64,000 nucleotides of DNA. Source: Ethanoligenens harbinense YUAN-3 (GTDB lineage Bacteria > Bacillota > Clostridia > Oscillospirales > Ethanoligenentaceae). Below the pieces are notes generated by a model that saw only the letters and a list, made by a program, of their open reading frames with translations, made no database searches and had not been told where the DNA came from. The stretch is from NCBI RefSeq assembly GCF_000178115.2, contig NC_014828.1:2201310-2265309 (forward strand). The letters are read 5' to 3'. Below are positions 1-64,000 of this stretch, piece by piece (position 1 is the stretch's first letter; each line of letters opens with the position of its first letter). The position numbers and the translations under genes were made by a program.

Positions 1-80
1 AAATTGGGGCAATGCCCCCCGGCAATGCCATCATATGCCGAAACGCGGCGCGTGGTGCGGACGGGGATACCCGCAGGTTT

Positions 81-1244
81 CTACGTCTGCTCGATGCTGG
101 AATAACGGGAAATAGACAGGATGACCCCCATCTGGAACAGCAGCATCAACAGAGAGGAACCGCCGTAGCTGAAAAACGGCAGGCTGATGCCCGTGTTCGG
201 GATGGTGTTGGTGGTGACGGCAATATTGAGAATGGCCTGCAGGCCCACCTGCGTGGTAAGCCCGACCGCCATCAGGGCGCCGAAACGATCGGGGGCGCGC
301 ATGGCAATAACGTACCCCCGCCATACCAGCAGGGCGAACAGCACGATGACAAGGACCGCGCCGACCAGCCCCAGTTCCTCGCAGAGGATGGGAAATACGA
401 AGTCGTTCTGCGGTTCGGAAACATACAGGTATTTCTGTCTGGAATTACCCAGACCCAGCCCCATGATGCCGCCCGAACCGATGGCATAGAGCGACTGGAT
501 GGTCTGCCAGCCGTGGTGCTGCGGATCTTTGAACGGGTCCAGCCAGTAGACCAGACGGTTTTTGGCATAGACGATGACCTTTGTAAACAGCACCATCCCC
601 AGCAGCGCGGCGCCCGCCAGACTGAGCCCGACGACGAACCAACGGATGCGCGTACCGCCCACAAACATCATCACACACCCGATACCGAGGATCAGGATGG
701 TGCCGGACAAATGCGGCTCCTTGATCATCAGCGCCGCCACGCTGGCCAACACGAGCACAAACGGCGCCACGCCGTATTTGAACGTCTGCATCTTGTTCCG
801 ACGCTTATTGGAAAATTTGGCGATGAGGTGCGCAAACAGCAGCACCACGGCAAATTTGGCGATCTCCGACGGCTGGATGTTGATGGGACCGACATCAATC
901 CAGCGCCGCACCCCGTTGATGGGGTGGGTAAACAGCACCACGCCCAGCAGGAGATAGGTGACGGCCATCACCGGCAGGACGAATTTGCGCAGCCTGTGGT
1001 AATCCACACGCGCCATGATATACATCACCACCAGCCCGAGGGCGGCCCACAGCCCCTGCCGCTTGATGTAGTAAAAGCCGTCGCCGTGATGATTATAATA
1101 GCCGTCCGCATAGCTGGCGGAAAACATCATGACCAGCCCCAGCATCAGGATGATCATTACCAGCACGAACAGCGGCAGGTCAAACCCGCCGCGCAGCAGT
1201 TGCTTTTTTTTCTGCAGCCGTTGCCGTGATCCGGCAGCCGTCAT
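81..1244 (-). CDS. ftsW: FtsW/SpoVE-family SEDS peptidoglycan glycosyltransferase
   Basis: Polytopic membrane protein of about 387 residues with the SEDS-family layout: a short basic N-terminus followed by about ten hydrophobic segments. Family motifs are visible, including NGVRRWIDVG, QPSEIAKFA, the acidic segment EPQNDFVFPILCEELG and the C-terminal GISLPFFSYGGSS. SEDS proteins polymerise lipid II into glycan strands with a partner class B PBP, here probably the PASTA PBP encoded upstream. The ATG at 1244 was chosen because GGAGG lies eight bases before it; an in-frame GTG sits three codons upstream. It is the last complete gene of the cluster before the window edge. FtsW and the sporulation paralogue SpoVE cannot be separated by sequence alone. 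Confidence 0.93.
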   Translation of the reverse strand: MTAAGSRQRLQKKKQLLRGGFDLPLFVLVMIILMLGLVMMFSASYADGYYNHHGDGFYYIKRQGLWAALGLVVMYIMARVDYHRLRKFVLPVMAVTYLLLGVVLFTHPINGVRRWIDVGPINIQPSEIAKFAVVLLFAHLIAKFSNKRRNKMQTFKYGVAPFVLVLASVAALMIKEPHLSGTILILGIGCVMMFVGGTRIRWFVVGLSLAGAALLGMVLFTKVIVYAKNRLVYWLDPFKDPQHHGWQTIQSLYAIGSGGIMGLGLGNSRQKYLYVSEPQNDFVFPILCEELGLVGAVLVIVLFALLVWRGYVIAMRAPDRFGALMAVGLTTQVGLQAILNIAVTTNTIPNTGISLPFFSYGGSSLLMLLFQMGVILSISRYSSIEQT

Positions 1245-1276
1245 GGCATCCACCTCCCGTCACCCACCGGTGCGAT

Positions 1277-2299
1277 TCAGAACAGGCCCATATAGACGGC
1301 CAGCCATGCCACCGCCGCGGCGGAGCAAAGAATCGTCACCAGCGAGAAAATCAGTACGATCTTGTTTTCCTTCCAGCCCGAAAGTTCAAAGTGGTGGTGG
1401 ATCGGGCTCATTTTAAAGACCCGCTTGCCGGTCGTCTTGAACGAAATTACCTGGATGATGACCGAAAGCGTCTCCACAATGTATATAATGCCCAGCGGAA
1501 CCAAAATTAACGGCTGGCCGATGCCAAAAGCCAGCGCGCAGAGCAGGCCGCCCAGAAACAGGGAACCCGTATCACCCATGAACACGCGCGCCGGGTGGAA
1601 ATTCCACACCAAAAAGCCCAGGCAGCCGCCCGCAAGGGCGGCGGAAAGCGCCGCAAAGCCCGCATAGGACACGATCTTGGAACAAAGCAGAAACGCGATG
1701 GCGACGATCATCGTCACCGACCCGCACAGACCGTCGATGCCGTCGGTGAGGTTGACGGCGTTGACCGTGCCCACGATGATGAGCGCCGCAAACGGCCAGT
1801 ACAGCACACCCAGGCGCAGCTGCACGTTTAAAAACGGGATGAGCATGGTGGACGGGCGGTCGCCCGCGAGATACATGACGATCAGGAACACCACGGCGGC
1901 GCATAGCTGCAACACCGATTTCTGCCTGGCCGTCAGCCCCAGGTTGCGCTTTTTGACCACCTTTACATAGTCGTCCATAAAGCCAATGAACCCGAACAAC
2001 AGCGCCATGATGATCCCACCCACCAGCTTGATCTTCTGGGATGAGCTGAGCGCCGCGCCCACATGCAGCAGGCGCGAGCAGATGAGGTAGGCGAGCGCCA
2101 TGCCCAGCACCGTGCCGCAGATGAACAGAAAACCGCCCATGGTGGGCGTGCCCTGCTTCTTTTTATGCCAGGTGGGACCTACATCGCGGATGCTCTGCCC
2201 CGCCTTGATTTTTTTTAGATATGGAATAAAAAAGATACCGGAAAGCCCGGAAATGGCAAACGCCAGTACCCCTGCCAACAATACGACCGTATCGGTCAT
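1277..2299 (-). CDS. mraY: Phospho-N-acetylmuramoyl-pentapeptide transferase MraY
   Basis: Integral membrane enzyme of about 340 residues that moves phospho-MurNAc-pentapeptide from UDP onto undecaprenyl phosphate to make lipid I. Visible family signatures are DDYVKVVKKRNLGL (the DDxxK aspartates), NLTDGIDGL, and the histidine-rich loop PIHHHFELSGWKE. About ten hydrophobic segments are seen. The start ATG at 2299 overlaps the murF stop as ATGA and has GGTGG eight bases upstream; the in-frame GTG four codons earlier is less likely. Only 32 bp separate it from ftsW, so murD, which usually lies between these two genes in Bacillus-type clusters, is absent here. Confidence 0.96.
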   Translation of the reverse strand: MTDTVVLLAGVLAFAISGLSGIFFIPYLKKIKAGQSIRDVGPTWHKKKQGTPTMGGFLFICGTVLGMALAYLICSRLLHVGAALSSSQKIKLVGGIIMALLFGFIGFMDDYVKVVKKRNLGLTARQKSVLQLCAAVVFLIVMYLAGDRPSTMLIPFLNVQLRLGVLYWPFAALIIVGTVNAVNLTDGIDGLCGSVTMIVAIAFLLCSKIVSYAGFAALSAALAGGCLGFLVWNFHPARVFMGDTGSLFLGGLLCALAFGIGQPLILVPLGIIYIVETLSVIIQVISFKTTGKRVFKMSPIHHHFELSGWKENKIVLIFSLVTILCSAAAVAWLAVYMGLF

Positions 2300-3666
2300 C
2301 GTGACGTCCACCTTTCCCCAGCGGTTTGTATGATTTCTTCCAGGCGCATGCCGCGGCTGCCTTTGAACAGCACCGCGTCGCCCTCCCGCAGCATTTGGCA
2401 GAGTGCGTCGGTCAGCGCGGCTTTGTCGGTAAAATGCGCGCCCTGCGTGCCGCCGGCCTGCGTATAGCCTTCTTGATAGTATCGGGCGTTTTCGCCGTAA
2501 CTGAATAGGACATCCACGCCGTTTTCCGCCGCCTCTCGCCCGACCGCGCGGTGCGCGTCCGGCGCCGTGTCGCCCAACTCCAGCATATCCGCCAGCACGG
2601 CCAGCCTGCGCCCGGTTTTCTGCACCGTGCGCAGCACATCAAACGCCGAGCGCATCGAGTCGGGGCTGGCGTTGTAACAGTCCTCCACAAAGGTCACGCC
2701 GCCGACCCGCTCGATCTTCTGCCGGTAGCCGGTGGGCGCGTATTGCAGAAAGCCCGCGGCGATGGTATCCGGCTCCATGCCCAGAACCCGCCCCACGGCG
2801 AAAGCCGCCAGCGCATTGTAGACATTGTGTTTGCCGGCCACCTGCAGGCGCGCCGCGATGCTGCCGCCCGGATAGCGCAGACAAAACGCGGTGCCTTCCG
2901 CGCCGCTTTCAACCTCTTCAGCCGTATAGGCGCAGCCGGTGTTTTCAATGCCATAGGTTATAACTTCCGCCTTGTCGGTCTGCACGCCTGCAAGGAGCGG
3001 GTCGTCGCCGTTGAGAATGAGCTTGCCGCCCGGCCGCATCCCGTCCAGGATCTCCAGCTTGGCTTTGAGGATGTTTTCCTGCGAACCGAGCATCTCGATG
3101 TGCGAGACGCCGATATTGGTGATGACCCCGATGTCCGGCGCGGCCACCTGCGAGAGCGCGGAAATCTCACCGAACGCGCTCATGCCCATCTCGAACACGG
3201 CGGCTTCGTGTTGCCGTTCCAGGCCGAACACCGACATGGGCATGCCGATGAGATTGTTGAGGTTGCCCTCGTTTTTCAGTGTGCGGAACGCCTGCGAAAG
3301 CACGGAAAAAATCATTTCCTTCGTGGAGGTCTTGCCCACGCTGCCCGTCACGCCCACCACCGGCAGCGAAAAGCGCCGACGGTAAGCCGCCGCCAGCGCG
3401 CGCAGCGCCACATACGCGTCGTCCACCAGCACCACCGGCCAGCCCGGGCATGGCCGCTCGGCCAGTGCGATCGACGCGCCTTTTTCAAATGCCGTTTTCA
3501 GATAGGCGTTGCCGTCGAAACGCGCCCCGCGCAGCGCGATGAACAGGCTGCCCGGCCGGATGGTGCGGGTATCGGTGGATACGTCGGTGCATCTGCAGTT
3601 GAAGCACGCGCGTGTCAACCTTCCCCCGGTTGCGTTCAGGATAAAATCCAGCGTGATCTGTTCCAT
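2296..3666 (-). CDS. murF: UDP-N-acetylmuramoyl-tripeptide--D-alanyl-D-alanine ligase MurF
   Basis: Cytoplasmic ATP-dependent ligase (456 residues, normal length) that adds D-Ala-D-Ala to UDP-MurNAc-tripeptide. The three Mur-ligase domains are in order: an N-terminal substrate domain, a central ATPase domain with P-loop GSVGKTSTKEM around residues 110-120 and the NEGNLNN segment, and a C-terminal domain with VEDCYNASPDSM. The gene starts nine bases after the murE stop with an AAGGA ribosome site, and its end overlaps mraY by four bases, indicating translational coupling inside the cell-wall operon. Confidence 0.96.
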   Translation of the reverse strand: MEQITLDFILNATGGRLTRACFNCRCTDVSTDTRTIRPGSLFIALRGARFDGNAYLKTAFEKGASIALAERPCPGWPVVLVDDAYVALRALAAAYRRRFSLPVVGVTGSVGKTSTKEMIFSVLSQAFRTLKNEGNLNNLIGMPMSVFGLERQHEAAVFEMGMSAFGEISALSQVAAPDIGVITNIGVSHIEMLGSQENILKAKLEILDGMRPGGKLILNGDDPLLAGVQTDKAEVITYGIENTGCAYTAEEVESGAEGTAFCLRYPGGSIAARLQVAGKHNVYNALAAFAVGRVLGMEPDTIAAGFLQYAPTGYRQKIERVGGVTFVEDCYNASPDSMRSAFDVLRTVQKTGRRLAVLADMLELGDTAPDAHRAVGREAAENGVDVLFSYGENARYYQEGYTQAGGTQGAHFTDKAALTDALCQMLREGDAVLFKGSRGMRLEEIIQTAGERWTSR

Positions 3667-3675
3667 TTGTTTCCT

Positions 3676-5130
3676 TTATTCCTCCCCGTGGACCGGCAGG
3701 CAGCGCAGGATCTCCGCCACGACCTCGCGCTCATCGAAATGGTGTTTTTCGCGCCCGATGATCTGGTAATCCTCATGTCCCTTGCCAGCCAGCAGGACGA
3801 TGTCGTCTTTTTGCGCGTTTTTCAACGCGTAGGCAATGGCTTCGCGGCGGTTGGGCACTACCACATAGGGCGCCGGACCGTCCATGCCGGGCAGGATGTC
3901 GTCGATGATGGCCTGCGGGTCCTCGGTGCGCGGGTTGTCGGAGGTGACGATGCAGAAATCGGCGCCCCGTCCCGCCACCATGCCCATGATGGGGCGCTTG
4001 GTTTTATCGCGGTCTCCCCCACAGCCGAACAACGCCACCACCCTGCCTTTTGCAAAGCCCCGGATGCTCTTGAGGATCTTTTCCAGCGCGTCCGGCGTGT
4101 GTGCATAGTCGATGATGACGGTGAAGTTGCGCCCGGTCGGCACGACCTCGATGCGGCCCTTCACACCCTTGACCTGGTGCAGCGCTTCCAGCACCTGCTT
4201 GAACGGAATGCCCAGTGACACCGCGGCCGCCGCGGCCGCCAGCGTATTGTATACCGAAAATGCCCCCGGAATGGGCACCGACACCCGTCCGATGAGCGCG
4301 TTTCCAACCATTTCGTACTCCACGCCGTCGTTTTTGAGTTTGATATTTCTTGCCGTATAATCCGCGTTCATATACCGGGCGGAATAGGTCACCGTTTTGC
4401 ATTTGGCGGTGCGGATGATCTCGGGCGCATAGTCGTCGTCCACATTGACAATGCCCAGATCGCACATGGAAAACAGTTTTTCTTTGGCTTCGAGATAGTT
4501 TTCCATGGTCTTGTGGAAGTCCAGATGATCCTGTGTCAGATTGGTGAAGACCGCCGCCTCAAAATGGCAGCCCGCGACCCGTTCCTGCGCCAGCGCATGG
4601 GAGGAAACCTCCATCACCGCAAACTCGCATCCCTCGTCCGCAATGGTCTTCAGCAACTGCTGAAACTCATACGGTTCGGGCGTGGTGAGGTGAGAGGGCA
4701 GCGTCTTGCCGCCCGCCATGTTCACGATGGTGCCGATCAGCCCGGATTTGTGCCCGTTGTACTCCAAAATCTCCTTGAGCAGTGTGGTTGTGGTGGTTTT
4801 GCCGTTGGTACCGGTCACGCCCACCATGCGCAGGCGCTCCGCCGGGCGGCCGAAAAAATTGGCGCAGCACAGGGCGTAGGCCAGGCGCGTGTCCTTTACA
4901 AGTATATGCGGGACAGGTGCGCCCGTATCCCGCAGCGCAAGCACGGCGGGGCTGCCCGCAGCCGCCGCGGACGCGGCGAAATCATGCCCGTCCGCCCGTT
5001 CGCCCGGGATGCACACAAACACCACGCCCGGCCCCGCCTTGCGGGAATCCGCCGTGATGCCGGTAATCTCGAATTCCGGCAACGCGCCGCCGGTATAGGA
5101 AACATCTCTCAACAGATTTTGAAGTTTCAT
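3676..5130 (-). CDS. murE: UDP-N-acetylmuramoyl-tripeptide synthetase MurE (meso-DAP type)
   Basis: Cytoplasmic Mur ligase of 484 residues adding the third stem-peptide amino acid. It shows GTNGKTTTTTLLKEIL (ATP loop), HLTTPEPYEFQ, and the C-terminal SDNPRTEDPQAI. The DNPR motif is the known hallmark of meso-diaminopimelate-adding MurE enzymes, so the wall is predicted to be DAP-type. The reading frame is open 39 codons further upstream, but ATG 5130 starts the normal MurE N-terminus and has GGAGG nine bases before it. It follows the PBP gene after a 97-bp gap and precedes murF by nine bases. Confidence 0.96.
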   Translation of the reverse strand: MKLQNLLRDVSYTGGALPEFEITGITADSRKAGPGVVFVCIPGERADGHDFAASAAAAGSPAVLALRDTGAPVPHILVKDTRLAYALCCANFFGRPAERLRMVGVTGTNGKTTTTTLLKEILEYNGHKSGLIGTIVNMAGGKTLPSHLTTPEPYEFQQLLKTIADEGCEFAVMEVSSHALAQERVAGCHFEAAVFTNLTQDHLDFHKTMENYLEAKEKLFSMCDLGIVNVDDDYAPEIIRTAKCKTVTYSARYMNADYTARNIKLKNDGVEYEMVGNALIGRVSVPIPGAFSVYNTLAAAAAAVSLGIPFKQVLEALHQVKGVKGRIEVVPTGRNFTVIIDYAHTPDALEKILKSIRGFAKGRVVALFGCGGDRDKTKRPIMGMVAGRGADFCIVTSDNPRTEDPQAIIDDILPGMDGPAPYVVVPNRREAIAYALKNAQKDDIVLLAGKGHEDYQIIGREKHHFDEREVVAEILRCLPVHGEE

Positions 5131-5227
5131 ACTGTGCCTCCACTTTTGCCGACCATGACCGGAACCAAACCGGTGCCCCGCACGGCCGCATCCGGTCTTT
5201 CTACATCTATGGATGATTATGGACGAG

Positions 5228-7453
5228 TTACTGCGAGGGTATGACATCGTCCTTCACGGTGCTGTCGCGAAACCGGACCTCAACCACCGTGCCGGGCGGC
5301 ACCTGCGCCCCCACGGGCTGGCTCTGCGCATAAGCCGTTTCCCCTGTCGCATCCTGTGCCAACCCCGTAAAGTTGACATTGAGATGGGCGGCGGCCATGG
5401 CGGCGTTTACCTGTTCGGGCGTCTGCCCGATGAGATTGGGCACCACGGCGGTGCTGGCAGGCTGCGCACCGCCGGTGTAGAGCACCACCGAGCCGCCTTT
5501 GGGTACCATCTCGCCGGCTGCGGGCATCTGGGCGGTCACGGTGTCCCCGCCGCCCACCATCTGTACGTTCAGGCCCGCGGCGGTAAACTGCTGCGCGGCG
5601 TCTGCCGCCTTGCGCCCCACGGCATTCGGCGCCTGCACCTCCACCTTGGCCAGTTCCTCCGGCGTGTATTGGGGCTGCACGCCGAGGTAAGGCAGGATCT
5701 GCGAAAAGATGGTGCCCACCACCGGAGCCGCGATTACACCGCCGTAATTGCTGGTGGTGTTGTGCGGCTCATCCATCAGCAGCAGCACGGCCACCTGCGG
5801 GTCGTCACACGGGGCAACGCCGCAGAACGACGCAATGCGTGCGGTGGAATCGGCAACGTCCAGCTTCTGGGCGGTGCCGGTCTTGCCGCCGATGCGGTAG
5901 CCCGCCACATAGGCGTTTTTGCCGCTGCCCTCGGTGACCTCCAGTTGGAGAATACGATCCATTTCTTTGGACGCTTCTGGTGTCATCACCTGCTTCTTGA
6001 CTGTCGTGCCGAACGTTTTGATCACCTTGCCGCTCGGGTCTGTGATTTCCTTAACGATGTGCGGCTGCACCAGCTTGCCGCCGTTGGACACGGCGGCAAT
6101 GGCGGTGATCATTTCCACCGGGGTGAACTTGTTGCTCTGCCCAAACGACGCCGAAGCCAGTTCCACCGGCCCGTAACGCTTTTCGGGAATGGTGATGCTG
6201 AGCGCCTCGCCCGGCAGGTCGATGCCGGTCTTGGTTGTCAGCCCGAAATTGGAAAGATATTTATAAAAATTGGCAACGCCGAGACGCTGCCCGACCTGAA
6301 TGAACACGACGTTGATGGATTGCTCGAAGCCCTGCAGGAAGGTCACCGTGCCGCTGCCGCCCGCCTTCCAGTCGTGGAAGGTGGTGCCCGCCACCTTGAT
6401 GGAACCCGGATCACTGAACAGGTCGGTGGCCTTGACCACGCCCGCGTCGATGGCGGAGGCTGCTGTGATGGTCTTGAAGACCGACCCCGGCTCATACGGC
6501 TCGGTGATGGCCTTGTTGCGCCACTGGGCCTGCCGGGCATTGGCGGTGGCCTGCCCCAGCGCATCCCCGCTCAGGCCGGCAAGCGTTTTCTGCGCGGCCG
6601 GGTCCGCGATGGTGTAGGGGTCATTGGGGTCGAAACCCGGCTCGGTGGCCATGCCGAGGATTTCCCCGGTGTTGACGTTCATGGCGATGGCGGCCACGCG
6701 GTTGGTTACGTTGTTGTCCGCCACGGCCTGCTGCAAGTTGTTTTCCAGCGCATGCTGCACCACCTCGTCGATGGTGAGAACGACGTTGTCGCCGTCTGTC
6801 GGAGGCTCATATGCGGAGTAGTTGTACGGCATGTCGGTGCCGTGGGCGTTCTTGGCTGTGACCAGCTTACCGGACGTGCCCTTGAGCACGCTGTTGTACT
6901 GCGCTTCCACCCCCGCGAGGCCCTGGTCGTCGGTGCCGGTAAACCCGAGCACCTGTCCGGCAAAATTCCCGTAGGGATAATAGCGCTTGCTGTCTTCCAC
7001 CAGCCCGATGTAGCCGATGTTGTTTTCCCGGATATAATCGGCCACCAGCTCCTGCGTGGGCTTTTCGATGCGCTTGGCAACCACCACATAGCTGATGCGC
7101 TGGTTGATTTTATTGTACAGGGTCTGGCGGTCGATCGCAAGGATGCGGGAAAGCGCGTCGGCGGTCTTGTTGCGTTCCGCGTCCGTTTTGATATAGGACG
7201 GGGAAACGGTCACATCCCACACGGTGGCGCTCTGCGCAAGCGGCTTGCCGTTGCGGTCGAGGATGCTGCCGCGATTGGCCGAGATGCGCACGGTGGCAAG
7301 CTGCTGCCTGGCCGCGCGCTGCGCGTAAAACGGCCCGTCGAGCACCTGCAGGATGAACAGGCGGACAATGAGGACGGCAAACCCGAGGGCAAAAAAGCCA
7401 AAGAGGATGACAAGCATTTTCTTCTTCATCGAAAAACCCGGTCCTCTTGCCAT
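5228..7453 (-). CDS. ftsI: Class B penicillin-binding protein with two PASTA domains (FtsI/SpoVD type)
   Basis: Membrane-anchored transpeptidase of 741 residues that cross-links septal or spore peptidoglycan. A short basic start is followed by one membrane helix (about residues 12-32), a PBP dimerisation domain beginning near RGSILDRNG, and the transpeptidase domain. Catalytic motifs are SVFK (near residue 324), SNK in FGQSNKFTP, and KTGTA (near 524). Two C-terminal PASTA modules occupy about 608-735, as in Bacillus PBP2B, whereas SpoVD has one. There is only one such gene between ftsL and murE where Bacillus has pbpB plus spoVD, so it may do both jobs. GGGGGG lies nine bases before the chosen ATG. 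Confidence 0.92.
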   Translation of the reverse strand: MARGPGFSMKKKMLVILFGFFALGFAVLIVRLFILQVLDGPFYAQRAARQQLATVRISANRGSILDRNGKPLAQSATVWDVTVSPSYIKTDAERNKTADALSRILAIDRQTLYNKINQRISYVVVAKRIEKPTQELVADYIRENNIGYIGLVEDSKRYYPYGNFAGQVLGFTGTDDQGLAGVEAQYNSVLKGTSGKLVTAKNAHGTDMPYNYSAYEPPTDGDNVVLTIDEVVQHALENNLQQAVADNNVTNRVAAIAMNVNTGEILGMATEPGFDPNDPYTIADPAAQKTLAGLSGDALGQATANARQAQWRNKAITEPYEPGSVFKTITAASAIDAGVVKATDLFSDPGSIKVAGTTFHDWKAGGSGTVTFLQGFEQSINVVFIQVGQRLGVANFYKYLSNFGLTTKTGIDLPGEALSITIPEKRYGPVELASASFGQSNKFTPVEMITAIAAVSNGGKLVQPHIVKEITDPSGKVIKTFGTTVKKQVMTPEASKEMDRILQLEVTEGSGKNAYVAGYRIGGKTGTAQKLDVADSTARIASFCGVAPCDDPQVAVLLLMDEPHNTTSNYGGVIAAPVVGTIFSQILPYLGVQPQYTPEELAKVEVQAPNAVGRKAADAAQQFTAAGLNVQMVGGGDTVTAQMPAAGEMVPKGGSVVLYTGGAQPASTAVVPNLIGQTPEQVNAAMAAAHLNVNFTGLAQDATGETAYAQSQPVGAQVPPGTVVEVRFRDSTVKDDVIPSQ

Positions 7454-7518
7454 GATCTGCCGCCCCCCGTGGCTGCGTGTGTTCGTTTCGCCTCTTTTCT
7501 TAATTTATTGGGGGAAGA

Positions 7519-8010
7519 TCACAAGTATTCCAAAATCCAGTTATACAGGCGTGACAGGATACCTTCCTGCGACTTTTGTACGACGACCTTATCCTTGCTG
7601 TTGATGTGGATATATTCAATCTGGTAAGGGGTGGTTTTCTGCATGCCCAGATTGTTGACCGCATAGCTTTCGACATTTCCCAGGGACGCCCGGCTCTGCT
7701 GCTGCATGTTCAACCGGACCTCGTCGGCCTGTGCCGCCGCGAGTTTTTTCTGCATCGCCGCAACCTGGTCGTTGAGTTTGGTGCTCTGTACATTACAGAC
7801 CATGATGGAGCCAAGCGCCGCCAGGCACACCGCGGCTACGGCCGCCCACCGCACGGCCTGCATGGGCCGGATGGTGATGCGCGCACGCACCGCGGCAGCG
7901 GTGTTCTTTTTCCTGGACCTGCCTTTCCGGTGCGCGTCCCCGTGTGTCTGGCCCGGTGGCTTTGGCTCAAACAAAGACAGGTCGTATGCCGCGCTTGCTT
8001 GGTTCGGCAT
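7519..8010 (-). CDS. ftsL: FtsL-like bitopic division protein
   Basis: Protein of 163 residues with a long basic cytoplasmic tail, one hydrophobic helix (around AVCLAALGSIMVCNVQ) and a short extracytoplasmic coiled-coil (QVAAMQKKLAAAQADEVRLN). This topology, plus its position between rsmH and the division PBP, matches FtsL, which forms the FtsB/DivIC-FtsL-FtsQ complex activating septal wall synthesis. FtsL sequences are poorly conserved, so the call rests mainly on topology and gene order. ATG 8010 was preferred over an upstream in-frame start because GGGAG lies eight bases before it. Confidence 0.8.
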   Translation of the reverse strand: MPNQASAAYDLSLFEPKPPGQTHGDAHRKGRSRKKNTAAAVRARITIRPMQAVRWAAVAAVCLAALGSIMVCNVQSTKLNDQVAAMQKKLAAAQADEVRLNMQQQSRASLGNVESYAVNNLGMQKTTPYQIEYIHINSKDKVVVQKSQEGILSRLYNWILEYL

Positions 8011-8121
8011 TCGCAAAACTCCCTTTCTGCATTTTTGTCTGTGGGGGCTGCCGTTCCCTTGGGTATAAGGCGGCCCCATTGTATATGAATCTAGAATCGG
8101 CTTTGTCTGATCGGCGGCGGC

Positions 8122-9060
8122 TCAGTCCTGCTCCAGTTTTTCCGCCACGCGCAGGCGCGCGCTGCGGCTACGCTGGTTTGCTTCGATCTCCTCCGCCGAC
8201 GGCAGGACGCCCCGTTTGTACACCACCCTGACCTGCGGCTTGCGCCCGCAGACGCACACCGGAAAATCCGGCGGGCAGATGCAACCCTGCGCCCAACTTA
8301 AAAAGCGCTGCTTAACCATCCGGTCCTCCAGCGAGTGAAAGGTGATGATGCAGAGCCTGCCGCCCGGGCGAAGCAATGCCAGCGCGTCGTCCAGCAGTAC
8401 GCTGAGCGACTCCAGCTCTCCGTTTACCGCCATGCGCAGCGCCTGGAACGTTTTGCGCGCCGGGTGCCCGCTGCGCCTTGCAGGCGCGGGGTAGGCTTCG
8501 CGGACCAGTTCGGAAAGCTCAAACGTCGTTTCCAACGGCTTGGTCTCCCGCCGCTTACAGATGGCGGCGGCGATGCGCGGCGCGAACCGTTCCTCGCCGT
8601 ATTCGCGCAGGATGCGCACCAGCTCGGCGTAGGAGGCGGTGGCCAGCAGTTCCCTGGCGCCCAAGCCGGACTGGGACATCCGCATATCCAGCGGCGCATC
8701 CGCCCGGTAGGAGAAGCCGCGCGCGGGCGTGTCAAACTGGTGCGAAGAGACGCCGAGATCGAGCAGGATGCCGTCCACTTCGGCGATGCCCAGATCCGCG
8801 AGCACGCGTTTCATGTCGCGGAAATTGGATTGCACCACGCACGCTTTGGAACCAAACGGCGCCAGCCGCTCCCCCGCGGCGCGCACGGCATCCGGGTCGG
8901 CATCCAGTGCGATCAGGCGGCCGCTCTCCAGCCCGGCGGCGATGGCGGCGGAATGCCCGCCCCCGCCCGCCGTGCCGTCCACATACACGCCGTCCGGCCG
9001 GATGGCAAGCGCTTCAATGCTTTCATGGAGCAATACGCTCTGGTGATAAAACTTCTGCAT
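8122..9060 (-). CDS. rsmH: 16S rRNA (cytosine1402-N4)-methyltransferase RsmH
   Basis: SAM-dependent methyltransferase (312 residues) modifying C1402 in the ribosomal decoding centre; formerly MraW. The start HQSVLLHESIEAL, SAM-binding GTAGGGGHS, ILLDLGVSSHQFD and the C-terminal FHSLEDRMVKQ are family hallmarks. The frame stays open upstream into mraZ, but ATG 9060 gives the standard N-terminus and lies directly beside the mraZ stop, indicating coupling. Sits in the conserved mraZ-rsmH-ftsL order. Confidence 0.97.
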   Translation of the reverse strand: MQKFYHQSVLLHESIEALAIRPDGVYVDGTAGGGGHSAAIAAGLESGRLIALDADPDAVRAAGERLAPFGSKACVVQSNFRDMKRVLADLGIAEVDGILLDLGVSSHQFDTPARGFSYRADAPLDMRMSQSGLGARELLATASYAELVRILREYGEERFAPRIAAAICKRRETKPLETTFELSELVREAYPAPARRSGHPARKTFQALRMAVNGELESLSVLLDDALALLRPGGRLCIITFHSLEDRMVKQRFLSWAQGCICPPDFPVCVCGRKPQVRVVYKRGVLPSAEEIEANQRSRSARLRVAEKLEQD

Positions 9061-9061
9061 A

Positions 9062-9481
9062 TCAGAACCCGAGCTCCTCCATGGCCTGCTCCACCGTTTC
9101 CGGCGTGATGGCTTCGCAAGCGGTTTCCCAACGTTTGCTGTCCCAAATTTCCGCGCGGGTGGAAGCGCCGATGATGACCGCCTCGTGTTCCAGCCCCGCA
9201 TAGGCACGCAGATCGGCCGGCAGCACGATACGGCCCTGCTTGTCCGCCTCCACGTCGCACGCGCCCGCAAAGAAAAACCGCTGGAGCTGCCGCCCTTTGG
9301 AAAACGGCAGCGCGCGGATACGGGCCTCCAGCACACCCCATTCGGTTTCGGAATAGACATAGAGACAGTTTTCCAGCCCTTTGGTCAGGATGAAATGCTC
9401 CCCCAGGTCTTCCCGCAGGCGAGCGGGAATGAACACGCGGCCCTTGGCATCGATATTATGTTGATATTTCCCAATCAGCAT
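9062..9481 (-). CDS. mraZ: Transcriptional regulator / division protein MraZ
   Basis: Small DNA-binding protein (139 residues) of the AbrB-like swapped-hairpin fold with two MraZ repeats, seen as YQHNIDAKGRVFIPA and VEADKQGRIVLPADLR, each containing the DxKGR/DxQGR signature. MraZ oligomers bind direct repeats upstream of the cluster and autorepress the dcw operon. The start MLIGKYQHNIDAKG is the family start; GGAGG sits seven bases before ATG 9481, so the 20 additional in-frame upstream codons were not used. Three GTGG repeats just upstream are the probable operator. Confidence 0.96.
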   Translation of the reverse strand: MLIGKYQHNIDAKGRVFIPARLREDLGEHFILTKGLENCLYVYSETEWGVLEARIRALPFSKGRQLQRFFFAGACDVEADKQGRIVLPADLRAYAGLEHEAVIIGASTRAEIWDSKRWETACEAITPETVEQAMEELGF

Positions 9482-9526
9482 ACGCGCCCTCCGCGTGCCC
9501 AGAATGGAGAAATCGGGGACCAACGC

Positions 9527-9551
9527 TCCACGATCCACCACTTTTACCCAC
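9527..9551 (-). promoter_or_regulatory. Probable MraZ operator (three 10-bp-phased GTGG repeats)
   Basis: Read on the minus strand, GTGGG, GTGGT and GTGGA start at 9551, 9541 and 9531, each separated by five bases, giving exact 10-bp periodicity. MraZ from E. coli binds TGGGN direct repeats separated by five bases. The block begins ten bases downstream of the -10 box, so it overlaps the predicted transcription start, as expected for an autorepressor site. Confidence 0.75.
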
Positions 9552-9560
9552 CATACTTAA

Positions 9561-9589
9561 ATTATACTGGGTGCCGGTTGGAATTTCAA
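9561..9589 (-). promoter_or_regulatory. Sigma-A-type promoter of the mraZ cell-wall operon
   Basis: On the minus strand a TTGAAA -35 box (9584-9589) and a perfect TATAAT -10 box (9561-9566) are separated by exactly 17 bases, with transcription expected to start near 9554. It is the only strong promoter seen ahead of the eight-gene cluster. Confidence 0.88.
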
Positions 9590-9762
9590 GCATAAGTTTA
9601 TTTCCATCTTTGACAAAGAGCAGGAAAAACATGCCGTTTTCCCGTGGAAAAACCGGAAAACTTGTCACGAACGGGAAGCGGCCGGCGCCAAAAAAAAGAT
9701 GAGCCGCCCGCCGTACGTATAAAAAACGCGCCGCTATGGGCGCCGGCATTTCTTTAAACGCC

Positions 9763-9791
9763 AAAAAGGGGCGGACCAGCAGGTCCGCCCC
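9763..9791 (-). terminator. Rho-independent terminator after the coaD-linked coiled-coil gene
   Basis: A perfect 10-bp stem (GGGGCGGACC paired with GGTCCGCCCC) with a four-base loop is followed on the minus strand by five T residues. It closes the rsmD-coaD-coiled-coil unit and separates it from mraZ. Between this hairpin and the mraZ promoter (9590-9762) I see no gene, only a separated 9-bp inverted repeat (9681-9689 with 9739-9747). Confidence 0.85.
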
Positions 9792-9847
9792 TCTAAGCCT
9801 ATTCCGATTTTATCTTAAAGCATCATGACGATCCGGCACCATGTGTT

Positions 9848-10306
9848 TTAGGGCTTGCGGCCGGTTTTGCGAAGTGCCTGCCTGGCCTGGCGCAATTCGC
9901 CGAGAGAACCCGCCATTGCTTCTTCACAGTTGTGCATCAGCTTGTCCACAAAATCCGCGGCGGCAATCTTCACTTCTTTGGACTGCTGGTTGGCCTGCGT
10001 CATAATATCATTGGCTTTTTCCCGGGCATTTCTGGTAATCTCATCCTCGCGGATCATCGCGTTTGCCTTTTCCTGCGCTGCGCGCACGATGGCGGCCGCC
10101 TCCTCACGCGCATTCCGGACGATTTCGCTACGGTCGGCCACGATCGCTCTGGCCTGGCGAATCTCCGCAGGCAGGTTGAGCCGGATATCGTCTATGATCT
10201 CGCGCACCCGTTCGGCGTCGAGCATGCAACGCCCGCCCAGCAGCGGCAGCCCCCAGGAACGGTCGATCATTTCATCCAGAGAATCCAAAAGTTCATCCAC
10301 GCTCAT
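9848..10306 (-). CDS. Coiled-coil protein resembling ATP-synthase b / V-ATPase H-type subunits, function unknown
   Basis: Acidic-basic, highly charged protein of 152 residues predicted to be almost wholly alpha-helical with alanine-rich heptads (for example REEAAAIVRAAQEKANAMI). Such proteins are often labelled ATP synthase subunit B or V-type ATPase subunit H by low-complexity similarity, but there are no other ATPase genes here and no membrane helix, so that label should not be read as function. It overlaps the end of coaD by 14 bases and is a regular companion of coaD in Clostridia as far as I recall. ATG 10306 has AAAGGAG seven bases upstream. A scaffold or DivIVA-like role is possible but unsupported. 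Confidence 0.8.
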   Translation of the reverse strand: MSVDELLDSLDEMIDRSWGLPLLGGRCMLDAERVREIIDDIRLNLPAEIRQARAIVADRSEIVRNAREEAAAIVRAAQEKANAMIREDEITRNAREKANDIMTQANQQSKEVKIAAADFVDKLMHNCEEAMAGSLGELRQARQALRKTGRKP

Positions 10307-10796
10307 GTTGCTTCTCCTTTCCGCAGAGCCGCGCCTGAATATCCAAGGCAATCTCGGGCGGCACAAAGGGCGATATATCACGGCCAAAGCGGGCGATTTC
10401 ACGCACCACGCTTGAACTCAGGAACATATATTCCCGGTTGGCCGGCAAAAAGATGGTCTCGGTCTGTGGATGCAGGGAATTGTTGGTGAGCGCCATCTGG
10501 AATTCATATTCAAAATCCGACATCACACGCAGGCCGCGCACCACGGCGTCAGCGCCCCGCAGTGCACAATAATCGGCCAGCAACCCTTCGTATGTATCGA
10601 CCTCCACGTTCGGGATGCCCGCCACGGATTTGCGAATGAACGCATACCGTTCTTCCACGGTGAAGGCCGGACTCTTGCCGGAATTGAACATCACCACCAC
10701 CACCACGGAATCAAACATGCGCGCGGCGCGGGAGATGATATCCAGATGGCCGAGCGTCAGCGGGTCAAAACTGCCCGGACAGATTGCTAATGACAT
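10293..10796 (-). CDS. coaD: Phosphopantetheine adenylyltransferase CoaD
   Basis: Nucleotidyltransferase (167 residues) making dephospho-CoA from 4'-phosphopantetheine and ATP, the penultimate step of coenzyme A synthesis. It carries the T/HxGH-type motif in PGSFDPLTLGHLDII, plus VVRGLRVMSDFEYE and the C-terminal FLSSSVVREIARFG that contributes the ISSTxxR-type loop. It overlaps rsmD by ten bases and the downstream coiled-coil gene by 14 bases, so all three are co-transcribed. Confidence 0.97.
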   Translation of the reverse strand: MSLAICPGSFDPLTLGHLDIISRAARMFDSVVVVVMFNSGKSPAFTVEERYAFIRKSVAGIPNVEVDTYEGLLADYCALRGADAVVRGLRVMSDFEYEFQMALTNNSLHPQTETIFLPANREYMFLSSSVVREIARFGRDISPFVPPEIALDIQARLCGKEKQHERG

Positions 10797-11344
10797 GAAA
10801 CGTCCACATCCTTGCCGCGATAAAAACCGATCGCTGTTTTCCCATAGGATTTTTTCTGCACCAGACGGAGGTCGCCCACCGCTTCGGGCATGGAGTCGTC
10901 TTTGGCTCCCTCCGCCACCAGCACGCCATGCGCAGAAAGATGCGCGGCCGCGTGCGGCAGCAGCTTTTCCAGAAAACCGTGGTGATAGGGCGGATCCAAA
11001 AAAATCACATCATACGTTTCCGGCGCGCGGGCAAGAAACAACTCTGCCTCCGTTTCCAGCACCCGAGCCTTTTCAAACAGGCGGGTGTGCGTGAGATTGG
11101 CTTTGATGATTTTTACGGCATCGGCGCTCTGGTCGACAAAAACCGCCAAAGCAGCGCCCCGGCTGAGCGACTCGATGCCGAGCTGACCGCTGCCGGCAAA
11201 CAGATCGAGCACGCGCCGGCCCTCCAGTTCGAATTGGATACTGCTGAACAGGGCCTCTTTTACCCGTTCCGCCGTGGGGCGCGTTTCCAGACCGCTCAGC
11301 GTTTCAAGACGCGCGCCCCGCGCGCTGCCGGTGATCACTCTCAT
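10787..11344 (-). CDS. rsmD: 16S rRNA (guanine966-N2)-methyltransferase RsmD
   Basis: SAM-dependent methyltransferase (185 residues). Family features are the start MRVITGSARGARL, the RPTAERVKEALF segment, SAM-binding VLDLFAGSGQLGIESLSRGA, and the catalytic loop IFLDPPY. The MRV start at 11344 is the usual one although its ribosome site (GGAACAGG) is modest; an in-frame ATG six codons upstream is an alternative. The rsmD-coaD pair is conserved in Firmicutes. A clear promoter lies about 100 bp upstream. Confidence 0.95.
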   Translation of the reverse strand: MRVITGSARGARLETLSGLETRPTAERVKEALFSSIQFELEGRRVLDLFAGSGQLGIESLSRGAALAVFVDQSADAVKIIKANLTHTRLFEKARVLETEAELFLARAPETYDVIFLDPPYHHGFLEKLLPHAAAHLSAHGVLVAEGAKDDSMPEAVGDLRLVQKKSYGKTAIGFYRGKDVDVSCH

Positions 11345-11440
11345 AGACCTGTTCCATCCCATCTTCCAGCGTCAGCCGGCAGAATCAAAACGCGCTCGGA
11401 CATGCGGCGTTTTTCGACTAGTATATGCTGCGACGTTTCT

Positions 11441-11469
11441 ATTATCCATCCAAACACGCAGAATGTCAA
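11441..11469 (-). promoter_or_regulatory. Sigma-A-type promoter for rsmD-coaD
   Basis: Minus-strand TTGACA (11464-11469) and GATAAT (11441-11446) are separated by 17 bases; the transcript would have a leader of about 90 bases before rsmD. The promoter lies between the tandem-repeat array and rsmD, so the repeats are upstream of, not within, this transcript. Confidence 0.8.
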
Positions 11470-11520
11470 CCCAGCAGGCTGAGCCTGCACGCATGTTCAA
11501 ATCAAGCAAAGCTGCAACGC

Positions 11521-12033
11521 GGGCGCGCAACCTGAAGCGGACACAGTCCGCGTTCTTGTTCAGGCCGGTCTGCGGATGAACCCGGCACACAGCCTGAAGC
11601 GGACACAGTCCGCGTTCTTGTTCAGGCCGATCTGCGGATGAACCCGGCGCACAGCCTGAAGCGGACACAGTCCGCGTTCTTGTTCAGGCCGGTCTGCGGA
11701 TGAACCCGGCGCGCAGCCTGAAGCGGACACAGTCCGCGTCTTTGTTCAGGCCGGTCTGCGGATGAACCCGGCGCACAGCCTGAAGCGGACACAGTCCGCG
11801 TCTTTGTTCAGGCCGGTCTGCGGATGAACCCGGTGCACAGCCTGAAGCGGACACAGTCCGCGTCTTTGTTCAGGCCGGTCTGCGGATGAACCCGGCGCAC
11901 AGCCTGAAGCGGACACAGTCCGCGTCTTTGTTCAGGCCGGTCTGCGGATGAACCCGGCGCACAGCCTGAAGCGGACACAGTCCGCGTCTTTGTTCAGGCC
12001 GGTCTGCGGATGAACCCGGCGCACAGCCTGAAG
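11521..12033. repeat. 62-bp tandem repeat array, eight full copies plus partial ends
   Basis: Copies begin with CCTGAAG at 11531, 11593, 11655, 11717, 11779, 11841, 11903 and 11965, with a partial ninth at 12027: an exact 62-bp period. Copies differ by few bases; the first three read GTTCTTG and the later ones GTCTTTG at one site. Each unit contains nested dyads: GCGGAC-ACA-GTCCGC inside GCCTGAA...TTCAGGC, followed by GCCGG...CCGGC. Because 62 is not divisible by three, no reading frame persists through the array. There are no unique spacers, so it is not CRISPR. It lies between the uvrC stop and the rsmD promoter and accounts for most of this 700-bp gene-free gap. Confidence 0.95.
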
Positions 12034-12051
12034 CCGGGCGCGACTTTCCTG

Positions 12052-13908
12052 CTAAATCAGATCTCCCTGCACGATGAGCTCCTTGAGCGTGCGCGCCACT
12101 GCCCTGCTCATGCCGGGCACGGCGGCCAGCTCTTCCTCACTGGCAGCGCGCAGTTTTTCCATGGTGCCAAAATGCTTCATCAGCGCCCGCGCCCGCGCCG
12201 GCCCCACGCCGGGCGCGAGGGTCAGACGAGAGGAAAAACCGCGTTTTTGCTGTGTTTTGTGATGGTAGGCAATGGCATAGCGGTGCACTTCCTCCTGGAT
12301 ATTCGAGACCAGCGTGAATACGCCGCGGCTGGCATTGATGGCGATTTCCCCGCCGTCGCGGGCAATGGCTCGGGTACGGTGCTTGTCGTCCTTGACCATG
12401 CCGAACAGCGGGATGTCGAAGCCGGACGCTTCCAGCACCGGCCGCACGGCCGCCACATGCCCGCGCCCGCCGTCCAGCAGGATGAGATCGGGCACGCGGC
12501 CGAAACCCTCCCCGGCCTCCTGTCCCTTTTCTTTGGCCTCTTTCAGACGGGCAAGGCGGCGGGAAAGTACCTCGCGCATGCAGGCGTAGTCGTCCTGCCC
12601 TTCCACCGTCTTGATGGCGAACCGCTTATAAGCGCTCTTGAGCGGCTTTCCGTCGGCAAACACCACCATGCCGGCCACCACGCCGGTACCGGCTGTGTTT
12701 GAGATGTCGTAGGACTCAATGTAGGCCGGGCGGCCGGGCAGACCAAGCAGTTTGCCCAGTTCGTCCAGCACCTTTTCCCCGTGCGCCGGGCGCTGGCTGA
12801 GGTGGTTGAGTTTTTCCTGCGCGTTGGCGCGCACCATGGCGGTCAGCGCGGCCTGCTCGCCCTTCTGCGGCACGGTAATGCTCACCTTGCGCCCCGCCAG
12901 CCCGGAGAGATACTGCTCGATGAGCTCCTTATCCTCGGTCGGGCCGTCCAGCGTTACACGCGGCGGCGCCTGTTTGATCTGCGAATAGTAGCTGCGCAAA
13001 AATTCCGCACGCGCGGCCGGTTCGTCCTGCATGAACTCGAATAAAAAACTGGAGCGGTCGCAGAGCCGCCCGCCGCGGATGATGAAGACCTCCACAGCGG
13101 TGCTGCAACCGTCCCCCGCCATGGCGATCACGTCCTGCTCCTCCACGCGAGAGGATACCACCTTCTGCCGTTCGCGGATCTTCTGAATGGCGGCGATGCG
13201 GTCGCGGATACGCGCCGCTTTTTCAAACTCCAGCGCGTCGGAAAAGACCGTCATCTGCTCCTGCAGTTGGTTCAGAATCAGGCCGTAGCCGCCTTTCAGG
13301 AAGGTAACGGCATTGTCCACCAGCTCGCGGTATTCGGCGTTGGGCATCTTGCCCCGACACGGGGCGCAGCACTGGCGGATGTAATAATTCAGGCAGGGCC
13401 TGCCCTTGCCGATATCCTGCGGGAAATGTCTGGAACAGACCGGCAGACGAAATGCCTTGACCGCTTCGTCCACCGTTTCCTTCACGGCAAACGAACTGAT
13501 ATACGGGCCCAGATAGAGCGCACCGTCGTCCGCCACCTGTTTGGCGCTCTCGACACGCGGCCACTCCTCTTGCAGCGACACACGGATATAGCTGTAGCCT
13601 TTGTCGTCTTTGAGCAGGATGTTGTATTTCGGCTTGTGCTGTTTGATGAGGCTGCATTCGAGCACCAGCGCCTCGAACTCGCTGTCGGTGAGGATATAAT
13701 CGAAATGATCGACGTTCTCCACCATTTTACGCACTTTGCCCTCATGGCTGGCAAAACGCCAGAAATACTGGCTGACACGGTTTTTCAGCGCTTTTGCCTT
13801 GCCGATATAGATGATGTTCCCGCTCTTGTTTTTCATGATATAGACGCCCGGCGAAAGCGGCAGCGTGTTTGATTCCGCTTTCAGCCGTTCCAGCATTTGC
13901 TCGTCCAT
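12052..13908 (-). CDS. uvrC: Excinuclease ABC subunit C UvrC
   Basis: Dual-incision nuclease of nucleotide excision repair, 618 residues (normal length). Domains in order: GIY-YIG nuclease near residues 20-50 (GVYIMKN ... IIYIGKAKALKNRVSQYF), UVR segment (around 205-240, FEKAARIRDRIAAI), the RNase-H-like nuclease domain (LLDGGRGHVAAVRPVL near 475), and C-terminal helix-hairpin-helix motifs (PGVGPARARALMKHFG and AAVPGMSRAVARTL). ATG 13908 has AAAGGA seven bases upstream. No separate promoter is obvious in the 82 bp behind HPr, which also holds a terminator, so expression may rely on read-through. Confidence 0.97.
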   Translation of the reverse strand: MDEQMLERLKAESNTLPLSPGVYIMKNKSGNIIYIGKAKALKNRVSQYFWRFASHEGKVRKMVENVDHFDYILTDSEFEALVLECSLIKQHKPKYNILLKDDKGYSYIRVSLQEEWPRVESAKQVADDGALYLGPYISSFAVKETVDEAVKAFRLPVCSRHFPQDIGKGRPCLNYYIRQCCAPCRGKMPNAEYRELVDNAVTFLKGGYGLILNQLQEQMTVFSDALEFEKAARIRDRIAAIQKIRERQKVVSSRVEEQDVIAMAGDGCSTAVEVFIIRGGRLCDRSSFLFEFMQDEPAARAEFLRSYYSQIKQAPPRVTLDGPTEDKELIEQYLSGLAGRKVSITVPQKGEQAALTAMVRANAQEKLNHLSQRPAHGEKVLDELGKLLGLPGRPAYIESYDISNTAGTGVVAGMVVFADGKPLKSAYKRFAIKTVEGQDDYACMREVLSRRLARLKEAKEKGQEAGEGFGRVPDLILLDGGRGHVAAVRPVLEASGFDIPLFGMVKDDKHRTRAIARDGGEIAINASRGVFTLVSNIQEEVHRYAIAYHHKTQQKRGFSSRLTLAPGVGPARARALMKHFGTMEKLRAASEEELAAVPGMSRAVARTLKELIVQGDLI

Positions 13909-13940
13909 GGGATATTCCTTTCACGGGAGGCATACGGGTC

Positions 13941-13969
13941 AAAAAAAGCACCGCGCCGAGCGCGGTGCT
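13941..13969 (-). terminator. Rho-independent terminator after the HPr gene
   Basis: Perfect 10-bp stem AGCACCGCGC / GCGCGGTGCT with a three-base loop, followed on the minus strand by six or more T residues. It lies 20 bp beyond the HPr stop and 32 bp before uvrC. Confidence 0.88.
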
Positions 13970-13989
13970 GTCTGCGATTTTTCCGCCGC

Positions 13990-14253
13990 TCACACAGCAA
14001 ACCCGGACTGCACCAGCTTCACCAGGCTGTCCAACGCTTCCTGTTCATCCGGCCCGTCGGCGATGATGCGGATCTTGGTGTTACCCAAAATACCAAGGGA
14101 GAGCACGCCGAGCAGGCTTTTCGCGTTCACCCTGCGCTCGTCCCGTTCCACCCAGATGGAAGACTTGAACTCGTTCGCTTTCTGAATGAAAAACGTGGCG
14201 GGACGCGCGTGCAGGCCAACCTGGTTTTGCACAACGACTTCTTTGACTAACAT
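13990..14253 (-). CDS. ptsH: HPr-family phosphocarrier protein
   Basis: 87-residue HPr-like protein. The active-site region NQVGLHARPA has the phosphorylatable histidine near position 15, and the regulatory serine region AKSLLGVLSLGI carries Ser near 46, the target of HPr kinase in Firmicutes. Keeping the histidine argues for a true HPr rather than Crh, which has glutamine there. HPr accepts phosphate from enzyme I and passes it to PTS EIIA proteins, and as Ser-P form acts in carbon catabolite control. No other PTS genes are nearby. ATG 14253 follows GGGAG by eight bases. It has its own promoter and terminator, so it is monocistronic. Confidence 0.93.
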   Translation of the reverse strand: MLVKEVVVQNQVGLHARPATFFIQKANEFKSSIWVERDERRVNAKSLLGVLSLGILGNTKIRIIADGPDEQEALDSLVKLVQSGFAV

Positions 14254-14375
14254 GGCAATCGCTCCCAATGCTGAAAAATCCGGCAGAACCGGTCGTGATA
14301 CGGTACCAAAATCACATAAGTTTTGCCAAAAAGACGCAAAACCGCCGTGATTTGTGAAAAAGGTTCATCAAGAAT

Positions 14376-14404
14376 AGCATACTAAATCCACTTGGTGAAG
14401 TCAA
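14376..14404 (-). promoter_or_regulatory. Sigma-A-type promoter of the HPr gene
   Basis: Minus-strand TTGACT (14399-14404), 17-base spacer, TATGCT (14376-14381). The leader is roughly 115 bases and no clear regulatory fold was seen in it. Confidence 0.72.
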
Positions 14405-14554
14405 CATCCGGCCCGGAAAATAGCCTCTGTGCGCGCAGTTTCGTCCCTTTCACAAAGACAGACGCATTTAAGGGCCGAATTATTGGGCACTTTTTCGTGC
14501 AATATTTCCACATTAAGCAGCACTTATTTGTGCAAAACAGATGAAACCGTTCAT

Positions 14555-15307
14555 CTATTCCGCGCCGTTTTCTGCCTGTGCGGCATGCAGCGCCTGCAAA
14601 AAAGCGCCGTCCGCCTCCGTCAGCGCGGCGGTCTCCAGCAGATCCGGGCGCCGCGCCCGTGTGCGGGCAAGTGCGGCTTTGCGGCGAAAATCCTCGATCT
14701 GCGCGTGGTGCCCGCCCAACAGCACCTCCGGCACAGTCCGTCCGTGGTAGACGGGCGGACGCGTATACTGCGGATATTCCAGCAGGCCGGACGCGATGCT
14801 CTCCTCCTGCCAGCTTTCCTCCCCGGCCAGCACGCCGGGCAGCAGACGCGCCACCGCGTCGGCCACGCAGAGGGCGGGCAGCTCCCCGCCGGTGAGCACG
14901 AAATCGCCGAGTGAGATTTCCTCGTCCACGATCTCCTCCAGCACGCGCTCGTCCACCCCCTCGTAATGCCCGCAGAGCAAACAGAGGTTGTCCAGTTTGG
15001 AAAACCGCAGGGCGGTGTCCTGATCGAACCGCCGACCTTGCGGCGTAAGGTAGACCAGGCGCGGCCGCGTGTGCAGCCGCCCGCAGAGATCGGCGAAACA
15101 ATCGAAGATGGGATCGGGCTGCATCACCATGCCCGCTCCGCCGCCATACGGGTAATCATCCACATGGCGGTGCTTGTTTTGGGAAAAAGCGCGAATGTCG
15201 TGGCAGGCGATGGTGACGAACCCGGCTTTGCGCGCACGGCCGATGATGCTTTCGCTCAGCACCGCCTCGCACATGGCCGGGAATAGTGTAAGCAGGTCAA
15301 TCCGCAT
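14555..15307 (-). CDS. trmD: tRNA (guanine37-N1)-methyltransferase TrmD
   Basis: SPOUT-class methyltransferase (250 residues) forming m1G37 next to the anticodon, preventing +1 frameshifts. Family motifs: MRIDLLTLFP start, DDYPYGGGAGMVMQPDPIF, LLCGHYEGVDERV and the knot region SLGDFVLTGGELPAL. Its start overlaps the end of rimM by 11 bases. In most Firmicutes trmD is followed by rplS, but here the next gene downstream is HPr with its own promoter. Confidence 0.97.
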   Translation of the reverse strand: MRIDLLTLFPAMCEAVLSESIIGRARKAGFVTIACHDIRAFSQNKHRHVDDYPYGGGAGMVMQPDPIFDCFADLCGRLHTRPRLVYLTPQGRRFDQDTALRFSKLDNLCLLCGHYEGVDERVLEEIVDEEISLGDFVLTGGELPALCVADAVARLLPGVLAGEESWQEESIASGLLEYPQYTRPPVYHGRTVPEVLLGGHHAQIEDFRRKAALARTRARRPDLLETAALTEADGAFLQALHAAQAENGAE

Positions 15308-15818
15308 CGTCGAACAGCCCTTTCAGCGGCGTGATGTGCATGACGCCCGCATCCGTGTCCACCTCGCGCACCACGTCAGGAATGGCGGGAATGAGCACCT
15401 CTTTGCCCGCCGCATCAGTCACGGTGTAAACATCATTCGCGCCCGTGCGGAGCACCTCGGTGAGCTTGCCGTAGGCGTGCCCGTCGCCCGCGTCCACCAC
15501 GTCCATGCCAATGAGGTCCTGCTCAAAATGGCTGCCCTCCGGCAGGTCCACCGTTTTGCGGTCGATATACAGCACCCGGCGCAGCAGGGCCATCGCGTCC
15601 TCCACCGTTTCCGCGCCCTCGAACTTGAGCACGGCCATATGCTTGTGCACGCGGGCATCCGTCACCTTTCGGTAGTTTTTCCCCTCGCCGTCTAAGAAAA
15701 ACCCGCCAAATTGCAGCAGAAAATCCGGGCTGTCACACCACGGCTGCACCCGCACCTCACCGCGCAGTCCCTGCGTGGCCACGATCTTTCCTGTTTCCAA
15801 AAAACGCTTCCGCGCCAT
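15297..15818 (-). CDS. rimM: Ribosome maturation factor RimM
   Basis: 173-residue 16S processing factor that binds ribosomal protein S19 and helps assemble the 30S head. The N-terminal RimM domain begins with ETGKIVATQGLRGEVRVQPW and the PRC-barrel follows after about residue 95 (DLIGMDVVDAGDGHAYGKL). GGAGAG lies just ahead of ATG 15818. It overlaps trmD, as in the conserved rpsP-khpA-rimM-trmD order. Confidence 0.95.
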   Translation of the reverse strand: MARKRFLETGKIVATQGLRGEVRVQPWCDSPDFLLQFGGFFLDGEGKNYRKVTDARVHKHMAVLKFEGAETVEDAMALLRRVLYIDRKTVDLPEGSHFEQDLIGMDVVDAGDGHAYGKLTEVLRTGANDVYTVTDAAGKEVLIPAIPDVVREVDTDAGVMHITPLKGLFDDAD

Positions 15819-15842
15819 TTTTCTCTCCTTGCACAGCTGATC

Positions 15843-16271
15843 TTACGTTGCCGATTTTCCATTCCGGAATTTTTTGATGCCCAGTACCTGTGCCAGCTCC
15901 GTGGCATCTTTCAATGAAAACAACCTGACAGGAATCCTTAAAGCAGGCTCGTCGCCCATTGCGTAGATATAGAAAACCGGTGTATACCCTCTGCCTTTGC
16001 GCTCATACGCATAGTCTGCACGGCGTATTTTCGAGCGAGGGACCGTCTTGGTTTTTAGTATTGTCCGATAGGTGATTTCCTTCGCATCCACCAAAATGTT
16101 CACCTTTGATATGGCAAAGGTAACGACAAACGGGACCAACAGCAGAATCAGTGAAACAGCATCCTGCCGGTTCCTAAAAAATGCGTAAATTCCGCAGACC
16201 GGCAGAACAGACAGACATGCATTCAAAATAATGTATGTGGAGAGACACGGAGAATACCGTTTCAGTTTCAT
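15843..16271 (-). CDS. Two-helix membrane protein with PH-like tail, unknown function
   Basis: About 142 residues. Two hydrophobic helices near the N-terminus (STYIILNACLSVLPVCGIYAFF and SLILLLVPFVVTFAI) are followed by a soluble part (VNILVDAKEITYRTILKTKT) that resembles the small bacterial PH-like domains attached to paired helices. I do not recognise a named family. It interrupts the otherwise conserved khpA-rimM junction and has a terminator just upstream. The start is uncertain: ATG 16271 precedes the first helix but its ribosome site is poor, and an ATG nine codons upstream is possible. Lower GC and more AAA/ATA codons than neighbours hint at later acquisition. Confidence 0.7.
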   Translation of the reverse strand: MKLKRYSPCLSTYIILNACLSVLPVCGIYAFFRNRQDAVSLILLLVPFVVTFAISKVNILVDAKEITYRTILKTKTVPRSKIRRADYAYERKGRGYTPVFYIYAMGDEPALRIPVRLFSLKDATELAQVLGIKKFRNGKSAT

Positions 16272-16326
16272 CACCCCATCGGCTGTCGAAAAGCGCATCC
16301 AGCTTAAAGAACCTATCCGGTTAAAC

Positions 16327-16360
16327 AAAAAGGACACCCCGCCGTATGGGCGGAATGTCC
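16327..16360 (-). terminator. Terminator between khpA and the membrane-protein gene
   Basis: Minus-strand hairpin with outer stem GGACA/TGTCC and inner stem CCGCC/GGCGG separated by a 2x2 internal loop, followed by five T residues. It lies 68 bp past the khpA stop and splits the ancestral rpsP-khpA-rimM-trmD transcript in two. Confidence 0.75.
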
Positions 16361-16427
16361 CCTTTTGCAAGCATCCGCCATGGCCGGCAGAAAAGCATCG
16401 CGGCGCGCGGCGCGCGCCCATACCGGA

Positions 16428-16661
16428 TCAGTCGATCTCCACCACGGCTTTCTGTTCCCGGTGGTTGCCCACAGCGCGCATCACGGTGCGGATCGCTTTT
16501 GCGATGCGCCCCTGTTTGCCGATGACCCGCCCCATATCATCCGCAGCGACATGGAGATGATAGACGACGGTGCCGTCTTCTTTGGGATCATCGACCGTCA
16601 CGGTGACGGCATCGGGCTGTTCCACCAGGCCCTGCGCGATAAAGACCAGCAAATCCTGCAT
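16428..16661 (-). CDS. khpA: KH-domain RNA-binding protein KhpA (YlqC)
   Basis: 77-residue single KH domain with the RNA-binding GxxG loop in DDMGRVIGKQGRIAKAIRTVM. KhpA heterodimerises with KhpB/Jag and affects cell size and division in Firmicutes through RNA binding. Located directly after rpsP, its standard position. An AAAGG site precedes ATG 16661. Confidence 0.95.
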   Translation of the reverse strand: MQDLLVFIAQGLVEQPDAVTVTVDDPKEDGTVVYHLHVAADDMGRVIGKQGRIAKAIRTVMRAVGNHREQKAVVEID

Positions 16662-16701
16662 GATACCTTTCCCTTTCCGCCGGCTTGCAACCGGTACTTG
16701 T

Positions 16702-16944
16702 TTACAGGACGCCGCCCTGTTTCAGCACGAATTTCACGGTATCGGTCGGCTGAGCGCCGTTTTCGATCCATTTTTTGGCTTTTTCCGCATCCACCTTGAT
16801 TTCAGCCGGATTGACGAGCGGGTTGTAATAACCAATCTCCTCGATGAAGCGGCCGTCTGCCGGGAAACGGGAATCCGCCACCACGATGCGGTAGAACGGG
16901 GCCTTTTTCTTGCCCACGCGGCGCAGTCTGATCTTCACTGCCAT
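16702..16944 (-). CDS. rpsP: 30S ribosomal protein S16
   Basis: 80 residues, normal length. [26 protein letters not shown]-type start and the [12 protein letters not shown] core are diagnostic. GGGAGGTGA precedes the ATG. It lies 74 bp after ffh in the standard ffh-rpsP-khpA order. Confidence 0.98.
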
Positions 16945-17018
16945 GTTGATTCACCTCCCTGTCGGAATGTTTCATAAATATATAGCAAATGCCGTGCAAA
17001 ACGGCAATGCAATCGGGT

Positions 17019-18350
17019 TCAGAACGGGAGCATCGGCATCCGCCCGCGGCGTTTGCCTTTGCCGCCCATTTGTTTCATCATCTTGCGGGTCTGCTCGAAG
17101 TTACGCAGCAGCCGGTTAACGTCTTCCACTTTGGTGCCGCTGCCGGAAGCGATGCGCCGCTTGCGCGACGGGTTAATGCTCTCCGGCCGCTCCCGCTCAT
17201 ACGCGGTCATTGAGGTGATGATGGCCTCGGTGCGCTTCATCTCGATCTCGCCCTTGTCCATCTGTTCCTCGCTCACCTTGCCGCGCACGCCGGGCAGCAT
17301 GTTCATCACGGAGGAGAGCGAACCCATTTTTTTCATCTGCCGGATGGATTCGAGGAAGTCGTTGAAGTCGATGGCATTGTGCTTGAGCTTTTTTGCCATC
17401 TCGGCGGCTTTTTTCTGATCCACTTCCTGCTCAGCCTTCTCGATCAGGGTGAGCATGTCGCCCATGCCGAGGATGCGCGAAGCCATGCGTTCGGGATGAA
17501 ACGGCTCCAGATCATCCAGCTTTTCGCCGGTGCCCGCAAACTTGATGGGCTTGCCCGTGACCGCCCGCACCGAGAGTGCCGCACCGCCGCGGGTGTCGCC
17601 GTCGAGTTTGGTGAGGATGACACCGTCAATTCCCAGCACCTCGTTGAACGAGGACGCCACGTTCACCGCGTCCTGGCCGGTCATGGCGTCCACCACCAAC
17701 AGGATCTCGTCCGGCTCCACGGCGGCTTTGATGCGCTTAAGCTCATCCATCAGCGCCTCGTCCACATGCAAACGGCCGGCGGTGTCGAGAATGAGCACGT
17801 CGCTGCCATGGTCTTTGGCGTGGTGCAGAGCGGCTTTGGCGATCTTCACCGGGTCGCCCTGCCCCTGCTCGAAGACCGGCACGCCCGCTTTTTCACCCAC
17901 CACCTGCAACTGCTTGATGGCCGCCGGGCGGTAAACGTCGCAGGCTGCGAGCAGCGGGCGCTTGCCCTGTTTTTTCATGGAAAGCGCCAGCTTGGCGGCG
18001 TGAGTCGTTTTACCGGAGCCCTGCAGGCCGCAGAGCAAAATCACCGTGGGCGGCTTGGACGCATAGCGGATGCGGCTCTGCTCGCCGCCCATCAGCGCGG
18101 TGAGTTCCTCGTTGACGATCTTGATGACCTGCTGGGCGGGCGTCAGGCTTTCGAGCACGGCGCTGCCTATGGCGCGCTCGGTCACATCATTGACGAACTG
18201 CTTGGCAATTTTGTAGTTGACGTCGGCTTCAAGCAGCGCCAGGCGCACCTCGCGCATGGCCTGCCGCACATCCGCCTCGGTCAGCTTGCCCTTGGACCGC
18301 AAACGCTTGAATGCCGCCGACAGTTTTTCGGAAAGCCCTTCGAATGCCAT
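17019..18350 (-). CDS. ffh: Signal recognition particle protein Ffh (SRP54)
   Basis: 443-residue SRP GTPase that targets nascent membrane and secreted proteins to FtsY and the translocon. N domain (MAFEGLSEKLSAAFKRL start), G domain with GLQGSGKTTHAAKLA, the DTAGR box and TKLDGDTRGGAAL, and a methionine-rich M domain ending in GKGKRRGRMPMLPF that binds SRP RNA. The frame is open 11 codons further, but ATG 18350 has GGAGAGG right upstream and gives the family N-terminus. It follows ylxM. Confidence 0.98.
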   Translation of the reverse strand: MAFEGLSEKLSAAFKRLRSKGKLTEADVRQAMREVRLALLEADVNYKIAKQFVNDVTERAIGSAVLESLTPAQQVIKIVNEELTALMGGEQSRIRYASKPPTVILLCGLQGSGKTTHAAKLALSMKKQGKRPLLAACDVYRPAAIKQLQVVGEKAGVPVFEQGQGDPVKIAKAALHHAKDHGSDVLILDTAGRLHVDEALMDELKRIKAAVEPDEILLVVDAMTGQDAVNVASSFNEVLGIDGVILTKLDGDTRGGAALSVRAVTGKPIKFAGTGEKLDDLEPFHPERMASRILGMGDMLTLIEKAEQEVDQKKAAEMAKKLKHNAIDFNDFLESIRQMKKMGSLSSVMNMLPGVRGKVSEEQMDKGEIEMKRTEAIITSMTAYERERPESINPSRKRRIASGSGTKVEDVNRLLRNFEQTRKMMKQMGGKGKRRGRMPMLPF

Positions 18351-18383
18351 GCCTCTCCGCTCCTCCCTGCCCCGCCGGGGCAT

Positions 18384-18752
18384 TTATGCGTCGCGCAGAT
18401 CATCCACCGTTTTTTGAATCCTGCGCGCCAGGTCGCCGATCTCGTGCGACACACAGTAACGCTCACTGCGCGAGGCGATCTCGGCCGCGTCGCGGTCAAT
18501 GCTGGACAGCGTGCCCTGCATGGCGTCGAACTTTGCGGCGAGGCCGAGCTTCTCTTCCATAAAAAGCAGCGTGCTCTCGCCGCGCTTGATCGCGTCCCGC
18601 ACACCCTGACGGGTGATACCCGCGTGCTCGGCGATTTCCGCAAGCGAAAGATCGTCGTTGTAATAGAGTTCGATGACCTCCCGCTGTTTCTCGGTGAGGA
18701 TCTCTCCATAAAAATCCAGCAGGAATGAGATCTCCAGATTTTTCTCTTTCAT
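18384..18752 (-). CDS. ylxM: SRP-associated helix-turn-helix protein YlxM
   Basis: 122-residue UPF0122/YlxM family protein. The helix-turn-helix is clear: LTEKQREVIELYYNDDLSLAEIAEH followed by GITRQGVRDAIKRGE. YlxM interacts with the SRP in streptococci and modulates Ffh/FtsY. ATG 18752 lies nine bases after GGAGG. First gene of the ylxM-ffh operon; the promoter is 47 bp upstream. Confidence 0.94.
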   Translation of the reverse strand: MKEKNLEISFLLDFYGEILTEKQREVIELYYNDDLSLAEIAEHAGITRQGVRDAIKRGESTLLFMEEKLGLAAKFDAMQGTLSSIDRDAAEIASRSERYCVSHEIGDLARRIQKTVDDLRDA

Positions 18753-18798
18753 ACGGCTTTGCCTCCGCATGTAAAGCTACATCCTTTACAACTACCCC

Positions 18799-18827
18799 AG
18801 TATACCCAAACCAAGCGGAAAAGTCAA
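18799..18827 (-). promoter_or_regulatory. Sigma-A-type promoter of ylxM-ffh
   Basis: Minus-strand TTGACT (18822-18827), 17-base spacer, TATACT (18799-18804). It stands back to back with the rpmG-secE-nusG promoter about 60 bp away. Confidence 0.85.
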
Positions 18828-18888
18828 GGGATTTTGGGGCGCATTTTGCGCGGCGCCCAATCTTTTTAAAAAAACAGCGGGATAGCCC

Positions 18889-18917
18889 TTGACCGCGCCG
18901 CGCGCATATGGTAAAAT
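18889..18917 (+). promoter_or_regulatory. Sigma-A-type promoter of rpmG-secE-nusG
   Basis: TTGACC (18889-18894), 17-base spacer, TAAAAT (18912-18917). Leader of about 80 bases with two T-rich runs before rpmG. Confidence 0.8.
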
Positions 18918-19005
18918 GAGTACACCTCAAAAGGGTCTTTTTTTATGCTTTTTTTGACTCCTTCAGAGGGAGGCCAAAAAACCGTCACTATCGGGAGGTG
19001 CCGTT

Positions 19006-19155
19006 ATGAGAGTAAAAGTCACACTGGCCTGCACGGAGTGCAAGCAACGCAACTACGACACGATGAAAAACAAGAAGAACGACCCGGATCGGCTTGAAAT
19101 GAGCAAATACTGCCGGTTCTGCCACAAGCACACCGTTCATCGGGAAACCAAGTAA
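19006..19155 (+). CDS. rpmG: 50S ribosomal protein L33
   Basis: A 49-codon gene translated by hand. The product starts [17 protein letters not shown] and contains two CxxC pairs (CTEC near residues 9-12 and CRFC near 36-39), the zinc-binding C+ form of L33. It ends HRETK. GGGAGG lies eight bases before ATG 19006. The rpmG-secE-nusG order is standard for Firmicutes. Confidence 0.97.
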
Positions 19156-19174
19156 GACGCTGGGAGGGCTTGTC

Positions 19175-19450
19175 ATGCCGAATTCCAAGCAGAGCAAGGA
19201 ACCGATCCCGCTCCGGCCCAAAACCGGCCGGGCCGCGCAGGCCGGCGCCAAAAACCAAGGCGGCCGCTTCGGCGGTTTCAAACGTTTTTTGAGTGAAACG
19301 CGCGCGGAATTCAAAAAGATCATCTGGCCGACCAGGCGTCAGGTGACCAGCAACACCATCGTGGTACTGGTGACCATTGCGGTGATCGGGGCGGTCGTCA
19401 TGGCGCTCGACGCGCTGTGCATCACGGGTTTCAACGCACTGGTCAAATAA
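19175..19450 (+). CDS. secE: Preprotein translocase subunit SecE
   Basis: 91-residue single-span SecE. The amphipathic region FKRFLSETRAEFKKIIWPTRRQV is the family signature and is followed by one membrane helix (NTIVVLVTIAVIGAVVMAL). It clamps SecY in the SecYEG channel. GGGAGGG precedes the ATG; 19 bp after rpmG. Confidence 0.97.
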   Translation: MPNSKQSKEPIPLRPKTGRAAQAGAKNQGGRFGGFKRFLSETRAEFKKIIWPTRRQVTSNTIVVLVTIAVIGAVVMALDALCITGFNALVK

Positions 19451-19479
19451 TCGAAAGCCCGGGAGGCGAAGGTTTTTCC

Positions 19480-20001
19480 ATGTCTGAGAATGCGAAATGG
19501 TATGTGGTGCATACCTATTCGGGCTACGAAAACAAAGTAGCCTCCAATCTGCAAACCATTGTGGAAAACCGCAGTTTGCAGGATGTGATCCAGGAGATCA
19601 AGATCCCCACCGAAATGGTGACGGAGATCAAGGACAATGTCAAGCGCGAAGTGGAGCGTAAAACTTTTCCCGGCTATGTGCTGGTGAAAATGGAGCTCAA
19701 CGACGACACCTGGCATATCGTGCGCAACACGCGCGGCGTGACCGGGTTCGTCGGCTCCGGCTCCCACCCCGAGCCGCTTACGGAAAAAGAAGTGGAAGCC
19801 CTCGGCATGGACAAACGCACCGTTGAGGTCAACTACGCGGTAGGCGACAGCGTCCGCATCGTGGACGGCCCGCTCGATGGCTTCATCGGCACGGTGGACA
19901 CGCTGGATACCGATAAAAACCAGGTAACGGTCACGGTCTCCATGTTTGGCCGCGAAACGCCGGTGGAACTGGAGCTCGGGCAGGTCGAAGTCATTCAGTA
20001 A
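19480..20001 (+). CDS. nusG: Transcription termination/antitermination factor NusG
   Basis: 173 residues with the NGN domain (AKWYVVHTYSGYENKVASNL; RKTFPGYVLVKM) and the C-terminal KOW domain (GDSVRIVDGPLDGFIGTV). NusG binds RNA polymerase at the clamp and couples it to ribosome or Rho. ATG 19480 was chosen over an earlier in-frame ATG inside secE because it gives the standard N-terminus and has GAAGG and GGGAGG upstream. Confidence 0.97.
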   Translation: MSENAKWYVVHTYSGYENKVASNLQTIVENRSLQDVIQEIKIPTEMVTEIKDNVKREVERKTFPGYVLVKMELNDDTWHIVRNTRGVTGFVGSGSHPEPLTEKEVEALGMDKRTVEVNYAVGDSVRIVDGPLDGFIGTVDTLDTDKNQVTVTVSMFGRETPVELELGQVEVIQ

Positions 20002-20030
20002 CACACATCACAGCGATCCAGCAGTTTTGG

Positions 20031-20120
20031 ATAACACGCGGGAGATTCCCGCTTTGTTATACGCGCGTTTTGCGCGGCTGTGGGAGGAAGCGCAACCCGG
20101 CGCTTCCGCCAATTACCACA
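20031..20120 (+). promoter_or_regulatory. Structured RNA leader between nusG and rplK
   Basis: Three consecutive dyads lie in the 135-bp gap. The first is 20031-20060 (ATAACA/TGTTAT enclosing GCGGGA/TCCCGC). The second is a small CGCGC/GCGCG hairpin near 20062-20076. The third is 20079-20120, where TGTGG pairs with CCACA and encloses a perfect GGAAGCGC/GCGCTTCC stem. No U tract follows, so these are not terminators. The last structure ends just before the rplK ribosome site, suggesting translational control, perhaps by a ribosomal protein. Confidence 0.6.
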
Positions 20121-20136
20121 TCCAGGAGGTGCAACA

Positions 20137-20562
20137 ATGGCACAAAAAGTAGTGGGTTTCATCAAATTGCAGATCCCCGCGGGCAAAGCCACTCCGGCGC
20201 CGCCCGTGGGTCCGGCACTGGGCCAGCACGGCGTCAACATCATGGCGTTCACGAAGGAATTCAATGAGCGCACCAAAGGCGACGCGGGTTTGGTCATTCC
20301 GGTGGTCATCACCGTGTATGCCGACCGTTCGTTCTCGTTCGTCACCAAAACGCCGCCGGCGGCCGTCCTGATCAAAAAGGCCCTTGGGCTTGAGACCGCG
20401 TCGGGCGTGCCCAACAAACAGAAAGTCGGCAAGATCACCAAAGAACAGCTCCAGAAGATCGCTGAGCAGAAAATGCCCGACCTAAACGCCGCCAGTCTGG
20501 ACGCCGCCATCAGCATGATTGCGGGCACGGCGCGCAGCATGGGCGTGGAAGTCGCGGACTGA
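20137..20562 (+). CDS. rplK: 50S ribosomal protein L11
   Basis: 141 residues, standard length. Contains [23 protein letters not shown] and [10 protein letters not shown] typical of L11, which forms the GTPase-associated stalk base on 23S rRNA. AGGAGGTG seven bases before ATG 20137 sets the start; upstream in-frame codons belong to the leader. Confidence 0.98.
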
Positions 20563-20622
20563 TGCTCCCCCGGTGGGAGGAAGTTTCCGCTATAAACCAC
20601 TTATGAGGGAGGTAGCAAACCA

Positions 20623-21333
20623 ATGAAACACGGAAAAAAATATGTCGAGAGCGTCAAACTGGTAGACTCGACGAAACTGTATGACGCTGCGGAAGCTCTG
20701 GCGCTCTGCTGCCAGACGGCCAAGGCGAAATTCGACGAGACCGTGGAAGTCCACATCCGCCTGGGCGTGGATTCCCGCCACGCGGATCAGCAGGTGCGCG
20801 GCGCCGTCGTGCTGCCGCACGGCACCGGCCGCGTGGTGCGCACGCTGGTCTTCGCCAAAGGCGACAACGCCAAAGCCGCCGAAGCCGCAGGTGCCGATTA
20901 TGTCGGCGCCGAAGAATATATGGAAAAAATCCAGAAGGAAAACTGGATGGAGTTCGACGTGGTTATCGCCACGCCGGACATGATGGGCGTCGTGGGCCGT
21001 CTCGGTAAGATCCTCGGCCCGCGCGGCCTCATGCCGAACCCCAAGGCCGGTACCGTCACCCCGGATGTCGCCCGTGCCGTCACGGACGCCAAAGCCGGTA
21101 AAATTGAGTACCGCCTGGACAAAACCAACATCATCCACTGCGTCATCGGCAAAGCGTCGTTCGGGGCGGAAAAACTCGGCGAGAACTTCGACACGCTGCT
21201 TACCGCCGTCGTCAAAGCGAAACCGGCCGCGGCCAAAGGCCAGTATATCCGCTCCTGCTCGATCGCCAGCACCATGGGCCCGGGCGTGCACATCAACCCA
21301 TCCAAATTTGTTGGCGTGCAGACTGCCGGTTGA
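20623..21333 (+). CDS. rplA: 50S ribosomal protein L1
   Basis: 236 residues. L1-stalk protein with the diagnostic [21 protein letters not shown] and [14 protein letters not shown] segments. L1 also acts as a translational repressor of L11-L1 mRNA in several bacteria. The stop codon overlaps the -35 box of the next promoter. Confidence 0.98.
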
Positions 21334-21358
21334 CAAGCCTCCAGCAGTGTGCTATACT
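21330..21358 (+). promoter_or_regulatory. Sigma-A-type promoter of rplJ-rplL overlapping the rplA stop
   Basis: TTGACA (21330-21335, containing the rplA TGA), 17-base spacer, TATACT (21353-21358). It drives the L10 leader and rplJL. Confidence 0.88.
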
Positions 21359-21548
21359 GAACAGGTTCCGACTTGTTCGGCCATCTGAACGTTTTCAAAC
21401 GTTCACCATACAATGCGTTTCTCAAAGACAGCAGGCGCCGCAAGGCTCAAATCATCGGCCTGCCGAGGGTAACGGTTTTGTATGCATTCGCGCATCCGCG
21501 CGTTTTGCATCGGACTTTTTGCCCCCGGCATGCTGTGCCGGGGGTTTT
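21359..21548 (+). ncRNA. L10 (rplJ) leader RNA with attenuator terminator
   Basis: Conserved L10-leader elements are present around 21425-21470: AAAGACAGCAGGCGC ... AAATCATCGGCCTGCCGAGG, in which the CAGG and CCTG arms pair to form the L10(L12)4 binding motif. It is followed at 21522-21544 by a perfect 9-bp GC-rich stem (CCCCCGGCA/TGCCGGGGG) and TTTT, an intrinsic terminator. Known mechanism: excess L10-L12 complex binds the leader and promotes termination before rplJ. Confidence 0.88.
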
Positions 21549-21585
21549 CCATTGCCACCTGCGCCACTACAGGAGGTGAATCTCA

Positions 21586-22116
21586 TTGCCAAGTGAAAAG
21601 ATCCTTGCCCAGAAGCAACAGTTGGTCACCGGCCTCGCCGAGCAGCTCAAAGCGTCGATCAGCGGCGTGCTCGTAGACTACACGGGCATCTCGGTGGAAG
21701 ACGACACCAAACTGCGCGCCGAACTGCGCGCGGCCAACGTCGATTATTCCGTCAAGAAGAACTCCATCATCGGCCGCGCTGCCGAAGCGGCGGGTCTGAC
21801 CGGTCTGGACGATGTGCTCAAAGGCGCTACGGCGCTCGCCACGTCGACGGAAGACCTGGTCGCACCGGCGAAGATTCTCGCAAAATTTGCCGAAACCCAC
21901 CCCAACTTCAAAATCAAGGCTGGCTTCATCGAAGGCAAAGCCGCCACCGGCGTGGAAGTCGAAGCGCTGGCCAAGCTGCCGCCGAAAGAAGTGCTGGTCG
22001 CCAAAGCCCTTGGCGGCTTGAACGCGCCGATCTCCGGTTTCGTTATGGTGCTCAACGCCAACCTGCGCGGCCTGGTCGTGGCACTCAACGCCATTGCCGA
22101 GAAACAAAGCGCCTGA
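21586..22116 (+). CDS. rplJ: 50S ribosomal protein L10
   Basis: 176 residues; anchors L7/L12 dimers on the ribosomal stalk. Starts with PSEKILAQKQQLV and contains VDYTGISVEDDTKLRAELR. The start is TTG at 21586, eleven bases after AGGAGG; no ATG is available in frame nearby, so a weak start codon probably helps set stoichiometry. Autoregulated through the upstream leader. Confidence 0.96.
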   Translation: MPSEKILAQKQQLVTGLAEQLKASISGVLVDYTGISVEDDTKLRAELRAANVDYSVKKNSIIGRAAEAAGLTGLDDVLKGATALATSTEDLVAPAKILAKFAETHPNFKIKAGFIEGKAATGVEVEALAKLPPKEVLVAKALGGLNAPISGFVMVLNANLRGLVVALNAIAEKQSA

Positions 22117-22184
22117 TTTTCCGTATCGTTTCTGTGTGAATAAAAACACGGCTATGCCGTGCTGTGAATGTGGAGGTTACTAAA

Positions 22185-22565
22185 ATGGCATCTGAAAAAG
22201 TTACAAAATTGATCGAGGACGTCAAAGCCCTGACTGTGCTGGAGCTCTCTGAACTCGTGAAAGCTCTGGAAGAAGAATTCGGCGTGTCCGCTGCCGCTCC
22301 GGTGGCCGTGGCGGCCGCTCCGGCTGCTGGCGCTGCTCCGGCTGCTGAAGAGAAAACCGAATTTGATGTCGTGCTCACCGACATTGGCGGCAGCAAGATC
22401 GGCGTCATCAAAGTGGTCCGCGAGATCACCGGTCTTGGCCTGAAAGACGCGAAAGAACTCGTTGAGAGCGCGCCGAAAGCCATTAAAGAAAAAGTCGGCA
22501 AAGACGAAGCCGAAGAACTGAAGAAAAAGATCGAAGATGCCGGCGCGAAAGTCGAACTGAAATAA
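22185..22565 (+). CDS. rplL: 50S ribosomal protein L7/L12
   Basis: 126 residues: helical N-terminal dimerisation domain, Ala/Pro-rich flexible hinge ([21 protein letters not shown]) and globular C-terminal domain with [20 protein letters not shown] that recruits translation factors. ATG 22185 has GGAGG eight bases upstream; seven extra upstream codons are non-family. rpoB, the usual next gene, is absent. Confidence 0.98.
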
Positions 22566-22590
22566 GTTTACTTTCCGGTTTCGGGATATG

Positions 22591-22625
22591 CAAAGCCGCC
22601 CTTGCCAATGGCAAGGGCGGCTTTG
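22591..22625 (+). terminator. Strong hairpin terminator after rplL
   Basis: Perfect 16-bp stem, CAAAGCCGCCCTTGCC with its complement, and a three-base AAT loop. The following tract is TGTTGTG rather than a U run. It closes the rplJL transcript. The remaining 22626-22803 holds no convincing gene. Confidence 0.82.
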
Positions 22626-22803
22626 TGTTGTGCAGTGTGCAGTGTTACGCTGCCGTTCTCCCATTAAAGAAAAGGAACATTCTGCGAGGAAATTTTTTGA
22701 CTGGAAAGATCGAGGACGAGCGGGCTGCCGTCCGCCTAGGACCAGATCGGCCGGGTGGAAAATCAACCGCAAAGCCTCCTGTTATGTAGCGGGAGGGCAG
22801 GCT

Positions 22804-23910
22804 TTACAGGCACACCAGCAGCATCAGCAGCGGGCCGCTCTGGCTGCCCAACAGCGGCACATCGGTCACGCCGTGAATCACCGTGGCCAGCAGCACCGCA
22901 AAAAACAACGCCACGGCGGGGTCTCGTCGAAATGCTTTCGCCCTCCGCACGGCCGCGGGGATGCAATAGGCACAAAGCAGCGCCATGCCCACGATGCCAA
23001 AATTGACCAGCATGTCCAGCGGCAGGTTGTGCGCATGCACCCGGAAGGCTTCCCCGGCATCTATGGAAAAAAACTGATACCCCAGGAATCCGCCGCCTAT
23101 AACGGGGTGCTGCGTAAAAATCTTCCAGGCTTCCGCCCAGATAAGTTCCCGCAGATAACGGGAACGGTCAAAACTGGACGCGCGGGGCATCAATTTGGGA
23201 AAAAACAGCACGGCCGCGCCCGCTGCCGCGCCGATGGACGCGCCGACGGCAAAGACACGTCTCCGCCCGGTGAGCAGCAGCAACAGCAGTACCCCCGCGC
23301 CGACCGGCAGCCAGGCTGACCGGCAACCCGAAAGCCAGATGCCAAGCAAATTGACCGGGATGGCCGCCCAAAACAGCCAACGCGGGCGCAGCCCCCGCAA
23401 CAGCGCCCAGACACACGCCAATACGATCAGCTCACACATATAGCCATAAAAATTGGGGTTGGTGACTGTGGAGGCCGCGCGGTCGGAAAAATCGGAAAAA
23501 TCGAAAATAACCTGTATGGCCGCCACCGCGCAGGCGACGAAACTCGCCACCGCTAAAAGCACCAGCGACGCGCACGCCAGCCTGTCCGAACGGCAGCCGC
23601 GTACCAGCACGCCGAACGCGATGACAAGCAGAAAATAAGCAAATACCCAGAACCCGTACCAGTTATAATAATAGGCATCCACCAGCAGCGTGACGGCACC
23701 CCAGATTTGCACCAGCCAAAATCCTTTACGCGCGAACAACGCCCTGCGCCAGGCCATCAGGCCCAGCGAAAAAATGCCCGCGAGCCCCGCGCCGATGCCT
23801 CCGTATGGGTAAGGCACAAATAAGAACAGCAGCGCGAACAGCACGACCTTCTGCTCCAACGAGAAGAGCCGCAGTGTATTTCGTGCACGGGCAGCAAATG
23901 CCTGCATCAT
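22804..23910 (-). CDS. O-antigen ligase/polymerase-like (Wzy_C) membrane protein
   Basis: 368 residues with about ten to eleven hydrophobic segments. The feature typical of O-antigen ligase/Wzy-like proteins is a large loop between late helices with VTNPNFYGYMCELI, SRYLRELIWAEAWKIFTQHPVIGGGFLGYQ and VHAHNLPLDMLVNFGIVGM; the HAHN segment carries the family histidine. In Gram-positives such proteins take part in polysaccharide or glycolipid assembly. ATG 23910 overlaps the mfd stop, with a second ATG one codon later that is better spaced from GGAGG. Being last in an operon with mfd is unusual. Substrate cannot be inferred. Confidence 0.82.
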   Translation of the reverse strand: MMQAFAARARNTLRLFSLEQKVVLFALLFLFVPYPYGGIGAGLAGIFSLGLMAWRRALFARKGFWLVQIWGAVTLLVDAYYYNWYGFWVFAYFLLVIAFGVLVRGCRSDRLACASLVLLAVASFVACAVAAIQVIFDFSDFSDRAASTVTNPNFYGYMCELIVLACVWALLRGLRPRWLFWAAIPVNLLGIWLSGCRSAWLPVGAGVLLLLLLTGRRRVFAVGASIGAAAGAAVLFFPKLMPRASSFDRSRYLRELIWAEAWKIFTQHPVIGGGFLGYQFFSIDAGEAFRVHAHNLPLDMLVNFGIVGMALLCAYCIPAAVRRAKAFRRDPAVALFFAVLLATVIHGVTDVPLLGSQSGPLLMLLVCL

Positions 23911-26900
23911 ATCCCTCCAGTCGTTTTAACGGTGGCTCTGCGCCTGTGCGCCGCGCCGTCGGCCGGTTTTTTCTCCGCCAACTCATCCGGCAGGGACAAA
24001 AGCGCGCGCAGCGCCTCGCGGATACCGTCCACCGGGGACTGCCCCGCTTTCAGTTTTACGGAAATATAAGGCTTCTGTCCGGCATTGACCATCACGCGGC
24101 CGCGCAATGCACCAACCAGACGGGAAACCGCCTGCATATCGAACTGCGCGGCATAGAGCATCAGCACGTTTTCCCGCTGCGCGATCTCCCGGATACCCAG
24201 CGAAGCGGCCGTGTTGCGCAGCAGCGCCACGTCCACCAGGCTGCGCACAGCGGCAGGCGGTTCGCCGTAGCGGTCGATCAATTCGTCCAGCACGTCGCTC
24301 TCGTCCTCCGCGCTGCGGATGTCTGCGATGCGGCGGTAGGTCTCCAGCCGCTGCCCCGCGCTGGTGATATAGCTTTCGGGGATGTGGGCAGACACTTGGA
24401 TATCCACCATGCATTCCTCCTCGCGCACGGGCTTCTCGCCCTTCTCTTCCAGCACCGCGTCGCTGAGCAGCTTGAGGTACATGTCATACCCCACCGATTC
24501 CATGTGCCCATGCTGTTGGGAGCCGAGGATATTGCCCGCGCCACGGATTTCCAGGTCACGCAGGGCGATCTGGAAGCCCGCGCCGAACTCGGTGTATTCG
24601 CGGATGGCTTCCAGCCGTTTGGTGGCGATATCCGAAAGCGCCTTGCCGCGCCGGAAAGTGAAATAGGCGAATGCACGGCGGCTGGAGCGGCCCACCCGTC
24701 CGCGGATCTGGTGCAGCTGCGACAAGCCCATGTGATCGGCATCCTCGATGATCAGGGTGTTGCAGTTGGGCACGTCCACGCCGGTCTCAATGATGGTGGT
24801 GCACACCAGAACATCCAGCTCGTTGCCAAGCAATTTTTCCCACACGCGGGAGAGCGTTTCCTCATCCATTTTGCCGTGCGCGATACCCACGCGCGCGTCG
24901 GGCACCAGCGCGTGCAGCTTGGCCGCCGTCCCCTCGATGCTCTCCACGCGGTTGTGCAGGTAGTAGACCTGCCCGCCCCGCCGCAGTTCACGGCGCACTG
25001 CGTCCGCCAGCACGCCCCAGTCGTGCTCGAGCACATAGGTCTGCACAGGATGGCGGTCCTGCGGCGCTTCCTCAATGACCGACATATCACGGATGCCGGA
25101 CATGGCCATATTCAGCGTGCGCGGGATGGGCGTGGCGGAGAGTGTGAGCACGTCTACGTTTTTGAACAGTTCTTTCAGCTTCTCTTTCTGCGCCACGCCG
25201 AAACGCTGTTCTTCATCCACGATGAGCAGACCCAGGCTCTTGAACCGCACGTCTTTCTGCACCAGGCGGTGGGTACCCACCACAATATCCACCGAGCCGC
25301 GCGCCAGATCACGCAGGGTCTGCTGCTGCTCGTGCGGCGTGCGGAAGCGTGAGAGCAGACCAATCTTCACCGGAAAACCCTCCATGCGGCGGGTGATCGT
25401 TTGAAAGTGCTGCCATGCAAGGATGGTGGTGGGTACCAGAATAGCGCACTGTTTGCCGTTTTCCATACATTTGAACGCGGCCCGCAGTGCCACCTCGGTC
25501 TTGCCGAAACCGACGTCGCCGCAGAGCAGCCGATCCATCGGAAACGCGCGCTGCATATCGCCCTTGATCTCCTCCACACAGCGCAGTTGATCGTCCGTCT
25601 CCTCAAACTCAAACCGGTCCTCAAATTCGCGCTGCATCGCGTCGTCCGGCTGGAACGTGATGCCCTTGACCTGCTGCCTTGCCGCATACAGGGCGATAAG
25701 CTCTTTCGCCATGTCCTTCACGGCGGCGCGCACACGGTTTTTGGCTTTCTGCCATTCGGTGCCGCCCATCTTGTTCAAACGGAGATGGCCGTCCTCATGC
25801 GTGCCGATATATTTGGAAACCAGATCGAGCTGCGTCACCGGTACATAGAGCGTGTCCCGGCCCGCGTAGCGAATCTTGATGTAATCCTTGACCACGCCCT
25901 GCACCGTCAGCTTGTGGATGCCCTCGTAGACGCCGATACCATGGGCGGCATGCACCACATAATCGCCCGGTGTCAGTTCGGCCAGACTGCGGATGCGCTC
26001 GCCCGCGCGCTTATTTTTGCGTTTGCGGTGCAGACGCTGCCCGGTCGTCTGTGTCTGCCCACCGTAGCTGAACAGTGAAAACCCGATATCCGGGTAAGAA
26101 AATCCGGCAGAAAGCCTGCCCGGCAGCGTCAGCACGCCGCCCCGCGCGGGCAGAGCGGCGTCCTTCCCCTGGGCGGAGACGGCGGAAATACCCTCTTTGG
26201 CCAGTTCTCTGGCAAGGTTTTCACTGTTTTTGCCCGTTCCTGCCAGCACCACGGCTCGCCCGCCCACGTCCAGCGCGGGAACCAAGTCTTCCTTGAGCGC
26301 GGCCAGGCCGCCGCTCCAGAGTGAGAATTGCTTGGAAACGATGGCCAGCCGCCCACGCGCCGCCACTTCATAGGTTGCGCGCGCGAAGGTATCCAGCAGC
26401 ACCGTGTCATGCCGGTCCATCTGCTGCAGCACCTGCGGCCAGTCCAGATAATAGGTGTCCAGCCCCGGCGCGAGGATACCGTCCGCCAGCAAAGCCGACA
26501 CATCCTCGCCCGCCTGCCAGAGCGTGTTTTTGGCGCGCTCGCGCACGCGCGCCGTCTCGCTCACAAACAGCAGCGCATCGTCGGCGTAATCGAACAGCGA
26601 AACCGGGCGGTCATAGCACAACGACAGATAGCGGTCGGTCGCTGCCACGGCGACTCCGCTTTCCAGCCGTTCCAAGTCCTTTTCAAAACTGCCGCGCGCC
26701 TTTCCGGCCGTGCCGTCGAGCAATTTGCGGATGGCGCTTTGCAGATCCTGCGGTGCGAATCCGACCTCTACGGCCGGGGTGATGCACACCCCTTCCGCAG
26801 GCTCGGTGCGGCGCTGGGTCTCGGGGTCGAAATGAGAGACGGTATCCGGCTCATCCCCCCAGAATTCCACCCGCACGGGCGTTTCCTCCTGCGGTGGAAA

Positions 26901-27446
26901 GAAATCTACAATACCGCCGCGCCGGGCAAACTGTCCCATGCCCTCGACCTGCTCGGTACGCACATAGCCCGCCGCGAGCAGGGCATCCACCGCCCGCTCG
27001 GGCGAGAGCATTTTGCCGCTCTCCACCGGCAAGCTGCGTGCACGGTAAACCTCTTTGGGCATGGTGAGCTGCATGGCGGCATCCGCGCAGGCGACAACGA
27101 CACGATAATCGCCCAATGCCATCCGCCCCATCACCCGCAGGCGCTCATGCTCAAATTCCCTGGAAACGCTCTCCACCGGCCGCAGCGTGAGGTCCCGCGC
27201 GGGGCAGACCAGCACGCCGCCGCCGAAAAACTGTTCCAGATCGTCGCGCATGCGCGCGGCCTCCTGCTCATCGGCAGCCAGCAGCAGCGCACGCCGCCCG
27301 GTATGACTGCAAAGCGCATAAATGAGGTGCGCTTTATGCACGCCGGAAAGGCCCGTCACCACAGCCGGAAGCACACCGGCTTTCACCGACGCTTCCAGGT
27401 CGCGGTAGGCAGGCAGTTCCCGGAAAATATCCGCTAAAAACTGCAA
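23907..27446 (-). CDS. mfd: Transcription-repair coupling factor Mfd
   Basis: 1179 residues, normal size. Domains: UvrB-homology modules at the N-terminus, RNA-polymerase-interaction (CarD-like) domain near residue 490 (TPGDYVVHAAHGIGVYEG), helicase core with Walker A GDVGFGKTE near 644 and DEEQ near 744 (LIVDEEQRFGV), translocase motifs including GRVGRSSRRAFAYF, and the C-terminal TRCF domain. It removes stalled RNA polymerase and recruits UvrA. Lies between pth and the ligase-like gene, matching the common pth-mfd order. Confidence 0.98.
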   Translation of the reverse strand: MQFLADIFRELPAYRDLEASVKAGVLPAVVTGLSGVHKAHLIYALCSHTGRRALLLAADEQEAARMRDDLEQFFGGGVLVCPARDLTLRPVESVSREFEHERLRVMGRMALGDYRVVVACADAAMQLTMPKEVYRARSLPVESGKMLSPERAVDALLAAGYVRTEQVEGMGQFARRGGIVDFFPPQEETPVRVEFWGDEPDTVSHFDPETQRRTEPAEGVCITPAVEVGFAPQDLQSAIRKLLDGTAGKARGSFEKDLERLESGVAVAATDRYLSLCYDRPVSLFDYADDALLFVSETARVRERAKNTLWQAGEDVSALLADGILAPGLDTYYLDWPQVLQQMDRHDTVLLDTFARATYEVAARGRLAIVSKQFSLWSGGLAALKEDLVPALDVGGRAVVLAGTGKNSENLARELAKEGISAVSAQGKDAALPARGGVLTLPGRLSAGFSYPDIGFSLFSYGGQTQTTGQRLHRKRKNKRAGERIRSLAELTPGDYVVHAAHGIGVYEGIHKLTVQGVVKDYIKIRYAGRDTLYVPVTQLDLVSKYIGTHEDGHLRLNKMGGTEWQKAKNRVRAAVKDMAKELIALYAARQQVKGITFQPDDAMQREFEDRFEFEETDDQLRCVEEIKGDMQRAFPMDRLLCGDVGFGKTEVALRAAFKCMENGKQCAILVPTTILAWQHFQTITRRMEGFPVKIGLLSRFRTPHEQQQTLRDLARGSVDIVVGTHRLVQKDVRFKSLGLLIVDEEQRFGVAQKEKLKELFKNVDVLTLSATPIPRTLNMAMSGIRDMSVIEEAPQDRHPVQTYVLEHDWGVLADAVRRELRRGGQVYYLHNRVESIEGTAAKLHALVPDARVGIAHGKMDEETLSRVWEKLLGNELDVLVCTTIIETGVDVPNCNTLIIEDADHMGLSQLHQIRGRVGRSSRRAFAYFTFRRGKALSDIATKRLEAIREYTEFGAGFQIALRDLEIRGAGNILGSQQHGHMESVGYDMYLKLLSDAVLEEKGEKPVREEECMVDIQVSAHIPESYITSAGQRLETYRRIADIRSAEDESDVLDELIDRYGEPPAAVRSLVDVALLRNTAASLGIREIAQRENVLMLYAAQFDMQAVSRLVGALRGRVMVNAGQKPYISVKLKAGQSPVDGIREALRALLSLPDELAEKKPADGAAHRRRATVKTTGGI

Positions 27447-27500
27447 ACGATCACCCTTGTTTCTCCGCCTTAATCTAAAATTGTATGCTTTTCAAAATAT

Positions 27501-28127
27501 TTACGAATTGTATAGATTCATGGCGCTGCCCACGCCGTTTTGAATCAATTCTTCTACTGCTTCGGCCGCACGATCCAGCGACTGCGCGAAGACCGGGCGC
27601 TCGGCCTCTGAAAACTTGCCCAGCACCCAGCTTGCCAGGTCGTAATCCGGGCGCGGCTTATCCCCCACGCCGATCTTGACGCGTGGAAACCCGTCGCTGC
27701 CGCATTCCCCGATGATGCTCTTGATGCCGTTGTGCCCACCAGCCGAACCTTTGCGGCGCACCCGCAGCTTGCCCACCGGCAGGGAGATATCGTCAAACAG
27801 CACCAGCACACGCTCCACCGGCAGTTTGTAAAAATGCGCGGCGGCGGCCACAGCTTCCCCGCTGAGGTTCATAAACGTCTGCGGCTTGAGCAGCAGCACC
27901 CGTTTGCCGGCAACCTGCCCGATACCGCAGAGCGCCTTGAACTTCGCGCGGTCGATGCGCACGCCGTTCTTGGCGGCCAGCATATCCAGCGCCGCAAAGC
28001 CAGCGTTGTGCCGGGTTCCTTCATATTGTATGCCCGGATTGCCAAGGCCGGCCACGATCCATTCCGGCGCGCCGCCGGATGGCTCGGTGTGCAGGCTGGC
28101 AAACAGCAGGCCCAGTCGATCAATCAA
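27501..28127 (-). CDS. pth: Peptidyl-tRNA hydrolase
   Basis: Releases peptides from prematurely dropped peptidyl-tRNA. Core motifs: IVAGLGNPGIQYEGTRHN (catalytic His region), KPQTFMNLSG, LVLFDDISLPVGKLRVR, and GSAGGHNGIKSII. The start is uncertain. TTG 28127 has GGGGGG six bases upstream and yields a short Ruminococcaceae-like lead before the core, while GTG 28142 in the same frame lacks a ribosome site. About 208 residues. The prs-pth-mfd order is conserved. Confidence 0.95.
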   Translation of the reverse strand: MIDRLGLLFASLHTEPSGGAPEWIVAGLGNPGIQYEGTRHNAGFAALDMLAAKNGVRIDRAKFKALCGIGQVAGKRVLLLKPQTFMNLSGEAVAAAAHFYKLPVERVLVLFDDISLPVGKLRVRRKGSAGGHNGIKSIIGECGSDGFPRVKIGVGDKPRPDYDLASWVLGKFSEAERPVFAQSLDRAAEAVEELIQNGVGSAMNLYNS

Positions 28128-28178
28128 TCCCAGTCCCCCCACCCGTTGGAACGTACATCTGCCCGCAGGAAGCCGCCG

Positions 28179-29138
28179 TTACACGAACAGCGTTGAAACG
28201 GATTTATCCGAATAGATACGCTCGATGGCTTTGGCAAACACCGGCGCGCACGAGAGCTTGACGATACGCGCGCCCATTTTTTCGGACGAGATGGGCACGG
28301 TGTCCAACAGTACAAGCTGCTTGATATAACTGTTTTCCAGCCGTTCGATGGCCGGACCGGAAAGTACGCCGTGCGTCGCGCAGGCATACACTTCCTTCGC
28401 GCCGCCTATCTCCACTGCAGCTTTCGCGGCATTCACCAGCGTGCCCGCGGTGTCCACCATGTCATCCACGATGATGACGCGTTTGCCCTCTACGTCGCCG
28501 ATGATATGCATCACCTGGCTCTCATTGGCTTTGGGACGGCGTTTGTCCACGATAGCCAGCGGCGCGTCGATCCGGGCGGCGAAATTGCGCGCACGGGTAA
28601 CCGAGCCCAGGTCGGGCGACATCACACAGACTTCTCCCTGGCAATGCGAGAATTTTTCCACAAAATGCGTGGCCAGCACCGGCACGCCCAGCAGATGGTC
28701 CACCGGGATATTGAAAAAGCCCTGGATCTGCGGCGCGTGCAGGTCCATAGTGAGCAGGCGGTCCGCGCCCGCAGCAGTGAGCAGGTCGGCCACCAGCTTG
28801 GCGGAGATGGGATCACGCGCTTTGGCTTTGCGGTCCTGCCTGGCATAGCCGTAATAGGGAATGACAGCGGTGATACGGCCCGCCGAGGCACGTTTGAGCG
28901 CGTCGAGCATAATGAGCAGTTCCATCAGGTGATCGTTGACGGGCGCGCAGGTGGACTGCACCACAAACACATCGGAGCCACGCACCGATTCATAAATGGA
29001 GACCGAGCTCTCCCCGTCGGAAAACTGCTTGACCTCCGAGTGGCCCAGCGGCAGACCCAATGCTTCCGAAATGCCGTTGGCTACGTCCGGATTGGCATTT
29101 CCCGAAAAAATGCGGATATCTTTCCCGTGCAGGTTCAT
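28179..29138 (-). CDS. prs: Ribose-phosphate pyrophosphokinase
   Basis: 319-residue PRPP synthase supplying nucleotide, histidine and tryptophan pathways. Visible: FSGNANPDVANGISEALG N-terminus, YARQDRKAKARDPISAKL catalytic flexible region, MDLHAPQIQGFF, and the PRPP-binding loop VIIVDDMVDTAGTL. Located between glmU and pth as in many Firmicutes. Confidence 0.98.
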   Translation of the reverse strand: MNLHGKDIRIFSGNANPDVANGISEALGLPLGHSEVKQFSDGESSVSIYESVRGSDVFVVQSTCAPVNDHLMELLIMLDALKRASAGRITAVIPYYGYARQDRKAKARDPISAKLVADLLTAAGADRLLTMDLHAPQIQGFFNIPVDHLLGVPVLATHFVEKFSHCQGEVCVMSPDLGSVTRARNFAARIDAPLAIVDKRRPKANESQVMHIIGDVEGKRVIIVDDMVDTAGTLVNAAKAAVEIGGAKEVYACATHGVLSGPAIERLENSYIKQLVLLDTVPISSEKMGARIVKLSCAPVFAKAIERIYSDKSVSTLFV

Positions 29139-29230
29139 ATGCTACCCCTTTTTATTCTTTTCTTTTCTATTTCCCCGCGGCAGCGATTTTTTCAGCCGTT
29201 ATGGCGCGCTGCCGCCTGTACTTTCCTTGG

Positions 29231-30622
29231 TCATTTCTGATCGTCATAGCGCTCGGGGTGACGGCGGCGCACCCAGCCCTCAAGCGTGATCTGTTTGGCG
29301 CGCTCCACCGCCAGTGCGTCGGCGGGCACATCCTTGGTGATGGTGGAGCCGGCGGCGGTAAACGCATTCTCCCCCACCGCGACGGGGGCGATCAGATTGG
29401 TGTGGCAGCCGATGAACGCATGGTCGCCCACCGTGGTGCGGTGTTTGTGCACGCTGTCATAGTTCGCCGTCACGCAGCCGCAGCCAAAGTTGACTCCCTC
29501 GCCCACGTCGGCGTCACCGACATAAGACAGATGCGGCACCTTGGTGCCCCGGCCAATGCGTGCGTTCTTGAGCTCCACAAAATCGCCCACATGCACCTTT
29601 TCCTCCAACCGGGTGCCCGGCCGCAAATGGCAGAACGGCCCGACCGTTACACCCGACCCGATATAGGTGCGGTAAGCCTGGGAAGCGTTGACGACCGCCC
29701 CGTTTTCCACCGTGCAGTCTTCCAGCAGGGTATTCGGCCCCAACACGCAGCCCTCGCCCACCGCGGTGGCCCCGCGCAGGATAGTGCCGGGCAGCAGACG
29801 CGTATCCCGCCCGACCATCACGTCCGGTCCCACGGTCACGCCGGCTTCGTCCACGATCTCCACACCCGCGTCATACAGCGCGTCCAGCCTGCTGCGGCGC
29901 GCCGCGGCATTCAGCGCCGCGAGCTGTCGGCGGTCATTCGCGCCCGCCATTGCCGAGGCATCCGGCATGACATACGTCCCGCCCCTGCGCCCCAGCCCGG
30001 CAAGGATTTCCACCGTGTCCGTCAGATAATATTCACCCTGAGCGTTTTCATTGCCCAGCGCGGCCAGCGCAGCAAGAAGCGCTTCGGTATCGAACCAATA
30101 GGCGCCGGAATTCACTTCCTGTATTTTACGCTGTTCCGCGTCCGCGTCTTTCTCTTCCACGATGCGCAACACGTTGCCCGCATCGTCCCGCACGATGCGC
30201 CCATAGCCGTGCGGATCATCCGCCCGCGCGGTGAGGACCGTCACGGCGTTGCCGTTCTGCCGGTGCGCTTTATATGCCGCAGACAGAATTCCCGCGTCCA
30301 GAAACGGCGCGTCCCCACAGAGCACGACCGTATCCTGCGGCGCGTGTTCTTTCAGAAAATCCGCCGCGGCCAGCACGGCGTCGCCGGTGCCAAGCTGTTT
30401 TTCCTGCACCGCGAACGAACAGCGGCCGGAAAGATGCGCCTCCAACTGCTCCCTGGAAAATCCCGTCACCACGCACACGGCAGGCACGCCCGCGCCCGCC
30501 GCGGCATCCAGCACCCAGTCGATCATAGGCTTAAACAGCACTTCCTGCAATACTTTCGGGCGGCGCGAATGCATGCGTTTGCCTTCGCCCGCCGCCAGCA
30601 CGACCGCGGCTGTGTTCTCCAT
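29231..30622 (-). CDS. glmU: Bifunctional GlcN-1-P acetyltransferase / UDP-GlcNAc pyrophosphorylase GlmU
   Basis: 463 residues. N-terminal nucleotidyltransferase domain with VVLAAGEGKRMHSRRPKVLQ and CGDAPFLD, and a C-terminal left-handed beta-helix with repeated hexapeptides (for example VGPDVMVGRDTRLLPGTIL and FGCGCVTANYDSVHKHRT). Makes UDP-GlcNAc for peptidoglycan. First gene of glmU-prs-pth-mfd; GGAGGG precedes ATG 30622. Confidence 0.98.
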   Translation of the reverse strand: MENTAAVVLAAGEGKRMHSRRPKVLQEVLFKPMIDWVLDAAAGAGVPAVCVVTGFSREQLEAHLSGRCSFAVQEKQLGTGDAVLAAADFLKEHAPQDTVVLCGDAPFLDAGILSAAYKAHRQNGNAVTVLTARADDPHGYGRIVRDDAGNVLRIVEEKDADAEQRKIQEVNSGAYWFDTEALLAALAALGNENAQGEYYLTDTVEILAGLGRRGGTYVMPDASAMAGANDRRQLAALNAAARRSRLDALYDAGVEIVDEAGVTVGPDVMVGRDTRLLPGTILRGATAVGEGCVLGPNTLLEDCTVENGAVVNASQAYRTYIGSGVTVGPFCHLRPGTRLEEKVHVGDFVELKNARIGRGTKVPHLSYVGDADVGEGVNFGCGCVTANYDSVHKHRTTVGDHAFIGCHTNLIAPVAVGENAFTAAGSTITKDVPADALAVERAKQITLEGWVRRRHPERYDDQK

Positions 30623-30719
30623 GTATGATACCCTCCAATGGTCCGGCCATCCTGTTTTACGCGCACACCAAAACGCGGCGGTTCCTCACCGCCGGACAGG
30701 ATTTCCTTCTTATTTTTCT

Positions 30720-30748
30720 ATTATCGCAGTTTCACCGGCAAATTTCAA
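30720..30748 (-). promoter_or_regulatory. Sigma-A-type promoter of the glmU operon
   Basis: Minus-strand TTGAAA (30743-30748), 17-base spacer, GATAAT (30720-30725). The roughly 90-base leader contains a 7-bp hairpin (30676-30694, CGGCGGT/ACCGCCG). Confidence 0.82.
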
Positions 30749-30771
30749 GCCCCCGCACGTCCGCGCAGCGC

Positions 30772-30800
30772 TTGCATTACGCGCCGCGATGCCGTAAAAT
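30772..30800 (+). promoter_or_regulatory. Sigma-A-type promoter of cheC-cheD
   Basis: TTGCAT (30772-30777), 17-base spacer, TAAAAT (30795-30800). Divergent from and only 23 bp away from the glmU promoter. Confidence 0.72.
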
Positions 30801-30847
30801 AAAGAGCACAGTTTCCTTTCGATTCCATCCAAAGGAGGTTCCGGCCC

Positions 30848-31471
30848 ATGAAGAATTACGATGACCTGAGCGATCAGGAAAAAGACATCCTCCGCGAGGT
30901 CGGCAATATCGGCGGCGGCAATGCGGCCACCGCGCTGGCTTCCATGCTGGCCGGGCGGGTGGATATGTCGGTACCCAACCTGCAGATCATGGACGTGAGC
31001 AGCGTGACGGAGACCCTCGGCGGGCCGGAGCAGGAATACGTCGGCATTCTGCTCATGATGGAGGGCCAGGTGAACGGCATCATGATGTTCCTGCTGGACA
31101 AGCATTTCACCCGCCTGCTCATCAATGTGCTGCTGGATACACAGTTTGAAAGTTTTGAACATATCGGCGAAATGGAACTCTCGGCCTTAAAGGAGATCGG
31201 CAACATCATGGCCGGCTCGTATGTGAACGCCATCGCCGCATTGACGGGTCTTTCCATTACCATTACACCGCCGCAGATCGCCATCGACATGGCCGGTGCT
31301 ATCCTGAGCTATCCCGCCGCCCTGTTCGGCGTCATGGGAGACAAGGTGCTCTGCATTGAAGAAGATTTCATGCGGGAAAATGAGCAGATCCGCAGCCATC
31401 TCCTCATCATGCCCGATTCGGAATCACTCTCCAATATCTTAAAGCGGCTGGGTGTTACGGAATGGCATTGA
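30848..31471 (+). CDS. cheC: CheC-family CheY-P phosphatase
   Basis: 207 residues with both active-site repeats of the CheC/FliY/CheX family (D/S-x3-E-x2-N ... P): DILREVGNIGGGNAATALAS and SALKEIGNIMAGSYVNAIAA. CheC dephosphorylates CheY-P and, in complex with CheD, links adaptation to receptor deamidation. AAAGGAGG precedes ATG 30848. cheC and cheD overlap by ten bases. No flagellar or receptor genes are in the window. Confidence 0.95.
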   Translation: MKNYDDLSDQEKDILREVGNIGGGNAATALASMLAGRVDMSVPNLQIMDVSSVTETLGGPEQEYVGILLMMEGQVNGIMMFLLDKHFTRLLINVLLDTQFESFEHIGEMELSALKEIGNIMAGSYVNAIAALTGLSITITPPQIAIDMAGAILSYPAALFGVMGDKVLCIEEDFMRENEQIRSHLLIMPDSESLSNILKRLGVTEWH

Positions 31472-31938
31472 TCGTGGTAGGCATCTCGGACTATAAGACC
31501 GCCAGGCGGCCGGACAGGCTCATCACCTATGCGCTCGGCTCCTGCGTGGGCACCTGCCTGTTCGATGAGCGAAGCGGCGCAGCCGGCCTCTCCCATATCC
31601 TGCTGCCAGACTCGACCATCAACAGAACAGACACCAATATCATGAAATACGCCGACACGGCCATTGAGGCGCTGGTGCGCGAAATGGAGCGGCAAGGCAT
31701 TCGCCGCACACAACTGAAAGCCAAGATTGCGGGCGGCGCAAATATGTTCGCCGCTCAATCCAAAAGCATGAATATCGGGGAACGCAACGTCGCCGCCGTG
31801 AAAGAGCATCTGCGGCGCCTGGGCATTCGCCTGCTGGCGGAAGACACCGGGAAAAATTATGGCCGCACTGTGGAATTCGATCCGGAATCCGGTGCGATGT
31901 CCGTCAAATCTGTCCTGCACGGCGTGCATGTGTTCTAG
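31462..31938 (+). CDS. cheD: Chemoreceptor glutamine deamidase CheD
   Basis: 158 residues. The papain-like catalytic set is visible: Cys in ALGSCVGTCLFD and His in GLSHILLP. KIAGGANMF and NIGERNVAAVKEHL are family signatures. It deamidates receptor glutamines and binds CheC. Translation is coupled to cheC by overlap. A bidirectional terminator follows four bases after the stop. Confidence 0.96.
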   Translation: MALIVVGISDYKTARRPDRLITYALGSCVGTCLFDERSGAAGLSHILLPDSTINRTDTNIMKYADTAIEALVREMERQGIRRTQLKAKIAGGANMFAAQSKSMNIGERNVAAVKEHLRRLGIRLLAEDTGKNYGRTVEFDPESGAMSVKSVLHGVHVF

Positions 31939-31941
31939 GTG

Positions 31942-31991
31942 CCAAAAGGGACCCGCTTGCGAGTGTGTACTCGCAGGCGGGTCCCTTTTGG
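31942..31991. terminator. Bidirectional hairpin terminator between cheD and the deacetylase gene
   Basis: A long stem runs CCAAAAGGGACCCGC (31942-31956) against its perfect complement (31977-31991). It is extended inwards by TTGCGAG/CTCGCAG pairing and followed on the plus strand by GCGTTTTTA. A/T bases at the stem base give T runs on either strand, so it serves both converging genes. Confidence 0.88.
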
Positions 31992-32030
31992 GCGTTTTTA
32001 GCCGGGATGGCGCTGCACTGTACGGTCATT

Positions 32031-33116
32031 TTATTTTGATTGTACAATCTGTATGAAATCATTGAGAGTGTTTTTGGCACTCACGTAAGAGCGCGGCACC
32101 TCCAGCACCGGGTCGGTCACTTTGGCCGTGCCGCCGTCTTCCAGGAACCCGAGCTTATACCCGATGGCCGTTGCCGCGCGCAGGGTATTCGCATCATAGT
32201 CCCCATACGGATAAGCCACATAATCCACGGATTTTCCCGTGATCTGCTCAAGGGCCTTCTTGGAATCCTGCAACTCCGAGACCTGCTGGTCATAGGTCAT
32301 TTTGCTCAGATAGCCGTGGGTGACCGTGTGATCCTCGATATCAATGCCGTTCTGGCTCATTTCTTTGAGCTGGCTCTCCACCAGATAATTGGACGTACCG
32401 ATCTTCCCTGAGATGACAAACACGGTCGCTTTCAGCCCATATTTTTTCAAAATGGGGTAGGCATTGCTGTAATTATCGAAATACCCGTCGTCCAGCGTGA
32501 TAACCGCCGTTTTGTCCGGCAAAGCCGTGTGCGCGTTCATATGCGCATATAACTCATCCATACTCAGTGTGGTGTAGCCGTTGGTATGAAGCCAGTTCAT
32601 TTCGGAATCAAACAGATCGGGCGGAACACAGAGATTGTTTCCGCTCACCACACTGATGGAATGATACATCAGGATCGGCACTTTCGTGTTTGTCCACGCG
32701 GGATTGGAGACGGCCACCGATGCGGATGATGCCGTGGAAGAAGATCCACCGGACTGACTGGTCACGGTGACCGCGCAGTCGGTGCTTTTGCCGCCGCCTG
32801 TAACCTTCACGGCTGCCTTCCCGGGCGCGACAGCCTTTACAAGACCGTTTGCGTCCACAGTAGCCACGGCGGTGTTGTCGCTTTCATATGTGAATGTAGT
32901 ATTCACCGTGGGCGGATCGGCCAGCGGATAAATGGCATAGGTACCGCCCACAGAGAGCGAGACTGCCGTTTTGGGCAGATGGACGGCCGTCACCCCCGTT
33001 GCTGTGTGCGGCTTGCTGCAGGAAACAAGCCCCACCAGCATAAACGCCGCCAAAAACAGCAGCAGGAAAAAGCGCGGCCGGATGGCCTTTCCGCCGATGC
33101 GTGCAGATTGCTTCAT
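32031..33116 (-). CDS. Lipoprotein polysaccharide deacetylase with Big-2 (Ig-like) domain
   Basis: 361 residues. A basic start and hydrophobic helix end in the lipobox LVSC (lipidated Cys near residue 33). A bacterial Ig-like (Big_2) module follows (about 42-125: AVSLSVGGTYAIYPL ... NGLVKAVAPGKAAVKVT), then a Ser-rich linker, then a NodB/CE4 domain. The latter shows VPILMYHSI, VITLDDGYFDN (catalytic and metal Asp), EDHTVTHGYLS (metal histidines) and VAYPYGDYD. Probably removes acetyl groups from cell-wall glycans on the outer membrane face. Frame-open sequence upstream was ignored because ATG 33116 has GGAAGG and a promoter just upstream. Confidence 0.93.
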   Translation of the reverse strand: MKQSARIGGKAIRPRFFLLLFLAAFMLVGLVSCSKPHTATGVTAVHLPKTAVSLSVGGTYAIYPLADPPTVNTTFTYESDNTAVATVDANGLVKAVAPGKAAVKVTGGGKSTDCAVTVTSQSGGSSSTASSASVAVSNPAWTNTKVPILMYHSISVVSGNNLCVPPDLFDSEMNWLHTNGYTTLSMDELYAHMNAHTALPDKTAVITLDDGYFDNYSNAYPILKKYGLKATVFVISGKIGTSNYLVESQLKEMSQNGIDIEDHTVTHGYLSKMTYDQQVSELQDSKKALEQITGKSVDYVAYPYGDYDANTLRAATAIGYKLGFLEDGGTAKVTDPVLEVPRSYVSAKNTLNDFIQIVQSK

Positions 33117-33153
33117 ATTTTGTACCTTCCCCGTCGTCAAATTATCCAATTTT

Positions 33154-33182
33154 ATTATAAGCCGGAAAACGGCTGTTGTCCA
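33154..33182 (-). promoter_or_regulatory. Sigma-A-type promoter of the lipoprotein deacetylase
   Basis: Minus-strand TGGACA (33177-33182), 17-base spacer, TATAAT (33154-33159), giving a leader of about 30 bases. The rest of the gap to 33366 shows no gene. Confidence 0.82.
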
Positions 33183-33366
33183 GCATCGGCATAGCGCCGC
33201 CCCGCTACACACGGAGCCTGTCCACGCACGGGAAAAACAGGGATATGCGAGAAAATCTGGTGCAGAGTGATGCAGAGAAGACGGGCATACCGATGTATTC
33301 CAACCGCATTGCCACATTGCACCAAATGGCCGCAGCCCCTTCCATGTTTCTTTCAGGAACAGACTC

Positions 33367-33948
33367 TTATTGTTCCGCGACTGCACGCTTGTATTCTTCA
33401 TACGAATACATGGCGTTGAGCATATCCAGCAGGCCGTTGGCCGAAAGGCGCTCCGGCAGTTGCAGCTTGCGGAGCAGAGCGCGGCGTTTCTCCGCGCTCT
33501 GCTCCCCGCCTGAAAGACCATCGGCAAACAGATCCGCTTTGGTTACGCGCCGCCTGGGCGCTTCGGTCTGCTCGGCCAGCACGCCCGCGCGCGCCAGGCT
33601 CTGCACGATCACGTCCGGCGGGATGCCCTCCACGCCCAGCTTTCCTTCTTTGGACGGCGCGGTTTTGCGCTTTTCCTTGCCAAAAATATCCGGCATATAC
33701 GCGTGCCGGACCTGCCCGGTGGGCAGCGCGCCGCTCAGAAAACCGCGGATCTTAAAACCGGCCGCGTCGCTGTCGGTGAGGATGAGCACCCCGCGTTTCT
33801 CCGCCAGGCGGCGGATAAGCGCAAGTTTCTCGGCATCCTTGAAGATGGCAAACCCATCTGTCTCGATAATAACCGCGTCGATCAGGGAGGAAAGTTTAAT
33901 CTTATCGTATTTTCCTTCCACGATGACGGCTTCCCGGATATGGATCAA
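33367..33948 (-). CDS. rnmV: Ribonuclease M5
   Basis: 193-residue TOPRIM nuclease maturing 5S rRNA. The TOPRIM motifs are EAVIVEGKYD (Glu) and LILTDSDAAGFKIR (DxD), followed by a DUF4093-type C-terminal domain. Start ATG 33948 overlaps the holA stop as ATGA. Usually linked with tatD and ksgA, here instead at the end of the comEC-holA run. Confidence 0.93.
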   Translation of the reverse strand: MIHIREAVIVEGKYDKIKLSSLIDAVIIETDGFAIFKDAEKLALIRRLAEKRGVLILTDSDAAGFKIRGFLSGALPTGQVRHAYMPDIFGKEKRKTAPSKEGKLGVEGIPPDVIVQSLARAGVLAEQTEAPRRRVTKADLFADGLSGGEQSAEKRRALLRKLQLPERLSANGLLDMLNAMYSYEEYKRAVAEQ

Positions 33949-34982
33949 CCCGCAATCCCCCGCTTTCTCAAATGTGTAAGGTCCACGCAGAGCCGTTCCA
34001 GCGCCAGGCGGCTATCGGCGCCGGAGGACTTGAGCTGGTGGTCGGCGGCGAGCAGCCGATCCAGCGCCGCGCGCAGATACCCTTCCGAAAGGCCGCGGCA
34101 GTCGCGCAGCGCGTTGCGGATGCGGAATTCCCGCCCCCTGTAGGGAAAATCCGCCGCCAAATCGGCCTGCCCTTTGCCGGCGGAAACAGCGACGGCCGCG
34201 CGGTAGAGGTCGCAGAACGCCTGCGACAGGGCGGACAGGATGACGACCGGTTCCTCTTTGCGGTCGAACAATCCCCCCAATGTTTCCAATGCGGCGGGCA
34301 GCCGCCCGGCGAGTACCGCGCGGGCCAAGTCATAGATGGAGCACTCGATATTCTTGTGCACCAGCGCATCCACCGCTTCCCGGCCAATCTCCCCGCCCGC
34401 CGCATAAGCGGCCAGTTTTTCCATTTCCGCCGCCATGCGGTTCATGTCCGCGCCGCAGGCTTCCGCCAGTGCGTCCGCCGCCGCCGCAGAGATGGACGCG
34501 CCCGCCCCGCGCGCGCGTTTGGCCAGCCACTTTTCCAACTCGCGTTTGGTCGGCACGGCAAACTGCTCGGCCACACCGCTCTTTTTGGCCAGCTCGATGA
34601 GCGCTTTCCAGTGTGCGCTTTTCTTATCATACGACACATGCGTAAACGCCAGCACCAACACACAGCTTGCCGGAGCATCCGCAAGCAGGGCCAGAAACTC
34701 TTTCCACTCTTTGGCTTTCAGCGTGTCGGGGTCGATATCCTGCAAGACCACACAGGTGCGTTCGGCCATCAGCGGCAGGTGCTCCACCGCCGCCGACAAT
34801 TTGGAAAGATCGAATGTGTCCGCAGAAAAGCGGTGCAGGTTGAATTCCCGCACCGACGGGATGGCACGCTCAGAAAGGGCGCGGGCATAATGCGCCGCCA
34901 GATACCCCTCCTCGCCGTACAGCAGGTACAGCCGCGCAAGCTGTCCGCTTTTGATCTGGCTGTCCAGTTCGCGCGTGCTCAT
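33945..34982 (-). CDS. holA: DNA polymerase III subunit delta
   Basis: 345-residue clamp-loader subunit that opens the beta clamp. N-terminal motif LYLLYGEEGYLAAHYA, central KSGVAEQFAVPTKRELEKWLAKRA and the collar domain end LERLCVDLTHLRK match the family. It follows comEC, the standard Firmicutes arrangement. The usual downstream rpsT is missing, replaced by rnmV. Confidence 0.95.
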   Translation of the reverse strand: MSTRELDSQIKSGQLARLYLLYGEEGYLAAHYARALSERAIPSVREFNLHRFSADTFDLSKLSAAVEHLPLMAERTCVVLQDIDPDTLKAKEWKEFLALLADAPASCVLVLAFTHVSYDKKSAHWKALIELAKKSGVAEQFAVPTKRELEKWLAKRARGAGASISAAAADALAEACGADMNRMAAEMEKLAAYAAGGEIGREAVDALVHKNIECSIYDLARAVLAGRLPAALETLGGLFDRKEEPVVILSALSQAFCDLYRAAVAVSAGKGQADLAADFPYRGREFRIRNALRDCRGLSEGYLRAALDRLLAADHQLKSSGADSRLALERLCVDLTHLRKRGIAG

Positions 34983-35148
34983 TCCATCGCTCCTTTCTAC
35001 GGTAAACGGACTTTTCGCGGTGACGCCGTTTGGATCTGCACGGCCATCCGGGGAAAACGCTTCCTGCTTTTATCTTACCAAAATGCGTTCGAAACCGCTA
35101 TTGCTTTTTGCCGGAAATGTGCGCAGACGCACGATCGTTTTTTCACGA

Positions 35149-37368
35149 TCAGGTGACCTGCAGGAACGCGCCGCCGCGCGTGCGCACCAGCAAAGCCTGC
35201 CCGCTCACGCCGCGCAACGTGCAGCCGCGTGCGCTCAGTGCACCGCCGGCCGCCGAGCCCGCAGACACGTTCCCGGAAAAAACAGCGGATTGGGGAGAAA
35301 CATCTTGTATAAAATCATTAGACAGTTCCCCTCCGTAAAACAATTGTCCCGCCGCAAGCGCCCGTTCCGGCAGCATATACGCCGCCGTGTCCGCTCCCGT
35401 CCCGCCGGTCAGCAACGCGCGGGCGGTGCCATAACGCATGGCGGTGAGCAGCGTTTTACCGTCGGCAGACGGATACAGCGTCAGCACCGCGCCGCACCAG
35501 GACAACGACACAGCGGAAGCGACCGGATGGCCGCCGCCCGGCGCCTGTGCGCGATACGCCCCCGGCAGATAGACCGCGCGCACCGGCACCGTCAGTTCCG
35601 ACAGGTTGTTCTCCCGTTTCTGGTCCCACACGGGCAGGATAAGTGCATCCACCTGTGCGACGTTGTGCGTTTTCAGCCAGCGCGAGGTCAGATAAGCGGC
35701 GTCATACCCGGCCAGATCGACTACCACGGCGTGCCCGCCGTTCAGCAGCACCGTGCAGTTGCCGTCCGACGCCGGCAGGGCGGCGAACTCCAGCACGCCC
35801 CATGCGGCGGCGGCATGGCTGGCCATACCTACGGAAAGCGCGAACGCCACGCACAGGGCCGCGGCACGCCAATCCGCCCCCCGCCCCCGCATCCGCCAAA
35901 GCAGGAACGCCGCGGCGGCCGCCAGCAGCAGGATCGGATAGATAAACCCATAATCGGTGGAGACCGATGCAAACGGCAAATCGGCCAACAGGTGCGCATA
36001 GCCGATCATCGTCGCGCAGCAAAACCGCAGCAGCAGAGCCGCCGGTGTGACCAGCCAGCCAAACGCCCAACCATCGGGCAGCAGCGAGACCATGGCGGAA
36101 AGCAGCGTGGCCAGCAGCGAGACCGGCACTTCCAGCACATTGGAGAAAAACGTGACCAGCGAGATCTGCCGGAACGTGACCAGAATCACCGGCAGGGTGC
36201 AAAGTGTGGCGCCGGCCGTTTCGCAGAGCACCGCGGCAGGCATGCGCAACAGGCGACCCGCCCTTTCCGGCAGACGCTTCATTCCAACATTGATCCACCT
36301 CGTACATCTGCCGGACACCAGCACCAACCCAAGCGTGGCCGCAAAAGAAAGGAGCAGGCCCGTATCCGTAGCGGCAAAAGGGTTGAGCAGGCAGAGCACC
36401 AGCACCGACGCCCCCAGCGAATTGAGCGCATCGGCCTCACGCCCCAGTATCAGCCCGCCCAGAAAGAGCAGGGACATCACGCCCGCGCGGCTGACCGACG
36501 GGGAAAAACCCGTTACCGCCATGAACCCGAGCACCACGGCGGCCGTGGCCAGGGCGGACAGTCGGCGCGGCAGGCGCAAACAGGCAAACAGCCACAGCAG
36601 TGCCTGCATGATGAGCGAAATCTGCGTACCGGAAACCGCCAGAATATGCGAAATGCCGGTGGCGGTGAAATCGCCTTTGACCCACGCGGGCAGGTTGGAA
36701 ACATCGCCGATGAGGATACCGGACGAGAGCGCGCCCCATACCCCGCCCACACGCGCCTGCAGCCGCGCGGAAAGCAGCTGCCGTACCTGGATGGCCAGCG
36801 CATAGGGGTGAAAACCCGCGGCGGCGGAAATCTGCACCGTGCCCTGCGGCGTGGCGAACAGGTAAACGCCTTTGGAACGATAATACTGACGGCTATCAAA
36901 GCCGCTTGCTGTCCCGTCGGGCGGCAGTGAAAGCGCGGCGGTAAACGCCACCCTTGAAAACGGTGCGATGCCGCCCTCCTGCGTTTTGACGCGCAGCGTG
37001 ACCCCCCGCGCCGCCGTTTTGCCATTCACCGTAACCGTGTCCGCTTTCACCAGATAATACACGGTCTGGCCGGACGTAGCGGGCGCGTCGGTCACCACGC
37101 CCTGCACCCGCGCCGTTTTCCCCGCCAGCGAAGCCGCCGGCCAATAGGCAAAATGCCACACGGCGGCATAAACAGCAAACGCCGCGCCCGCCGTGCAAAG
37201 CACGGTGAGGAGCACGGCGCGCCGCCCAAACGGCCCGAAGCCCAGCAGCACCGCCGCACCGGCGGCACAGAGCAGGGCCAACGCAACGCAGACCGCGGCA
37301 TCGAGCTGCGCGGCAAGGCATAAAACCGCAAGATATGTAAAACCGATGGCAGCAAGCGGGCGTTTCAT
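35149..37368 (-). CDS. comEC: ComEC/Rec2-type DNA uptake channel with degenerate metallo-hydrolase domain
   Basis: 739 residues. N-terminal helices plus an OB-like DUF4131 region (KTARVQGVVTDAPATSGQTVYYL), then the competence core of about eight helices containing GILIGDVSNLP and HILAVSGTQISLIMQALLW, diagnostic of ComEC. The C-terminal third is folded like a metallo-beta-lactamase domain, but the metal site is lost. The DVGQGD equivalent reads PASDGNC near residue 536 and the HxHxDH stretch reads ILPVWDQKREN near 582. ComEC transports single-stranded DNA across the membrane; the hydrolase domain is proposed to degrade the non-transported strand. Preceded by prt and followed by holA. Confidence 0.92.
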   Translation of the reverse strand: MKRPLAAIGFTYLAVLCLAAQLDAAVCVALALLCAAGAAVLLGFGPFGRRAVLLTVLCTAGAAFAVYAAVWHFAYWPAASLAGKTARVQGVVTDAPATSGQTVYYLVKADTVTVNGKTAARGVTLRVKTQEGGIAPFSRVAFTAALSLPPDGTASGFDSRQYYRSKGVYLFATPQGTVQISAAAGFHPYALAIQVRQLLSARLQARVGGVWGALSSGILIGDVSNLPAWVKGDFTATGISHILAVSGTQISLIMQALLWLFACLRLPRRLSALATAAVVLGFMAVTGFSPSVSRAGVMSLLFLGGLILGREADALNSLGASVLVLCLLNPFAATDTGLLLSFAATLGLVLVSGRCTRWINVGMKRLPERAGRLLRMPAAVLCETAGATLCTLPVILVTFRQISLVTFFSNVLEVPVSLLATLLSAMVSLLPDGWAFGWLVTPAALLLRFCCATMIGYAHLLADLPFASVSTDYGFIYPILLLAAAAAFLLWRMRGRGADWRAAALCVAFALSVGMASHAAAAWGVLEFAALPASDGNCTVLLNGGHAVVVDLAGYDAAYLTSRWLKTHNVAQVDALILPVWDQKRENNLSELTVPVRAVYLPGAYRAQAPGGGHPVASAVSLSWCGAVLTLYPSADGKTLLTAMRYGTARALLTGGTGADTAAYMLPERALAAGQLFYGGELSNDFIQDVSPQSAVFSGNVSAGSAAGGALSARGCTLRGVSGQALLVRTRGGAFLQVT

Positions 37369-37396
37369 CGCCCACCTCTTTCCCGCGCGGAGCGCG

Positions 37397-37939
37397 TCAG
37401 TTTTTCACAAAGATCGGCAGCGGCGCAAGGAACGTGATGTCGTCGCGTTTCTGCGCGTCGCCCTCGGCAAGCACCGCCATACGGCCCACGACGTTGCCGC
37501 CCGCCTTACTCACCAGCGCTTCCAGCGCGTTCAGCGATTCGCCGGTGCTGATGACGTCGTCCACAATGAGCACGCGGCGGTCGCGCATCTGGCCCGCGTC
37601 GTTCTCGTCGATGTACAGTGTCTGCACCTTGGCGGTGGTGATGGATTTGACCGACACGCTGACGGGGTTGTGCATGTAGACCTTCACGCCCTTGCGCGCG
37701 ATCAGATAGCCGTTTTCGTTGTTCTGGCGCGCCATCTCATAGGCCAGCGGGATGCCCTTGGCTTCGGCGGTGATGATGACATCGTGCTCCGGAGCGCGCT
37801 CAAGCAGATGCCGGGCGCAGTTGACCGTCAGTTCCACGTCGCCGAACATGATGAACGCGGCGATATCCACCGTATTACTCACCGCACAGATGGGCAGTTC
37901 ACGCACCAAACCCGCGACTTCAAGCGAATATGTTTCCAT
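37397..37939 (-). CDS. Adenine-phosphoribosyltransferase-like PRTase
   Basis: 180 residues with the type I PRTase fold. The PRPP-binding loop VLIVDDVISTGESLNAL is clear, and VIITAEAKGIPLAYEMA resembles the substrate region of APRT/xanthine PRTases. It lacks the exact APRT start, so the substrate base is not assigned; a regulatory PRTase is possible. ATG 37939 has GGAG seven bases upstream. Lies between hinT and comEC in one tightly packed run. Confidence 0.85.
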   Translation of the reverse strand: METYSLEVAGLVRELPICAVSNTVDIAAFIMFGDVELTVNCARHLLERAPEHDVIITAEAKGIPLAYEMARQNNENGYLIARKGVKVYMHNPVSVSVKSITTAKVQTLYIDENDAGQMRDRRVLIVDDVISTGESLNALEALVSKAGGNVVGRMAVLAEGDAQKRDDITFLAPLPIFVKN

Positions 37940-37982
37940 AACCAAGCTCCATTCTCTTTTGTCCGTGCCACCAAGGCAGCCG

Positions 37983-38321
37983 TTACGCCATATCCGGATA
38001 GAGCGGACGGCCCGCCAGCACATGGAAGTGCAGATGGTGCACCGTCTGCCCCGCGTCCGGACCGCAGTTGGTCACGACCCGGTAGCCGTTTTTCAGCTCA
38101 AGCTGTGCTGTCAGTTTGGCAATCACTTCAAAAACACGCGCGACCACGGCGCTGTTTTCGGCTGTAATCTCGCTTGCCGACGCGAAATGCGCTTTCGGGA
38201 TCACAAGAAAATGCACCGGCGCTTTGGGCTCAATGTCGTAAAATGCCAGCACCTGTTCGTCTTCATACAGTTTTTTGCAGGGAATTTCCCCCGCCGCGAT
38301 CTTACAAAAAATGCAGTCCAT
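37983..38321 (-). CDS. hinT: HIT-family nucleotide hydrolase (HinT-like)
   Basis: 112 residues. N-terminal CIFCKIAAGEIP (zinc-type CxxC of this subgroup) and the histidine triad HHLHFHVL near the C-terminus. HIT enzymes hydrolyse adenylylated amines such as aminoacyl-AMP. ATG 38321 follows GGAGG by seven bases; nine upstream codons are not family-like. Its location 44 bp after alaS suits clearing of aminoacyl-adenylates, though that link is inferential. Confidence 0.94.
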   Translation of the reverse strand: MDCIFCKIAAGEIPCKKLYEDEQVLAFYDIEPKAPVHFLVIPKAHFASASEITAENSAVVARVFEVIAKLTAQLELKNGYRVVTNCGPDAGQTVHHLHFHVLAGRPLYPDMA

Positions 38322-38365
38322 TCCGCCGCCTCCATTTGTCCGATACATTGGACGTCTTGGGCAAT

Positions 38366-40990
38366 TTACTTTTTAACAGCTTCCAAGCCAGCCTCCACGC
38401 TCTGGAGAGCTTCCGCGACGCGGGATGCGTCGCGCCCGCCCGCGGTGGCACTATCCGGCCGGCCGCCGCCGCCGCCGCCGGTGATCTTCGCGGCCGTGCG
38501 CAAGAGATTGCCCGCGTGCGCGCCGTTTTTCACCGCTTCTTTGCCGCAGGCCGCGGCAAACACCACCTTGCCCCCGGCCATGCCCGCCAGCACGATCACC
38601 GCCTGCGGGTCGCTCTCGCGCACCCGGTCGGTAATCATCCGCAGTCCGTCCACATCCATCTCTTTCAAGCTGGCGGTGATAAGGCGGAACACGCCGACCT
38701 CTTTGGCCGCCGCAAGCAGCGCATCCATCTGCATGGCCGCGATGCGGCCCCGCAGCGTCTCGATCACGCGATCTTTTTCGCGCAGCTCACCTGCGACCTG
38801 CGCCGCCCGCTGCGGCAGTTCGGCAGGCGCGGCTTTCAGAACCTGCGCGGCTTCTTTGATGGCGATGTCCTGCCCGCGCAGGAGTTCGAGCACGTTGGTA
38901 CCGGTCACGGCCTCGATGCGGCGCACGCCTGCGGACACCGAGGTTTCGGATACGATGCGGAACAGGCCGATCTTGCCGGTGTTATCCACATGGGTGCCGC
39001 CGCAAAGTTCCTTTGAAACATCGCCCATCTGCACCACGCGCACCACATCGCCGTATTTCTCGCTGAACAACGCCATGGCGCCGGTTTTTTTTGCTTCTTC
39101 CACCGCCATCGTCCGCGTGACGACCGGCAGAGCCGACAGAATGGCGGTATTGACTTCTTTTTCCACAGCGGCAAGCTCGTCCGCCGTGAGAGCCGCGAAA
39201 TGCGTGAAATCAAAACGCACATGGCGGTCGTTCACAAGCTGCCCGGCCTGTTGGACATGCGTGCCAAGCACGCTGCGCAGTGCCGCTTGCAGCAGATGCG
39301 CGGCACTGTGGTTGCGCATGACGGCCCGACGGCGCGGCGCATCTACCTGCGCCTGCATGGTCTCGCCCGCCGAAAGGCTGCCCTCCACCACCTTGCCGAT
39401 GTGGAGAAAACGCCCGGTGGGGGATTTTCGGCAATCGGTGACCTGCACGCAGACCCCGGCGGCGGTGAGCAGACCGGTGTCGCCCACCTGCCCGCCGCTT
39501 TCCGCATAAAACGGGGTGGTATCGAGCACGACGGAGACCGTGCTGCCCTGATCCGCCAGCCCTACGCGCTCACCTTCGGTGATAATAGCCGCGACTTTGG
39601 CCGCGCAGCTCAGCTTTTCATAGCCGACAAACCGTGTTTCGGGCGTGTCCTCGTCCTTGGAGTCCTCCCACGCGGCGCCCATCCCGGCGGCGCGGGCGGC
39701 ACGGGCACGCGCGCGCTGCTCTTTCATCCGCTTCTCGAAACCGTCGGCATCCACCGAAAAGCCGCGCTCCTCGAGGATATCGCTGGTAAGGTCGAGCGGG
39801 AAACCAAAGGTATCGTATAATTTGAACGCGTCGTCTCCGGAAAGCACGCCGCCAGCGGGCAGCGCGGCAATGCGCTGCTCAAGCAGTTGAAGCCCCTGGT
39901 CGATGGTGGCGGCGAAGCGCTCTTCCTCGGCCTTGATGACACTTTGAATATAGCTCTGTTTTTCCACCAGATCGGGATAGGCGGCGGCGTTTTCATGCAC
40001 CACCGTCTCCGCGACCTGATAAAGAAAAGGCTCGCGGATGCCGAGCAGACGGCCGTGACGCGCGGCCCGGCGCAACAGGCGGCGCAGCACATAGCCGCGT
40101 CCCTCGTTCGAGGGCAGAACGCCGTCGCCCACCAGAAACACGGTGCTGCGGATATGGTCGGTGATGACGCGCAGGGAAATATCGGCCTTTGCGTCCTCCC
40201 CATAGGTCACGCCCGCAATCCGCCCGGTGTGCTTCATGATATTCTGGACGGTGTCCACCTCAAAGAGATTGTTCACGTCCTGCATCACGCAGGCAAGGCG
40301 CTCCAGCCCCATGCCGGTGTCGATATTCGGCTTGGCCATGGGGGTATAAGTGCCCTTGCCGTCGCTGTCGTACTGCGAGAACACGATGTTCCAGAACTCG
40401 ACATAGCGGTCGCAGTCGCAGCCCACGCCGCAGGTGGGCTTGCCGCAGCCGTGCTCCTCGCCGCGATCGAAGTAGATCTCCGAGCACGGGCCGCACGGGC
40501 CGCTGCCGTGCTCCCAGAAATTGTCCTCTTTGCCCAGACGGACAATGTGCGAGGGGTCTACCCCCACCTCTTTGGTCCAGATGTCGAACGCCTCGTCGTC
40601 ATCCAGATAGATGGTAACATAGACCTTGTCTTCCGGCAGCTTGACCACTTTGGTAACAAACTCCCAGCCCCATGCGCACGCCTCGTGCTTGAAATAATCG
40701 CCGAATGAAAAATTGCCCAGCATCTCAAAATAGGTGCCGTGGCGGTCGTCCTTGCCCACATGCTCGATATCCGGCGTGCGGACGCATTTCTGACAGGTGG
40801 TCACCCGCTTGCTCGGCGGCGTGACCTGCCCCAGAAAGTATTTCTTCATCGGTGCCATGCCGGAATTGATGAGCAGCAGGCTGTTGTCCCCCTGCGGCAC
40901 CAATGGGAAACTCGGCAGGCGCAGATGCCCTTTGCTTTCAAAAAACGCGAGATATTTTTCCCGCAGCTCGTTTAATCCCGTCCACTCCAT
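38366..40990 (-). CDS. alaS: Alanyl-tRNA synthetase
   Basis: 874 residues, standard. Class II catalytic core (MEWTGLNELREKYLAFFESKGH start; HGTYFEMLGNFSFGDYFK), editing domain with HSAAHLLQAALR and the CGGTHVDNTG zinc/histidine motif, and a C-terminal DHHA1 domain ending in GGGGGGRPDSATAGG. ATG 40990 is used because it begins the family N-terminus; GGAGG is twelve bases away, a rather long spacing. A good promoter is 85 bp upstream, and the leader is too short for a T-box. Confidence 0.98.
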   Translation of the reverse strand: MEWTGLNELREKYLAFFESKGHLRLPSFPLVPQGDNSLLLINSGMAPMKKYFLGQVTPPSKRVTTCQKCVRTPDIEHVGKDDRHGTYFEMLGNFSFGDYFKHEACAWGWEFVTKVVKLPEDKVYVTIYLDDDEAFDIWTKEVGVDPSHIVRLGKEDNFWEHGSGPCGPCSEIYFDRGEEHGCGKPTCGVGCDCDRYVEFWNIVFSQYDSDGKGTYTPMAKPNIDTGMGLERLACVMQDVNNLFEVDTVQNIMKHTGRIAGVTYGEDAKADISLRVITDHIRSTVFLVGDGVLPSNEGRGYVLRRLLRRAARHGRLLGIREPFLYQVAETVVHENAAAYPDLVEKQSYIQSVIKAEEERFAATIDQGLQLLEQRIAALPAGGVLSGDDAFKLYDTFGFPLDLTSDILEERGFSVDADGFEKRMKEQRARARAARAAGMGAAWEDSKDEDTPETRFVGYEKLSCAAKVAAIITEGERVGLADQGSTVSVVLDTTPFYAESGGQVGDTGLLTAAGVCVQVTDCRKSPTGRFLHIGKVVEGSLSAGETMQAQVDAPRRRAVMRNHSAAHLLQAALRSVLGTHVQQAGQLVNDRHVRFDFTHFAALTADELAAVEKEVNTAILSALPVVTRTMAVEEAKKTGAMALFSEKYGDVVRVVQMGDVSKELCGGTHVDNTGKIGLFRIVSETSVSAGVRRIEAVTGTNVLELLRGQDIAIKEAAQVLKAAPAELPQRAAQVAGELREKDRVIETLRGRIAAMQMDALLAAAKEVGVFRLITASLKEMDVDGLRMITDRVRESDPQAVIVLAGMAGGKVVFAAACGKEAVKNGAHAGNLLRTAAKITGGGGGGRPDSATAGGRDASRVAEALQSVEAGLEAVKK

Positions 40991-41075
40991 GAAACGCGAC
41001 AGCCTCCTGTTGATCGGGTCCCGCTTCGAAAAGCAGCCCCGGATATGCCCACGGCTGTTTCCGCAGGCATATTTC

Positions 41076-41105
41076 ATTATAGCACAGGCAAATTGCAAAG
41101 TTCAA
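41076..41105 (-). promoter_or_regulatory. Sigma-A-type promoter of alaS
   Basis: Minus-strand TTGAAC (41100-41105), 18-base spacer, TATAAT (41076-41081). The transcript begins with a possible ATATGCC/GGCATAT hairpin. Confidence 0.82.
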
Positions 41106-41151
41106 GCGCCGAAGCGGCGCCCTTCCGCTTTTCCGCCCGCGCCGGGCAAAA

Positions 41152-41180
41152 CAAAAGGAGCCGGACAAATATCCGGCCCC
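41152..41180 (-). terminator. Terminator of the GTPase-ABC-SBP operon
   Basis: Minus-strand stem GCCGGA/TCCGGC, extended by flanking G-C pairs, six-base loop, followed by TTTTGTTTT. It lies 12 bp after the last gene of the cluster. Confidence 0.75.
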
Positions 41181-41191
41181 CTGCGGGCGGT

Positions 41192-42178
41192 TTACCGATA
41201 ATATCGGAGAAAAAGCGGGTTGAGCCCGGCAAGCACGTCCCCGATGTCGGGGTTGGAAAGATACTCCCAGCCAATCCAGTGATACGTCCGGTCTTTAAGC
41301 AACGTCTGATCCGCTCCCGCACAGGTACTGAACAAACCCGCGCAGTTGAACGCGGCCGCGGTCTCCGGGCCCGTAAGGAACTCAAGAATCTCTTTGTGTT
41401 CCCCGGCCTTGCCGGTTTTCACCATCAGGAAGACCGGATTGAGCAGCGCACCCTCTTTCGGCCAGATGATGCGGGCATTCGGGTTCTGCACGGTGCGGGC
41501 GTAAAAGTACGGCACCACGTAAACGCTGGGCTGGCCCGGCTTGGGGCGGGTGAGCTGCACGACCGCCTGCGCGGGGTGCATGCCCTCTTGCACCGAGCGG
41601 GCCAGACGGCGGATGCCGTCTTCCCCATAGTGCTTGTCAAAATAGGTCAACAGGGCGTCGCAGAACGATTTGCCGTCCCCGCGCACGCCCAACTGCTTCT
41701 CCAGCCGCTCGTCCAGCAGGTCGTCCCAGCTCTCCGGCACAAACGGTGCGCGCGTCTCATCCGCCATGATGACCAGCGTGTTCATGGCCAGCAGAGAGTA
41801 GTTCCCGCCCGGGTCGCGCAGGCCGTTTTCCAGCAAAGACGGCTCATACGCCAGACAATCGGAGAAAACGCCGGTTCGGACAAAGCGCTGCTGAAAGTTC
41901 TTTTCAAAAAACATATTGTAGCCAGGCGCAAGCAGAATGTCCGGCAGCCGGTCCGGGTCCTCCACCGTGTTGAGATAGTCCCGAAACGGCACGTGATGGT
42001 TGGCGTTGCCTTCAATATAATACGCCAGCCGCCGCCCCTGCTCCGTAAACGTCCGGCGCGCAAACGTGCGGAAACGGTCCTCAAACGGCACCTTGACCGG
42101 GCAGGGCAGCAGGCCGAAGAACGAAAGCCCGCCGACCGCGTAGTCCTCGACCTGCACGGCGGATTGCGTGGAGCTCAT
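41192..42178 (-). CDS. Cytoplasmic solute-binding-protein-fold protein A (no signal peptide)
   Basis: 328 residues resembling type 2 periplasmic binding proteins of the iron/thiamine/phosphonate ABC group (PFVPESWDDLLDERLEKQL; ARIIWPKEGALLNPVFLMVKTG; EILEFLTGPETAAAFN). It starts MSSTQSAVQVEDYAVGG with no hydrophobic leader, lipobox or Tat motif, so it should remain in the cytoplasm. Shared with the neighbouring paralogue are an N-terminal FFGLLPCPVKVPFE segment, LRDPGGNYSLLAMN and the C-terminal YHWIGWEYL. Last gene of a four-gene unit with an ATPase and a GTPase but no permease. Ligand unknown; annotation as an importer subunit would be misleading. Confidence 0.85.
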   Translation of the reverse strand: MSSTQSAVQVEDYAVGGLSFFGLLPCPVKVPFEDRFRTFARRTFTEQGRRLAYYIEGNANHHVPFRDYLNTVEDPDRLPDILLAPGYNMFFEKNFQQRFVRTGVFSDCLAYEPSLLENGLRDPGGNYSLLAMNTLVIMADETRAPFVPESWDDLLDERLEKQLGVRGDGKSFCDALLTYFDKHYGEDGIRRLARSVQEGMHPAQAVVQLTRPKPGQPSVYVVPYFYARTVQNPNARIIWPKEGALLNPVFLMVKTGKAGEHKEILEFLTGPETAAAFNCAGLFSTCAGADQTLLKDRTYHWIGWEYLSNPDIGDVLAGLNPLFLRYYR

Positions 42179-42214
42179 ACGATTCCTCCTTTATTCAGAC
42201 AGACACGAACCGGA

Positions 42215-43228
42215 TCAGGCAGTCAGATCGTCAAAAAAGGCTTTGACGGCCGCGATACGGTCTTCCAACGGCGCGGAACGGATAAAATCCCAGCCCAGCC
42301 AGTTGAACGCCGCGCCCGCGGGCAGGTCGTTTTCCACCGCGGGGTTGGCCGCCGGATAACAGTGCGCCGCCGAAGCCGCGCCCAGCTCCCTGCCGGTGAT
42401 GGCATCCACCAGCGGGCGGTACAATTTGCGCTGCCCACGCTGCACCAACAGAAATGTCGGCTCTACCAGCGCGCCGTCCTCCGGCCAGACGATCTCAACA
42501 TCCGGGCTGGAGCAGGCTTGGGCAAAAAACCACGCCACCACATACACCGCCGGGCCTTTCAGCGTCCTTCCCGCGTCGCGGATCATGTCGGTGGAATGCA
42601 TGGCGCCGCGCGCCGCGCGCCGAAGCGCAGCCAGCCCTTCTTCGCCATGGTCGCGCAGAAGGGTGAGCGGCAGCAGCGTGGAGACCGCGCCGTGCGCGGC
42701 GGGCAGCGCCACATCGCCCGCGAACGCCGGGCCGAGCAGATCGTTCCAGCGGTGCGGCACCGGCCGGTCGCCCAGCATTCTTTTATCCACCAGCATCACG
42801 GTGGGCATCACCGAGAAAATGTGAAATTCCCCGTTCGGGTCGCGCAGGCCGGCCTGTTCAAATTCCGGATGCACCGGCAGATCCAGCCGCTCAAAATACC
42901 CTTTCCCCGTGAATTTGGAAAGAAAACGGCTGAAAAAATAATCGCCGAATTTGAAAGACATGAGGACGTTCGGCAGCTCATCCGGCGTTTCCACTTCGTT
43001 GACAGCATGGATGTTTTCCGCGCCCTTGATGCCGTCACACCCGCAGATAGCGGGCAGATAACTGCGCAGGCTGCGCCCCTGCTCCCGTCGGAAAACAGCG
43101 GCGGCCGCGTTGTAACCCTCTCGGAACGCCGGCTTGAGCGCGCAGACAGCTTCCCCGAAAAAATCCAGCTTTCCCGATTCCGGCAGGCTTTCGTCCAGAA
43201 TTTCGGAAATCATCCGGGTATCGGCCAT
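42215..43228 (-). CDS. Cytoplasmic solute-binding-protein-fold protein B (paralogue)
   Basis: 337 residues, paralogous to the next gene downstream. Matching segments are FFGEAVCALKPAFREGY (near 23-39), LRDPNGEFHIFSVMPTVMLVD, WNDLLGPAFAGDVALP, VEIVWPEDGALVEPTFLLVQ and FNWLGWDFI. It again lacks any signal peptide (starts MADTRMISEILDESLPESG). The Cys in the FFG segment is conserved between the two (LPC / AVC) and could be a ligand. The gap to the ATPase gene is 45 bp and to paralogue A 36 bp, indicating one transcript. Confidence 0.85.
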   Translation of the reverse strand: MADTRMISEILDESLPESGKLDFFGEAVCALKPAFREGYNAAAAVFRREQGRSLRSYLPAICGCDGIKGAENIHAVNEVETPDELPNVLMSFKFGDYFFSRFLSKFTGKGYFERLDLPVHPEFEQAGLRDPNGEFHIFSVMPTVMLVDKRMLGDRPVPHRWNDLLGPAFAGDVALPAAHGAVSTLLPLTLLRDHGEEGLAALRRAARGAMHSTDMIRDAGRTLKGPAVYVVAWFFAQACSSPDVEIVWPEDGALVEPTFLLVQRGQRKLYRPLVDAITGRELGAASAAHCYPAANPAVENDLPAGAAFNWLGWDFIRSAPLEDRIAAVKAFFDDLTA

Positions 43229-43273
43229 ACAATCGCCTTCCTTTCCACAACGGCTTCTGACAAAACGGACGGT

Positions 43274-44305
43274 CTATTCAAAAAGCGGATGCAGGTCGAA
43301 GTCGATCTTTTCCCCGCGCCGGATGCGCCCGCGCAAGTCCGACAGGCCCGCGTCGATCTTCTCCAGATAGGAAAGGTTCGCGCGCTCCTCTTCGCCGGTT
43401 TCCACGATACCGGCGATGCCGCCGTTTTTGATGGCGACCCGCCGGTCCCCCAGCAGCGCGAGGATGGGATCGTGCGTGGACATCATCACGATCTTCTCCT
43501 CCCGCACCAGCAGCTGCAACGCCTTCTGCCGGTCGATGCCGGCGTTCTCGATCTCATCAATGAGCACGATGGGTGAGCGGGACAGCAGCGCCGTGCTGGC
43601 GATCATCAGCGCACGGGACTGCCCGCCGCTGAGCTGGGTGAGCGCGGTTTGCCCGGAAAACTGCTCGCCCGCCAGGTCGTTGGCGCAATCAAGGATGCGG
43701 CGCGCCGCTTCGGCCTCGTCCTGCACCATGCGGCTCTGGGCATGCAGCGCCACAAAGTCCGTCACGCTTAGATCCATCACAAAGTTCATGTTCTGTGAGA
43801 GCTGCGCCACCAGTTTATGCTCGATCTCAAAGCGGTATTTTTCTTCCGGCACACCGCCGTTGATGAGAACCTGCCGCCCGGTGGGCGTGTCGCGCTGCGC
43901 CATGCATTCAATATCCGCCAGCAGGCGGCTCTTGCCCGCGCCGGTGGGGCCCACAATGCACACCACGTCCCCGCGCGTGAGGGTAAGCGTGCAGTTTTCC
44001 GCGCGGCCGGATTTGTCGTGCCCGCCGAGCACCGTGACCGTGCGCACCGCCAGCCGGTCCTCGGCGGCGGTGGTCTCCATCTCCTCGATATATGTGAGCA
44101 TGTTCTCGGCCATCTGCGCGCGGCTGAGAGCAAAATCCTCGTAGTATTCGTCCGGCACCGAGGTGAGCAGCTCCGCCGCCGTCATGGACGCATCCGGCAC
44201 GCCGATCTTCACCGAGGCCAGCAGTTCGCCGATATACGGGTATTTCGCCAGCATGTCCCCAATCGGCACCGTCTGCAGCAGCTGCCTGATCTGTTGTTCT
44301 TCCAT
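43274..44305 (-). CDS. Soluble ABC-type ATPase with helical N-terminal extension
   Basis: 343 residues. The first 70 or so (LLQTVPIGDMLAKYPYIGELL ...) form a helical domain faintly like DUF1858. An ABC nucleotide-binding domain follows, with Walker A GPTGAGKS (about 118-125), Q-loop LSQNMNF, signature LSGGQ (about 225), Walker B VLIDEIENAGID (about 248) and switch His in STHDP (about 277). The usual DEPTxxLD is replaced by DEIENAGID. No membrane helices. It lies ten bases after the GTPase stop. With no permease gene it may drive a cytoplasmic transfer rather than membrane transport; transport ATPase partnering an unlinked permease is an alternative. Confidence 0.88.
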   Translation of the reverse strand: MEEQQIRQLLQTVPIGDMLAKYPYIGELLASVKIGVPDASMTAAELLTSVPDEYYEDFALSRAQMAENMLTYIEEMETTAAEDRLAVRTVTVLGGHDKSGRAENCTLTLTRGDVVCIVGPTGAGKSRLLADIECMAQRDTPTGRQVLINGGVPEEKYRFEIEHKLVAQLSQNMNFVMDLSVTDFVALHAQSRMVQDEAEAARRILDCANDLAGEQFSGQTALTQLSGGQSRALMIASTALLSRSPIVLIDEIENAGIDRQKALQLLVREEKIVMMSTHDPILALLGDRRVAIKNGGIAGIVETGEEERANLSYLEKIDAGLSDLRGRIRRGEKIDFDLHPLFE

Positions 44306-44315
44306 GTTGCCGCCC

Positions 44316-44996
44316 TCACAGCTTCATTTTTTTTACGTTGCCCATCTGGTACTCGGCCCCGATGCGCGTCTGCCCCAGGCAATAGGAACAGAGCGCGGCA
44401 GGCATGGTGAAGCGCAGGCGCTTCTGCTCGAGTGTGTCGGTGCCGGGTGCGGCGGCGAACAGCTTGGCAAGGTCGAAAGCGCCCTGCCCGCTGATGCCGT
44501 TGACGAACACGATCCGCGCACGCGGATTGGACTGCCGCACCTTGAACGCGAACACCTCGCGCTCAGCCTGAGACACGATATCCCCTTTCGTCACCACCAC
44601 GACATCGGCAAACTTGAGCATAGGGCCGATCTTGTGCGGAGTATTCACGCCCGATAGATTGTCGATGACGCAGACGGCCGTGAGGTCGCGGATATGCGGC
44701 GAACAGCGGTTGCACAGCCCGGCGCTCTCGCTGATGAGCATGTCCAGCCCCTCGCGGATGCCCCAGTCCAGGCAGTCTTCGATGTTGCTGATGAAAAAGT
44801 GATCCGGGCAGAGCCCGCCGGAAAGGCCGACCTTGACCGGCACGCCCCGCTTCTCATACAGTTCGTCGTCGAATGTCGACAGGCAGTCGAATTTGACGAC
44901 GCCGACCCGGTGCGTATCCCGGAGCAGCTCAATGGTGCGCAGGATCACCGAGGTCTTACCGGATGACGGCGGTCCCGAAACGGTAATGAGTTTCAC
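44316..44996 (-). CDS. HypB/UreG-like metal-chaperone-type GTPase
   Basis: 226 residues. G1 loop GPPSSGKT (8-15); the segment SESAGLCNRCSPH (89-101) aligns with the E-x-x-G-N-L metal/switch region of HypB and UreG and carries Cys95, Cys98 and His101; G4 TKGD is at 136-139 (ADVVVVTKGD). A second CxxC (Cys203, Cys206) lies near the C-terminus and Cys63 in GLCPD. HypB and UreG insert nickel into hydrogenase and urease; this protein is a divergent relative with no hydrogenase or urease genes here. Start is GTG 44996 with GGGGGG eight bases upstream. First gene of the four-gene operon. Confidence 0.88.
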   Translation of the reverse strand: MKLITVSGPPSSGKTSVILRTIELLRDTHRVGVVKFDCLSTFDDELYEKRGVPVKVGLSGGLCPDHFFISNIEDCLDWGIREGLDMLISESAGLCNRCSPHIRDLTAVCVIDNLSGVNTPHKIGPMLKFADVVVVTKGDIVSQAEREVFAFKVRQSNPRARIVFVNGISGQGAFDLAKLFAAAPGTDTLEQKRLRFTMPAALCSYCLGQTRIGAEYQMGNVKKMKL

Positions 44997-45062
44997 CGTG
45001 CATTCCCCCCTTTGGCAGACCTGTTTGGCAGGTATCCGCAGCCCGAAACGGCCCGCAGATTT

Positions 45063-45108
45063 AAAAAAAGGGCAAACCCCCGCCGATGCTCCGGGCGGAT
45101 GTTTGACC
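45063..45108 (-). terminator. Intrinsic terminator / possible attenuator upstream of the GTPase operon
   Basis: On the minus strand a 15-bp stem, with two mismatches and one wobble (45094-45108 with 45070-45084), encloses a nine-base loop and is followed by seven T residues. It could end the sodC transcript (stop at 45175). A promoter-like sequence at 45137-45165 lies upstream of it, while none is visible between it and the GTPase start, so it may instead be an attenuator in the operon leader. Confidence 0.8.
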
Positions 45109-45136
45109 TCTTTGTCTCTGTTTTCTGTTGCTTTTT

Positions 45137-45165
45137 ACTCTACCATAAAGCGGGAGAAAATGCAA
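45137..45165 (-). promoter_or_regulatory. Possible promoter of the GTPase-ABC-SBP operon
   Basis: Minus-strand TTGCAT (45160-45165), 17-base spacer, TAGAGT (45137-45142). It starts ten bases upstream of the sodC stop. If used, the leader would be about 135 bases and would contain the terminator hairpin. A CCTG/CAGG mini-hairpin sits close to the GTPase ribosome site. Confidence 0.5.
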
Positions 45166-45174
45166 GCCGGGTGA

Positions 45175-45666
45175 TTACCGCGCGGCGATCACCCCGCAGG
45201 CGATCTTCGGCCCGGCGTTGCCCGAAGGCTGCGTGGTGAAATCGTCCGGGTTCAGGTGGATGACTACCGACCGGCCGATGACCTGCCGCACCGTGAAACG
45301 GCTGGTGAAAAAGCTGAGGTAGGCGGCGCCGTTCTCCGTTTCGAGCAGCGGCGGAAAATCACCCGCATGAAACGGATGCGGCGTGTTGCCCGGATTGAAA
45401 TGCCCGCCCGTCTGCGGGAAATAATCCGCCGGGTTGACGCCGGGATTGCCGCAGGGGCCCTCATGCAGGTGGAACGCGAAAAATCCGGTAGGTGTCTTCG
45501 GCAGGCCGTGGATGTGCGCATCCACCGCCACGCCTCCGGGCCGTTGCGTAAACTGCACCCTGCCGCGCAGCCCCGCATAAGCCGGCCCGCCCGCCACCAT
45601 GGCCACGGCCACATCGGGCAGCCGGGGCGCGGCCGCCTGCACCTCCAGATAGGGGTATGTATCCAT
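45175..45666 (-). CDS. sodC: Cu/Zn superoxide-dismutase-family protein, no signal peptide
   Basis: 163 residues. All usual metal ligands can be found: FAFHLHEGPCG (two Cu His and the disulfide Cys), GGHFNPG (bridging His), HPFHAGDFPPL (Zn His and Asp) and VVIHLNPDDF (Cu His), plus C-terminal NAGPKIACGVI with the second Cys. Bacterial SodC proteins are normally exported, but the N-terminus (MDTYPYLEVQAAAP) has no signal peptide. ATG 45666 was selected for its GGGAG spacing; an ATG three codons earlier is possible. Function as dismutase in a likely anaerobe is inferred, and a non-enzymatic copper-binding role is possible. Confidence 0.88.
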   Translation of the reverse strand: MDTYPYLEVQAAAPRLPDVAVAMVAGGPAYAGLRGRVQFTQRPGGVAVDAHIHGLPKTPTGFFAFHLHEGPCGNPGVNPADYFPQTGGHFNPGNTPHPFHAGDFPPLLETENGAAYLSFFTSRFTVRQVIGRSVVIHLNPDDFTTQPSGNAGPKIACGVIAAR

Positions 45667-46181
45667 TCCATCCATCTCCCATTCCAAAATTGCCGCAGGG
45701 CGCCCCTGCGTTTGGCCCTTGTTCAAAAAAGAATAACCCAACGGTTTTTCGGGATAAACTGCCGGCCCGCGGGGCAAAAGCGCAGGAACGTTTGCAGCAT
45801 GCAGGGAGGCATTTCAGCCGAAGCAGAGGAGGCGCTTCTATCTCGCAACAAGACCGGTTCCATACGCTGACAGTCTATGCCATAGAAATCAAAAGGTGCA
45901 TTTTTCCAAAGAGGGCGGTTGAAAAAAAGAACAGGAAAAAGCAAATGCGATTTTTTCATCGGACAAAACCAAAATCGGCGCCAATCTCCGGCAGGCCCGC
46001 AAGGATTTTGGCAAAACCGGATGGCATGAAGCGCCGCAAATTTCAAAACAGCAACTTTTTCAGCACGCCCCAAAGGAAATGCCGCCAGCTTTTGACGCTC
46101 ATGCATCCGGCAAAACCGCACATGCTAAACGTGGTTCCCCCGACAGGGAATCGACCAATCAGGAAAGCTGGTGCTGCTTTC
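45667..46181. other. Gene-free divergent region between sodC and the second deacetylase
   Basis: About 515 bp. No open frame here has both a ribosome site and recognisable product. It is A-rich in the middle (45890-45970), unlike the GC-rich flanks. No promoter with good -35/-10 spacing was found on either strand, although both flanking genes must start from here. Confidence 0.6.
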
Positions 46182-47051
46182 ATGCGGCTGTTTCAAAAAA
46201 AAACATGGATGGTCCTGCTCACGGGGCTGGCGGCTTTTTGCCTCTGCACGCTGGGCGGGTACGCCCTTTCCTATAAAAAAAGCGTGCCGGCGCAGCCGCG
46301 CGGCGCGGTCGTCCCCATCATCATGTACCATGAGGTGAAAACGAGCAAATTTCACAAACTTGCCGTTTCGCAGGCCGAACTGGCTTCCGACCTCGCCTGG
46401 CTGCGCCGGGAAGGCTATACCACCGTGACCATGCAGAATCTCATCCGTTATACGCACGGGGAGGAAGATCTCCCCCCCAAGCCCATCGTGCTCACGTTCG
46501 ACGACGGGTATCTCAACAACTACGCCTACGCCTTCCCGGTGCTGAAGCAATACGGCGACAAAGCCGTCCTCTCTATCATTGCCAAAAACACCGACGATTT
46601 CACCCGTGTGCCCGACCAAAACATGAATTACGCGCATATGACCTGGAATCAGGTGCGGGAGGTTCAGGACGCGGGTGTATTCGAGATCCAGAACCATACC
46701 TATGACCTGCACGCCATGGGCAAAAAACGGTTCGGCTGCAAAAAACTGCCCGGCGAATCGCTGGAAGCCTACACGCGCGTGCTCACCGAGGATCTTACCA
46801 GATGTCAGGATGAAATCACCGCGCAGACGGGCGCGACGCCGACGACCTTCACCTACCCATACGGCAATGTCAGCAAAGAATCGCTGCCCATCATCCGCGC
46901 GATGGGATTTCAGGCCAGCCTGTCCTGCGACTACGGCATCAACGTACTGCCGCGCGACACCGAAAGCCTGTTCGTGCTCAAGCGTGTTTCCCGTTTCCAC
47001 AACGTAAGCCTGCAAAAAACGCTTGCGAAAGCCCTGAAAACGCTCAAATAG
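46182..47051 (+). CDS. Membrane-anchored polysaccharide deacetylase (NodB/CE4)
   Basis: 289 residues. A single N-terminal helix (about 9-30, no clear cleavage site) is followed by the NodB domain: VPIIMYHEV, VLTFDDGYLNNYAYAF (Asp107/Asp108), NHTYDLH (metal His172 and His177) and TFTYPYGNVSKESL. Likely deacetylates cell-wall or surface glycan. Related to the lipoprotein deacetylase near 32 kb but without the Ig-like domain. The frame is open for 175 codons upstream; ATG 46182 was chosen because it begins a normal membrane anchor, though the ribosome site (AGGAAAG) is distant. Confidence 0.92.
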   Translation: MRLFQKKTWMVLLTGLAAFCLCTLGGYALSYKKSVPAQPRGAVVPIIMYHEVKTSKFHKLAVSQAELASDLAWLRREGYTTVTMQNLIRYTHGEEDLPPKPIVLTFDDGYLNNYAYAFPVLKQYGDKAVLSIIAKNTDDFTRVPDQNMNYAHMTWNQVREVQDAGVFEIQNHTYDLHAMGKKRFGCKKLPGESLEAYTRVLTEDLTRCQDEITAQTGATPTTFTYPYGNVSKESLPIIRAMGFQASLSCDYGINVLPRDTESLFVLKRVSRFHNVSLQKTLAKALKTLK

Positions 47052-47170
47052 CGCTTCTCTCCGGCATACGCACTCTTCAACAGTCATATATCCGGCGGCA
47101 TACCCATAAACATGCGACGGTATCCTTTTTACCATGTGCGCGATCTATGACATCAGGAAAGGCGGTCATT

Positions 47171-47692
47171 ATGCCCCAACCCCCAAAACACGTCTCTGTT
47201 CTCAAACACATCGGTTCGGTCATCACGGACACCCTGCTGGGAAAAATCGTAACCGTTGCCATCGCCGGCGGTGTGGCGGCCATCGGCGGCGTGCTGGCTT
47301 CCCATAACGGAAAAACGACATCCACTGCCGCTTCCGCTTCGTTGTTTTCCTCCGCATCCGCTATTTCCTCTTCTTTTTCCTCTCCGTCCTCATCTGTGTA
47401 CGGGAGCGAACGCGCAACAGCAGGAAACGGCGGCAGGCAAACGGCCGACGATGACACCTCTTCGGCATCGTACGGCGGCACCTCCGATAATGGGCTTGAT
47501 GCCGCGTCCGGGATGCCGGACGGCACGTCTTACGCGGGCAACGCCGCATCCGGGAACGGTGTGAGCAGCCGAATGGAAAGTTCCGCCTTTTCTTCCGAAA
47601 CCGGGCCGTCTTCTTCCGGCGCGGCGGAAACCGCCGGCGTTTCATCCGCAGATTCCGGTTCTGTGTCCGGCGCGTCGTCCGTCGTTTCCTGA
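47171..47692 (+). CDS. Ser/Ala/Gly-rich membrane-anchored hypothetical protein
   Basis: 173 residues. One hydrophobic helix near the N-terminus (LLGKIVTVAIAGGVAAIGGVLA) is followed by about 120 residues of low-complexity Ser/Ala/Gly/Thr sequence with no recognised domain. AAAGG eight bases before ATG 47171 supports translation. Could be a surface-exposed stalk or linker protein. No homologue is recognised, and codon composition gives only modest support. Confidence 0.5.
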   Translation: MPQPPKHVSVLKHIGSVITDTLLGKIVTVAIAGGVAAIGGVLASHNGKTTSTAASASLFSSASAISSSFSSPSSSVYGSERATAGNGGRQTADDDTSSASYGGTSDNGLDAASGMPDGTSYAGNAASGNGVSSRMESSAFSSETGPSSSGAAETAGVSSADSGSVSGASSVVS

Positions 47693-47712
47693 TGTACGCA
47701 GCCCTTGAACAA

Positions 47713-47751
47713 ATCACCCCCGCAGGCCGGAAACCGGCCTGCGGGGGTGAT
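47713..47751. terminator. Perfect 18-bp inverted repeat (hairpin) between two converging genes
   Basis: Arms 47713-47730 and 47734-47751 are exactly complementary (ATCACCCCCGCAGGCCGG and its complement) with an AAA loop. A TTTGTT tract follows on the minus strand. Likely a shared terminator for the Ser-rich gene and the Pro-rich gene. Confidence 0.7.
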
Positions 47752-47776
47752 GCGGTCCATATAAAAAATCCGAATA

Positions 47777-48016
47777 TCACGGTCTCGGCGGATGCGGCGG
47801 CCGTGGTGGATACGGCGGTCTTGGGGAGCCAGGCGGATGCGGCGGCCGTGGTGGATACGGCGGTCTTGGGGAGCCAGGCGGATGCGGCGGCCGTGGTGGA
47901 TACGGCGGTCTCGGGGGGCCGGGCGGATGCGGCGGCATGGGCGGGCGCGGCCGGGCAGGCGGCCACGGGCGGTGTGGCGGGAACCACCACCAGATAAATG
48001 GTCTGCGCATAGTCAT
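47777..48016 (-). CDS. Small proline-rich repeat protein
   Basis: 79 residues starting MTMRRPFIWWWFPPHRPW, then Pro-rich sequence made of three 15-residue repeats of the type PRPPYPPRPPHPPGS. A purine-rich AGAGGTG site lies before the start and a strong hairpin follows 25 bp after the stop, both favouring this strand. Such proteins occur among spore-coat or surface proteins, but no family is assigned. The opposite strand is also open over the repeat (Ala-rich repeats) but lacks a ribosome site and would read through the hairpin. Confidence 0.5.
   Translation of the reverse strand: MTMRRPFIWWWFPPHRPWPPARPRPPMPPHPPGPPRPPYPPRPPHPPGSPRPPYPPRPPHPPGSPRPPYPPRPPHPPRP
47788..47935. repeat. 45-bp tandem repeat, three copies plus partial
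   Basis: GATGCGGCGG recurs at 47791, 47836, 47881 and 47926, an exact 45-bp (15-codon) period; the first two full units are nearly identical. Because the unit is a multiple of three, copy-number change would lengthen or shorten the Pro-rich protein without frameshift. Confidence 0.9.
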
Positions 48017-48072
48017 ACACCTCTGCTATATCCTATGCGCGACCAAACGGAATGGACAAAGGCCGGCGGGGA

Positions 48073-49371
48073 TTATTCCGCTTCCGTGGGTACCGGGGCG
48101 GCCTGCACGCCGGTCGTTTTTCCTTTTGACGCCGTATCGATGTTGGGAACGAAACGCAACAGGAGGATAAACCCGACGGCGAAGAGCACGTCGATGCTGG
48201 CCACGCCGTAGCGCGAGCTGCCGGTGAGCAACGTGAACAGGGAGAGCATCAGCGGGCCAAGGATGGCCGAATACCGTGCCAGCACGTTAAAAAAGCCGAA
48301 ATACTCGTTGTTGCGGTTTTTGTCCGGGATCATCCGCCCGAAATAGGACCGGGAGAGCGCCTGGATGGTACCCAGCACCAGGCCGGTGGCGATGGCCATC
48401 ACCCAGAACTGCCATGCGGACTTCAGAAACAGCGCGTAGGTGCAGATGGCGGTGAACACGCCGATAGCGATGAGCAGCACGTTCTTGGTGGTCACCCGTC
48501 TTGCAATCCGCTCAAACAGCAGCACCGACGGCGCCGCGATGATCTGCGTGACCAGAAGCGCCAGCGCCATGGTCGTCACCGAGATACCCACGTCATATCC
48601 GAAGTCCGACGTCATGGAGATCATGGTGTTCACGCCGTCGATGTAGAAGAAATAGGCCAGCAGGAAAAAGCCCATGTTTTTTTCCCGCACGATCTTTTTC
48701 AGCGTGGCCCAGATGCTGCCGAACGACTGGGAAACCAGATGGGCGGGCCGGTCCTCTCGCCCGTAAAGCTGCCGCACGTTGCGCAGAAACGGGATAGTAA
48801 ACACCAGCCACCACACCAGCGTGATGCCGATGGAGATCTTGATGGCCGTGATGGCGGTGATGCCAAACGGCAGCGTGCCATACAGTACGATGCCCACGAG
48901 ATACGGCAGGCAGCGCCCCGCATAGCCCACGGCAAAGCCCATTGAGGAAAGCAGGTTCATTTTTTCATTGGTCGTCACGTCCACCAGATAGGCGTCGTAG
49001 ACGATGTTGGTGCCGGAATAGCCGATGGCGCAGAGAAAGTTGACCAGCAGCAGGATGGTGTAATTGTTGGTGAGCAGCATGGCCCCCAGCGAACAAAGCG
49101 CCACCACAAAGAAAAAGATGAACATCTGCCGTTTCTTCCCTTTAAAATCGGCGATGGCGCCCAGCACCGGCGCCAGCAACGCCAGCGCCAGTGTGGAAAA
49201 GGACTGCAAATAACCCCAGTGGGCGGTCGTCAGCGCGTTGCTCAGTCCGTCCGGTTTTCCCGCCAGTTTCATCAGGATGGGCAAAAACGCCGTGGACAAG
49301 ATCGCAAACGCCGAAAACGCCACGTCATAAAGCGCCCAGCTCCATTCCACCTTATTCAGTTTCTGTTTCAT
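48073..49371 (-). CDS. UMF1-family MFS transporter
   Basis: 432 residues with twelve hydrophobic segments. N-terminal [25 protein letters not shown] resembles the W-x-x-YDxAxSxF motif of the UMF1/Atg22-like MFS group; [18 protein letters not shown] is the MFS loop 2-3 signature. The N-terminal 31 in-frame residues upstream were dropped because ATG 49371 begins the conserved part. The substrate is unknown for bacterial members (efflux of amino acids or small metabolites is proposed). Divergent from folE. Confidence 0.88.
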
Positions 49372-49557
49372 CGTCCGAATCGCTCCCGTTCTCCTGCAAT
49401 AGTCATCCGCTATATTCCACATATTTTTTTCAATATACAATACATCCGGCCGCGGCACCATCATATTCTTGTAAAAAATAAAAGGCTTTTTTCGCCGTGC
49501 CGGGTCACAGGAAGGCGGATTTTCGCCTTTTTACGGCATTTCCGTCGGTATTTTCCC

Positions 49558-49586
49558 TTGAAATGTAGGCATAGACGGGTTAAAAT
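49558..49586 (+). promoter_or_regulatory. Sigma-A-type promoter of the folate operon
   Basis: TTGAAA (49558-49563), 17-base spacer, TAAAAT (49581-49586); leader of about 70 bases to folE. The rest of 49372-49657 holds no gene. A short GC stem with a T run (49512-49530) sits just upstream. Confidence 0.78.
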
Positions 49587-49659
49587 GACAGGAGCGGCCG
49601 CATATGCAGATGGGGCAGCCCGCCTGATGACGCGGTCAAAACGATTTGGAGCAGGATAC

Positions 49660-50229
49660 ATGGTAGATAAAGAAAGAGCCGCGCGAGCCATTCGGGAGCT
49701 GCTGGCGGCGGTGGGCGAAAACCCCGACCGTCCCGGCCTGCAAGAGACCCCCGAACGGGTCGCGCGGATGTATGAGGAACTGTTCGCGGGTTTGGAACGC
49801 GACCCGCTTGAGGATGTCAAACTGTTCGGGGAGGGACTGCCCGACGAGCTGGTCGTGGTGCGGGACATCCCCTTTTATTCGATGTGCGAGCATCATCTGC
49901 TCCCGTTCTACGGCCAGGCACACATCGCCTATCTGCCGCGGGACGGGCGCATCCTCGGCCTAAGCAAGCTGGCGCGCATCGTGGACACGCTGGCGCGCAA
50001 ACCCCAGTTGCAGGAGCGGCTGACCACCGAGATCGCCGACGCCGTGGAACGCGCCGCCACGACGCGCGGCGTGGCGGTGGTGGTGGTAGCGGAACACCTG
50101 TGCATGACCATGCGCGGCATCAAAAAGCCGGGTGCCAAAACCGTCACCTCCCGGTCCATCGGCGAGCTGAAAACGGACGCTGCCCTGCGCGCTGAAGCCG
50201 CCGCATTGCTCAAGCCATACACCAGATAA
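49660..50229 (+). CDS. folE: GTP cyclohydrolase I FolE
   Basis: 189 residues, normal. Converts GTP to dihydroneopterin triphosphate, the first folate step. Zinc motif [22 protein letters not shown] and [25 protein letters not shown] are diagnostic. GGAG eight bases before ATG 49660 sets the start; the frame is open far upstream. First gene of folE-folP-folB-folK. Confidence 0.97.
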
Positions 50230-50246
50230 AGGGAGGCGCGCAGACC

Positions 50247-51446
50247 ATGTGGAATGCCCGGATCGTCCCCATCCGCTCAATGTGCGAGGCGGTGGAGGAA
50301 GTAAAAAAAATCAACGTGCACAGCGCGGCGGTGGAACTGCTCGCCGTCAAAGCGCTGCACCTTTGCGTCCGGCTCGAACACGTCACGCCGTTCGCAGCCA
50401 ACATCCTCAAGCAGGAAATGCTCGGCAAAGGCGGCGACGCCGCCGTGAGCAAGGGCGTGGCCGATTTCAAAGACGAATACTCCGACGTGCTGCTGATGGG
50501 CACTGCGGCGCAGTTCCGCCGCCTGCTCGTCAAGCTGGAAATGCAGCAGGGCTCACTGGCCGAAATCGGTCGCGAGGTCGGCGCAGTGCTCACGCATGCT
50601 CTTACGCGCGAACCTCGCACGTTTCACTGCCGGGGCTACGACCTGCCGCTCGGGCAAAAGACCTATGTGATGGGCATTCTGAACGTCACGCCCGACTCTT
50701 TTTCGGACGGCGGTTCCTATGCCGACGCGGACGAAGCGGTGGATCGCGCCTGTCAGATGATTAAGGACGGGGCGGACATCATCGACATCGGCGGCGAATC
50801 CTCCCGCCCGGGCTACGCGCCCGTTCCCGCCGAAGAAGAGGCCGCGCGCGTGCTGCCGGTCATCCGGCGGCTGAAAGCCTCGGTGAGCGTTCCCGTTTCC
50901 ATCGACACCATGAAGGCCGCCGTGGCCCGGCAGGCGCTGGAAGCGGGCGCAGATATCGTCAACGACATCTGGGGCTTCCAGCGCGACCCGGATATGGCGC
51001 GCACGGCCGCCGCATACGACGCGGGCGCGGTGCTCATGCACAACCAGGACGGCACCGCCTACCGTGACTTCATGGGCGACATGCTCACCTTCCTGCGCGA
51101 AAGCATCCGGCTGGCCAAAAATGCCGGCCTGCCGGACGCGAACCTCTCGGTAGACCCGGGCATCGGCTTTGGCAAGGACCTTGCGCAGAACATCGAATCC
51201 ATGCGCAGGCTGCCGGAGTTGCAGGCGCTTGGCTATCCGGTGCTGCTCGGCACCTCGCGCAAATCGCTCATTGGCAAAACATTGGACCTGCCGGCGGACG
51301 AGCGGGTGGAAGGCACGGCGGCCACCGTTGCGTTCGGCATCGAACGGGGCGTGGATTTCGTGCGGGTGCATGACGTAAAGGAGATGGCGCGGGTCTGCAA
51401 AATGACCGACGCGCTGGTGCGCACGCCGGAGGAGATACATGGATAA
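50247..51446 (+). CDS. folP: Dihydropteroate synthase FolP with N-terminal extension
   Basis: 399 residues, about 130 longer than typical DHPS. The core begins near residue 140 with VMGILNVTPDSFSDGG, then IIDIGGESSRPGY, SIDTMKAAVARQAL, NDIWGF, DPGIGFGKDLAQN and LLGTSRKSLIG, all catalytic or pterin/pABA motifs. The N-terminal region (about 1-130) includes VTPFAANILKQEMLGKGGDAAVSKGVADF and LLMGTAAQFRRLLVKLEMQ, resembling extensions seen in other clostridial DHPS proteins. Its function is not known to me. Condenses pABA with dihydropterin pyrophosphate. 17 bp after folE, eight-base overlap with folB. Confidence 0.96.
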   Translation: MWNARIVPIRSMCEAVEEVKKINVHSAAVELLAVKALHLCVRLEHVTPFAANILKQEMLGKGGDAAVSKGVADFKDEYSDVLLMGTAAQFRRLLVKLEMQQGSLAEIGREVGAVLTHALTREPRTFHCRGYDLPLGQKTYVMGILNVTPDSFSDGGSYADADEAVDRACQMIKDGADIIDIGGESSRPGYAPVPAEEEAARVLPVIRRLKASVSVPVSIDTMKAAVARQALEAGADIVNDIWGFQRDPDMARTAAAYDAGAVLMHNQDGTAYRDFMGDMLTFLRESIRLAKNAGLPDANLSVDPGIGFGKDLAQNIESMRRLPELQALGYPVLLGTSRKSLIGKTLDLPADERVEGTAATVAFGIERGVDFVRVHDVKEMARVCKMTDALVRTPEEIHG

Positions 51447-51804
51447 AATTCTGCTGCAGGGCGTGGAAATATCCGGCCGGCACGGTGTAAACCCTGAGGA
51501 AAAGGCCGCCGAACAGCCATTCCTTTTTGATGTGGAGCTGGCGGCCGACCTTTCCGCCGCCTGCCGCACCGACGACCTCGCGGACACGGTGAGCTACGCC
51601 GCCGTCAACAAGCTGTTGATCCGCATCGTGCGGGAGCAGTCGTTTGATCTCATCGAGCGGCTGGCAGAGGTGCTTTGCGGGGCCATTCTGGAATATTTTC
51701 CCATGGTACAGTCGGTGCGGCTGCGTGTGAAAAAGCCGCGGGCCCCCATGCGGGGCACATTCGAATGGGTAGGTGTGGAGATTGAACGTTCCCGTCGCGC
51801 ATGA
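51439..51804 (+). CDS. folB: Dihydroneopterin aldolase FolB
   Basis: 121 residues. Start DKILLQGVEISGRHGVNPEEKAAEQPF, then LADTVSYAAVNKLLIRI and SVRLRVKKPRAPM (catalytic Lys region). Makes hydroxymethyl-dihydropterin. Overlaps both folP (eight bases) and folK (about 30 bases). Confidence 0.96.
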   Translation: MDKILLQGVEISGRHGVNPEEKAAEQPFLFDVELAADLSAACRTDDLADTVSYAAVNKLLIRIVREQSFDLIERLAEVLCGAILEYFPMVQSVRLRVKKPRAPMRGTFEWVGVEIERSRRA

Positions 51805-52288
51805 CGTATACATCGCGCTCGGCTCCAACATGGGTGACCGCGCCGGGTATCTGGAAGCCGCCAGGAAAAAAATAGCAGAATCCGGTATCCGGCTGACTGC
51901 GGTGTCCGGCATCTACGAGACCGCCCCCGTGGGCTACACCGAGCAGCCGGCGTTTCTCAACCAGGTCTGCCGGGCATGCACCGCGCTGGAACCGCAGTCC
52001 TTGCTCGAAACCTTGCAGCGGATCGAAACCGCGCTGGCAAGACGGCGCATCGTCCACTGGGGGCCGCGCACCATCGACCTTGACCTGCTGCTGTATGACG
52101 ATTTGCACATGCAAACCGAAACGCTGACCCTCCCGCACCCGCGCATGTTTGAGCGGGCGTTCGTGCTTGTGCCGCTGCGGGACGTCTGGCCCGCGGCAGA
52201 AATCGCGGGCAAACCGCCGGCGGAATGGATCGCGTCCTGCGCGGACAAAAACGGCGTGCGGCCTTACGCGCCGCCGTCCAAAAAGTGA
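51773..52288 (+). CDS. folK: Hydroxymethyl-dihydropterin pyrophosphokinase FolK
   Basis: About 171 residues. HDVYIALGSNMGDRAGYL, YETAPVGYTEQPAFLNQV and the signature WGPRTIDLDLLLYDD are diagnostic. No ATG fits the N-terminus: the start is GTG 51773 or TTG 51782, neither with a clean ribosome site, so translational coupling to folB is likely. Only one base separates it from the following transporter. Confidence 0.95.
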   Translation: MWRLNVPVAHDVYIALGSNMGDRAGYLEAARKKIAESGIRLTAVSGIYETAPVGYTEQPAFLNQVCRACTALEPQSLLETLQRIETALARRRIVHWGPRTIDLDLLLYDDLHMQTETLTLPHPRMFERAFVLVPLRDVWPAAEIAGKPPAEWIASCADKNGVRPYAPPSKK

Positions 52289-52289
52289 G

Positions 52290-53516
52290 ATGACAGATTT
52301 GCAGTACATACAAATCGGGACAAAAGAGGCGCAGCGCGCTTCGTTGGGCGTGCTGGTGGGCAGCACCATCACCTATGCCGTGATGTACAGCCCACAGCCG
52401 CTTATCAGTCTGTATTCAAAAGAATACCATATCCCGCCCGCCACAGCCAGCCTGTCCATTTCGCTCACGTCGGTCGCGCTTGCGGTCAGCCTGCTGTTCA
52501 TCACCATGTTCGCGGGGGGATTCGACCGCAAGCGCTTCATGAGCGTTTCATTGCTGCTCACGTCGGGCATGACGGTCGCCGCCGCATTTTTGCAGAATTT
52601 TTCGGCCTTTCTGGTCGTGCGTCTTTTAGAAGGGATTTCCATCGCCGGGTTCCCGTCCATTGCCATGGCTTATCTGAACGAAGAATTTTCTCCGCGCGAC
52701 ATCGGCAGGGTCATCGGCTACTACGTGGCGGGCACGGCGACGGGCGGCCTGATCGGCCGGCTCATCATCGGTATCCTTACCGAACACACCAACTGGCACA
52801 TCGCATTCGGGATACAGGGCGCGGTCAGCTTGGCGGGCGCGGTGTGGTTCTGGCGGTTTTTGCCGGATTCGCGTAATTTCAAAAAACAGTGTATCTCGAT
52901 TTCCAACTGGCTGGCCAGCGTGAAAAAGACCCTCTGCAACCTCCACCTTTGGCCCATGTATATCGCCGCGTTTCTGCTGATGGGCGGATACACCGCCGTG
53001 CTCGACTACATCGGCTATCCGCTCATGCACGCGCCCTACAACCTCAGCCAGACGGCGTTTGGCTTTCTGTTCGTCGTCAATCTGTGCGGCATTTTCAGTT
53101 CGGTGCTGTTCGGGCAGATGGCAGACCGCTATTCGCGCCGCAATGTGCTGGCGCTGGCCATCGGCGTCTTTATCGCGGGCGTGCTGCTCACCCTCTACCC
53201 CAACCTGGTCGTCAAGATCGCCGGGGTGGCGCTGGTCTCGTTTGGCTTTATGGCGGGGCATTCGGTCGCAAGCGGCTGGACCGGCCTGCTGGCGGAACAC
53301 AGCTGCAAAGGGCAGGCCGCCTCGTTTTATCTGCTGTTCTATTACATCGGTGCCAGCCTGGTGGGATGGTCGGGCGGATTTTTCCTTGACCGCAGCGGAT
53401 GGCAGGGCCTGTGCGGCTATATCACCCTGCTGCTCCTTGCCGCTTTTTGTGCCGCGTGTCGGCCGTGGCGCTGGATACACCGCGCGAACGGATCGGCTTT
53501 CCACCGGCACGCCTGA
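52290..53516 (+). CDS. MFS efflux-type transporter (YnfM-like)
   Basis: 408 residues, twelve membrane segments. Motifs: PLISLYSKEYHIPPA near the first helix, FAGGFDRKRFMSVSLLL loop, MAYLNEEFSPRDIGRVIGYYVAG, GQMADRYSRRNVLAL (second MFS A-motif) and GHSVASGWTG. Similar to inner-membrane transporters of the YnfM/AraJ sort, probably drug or metabolite efflux. It is the last gene of the folate run and may be co-expressed, but a folate-related substrate is only a guess. ATG 52290 lies directly after the folK stop. Confidence 0.9.
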   Translation: MTDLQYIQIGTKEAQRASLGVLVGSTITYAVMYSPQPLISLYSKEYHIPPATASLSISLTSVALAVSLLFITMFAGGFDRKRFMSVSLLLTSGMTVAAAFLQNFSAFLVVRLLEGISIAGFPSIAMAYLNEEFSPRDIGRVIGYYVAGTATGGLIGRLIIGILTEHTNWHIAFGIQGAVSLAGAVWFWRFLPDSRNFKKQCISISNWLASVKKTLCNLHLWPMYIAAFLLMGGYTAVLDYIGYPLMHAPYNLSQTAFGFLFVVNLCGIFSSVLFGQMADRYSRRNVLALAIGVFIAGVLLTLYPNLVVKIAGVALVSFGFMAGHSVASGWTGLLAEHSCKGQAASFYLLFYYIGASLVGWSGGFFLDRSGWQGLCGYITLLLLAAFCAACRPWRWIHRANGSAFHRHA

Positions 53517-53529
53517 CTCAACCGCACAC

Positions 53530-53573
53530 GTCACAAAGGCCGGGGCCCCTTTGGGGGCCCCGGCCTTTGTGAC
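53530..53573. terminator. Perfect 20-bp hairpin between the MFS gene and spoVM
   Basis: Arms 53530-53549 and 53554-53573 are exact complements with a four-base TTTG loop. No long U run follows on either strand. It sits between converging transcripts and presumably terminates both. Confidence 0.78.
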
Positions 53574-53586
53574 GCACTATATGTAC

Positions 53587-53667
53587 TCACTCGCCCTGCC
53601 GAATACCAAACAAAAGGCGCAGCAGCCCTTTGAGGAAGCGCGGGCTCTTCCAAACGACAACTTTCAT
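53587..53667 (-). CDS. spoVM: Stage V sporulation protein M (SpoVM-like, 26 residues)
   Basis: A 26-codon gene translated by hand; product begins MKVVVWKSPRFLKGLLRL and ends GIRQGE. Compared from memory with Bacillus SpoVM, also 26 residues, identical positions are Met1, Lys2, Lys7, Pro9, Phe11, Leu12, Gly14, Arg17 and Gly21, including the functionally critical Pro9. SpoVM is an amphipathic helix that recognises the convex forespore membrane and anchors SpoIVA, the coat basement layer. GGAGG lies eight bases before ATG 53667. The location after prpC-prkC-rsgA-thiN is the same as in Bacillus, which strongly supports the call. Confidence 0.88.
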   Translation of the reverse strand: MKVVVWKSPRFLKGLLRLLFGIRQGE

Positions 53668-53703
53668 ATCCAATCCCTCCGTATCTGCCGGTGCCGCGCG
53701 GCA

Positions 53704-53847
53704 TCAGCATTTGCTGCAAAAAACGCCCACCACGATCAAGGCGACCGCCAGCAAAACGACCGTCAGCTCCACGGGCAGGACAAAGGCCATCAGCACACCG
53801 ACCCCGAGAAAAACCGCCCCAAGGGCTTTTTGGCACCGTCTGTTCAT
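53704..53847 (-). CDS. 47-residue two-helix membrane protein, unknown
   Basis: Translated by hand: starts MNRRCQKALGAVFLGVGV, has two hydrophobic helices (about 9-25 and 29-44) split by a Pro-Val-Glu turn, and ends CSKC. GGAG is four bases before ATG 53847. It sits 36 bp upstream of spoVM and is presumably co-transcribed with it. Similar tiny two-helix proteins are common in Clostridia without assigned function. A sporulation role is suggested only by context. Confidence 0.7.
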   Translation of the reverse strand: MNRRCQKALGAVFLGVGVLMAFVLPVELTVVLLAVALIVVGVFCSKC

Positions 53848-53872
53848 GTGTCTCCCACTCAATCAGACGGCA

Positions 53873-53902
53873 TATGGTATGGCATGATTGCATTGCGGCT
53901 AT
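53873..53902 (-). promoter_or_regulatory. Possible sigma-E-type sporulation promoter for the spoVM unit
   Basis: Minus-strand CATACCATA (53873-53881) fits the CATAnnnTA -10 element of sigma-E/sigma-K. An ATA (53900-53902) lies 18 bases upstream, slightly longer than the usual 16-17. Predicted start near 53866 falls ten bases before the ribosome site of the 47-residue gene. No sigma-A-like promoter is evident. The rest of 53903-54087 has no gene. Confidence 0.45.
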
Positions 53903-54087
53903 GCCCTGCCGTCACCACCACTATATGTTCCGGACAGGAAAGGCGTGCATATCAACCGGATGGTTTTTCTACGGTTCTCCATAAAAGAGGAAACCAAGAT
54001 TCGCACGAATCTTTTGGACCTATAAGGATGAGAAGGAAAGTAGGCTGCTCCGTTCCCGATGACAGCGAGGATGCGGAGGACGGGAAA

Positions 54088-54747
54088 TCAACCAAGATGT
54101 CTGCTATTCAGCGGGAGACCGCAGGATTTGGGGCAGAGCATGATGAGCAGCGCTCCGCGTTTCACCGAGATCACGGCCTGCTCGTCGCGAAATTCATTGC
54201 TCACACCCAGCGGATCGGCGGTGCGCAGGCAGGCGTCCGTCAGTCCATATTTCATTCCGGTTTCGTTCACGCCATCCGCCGGCCCGTCAAACGGAAAGAC
54301 CGACACATAATAGTCCTCGCGCTTTTTCAGGCGCAGCGAGCCGTTTTTCACCACATGGATTTCCACGCCGCCGTCCGCAATCGTACCGGAAGCGCCGTGC
54401 TCGGCCAGATAGAGCAGCGCGCACAGATTGGCATAGGCATGATCCGGGCGGCCACCCCATGCGCCAAGCAGCAAAAAAGAACGATACCCCATTACCAGCG
54501 CGCGCTTGACGGCCAGCATGGTGTCGGTATCGTCCTTTTCAGGCGGAAAACGTTCCGCCGGCACGCCCTCCGGAAGACGCTCCACGGAATCCAGATCGCC
54601 CAGCACCCGCTGCGGGCGCACGCCCAACCGACGGGCGTTATCGGCACCGCCGTCCGCACAGAGGATATAATCGTCCGGCCGCACCAGGCGCCGGAGCGCG
54701 GGGATATCCTGCATCGGCCCTGCGGCGATCAAGAGGCATCTGCTCAT
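54088..54747 (-). CDS. thiN: Thiamine pyrophosphokinase
   Basis: 219 residues. ADGGADNARRLGVRPQRVLGDLDSV, PEKDDTDTMLAVKRAL and LGAWGGRPDHAYANL are the catalytic motifs. It converts thiamine to thiamine diphosphate. ATG 54747 overlaps the rsgA stop; the 45 upstream in-frame residues overlap rsgA and are not family-like. The Bacillus order rsgA-rpe-thiN is kept except that rpe is missing. Confidence 0.95.
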   Translation of the reverse strand: MSRCLLIAAGPMQDIPALRRLVRPDDYILCADGGADNARRLGVRPQRVLGDLDSVERLPEGVPAERFPPEKDDTDTMLAVKRALVMGYRSFLLLGAWGGRPDHAYANLCALLYLAEHGASGTIADGGVEIHVVKNGSLRLKKREDYYVSVFPFDGPADGVNETGMKYGLTDACLRTADPLGVSNEFRDEQAVISVKRGALLIMLCPKSCGLPLNSRHLG

Positions 54748-55670
54748 TTTTTCAATTCCCAGTCCTTGATGTCTTTCACCGCTTCGTACATCGCGCAATA
54801 GCTTGCGTGGCGGGATGCGGCGATCTCCCCCCGCTCCACGGCCGCGCGCACCGCGCAACCGTCCTCGCGCACATGCGCGCACCCACGGTAGCGGCAGCCA
54901 TCCAGATACGGCGCAAACTCCCGGAAGGCAAAAGGCAACTGCTCCTTGCGGATGAGCACCGCGCCCGCCACGTCCAGCGCCGAGAAGCCCGGCGTATCGG
55001 CCATATACCCCTCTTGGGAGATACCGTAATCCGCCATGCGGAACAGCTCCACCGTGCGGGTAGTGTGGCGGCCGCGCCCCAGCCTGCGGCTGACATCACC
55101 CACCTGCAACGACAGAGCCGGTGCGATACGGTTGAGCAGGCTGGACTTGCCCACCCCGGAATTGCCCGTGAACGCACAGACGCCTTGCAGCGCGTCGCGC
55201 ACCGCGGTCACGCCCTGCCCCGTCATGCTGGACACCACAAAGGCGGCAAAGCCCGCCTTGCGGTAAATATCCGCCAGCTCGTCCACCGGCGCAAGGTCGC
55301 ACTTGGTAAAGATGAACGCCGGCTCGATCCCGGCCGTTTCGGCCAGCGCCGAGAGTTTATCAATGGCAAACGTATCCGACTGCGGCGACGCCGCAGCCGA
55401 CACGATGAACAGCCGGTCCAGATTGGCGAGCGGCGGGCGCACCAGCGCGTTGCGGCGCGGCAGGATTTCTTCAACCGTGCCCTCGCCCGCCTGTTCGTCC
55501 TGCACGGAAAACCGCACCCGGTCGCCCACCAGAGGCGTCATCTTCTCCTTGCGAAAAATGCCGCGCGCACGGCAGGCCACCGTGTGCTTCGCATCCCGCA
55601 CGTAATAGAACCCGCCCGTCGCGCGGACGATCAGACCTTCGTAGAGTTCTATAGCGGCATTTTCCATCAT
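54744..55670 (-). CDS. rsgA: Small ribosomal subunit biogenesis GTPase RsgA
   Basis: 308 residues. N-terminal OB domain, then a circularly permuted GTPase: FTKCDLAP (G4) precedes FTGNSGVGKSSLLNRI (G1), with RHTTRTVELF (G2) and DTPGFSALD (G3). The C-terminal zinc site is CRYRGCAHVREDGCAVR. It helps late 30S maturation, and in Bacillus is a PrkC substrate. Overlaps prkC and thiN by four bases each. Confidence 0.97.
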   Translation of the reverse strand: MMENAAIELYEGLIVRATGGFYYVRDAKHTVACRARGIFRKEKMTPLVGDRVRFSVQDEQAGEGTVEEILPRRNALVRPPLANLDRLFIVSAAASPQSDTFAIDKLSALAETAGIEPAFIFTKCDLAPVDELADIYRKAGFAAFVVSSMTGQGVTAVRDALQGVCAFTGNSGVGKSSLLNRIAPALSLQVGDVSRRLGRGRHTTRTVELFRMADYGISQEGYMADTPGFSALDVAGAVLIRKEQLPFAFREFAPYLDGCRYRGCAHVREDGCAVRAAVERGEIAASRHASYCAMYEAVKDIKDWELKK

Positions 55671-57658
55671 TTGCGCCCACGGGAGGAATGATAGGTGTTT
55701 GTCGTGGTGGTTGTCGTACTGGTTGTCGTGCTGGATGTGCTGGACGTACTAGCTGTGCTGGACGTACTAGATACACTGCTCGTTGCCGGACCGAGGCTCA
55801 CCACTAAATCCACATGCTTGTTGTCCGATTCCGTTTGTTGGCTGATGACATCTCCCTGCGCCACCGTGCTGTTATTGGCATATGTCACATTGCCAAGCGA
55901 GTATCCATTATTCTGAAGATCACTCGTTGCTTTGCTTATCGATTCACCGACCACATTCGGGGCCGATGGTGTACCGCTGCTCACCACCAGATTGACCGCC
56001 GTGTTCTGCGGAATCTGCGTGTTGGCCTTCTGGTCCTGCGAGATAACGGTGCCGGCGGCAACCGTCGAACTGCTCTGCTGTGTCACATTGCCCAGCTTCA
56101 ACCCGGCGTTTTCCAGCGCGGTCTTGGCCGCATCCTGCGTCATGCCCACCACGTTCGGCACCGTCTCATTGACGACGACCGGCCCGAGGCTGATATAGAG
56201 CGTGACACTCGAGCCGGAATTGACCTGCGTGCCCGCCACCGGGTCGGTCTTGACGACCGAGCCTTTTGCCACGCTGTCGTCATTAATCGACTGGATGGTG
56301 TATTGCAGCCCGTTCGCGGTGAGCTGCGCCACCGCGTCGGCCTGGGCCAAATTGGTCACATCCGGCACGGTGACCTGCTTCGGCCCCAGGCTGACCACCA
56401 CCGAGACCTGCGCGTTTTTCTTCACGTCTGCATTGGCTTTCGGGTTTTGAGACAGAATCTGCCCGGCCGGTGCGGTGTTGTCGTACTGCGTGTTGGACTT
56501 GACGATCTGCAGCTCTTTGCCATACTGCTGCACCACCGTATCGTACTGCTGGCCCACGAGATTGGGCACCTTGACATCCGGGGTGGCGCTATGCGGAAAG
56601 ATACCGAACACATACATCATGATGCCGATGATGACCGCCGCGATGAGGATAAACACGATGGCGATCTTGGACAGCAGACTGATATAGGATTTATTCTTTT
56701 TGGCCGCCTCTTTTTTGGGAGCGACTTCCGGCTGTTTTTCCGGCTCCGGTTCCCCCTTGACCTTTTTCACTGCGTCATAATACCGGGTGGGGCTGTCGTC
56801 CACAAAATATTTATATGCAAAATGGATGCTGGGGTTTTGCTTGAACGCGTTGATATCAGCCAGCATGGCCGCCGCGGAGACATACCGCCTGGCGGGCTCC
56901 TTCTGCATGGCGCGCAGCGTGATCTCCTCCAGCCCCTCCGGGATATCGGGGTTGAGCTCGCGCGGGCGGCGGGGATCGGTCTGCATCTGCATGATGGCGA
57001 CCGACACGGCGTTTTCCGAGTCAAACGGCAGCTTGCCGGTGAGCATCTCATACAGCATGACGCCCAGCGAGTAGATGTCGGATTTTTCATCCGTGCGACT
57101 GCCGCTGGCCTGCTCCGGGCTGATGTAATGCACCGAGCCGATGGCTTTGTCGGTCATGGTGCGGGTTTCACTGTTGGCCATGCGCGCGATGCCGAAATCG
57201 GCCACCTTGATGGTGCCGTCCTCCAGCATCATGATGTTCTGCGGCTTGATGTCCCGGTGCACGATGCCCTTTTCATGCGCATGCTGCAGCGCGCGCAGAA
57301 TCTGCACGGTAAAATGCACGGCCTCTTTCCAGGTGAGCACATGCTGCTGGTCGATGTATTCCTTGAGGGTGATGCCGTCTACATATTCCATGACGATGTA
57401 CTGCAGGCGCTCATCCAGGCTGACATCGTACACCTTCACGATGTTTGGGTGAGACAGCATGGCAATGGCCTTGGATTCGTTCTTGAACCGGCGTTTGAAA
57501 TCCTCGTTGGAGAGATATTCGTCTTTGAGCACCTTGACGGCGACCACGCGGTCGTCGATCTCGTCGTAGGCTTTGTAGACAATGGCCATGCCGCCCACGC
57601 CGATGACTTCCTGTATGGCGTATCTGCCGTCCAGCTTTCTGCCGATCATGTTTTCCAT
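55667..57658 (-). CDS. prkC: PASTA-domain serine/threonine kinase PrkC
   Basis: 663 residues. N-terminal Hanks kinase: glycine loop GVGGMAIVYKA, catalytic HRDIKPQN and DFGIAR, activation loop with Thr-rich ETRTMTDKAIGSVHYISPEQ. One membrane helix (about 330-352) is followed by four PASTA modules (starting around SATPDVKVPNLVG, QVTVPDVTNLAQ, NETVPNVVGMTQ and SAPNVVGESISK). The tail is almost pure Ser/Thr. PASTA domains sense muropeptides or lipid II and the kinase controls germination, wall synthesis and translation. ATG 57658 has GGAG eight bases upstream; GTG 57667 is a weaker alternative. Confidence 0.97.
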   Translation of the reverse strand: MENMIGRKLDGRYAIQEVIGVGGMAIVYKAYDEIDDRVVAVKVLKDEYLSNEDFKRRFKNESKAIAMLSHPNIVKVYDVSLDERLQYIVMEYVDGITLKEYIDQQHVLTWKEAVHFTVQILRALQHAHEKGIVHRDIKPQNIMMLEDGTIKVADFGIARMANSETRTMTDKAIGSVHYISPEQASGSRTDEKSDIYSLGVMLYEMLTGKLPFDSENAVSVAIMQMQTDPRRPRELNPDIPEGLEEITLRAMQKEPARRYVSAAAMLADINAFKQNPSIHFAYKYFVDDSPTRYYDAVKKVKGEPEPEKQPEVAPKKEAAKKNKSYISLLSKIAIVFILIAAVIIGIMMYVFGIFPHSATPDVKVPNLVGQQYDTVVQQYGKELQIVKSNTQYDNTAPAGQILSQNPKANADVKKNAQVSVVVSLGPKQVTVPDVTNLAQADAVAQLTANGLQYTIQSINDDSVAKGSVVKTDPVAGTQVNSGSSVTLYISLGPVVVNETVPNVVGMTQDAAKTALENAGLKLGNVTQQSSSTVAAGTVISQDQKANTQIPQNTAVNLVVSSGTPSAPNVVGESISKATSDLQNNGYSLGNVTYANNSTVAQGDVISQQTESDNKHVDLVVSLGPATSSVSSTSSTASTSSTSSTTTSTTTTTTNTYHSSRGRK

Positions 57659-57663
57659 CCGTT

Positions 57664-58404
57664 TCACTCCTGGTCGTTCCGGTTGACGATCATAACCACC
57701 GTGATATTGTCCGTGCCTCCGTTCTCGTTGGCAAGGGCCGTGAGTTTTTCGGCTGCTGTTTCAGAATCTTCCCGCATGGCCTGCACGAACGATTCGCTTT
57801 CCACCAGATTGGAAAGCCCGTCGGAGCAGAGCAGCACACCCGCGCCTTTTGGGAATGGATGGGCGCCGAAGTCAATCTTCAGCGCGGGCTCCACGCCCAG
57901 TGCACGTGTGATGATATTTTTATTGGGATGATTACGCGCTTCTTCCGCGGTGATCTCGCCGCTGTCCACCATTTCCTGCACGACGGAGTGGTCGCGCGTG
58001 AGTTGTGTGGCCTCCCGGTCGAGCAGATAGGCGCGGCTGTCGCCGGCATGGGCCACAAACAGCAAATCGGCGGTCGCAATGCAGGCGACCACCGTGGTAC
58101 CCATGCCATACAGGGAAACGTCCTGCCCGGCGCGTGCATACACCTGGGCGTTGGCGTCCATCAGAGCGGAAAAAAGCAGAGCGCGCACCGCTTCGTCGTC
58201 CGTCCGGCCATCATACCGGCTTTGGATGCTGTGCTCGATCGAACGCACCGCCATGCTGCTGGCCACGCTGCCGCCGTTCGCGCCGCCCATACCGTCGCAG
58301 ACAACGGCCCAAACCGCGCCGCCAGGCAGTTGCCCATAGGCATAATCATCCTGATTGGTTTTCCGCACTTTCCCGACATCCGTTTTGCCGATGAGTTGCA
58401 ACAA
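57664..58404 (-). CDS. prpC: PP2C-type protein phosphatase PrpC (Stp)
   Basis: 246 residues. Metal-binding motifs KTNQDDYAYG, VCDGMGGANGG, AHAGDSRAYL and GGTDNITVV define the PPM family. It reverses PrkC phosphorylation. The start is TTG 58404, seven bases after GGAGG, with no suitable ATG nearby. The stop lies six bases from the prkC ATG. Confidence 0.96.
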   Translation of the reverse strand: MLQLIGKTDVGKVRKTNQDDYAYGQLPGGAVWAVVCDGMGGANGGSVASSMAVRSIEHSIQSRYDGRTDDEAVRALLFSALMDANAQVYARAGQDVSLYGMGTTVVACIATADLLFVAHAGDSRAYLLDREATQLTRDHSVVQEMVDSGEITAEEARNHPNKNIITRALGVEPALKIDFGAHPFPKGAGVLLCSDGLSNLVESESFVQAMREDSETAAEKLTALANENGGTDNITVVMIVNRNDQE

Positions 58405-58422
58405 AGGTGTCCCTCCCTTTTG

Positions 58423-59451
58423 TCACCGCGCCGCCTGCCTGAGCTGCCCGCAGGAAGCCTGGATATCCGCGCCCAGCGTGCGCCGCACGGTGACTGTCAG
58501 CCCGAATCCCGCCAGGAGGCGGCGAAACCGCTCCACTTTTTCAGCCGGGCTTTTCTGATAGCTTCTTTCTTTCACGGGATTGGCCGGGATGAGGTTGACG
58601 TGGCAGAGCATTCCGCGCAGGCGCGCCGCTAGTTCTTTGGCGCACGCGGGCGTATCGTTCACCCCGTCAATCATGGCATACTCAAACGAAATACGCCGAC
58701 CGGTCGCTTCTATATAATCCCGACAGGCGGCCAGGAGCGTGTTCACGCCCCATTTCCGGTTCACCGGCATGATGGAGGAACGGATCGCGTCGTTCGGCGC
58801 GTGCAGCGACACCGAAAGCGTCAACTGCAGTTTTTCCTCCATCAGGCGGCGGATACCGTCCACCAGCCCGCAGGTTGAGAGGGACACATGCCGCAGACTC
58901 ATGTTGAGCCCGCCTTTGCATGAAAGCAGGTGCAGAAATTTTACAACATTCTCATAATTGTCGAGCGGCTCGCCGATGCCCATCAGCACCACATGCGACA
59001 CCTTGCGCCCCGTATCCTTCGTGACGGCCAGAATCTGGTCGAGCATTTCGGAGGGTGCAAGCGAGCGGTGCAGCCCGCCGAGGGTGGAGGCGCAAAACCC
59101 GCAGCCCATCCGGCAGCCCGCCTGCGTGGAGATGCAGACGGAATCGCCGTAGGAATAGCGCATCATCACCGTTTCGACACATTCGCCGTCCGAAAGGGCG
59201 AACAGGTACTTCACGGTGCCGTCGAGCACAGATTCCAGCCTGCGCACAGTCTGCACGCGGGTGATGAGCGCATGCTCCTCCAGCACGGCGCGGAACGCCT
59301 TGGACTGGTCGGTCATTTCATCAAACGAACCGACCCCGCGGTGCAGCCAGGCAAACACCTGCTTCGCCTTGTAGGCAGGCGCGCCCAGCGCGCGGAAAAA
59401 CGCGCCGAGTTCTTCGATATCCATTGATTTGAGGTCACGTTTTTCATCCAT
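58423..59451 (-). CDS. rlmN: Dual-specificity 23S rRNA/tRNA m2A methyltransferase RlmN
   Basis: 342 residues, radical SAM. The cluster motif CRMGCGFCAST, MGIGEPLDNYENV and the C-terminal SCGQLRQA containing the methyl-carrying Cys are visible; the N-terminal domain starts DEKRDLKSMDIEELGAFF. It methylates A2503 of 23S and A37 of some tRNAs. The frame is open 96 codons upstream over rsmB, but ATG 59451 with AAAGG is the family start. Confidence 0.97.
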   Translation of the reverse strand: MDEKRDLKSMDIEELGAFFRALGAPAYKAKQVFAWLHRGVGSFDEMTDQSKAFRAVLEEHALITRVQTVRRLESVLDGTVKYLFALSDGECVETVMMRYSYGDSVCISTQAGCRMGCGFCASTLGGLHRSLAPSEMLDQILAVTKDTGRKVSHVVLMGIGEPLDNYENVVKFLHLLSCKGGLNMSLRHVSLSTCGLVDGIRRLMEEKLQLTLSVSLHAPNDAIRSSIMPVNRKWGVNTLLAACRDYIEATGRRISFEYAMIDGVNDTPACAKELAARLRGMLCHVNLIPANPVKERSYQKSPAEKVERFRRLLAGFGLTVTVRRTLGADIQASCGQLRQAAR

Positions 59452-59482
59452 CGGTTTCGCCTTTATCCGGGTCGCCCAACCG

Positions 59483-60793
59483 TTACGAACGGCGGAGCAG
59501 CTTTGCGATGAAGAAGCCATCCGTCCCATCCGCCTGCGGGAACAGCGTTGCGTTGCCCGCGGGCGCACTGGGGAACGGCACCGGCTCAAACCCGGCGTGC
59601 CCGTCCAGAAAACGGCGGACCACCGCTTCGTTTTCGGCGGGGTTAAGCGCGCAGGTGGAATAGACCAGCACGCCCCCCGGTTTGAGGTTCGCTGCGCCAT
59701 CACAAAGTATATGATACTGTAAATCGGGCAGTCCGTCAAATATTTTGGGGTTTTTGTAGCGGATTTCCGGTTTTCGGCGGATCACGCCCAGCCCGGAGCA
59801 GGGCACATCACAGAGCACGCGGTCGGCAGGCGGGAGTGGTTCGCCGCCTGTCGCGTCCCGCACAGACGCTTGCACGATGCCCGAAAGGCCCAGCCACCCA
59901 GCGCCTTCCTCAATGAGCCGGACGCGGTGCGCATGCAGGTCGAATGCCCGCACCATTCCCTGCCCGCGCATGTGCAGCGCCAACGTGAAGCTCTTGCCAC
60001 CCGGCGCGGCGCACAGGTCATACACCGTTTCACCCGGCTGTGGATCGAGCGCGGCGCAGGCCATCTGCGAAGCGATGTCCTGCACAAAAAAACACCCTTC
60101 CGTGAACGCGGGCAGCGTGCGCAGATCAGCGGAGTGGGAAAGCAGCAACGCGTCCGGCACCGACGCGTCCGGTGCGGCCTCGATGCCCGCCTCCGCCAGT
60201 TCCGCCCGGAGTGCGTCCGGTGTGGTGCGCAGCGTGTTCACCCGCACGGCCAGCGGCGGCACGGCGTTGAGCTGCTCCAGAATCTCCCGTGTCCGCTCCG
60301 GCCCATAGGCCTGCCGCCAGAGTGCGATGAGCGCACGCGGGCAGGAATACCGCACCTCCCACGCGCGCAGCACGTCGGCTTCTTCCGAAGGAAACGGCAG
60401 TGCACCACGTTTCCTGTCCAGCCCGCGCAGTACACCGTTGACAAACCCGGATGCGTGCCCCAGATGCCGCTTCTTTGCAAGCTGCACGGCTTCGTTCACC
60501 GCGGCCCTTGCGGGTATTTTATCCAGATAGCAAAGCTGGTACGCACCCAGCCGCAAAATTGCGCGCAGCACGGGCTGCATCTTCTGCACCGGCCGGCCGG
60601 ACGCCGTTTCCAGCAAATAGTCCAATGTGATGCGGCGCGCAACCACGCCGTAGACCAACGCGGTGGCAAGCGCCGCGTCCCGTCTGGAAAGCGCCGCCTT
60701 TTCCAGTTCGGCGTCCAGCAGCAGGTTGGAATAGGAATCGTCCTGCTCCATACGCAGCAACACCGAAAGCGCGACTTCGCGCGCCTGCGCCAC
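59483..60793 (-). CDS. rsmB: 16S rRNA (cytosine967-C5)-methyltransferase RsmB
   Basis: 436 residues: an N-terminal NusB-like RNA-binding domain (AREVALSVLLRMEQDDSYSN) and a C-terminal SAM domain with VYDLCAAPGGKSFTLAL, LCDVPCSGLGV (catalytic Cys) and VYSTCALNPAENE. Start is GTG 60793, four bases after fmt. In the conserved fmt-rsmB-rlmN order. Confidence 0.97.
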   Translation of the reverse strand: MAQAREVALSVLLRMEQDDSYSNLLLDAELEKAALSRRDAALATALVYGVVARRITLDYLLETASGRPVQKMQPVLRAILRLGAYQLCYLDKIPARAAVNEAVQLAKKRHLGHASGFVNGVLRGLDRKRGALPFPSEEADVLRAWEVRYSCPRALIALWRQAYGPERTREILEQLNAVPPLAVRVNTLRTTPDALRAELAEAGIEAAPDASVPDALLLSHSADLRTLPAFTEGCFFVQDIASQMACAALDPQPGETVYDLCAAPGGKSFTLALHMRGQGMVRAFDLHAHRVRLIEEGAGWLGLSGIVQASVRDATGGEPLPPADRVLCDVPCSGLGVIRRKPEIRYKNPKIFDGLPDLQYHILCDGAANLKPGGVLVYSTCALNPAENEAVVRRFLDGHAGFEPVPFPSAPAGNATLFPQADGTDGFFIAKLLRRS

Positions 60794-60796
60794 GCC

Positions 60797-61726
60797 TTAC
60801 ACCCCCATCCGCTCGCCGGGAAGCGGGTGGTGACCGCGCAGGTAGAGTGCGACGTCCATCCGTTTGCCGCCCTGCTCCTGCACCTCCAGCAGACGCACAC
60901 AGCACCCGTCGCCGCAAAGCACTTCCAGTGTTTCCCCGTCGGGAAACACCGTGCCGGGCACGCCGTTCCGCACGCCGGACAACCGGGTGCTCCACACCTT
61001 CAACCCTTTGCCGCGGAAATTTGTATACGCTCCGGGAGCGGGCGAAAGGCCGCGCACCAAGTTATGCGCCGCCGCTGCGGACTTTGCAAAGTCCAGCAGG
61101 CCCGTCTCATGCGTGATGCGGGGCGCATAGGTGGCCAGCGCGTCGTCCTGCTTTTCGCGCGGGGCGTTGCCGCTCTCGAGCAGCGGCAGGGTCTCGGACA
61201 CAAGCCGTGCGCCCACACGCATGAGTTTGTCGTGCAGTTCGCCATAGGTTTCGTCTTCGCCGATGGGCACGGTCCTTTTGAGGATCATGTCGCCGGTATC
61301 CAGCCCTTTGGCCATGTGCATCGTGGTCACACCCGTTTCCCGTTCCCCGTTGATGACGGCCCACTGAATGGGCGCGGCCCCGCGGTAGTGCGGCAGAAGC
61401 GACGCATGCAGGTTGATGCAGCCGAGCTTCGGGATGTTCAGCACCTTTTCGGGCAAAATCTGCCCATAGGCCACCACCACGATCACCTGCGGCGCCAAAT
61501 TGAAAATAGTGCGCTGGACGGCCGGGTCTTTGAGTGTGGCGGGCTGAAAAACCGGCGCTCCGATTTCCTCGGCCGCCAGCTTGACGGGCGGGGGCGTCAG
61601 GCGCATTTTCCGCCCCTGCGGTTTGTCCGGCTGGGTAAACACGCCGCCGATCTCATGGCCGTCCGCCACGATGCGCCGGAATGTTTCCACAGCAAACGCC
61701 GGTGTACCCATAAATACGATACGCAT
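60797..61726 (-). CDS. fmt: Methionyl-tRNA formyltransferase
   Basis: 309 residues. MRIVFMGTPAFAVETFRRI, INLHASLLPHYRGAAPIQWAV (the HxSLLPxxRG motif) and LDTGDMIL are diagnostic. It formylates initiator Met-tRNA. GGAGGATT precedes ATG 61726; twelve upstream codons are not family-like. A 207-bp gap without a gene separates it from def. Confidence 0.97.
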   Translation of the reverse strand: MRIVFMGTPAFAVETFRRIVADGHEIGGVFTQPDKPQGRKMRLTPPPVKLAAEEIGAPVFQPATLKDPAVQRTIFNLAPQVIVVVAYGQILPEKVLNIPKLGCINLHASLLPHYRGAAPIQWAVINGERETGVTTMHMAKGLDTGDMILKRTVPIGEDETYGELHDKLMRVGARLVSETLPLLESGNAPREKQDDALATYAPRITHETGLLDFAKSAAAAHNLVRGLSPAPGAYTNFRGKGLKVWSTRLSGVRNGVPGTVFPDGETLEVLCGDGCCVRLLEVQEQGGKRMDVALYLRGHHPLPGERMGV

Positions 61727-61933
61727 GACAAATCCTCCGTTTTGACAACATCCTCTACCCAACAGAATCCGATGCTTTTGTGGTATAGAGAACCCCCGGC
61801 TAACCTCCCTGGCGCATGCAAAACGCCGCGATGGCCACGCATATGCGCCGAGCAGAACACCATGTGCAAAGTGGCCGTGTGGGCTGCGGCATGCACTGCG
61901 TTACAAATGCGATGCGGCAAGATTGGGCGCCGC

Positions 61934-62416
61934 TTATCTCCGCTTCTCCTCTTTTTCCAACTCTTCCGGCGTGAGGATGCGGAGAGCGTGATCGGTGTAG
62001 AGCACGCCGTCGAGGTGATCGGTTTCATGACAGAAAGCGCGGGCAAGCAGGCCTTCGCCGGTTTTTTCAAAAAAGTTGCCGTTTCGGTCCTGCGCCCGAA
62101 TGGTCACTTTGGCGGGGCGCTTGGTAATGCCCCATTTGCCGGGGATGGACAGGCATCCTTCCAGCTCCTGCTGTTCACCCTCGGCAGCGATGATCTCGGG
62201 GTTGACAAAATCCACGAACTCGTCACCGATGCGGATGACCACCGCACGCTTCAGGATACCCACCTGCGGCGCGGCCAGGCCGAGTCCGTCGGCCTGCAGC
62301 AACGTGTCCCGCATATCGTCCAGCAAAAGATGCAGTTTCTGGTCAAACACCGTGACCACGCGGCTTTTCTTGCGGAGCACATCGTCCCCCACGGTCACGA
62401 TCTTACGGATCGCCAT
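61934..62416 (-). CDS. def: Peptide deformylase
   Basis: 160 residues. The three motifs GLAAPQVG, EGCLS and the metal site FCHETDHLDG are all present. It removes the formyl group from nascent proteins, paired with fmt downstream. Follows priA after 24 bp. Confidence 0.98.
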   Translation of the reverse strand: MAIRKIVTVGDDVLRKKSRVVTVFDQKLHLLLDDMRDTLLQADGLGLAAPQVGILKRAVVIRIGDEFVDFVNPEIIAAEGEQQELEGCLSIPGKWGITKRPAKVTIRAQDRNGNFFEKTGEGLLARAFCHETDHLDGVLYTDHALRILTPEELEKEEKRR

Positions 62417-62440
62417 AGCAGTTTCCTCCCATCAGCCGGG

Positions 62441-64000
62441 TCACGCGCCGCCCAGCGGATTGATATCCGCAAAGACGGCCATGCCCTGCGCCGGTTTCTG
62501 TTTTCCGAATTCAATCAAAAGACCGGACACCAGCGCGCGCAGGCGCCGGTCGTTTTTACACTTGATGATGATCTTATAGCGGTAGCGGTTCTTGACCTTG
62601 ACCACCGCCGCGGGCGACGGCCCCAGCACCCGCACCGGCATGCCCGAGGCAGGCAGCGCCCGGTGCAACCGCTCTAAGAACGCCCGCGCCAGCACCTGCA
62701 CCGCGGATTCGTCCCCGCCCGAAAACCCGATCTCGCAGATATCGCAGAACGGCGGGTAGAGCAGCGACTGCCGCAGGGCCATCTCATGCAGATAAAACGC
62801 CCCGTAATCCTGCGCGGCGGCCAGCCGGATGGTCTCGTTCTCGGGCGTTTGCGTCTGGATGACCGCCCGGCCGGAAAGCCGCCCCCTGCCCGCCCGGCCC
62901 ACTACCTGCGTGAGCAGCGAAAACGTGCGCTCAGCCGCGCGGTAATCCCCCGAATAGAGCGACTGGTCGGCCGAGAGCACACCCACCAGCGTGACATTGG
63001 GGAAATCTAGCCCTTTGGCCACCATCTGCGTGCCCACGAGCATATCATATTCCCCGCGCCCGAACGCGTCGAACAGGCGCTCGTGCGCAAAACGGCCGGC
63101 AGTGGTATCCATGTCCATCCGCAGGATGCGCGCCTGTGGGAAGACCTCCTCCAGCAGGTGCTCGGCCTTCTGCGTGCCCGCACCGGCAAAACGCACCGTG
63201 GATGCGCCGCAGGACGGGCAGGACGTGGGGCGCGGCGCGCTGTAGCCGCAGTAGTGGCACATCATCCGCCCGTTGGCGCTGTGGTAGGTGAGCGCAATGC
63301 TGCAGTGCGGACAGGTAAACACATGCCCGCAGGACGGGCAGGAAACGAACGTGTTGAAGCCGCGCCGGTTGAGCAGCAATATGGACTGCTCGCCGTTTTC
63401 GAGGTTGCGGCGCAGTTCCTGCACCAGCGTGCGGCTGAGCGGGCCGTCGTTGCCTTCCTGCAGTTCCGTTTTCATGTCCACGACCAGCACCGGCGGCATC
63501 TGCCCGCCGCCGTAACGCCCCGGCAATTCGAACAGCGCATACCGCCCCGTGCGCGCGGCATAAAAACTCTCGCAGGACGGCGTGGCCGACGCGAGCAACA
63601 GCAGCGCCCCGCTCTTGGCACAGCGGAAACGCGCCACATCCCGTGCATGGTAGCGCGGGGAAGACTCGGATTTGTAAGTGTGCTCCTGCTCCTCGTCCAT
63701 GATGACGGCACCCAGGTGCGCCACCGGAGCGAACACCGCCGATCGCGTGCCCACCACTACATGCGCCTTGCCGTCTTTCACGCGCTGCCATTCGTCCATG
63801 CGCTCCCCGGCGGAAAGGCCGCTGTGCAGCACGGCGATGTCTCCGCCGAAGCGGGCGTAAAATCGGGCCACGGCCTGCGGCGTGAGCGCGATCTCCGGCA
63901 CCAGCACGATCACGTCACGCCCGTCGGCGCGCACGTCTTCGATCAGCCGCAGGAACACCTGTGTTTTTCCGCTTCCGGTCACGCCGTAAAGCAGCGCCGC
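62441..64000 (-). CDS. priA: Primosomal replication restart helicase PriA (5' end beyond window)
   Basis: The C-terminal 519 residues are present; the frame runs off the window edge, beginning at ALLYGVTGSGKTQ (Walker A). Helicase motifs: MDEEQEHTYKSE (Walker B), LASATPS, and VGRAGRGRLSGRAVIQT. Eight zinc-binding cysteines lie in CPSCGHVFTCPHC, CHYCGY and CPSCG. PriA reloads the replisome at stalled forks. First in the priA-def-fmt-rsmB-rlmN series. Confidence 0.97.
   Translation of the reverse strand, partial: AALLYGVTGSGKTQVFLRLIEDVRADGRDVIVLVPEIALTPQAVARFYARFGGDIAVLHSGLSAGERMDEWQRVKDGKAHVVVGTRSAVFAPVAHLGAVIMDEEQEHTYKSESSPRYHARDVARFRCAKSGALLLLASATPSCESFYAARTGRYALFELPGRYGGGQMPPVLVVDMKTELQEGNDGPLSRTLVQELRRNLENGEQSILLLNRRGFNTFVSCPSCGHVFTCPHCSIALTYHSANGRMMCHYCGYSAPRPTSCPSCGASTVRFAGAGTQKAEHLLEEVFPQARILRMDMDTTAGRFAHERLFDAFGRGEYDMLVGTQMVAKGLDFPNVTLVGVLSADQSLYSGDYRAAERTFSLLTQVVGRAGRGRLSGRAVIQTQTPENETIRLAAAQDYGAFYLHEMALRQSLLYPPFCDICEIGFSGGDESAVQVLARAFLERLHRALPASGMPVRVLGPSPAAVVKVKNRYRYKIIIKCKNDRRLRALVSGLLIEFGKQKPAQGMAVFADINPLGGA

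Follow-up and report, generated by a model that had tools for sequence, protein, structure and literature searches.

A conserved two-helix micropeptide gene precedes spoVM and probably forms a sporulation unit with it in Ethanoligenens harbinense YUAN-3

Introduction

Does a 26-codon open reading frame of Ethanoligenens harbinense encode a genuine SpoVM, and does this gene stand alone at its locus? SpoVM is a model for membrane-curvature sensing by a tiny protein and for the start of coat assembly. We examined a window of 64,000 nucleotides, which is the whole stretch of DNA analysed (contig NC_014828.1, positions 2,201,310 to 2,265,309). The initial annotation had placed a spoVM gene there, between thiN and an MFS gene. 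What is new beyond spoVM itself is a conserved partner gene, whose role in building the spore is worth testing.

Identity of spoVM and its neighbours

The minus strand of 53587..53667 translates from ATG to TGA as 26 codons, with the product MKVVVWKSPRFLKGLLRLLFGIRQGE. The strong ribosome site claimed earlier is present, as a GGAGG 7-8 nt 5' of the ATG. The product has the length expected of a SpoVM (~21-28 residues), the Met-(Lys)-hydrophobic start, Pro9 and a basic-hydrophobic amphipathic pattern. It shares nine identities with the SpoVM of Bacillus subtilis. The sole family match is NCBIfam NF033436 (SpoVM_broad), with an E-value of 9e-7. Its score of 28.8 bits lies below the cut-off of 31.

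A match this short, below the curated cut-off, could come from a chance look-alike of SpoVM. However, the SpoVM of C. difficile, which binds SpoIVA (PMC5607322), scores 29.1 bits against the same model and likewise falls below 31. The cut-off is therefore strict for clostridial forms. A search of the entire 3.01 Mb genome (a single contig of 3,008,576 bases) gave this one SpoVM_broad match, so no second, better SpoVM lies elsewhere. Orthologues occur in the same context in relatives, with E-values as low as 1e-15. The gene is under purifying selection at the protein level among close relatives (pooled pN/pS 0.20; Fisher p ~1e-14, indicative only because of kinship). Synteny and the presence of spoIVA also speak against a look-alike, and we consider this explanation extremely improbable. 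Synteny, selection and the single genome-wide match confirm that 53587..53667 encodes a genuine SpoVM.

The proposal that the organism is a spore former called for a search for core sporulation genes. The genome contains spoIVA (E 5e-122), spoIIGA (E 5.7e-85) and the C-terminal domain of spo0A (E 2.8e-47). The organism is thus, by its gene content, genetically equipped to sporulate.

Among the neighbours that mark spoVM by gene order (thiN/rsgA and/or rpmB), thiN and rsgA lie upstream and rpmB is absent here. The thiN gene (thiamine pyrophosphokinase) occupies 54088..54747 on the minus strand. Its name comes from the conserved prkC-rsgA-thiN order, and tblastn finds homologues upstream of the pair in relatives. 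The rsgA gene (ribosome assembly GTPase; 54744..55670, minus strand), also found in relatives by tblastn, overlaps thiN at 54744-54747. No rpe lies between them; in B. subtilis, rpe sits between rsgA and thiN. On the other side, the MFS gene converges on spoVM and ends at 53516. A perfect inverted repeat of 20 bp at 53530..53573 separates the two (RNA fold -49.1 kcal/mol, z -10.5). This hairpin 3' of spoVM is a probable bidirectional transcription terminator. Elsewhere in the window, a proline-rich repeat ORF (47777-48016, minus strand) lies opposite an ORF with repeated ADAAAVVDTAVLGSQ units (47692-47997, plus strand).

The location given by the initial annotation is correct for both neighbours and for the syntenic position behind thiN. 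Nevertheless, thiN and spoVM are not adjacent, and a conserved ORF of 47 codons separates them.

The partner micropeptide

This ORF occupies 53704..53847 on the minus strand and encodes MNRRCQKALGAVFLGVGVLMAFVLPVELTVVLLAVALIVVGVFCSKC. It ends 36 nt before the spoVM ATG. Searches of Pfam, NCBIfam and PHROGs gave no convincing family. In the alignment with its homologues, the N-terminus is charged, (F/L)P separates two hydrophobic stretches, and the columns G17, P25 and G41 are nearly invariant. The AlphaFold model places helices at 3-23 and 26-46 (mean pLDDT 80, with pTM only 0.40). So, a helical hairpin is predicted, and we describe the product as a putative two-helix membrane micropeptide. 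It matches the same profile as the C. difficile protein that fits CD25622, has two helices split by (L)P, and is the best match of its genome, directly 5' of spoVM. We refer to it as the partner.

A small ORF at such a short distance could be a leader, or an element for translational coupling of spoVM, rather than a working protein. The gap is short in the class (median 33 nt). However, the partner has a pN/pS of 0.21 among close relatives, which means purifying selection on the protein. Its two-helix pattern and the near-invariant G17, P25 and G41 are conserved, and it is kept in lineages where no spoVM was detected. A leader is very unlikely on these grounds. Both ORFs are under protein-level selection, adjacent, linked across the phylum and found together with spoIVA.

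The gap of 36 nt would leave little room for a promoter between the two genes. Upstream of the partner, the sequence CATACCAT (53874..53881, minus strand) lies 34 nt 5' of the partner ATG. It may be the -10 element of a promoter for a mother-cell sigma factor (E/K-type). The motif CATAHHHT occurs upstream of 27 of 88 partner genes, compared with 7.5±2.6 in shuffled sequences. In the zone from -68 to -25 it occurs in 19/88, compared with 3.1±1.7 in matched windows. A loose TCAC-like -35 accompanies it; in the window, the -35 element is weak. The strict sigma-E spacing ATA-N16-19-CATA showed no enrichment upstream of the partner genes.

Linkage of partner and spoVM across the phylum

The SpoVM and partner profiles were each run separately against 243 genomes of the class, a few of which belonged to the training set. 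At E<=1e-6, 35 of 36 genomes had their best partner match 5' of a SpoVM match and on its strand. Laxer cut-offs gave 48/55 (E<=1e-5) and 55/71 (E<=1e-4). In many of the exceptions, the partner is followed at once by a SpoVM whose length is insufficient for the profile. Over all adjacent pairs, the gap ranges from 17 to 121 nt. The spoIVA gene is present in 68 of the 71 genomes with a partner and in 97 of the 100 with a SpoVM, against 182 of 243 overall. The p-values for linkage and co-occurrence are only indicative, since related genomes are not independent.

The search was extended to 398 genomes from the phylum. Leaving aside the training set and the class itself, 40 genomes had a partner match at E<=1e-4. 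The partner was next to a SpoVM match in 24 of them, and in none was the SpoVM elsewhere. Among the remaining 16, we read 13 loci by eye, and 10 had a SpoVM-like ORF just downstream that the profile had missed. Two out-of-class partner matches (L161 and L164) belonged to longer proteins and were set aside. The partner thus served as a beacon for very short or divergent SpoVMs that profiles miss.

Nearly all the loci of relatives have a small, similarly designed hydrophobic ORF 5' of spoVM. Several families, and also other classes, have the order thiN, partner, spoVM and convergent rpmB. An origin of the partner by chance, or by linkage to thiN, was ruled out because it accompanies spoVM also where thiN is absent, and it stays there where neither thiN nor rsgA is a neighbour. 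Judged from these genomes, the partner precedes spoVM across the Clostridia and in other classes of the phylum.

The two genes are not always found together. One family (f43) retains thiN, partner and rpmB with the place of spoVM empty at seven loci, so that spoVM has apparently been lost and the partner kept. In other families, spoVM and rpmB are kept without the partner. These gene contents suggest that the two can be separated by loss.

The position of spoIVA was also recorded. In five genomes of one family it is divergent from the pair at ~200 nt, and in several others it lies at 1.7-3.1 kb.

Variation of SpoVM among relatives

The initial annotation had described a divergent SpoVM, with Trp6 and extra leucines. 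This description is not supported. At a lax threshold, 47 of 59 relatives have a match to the SpoVM model, and only 13 exceed the curated cut-off. The SpoVMs read form a tight family, in which a helix follows the motif MK[IV]VV-x-[KR]-x-P-[KR]. Residue 6 varies among V, I, F, L, W and Y; 15 of the loci that we read have Trp. The leucines of MKVVVWKSPRFLKGLLRLLFGIRQGE are typical of the family alignment. Since Trp6 is frequent among relatives, the SpoVM of the window is ordinary and not unusually divergent.

In B. subtilis, SpoVM residue 6 interacts with Gly486 of SpoIVA. The equivalent of this Gly486 is Gly in this genome and Asn in C. difficile. No covariation was found between residue 6 and this site, which is always or almost always Gly in the relatives read, be residue 6 V, I, F, L or W.

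Pro9 has been described as the only completely conserved residue of SpoVM (PMC5607322). Nine natural SpoVMs lack it. Five of them have Ser9, and four have Lys9 or Gly9; Pro8 occurs in three of the latter. They would be useful natural variants for studies of curvature sensing.

Proposed role of the pair

We propose, with a probability of about 0.88, that partner and spoVM form a two-gene sporulation unit after thiN, with spoVM in second place, and that the partner is a probable membrane accessory of SpoVM/SpoIVA. If it behaves as in B. subtilis and C. difficile, SpoVM would lie as an amphipathic helix on the positively curved outer forespore membrane, at its mother-cell face. There, it would recruit SpoIVA, the ATPase that makes up the coat base. 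The partner hairpin should insert in this membrane too, both termini in the cytosol of the mother cell. It would probably help SpoVM or SpoIVA to anchor to the forespore or to encase it. In this organism, the pair would be expressed during sporulation. The most likely role of the partner is that of an accessory, in the membrane, to the SpoVM-SpoIVA basement of the coat.

A different reading gives the partner its own mother-cell membrane function in sporulation, unrelated to SpoVM. The two genes would share a locus only because both are needed in the mother cell. The family that keeps the partner without spoVM, and the several families with the reverse, favour such independence. On the other hand, the pair remains intact through changes of all its other neighbours and across classes. 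Where a SpoVM is found, the best partner match of the genome is almost never apart from it. We regard an independent function as possible but the weaker reading.

The accessory role can be carried further, to a proposal that we hold tentatively, at a little under even odds. The partner would belong to an ancient and unrecognised two-helix family, whose members are, as a rule, the operon companions of SpoVM in clostridia and the classes related to them. With SpoVM and SpoIVA, it would form the membrane base of the coat. In some lineages it could outlive SpoVM, perhaps taking over the anchoring. Mutants of spoVM are mild in clostridia. For C. difficile, a redundant factor has been proposed, and the conserved partner is a tangible candidate for it.

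Comparison with B. subtilis and C. difficile

The SpoVM of B. subtilis likewise has 26 amino acids, a Met-Lys start, Pro9 and an amphipathic helix pattern. Residue 6 is Ile there and Trp in the window. In both organisms, spoVM follows the prkC-rsgA-thiN genes, and spoIVA is in the genome. The window differs from the B. subtilis gene order in that a membrane micropeptide gene lies between thiN and spoVM and the downstream neighbour of spoVM is not rpmB.

For the C. difficile clade, we used four genomes with an exact match to primers of a housekeeping gene (tpi). In all four, the best partner match of the genome is MRNNKSKVLLGILCLATGMAVILSMLLPGWIWSALTALILIGCGALLFFC, a protein of 50 aa encoded 35 nt before SpoVM. 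The SpoVM of these genomes is MKVVTIKLPKWISNI(V/I)LKFMRKSKND. The single locus that we read completely has rpmB converging on the pair. The 50-aa protein fits CD25622, matched by length, gene order and the rpmB neighbourhood rather than by locus tag.

In C. difficile, CD25622 is co-transcribed with spoVM and depends on sigma-E (PMC5607322). Polar insertions in CD25622 give the same mild defect as insertions in spoVM and add little to the effect of losing spoVM, so that its own role was judged to be small (PMC5607322). It was published as unique to the Peptostreptococcaceae (PMC5607322). However, this restriction does not appear to hold for the family, whose homologous sequences we found in many families and in other classes. 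The CD25622-spoVM pair is like that of the window: a two-helix protein of ~50 aa, recognised by the same profile, is encoded directly 5' of spoVM.
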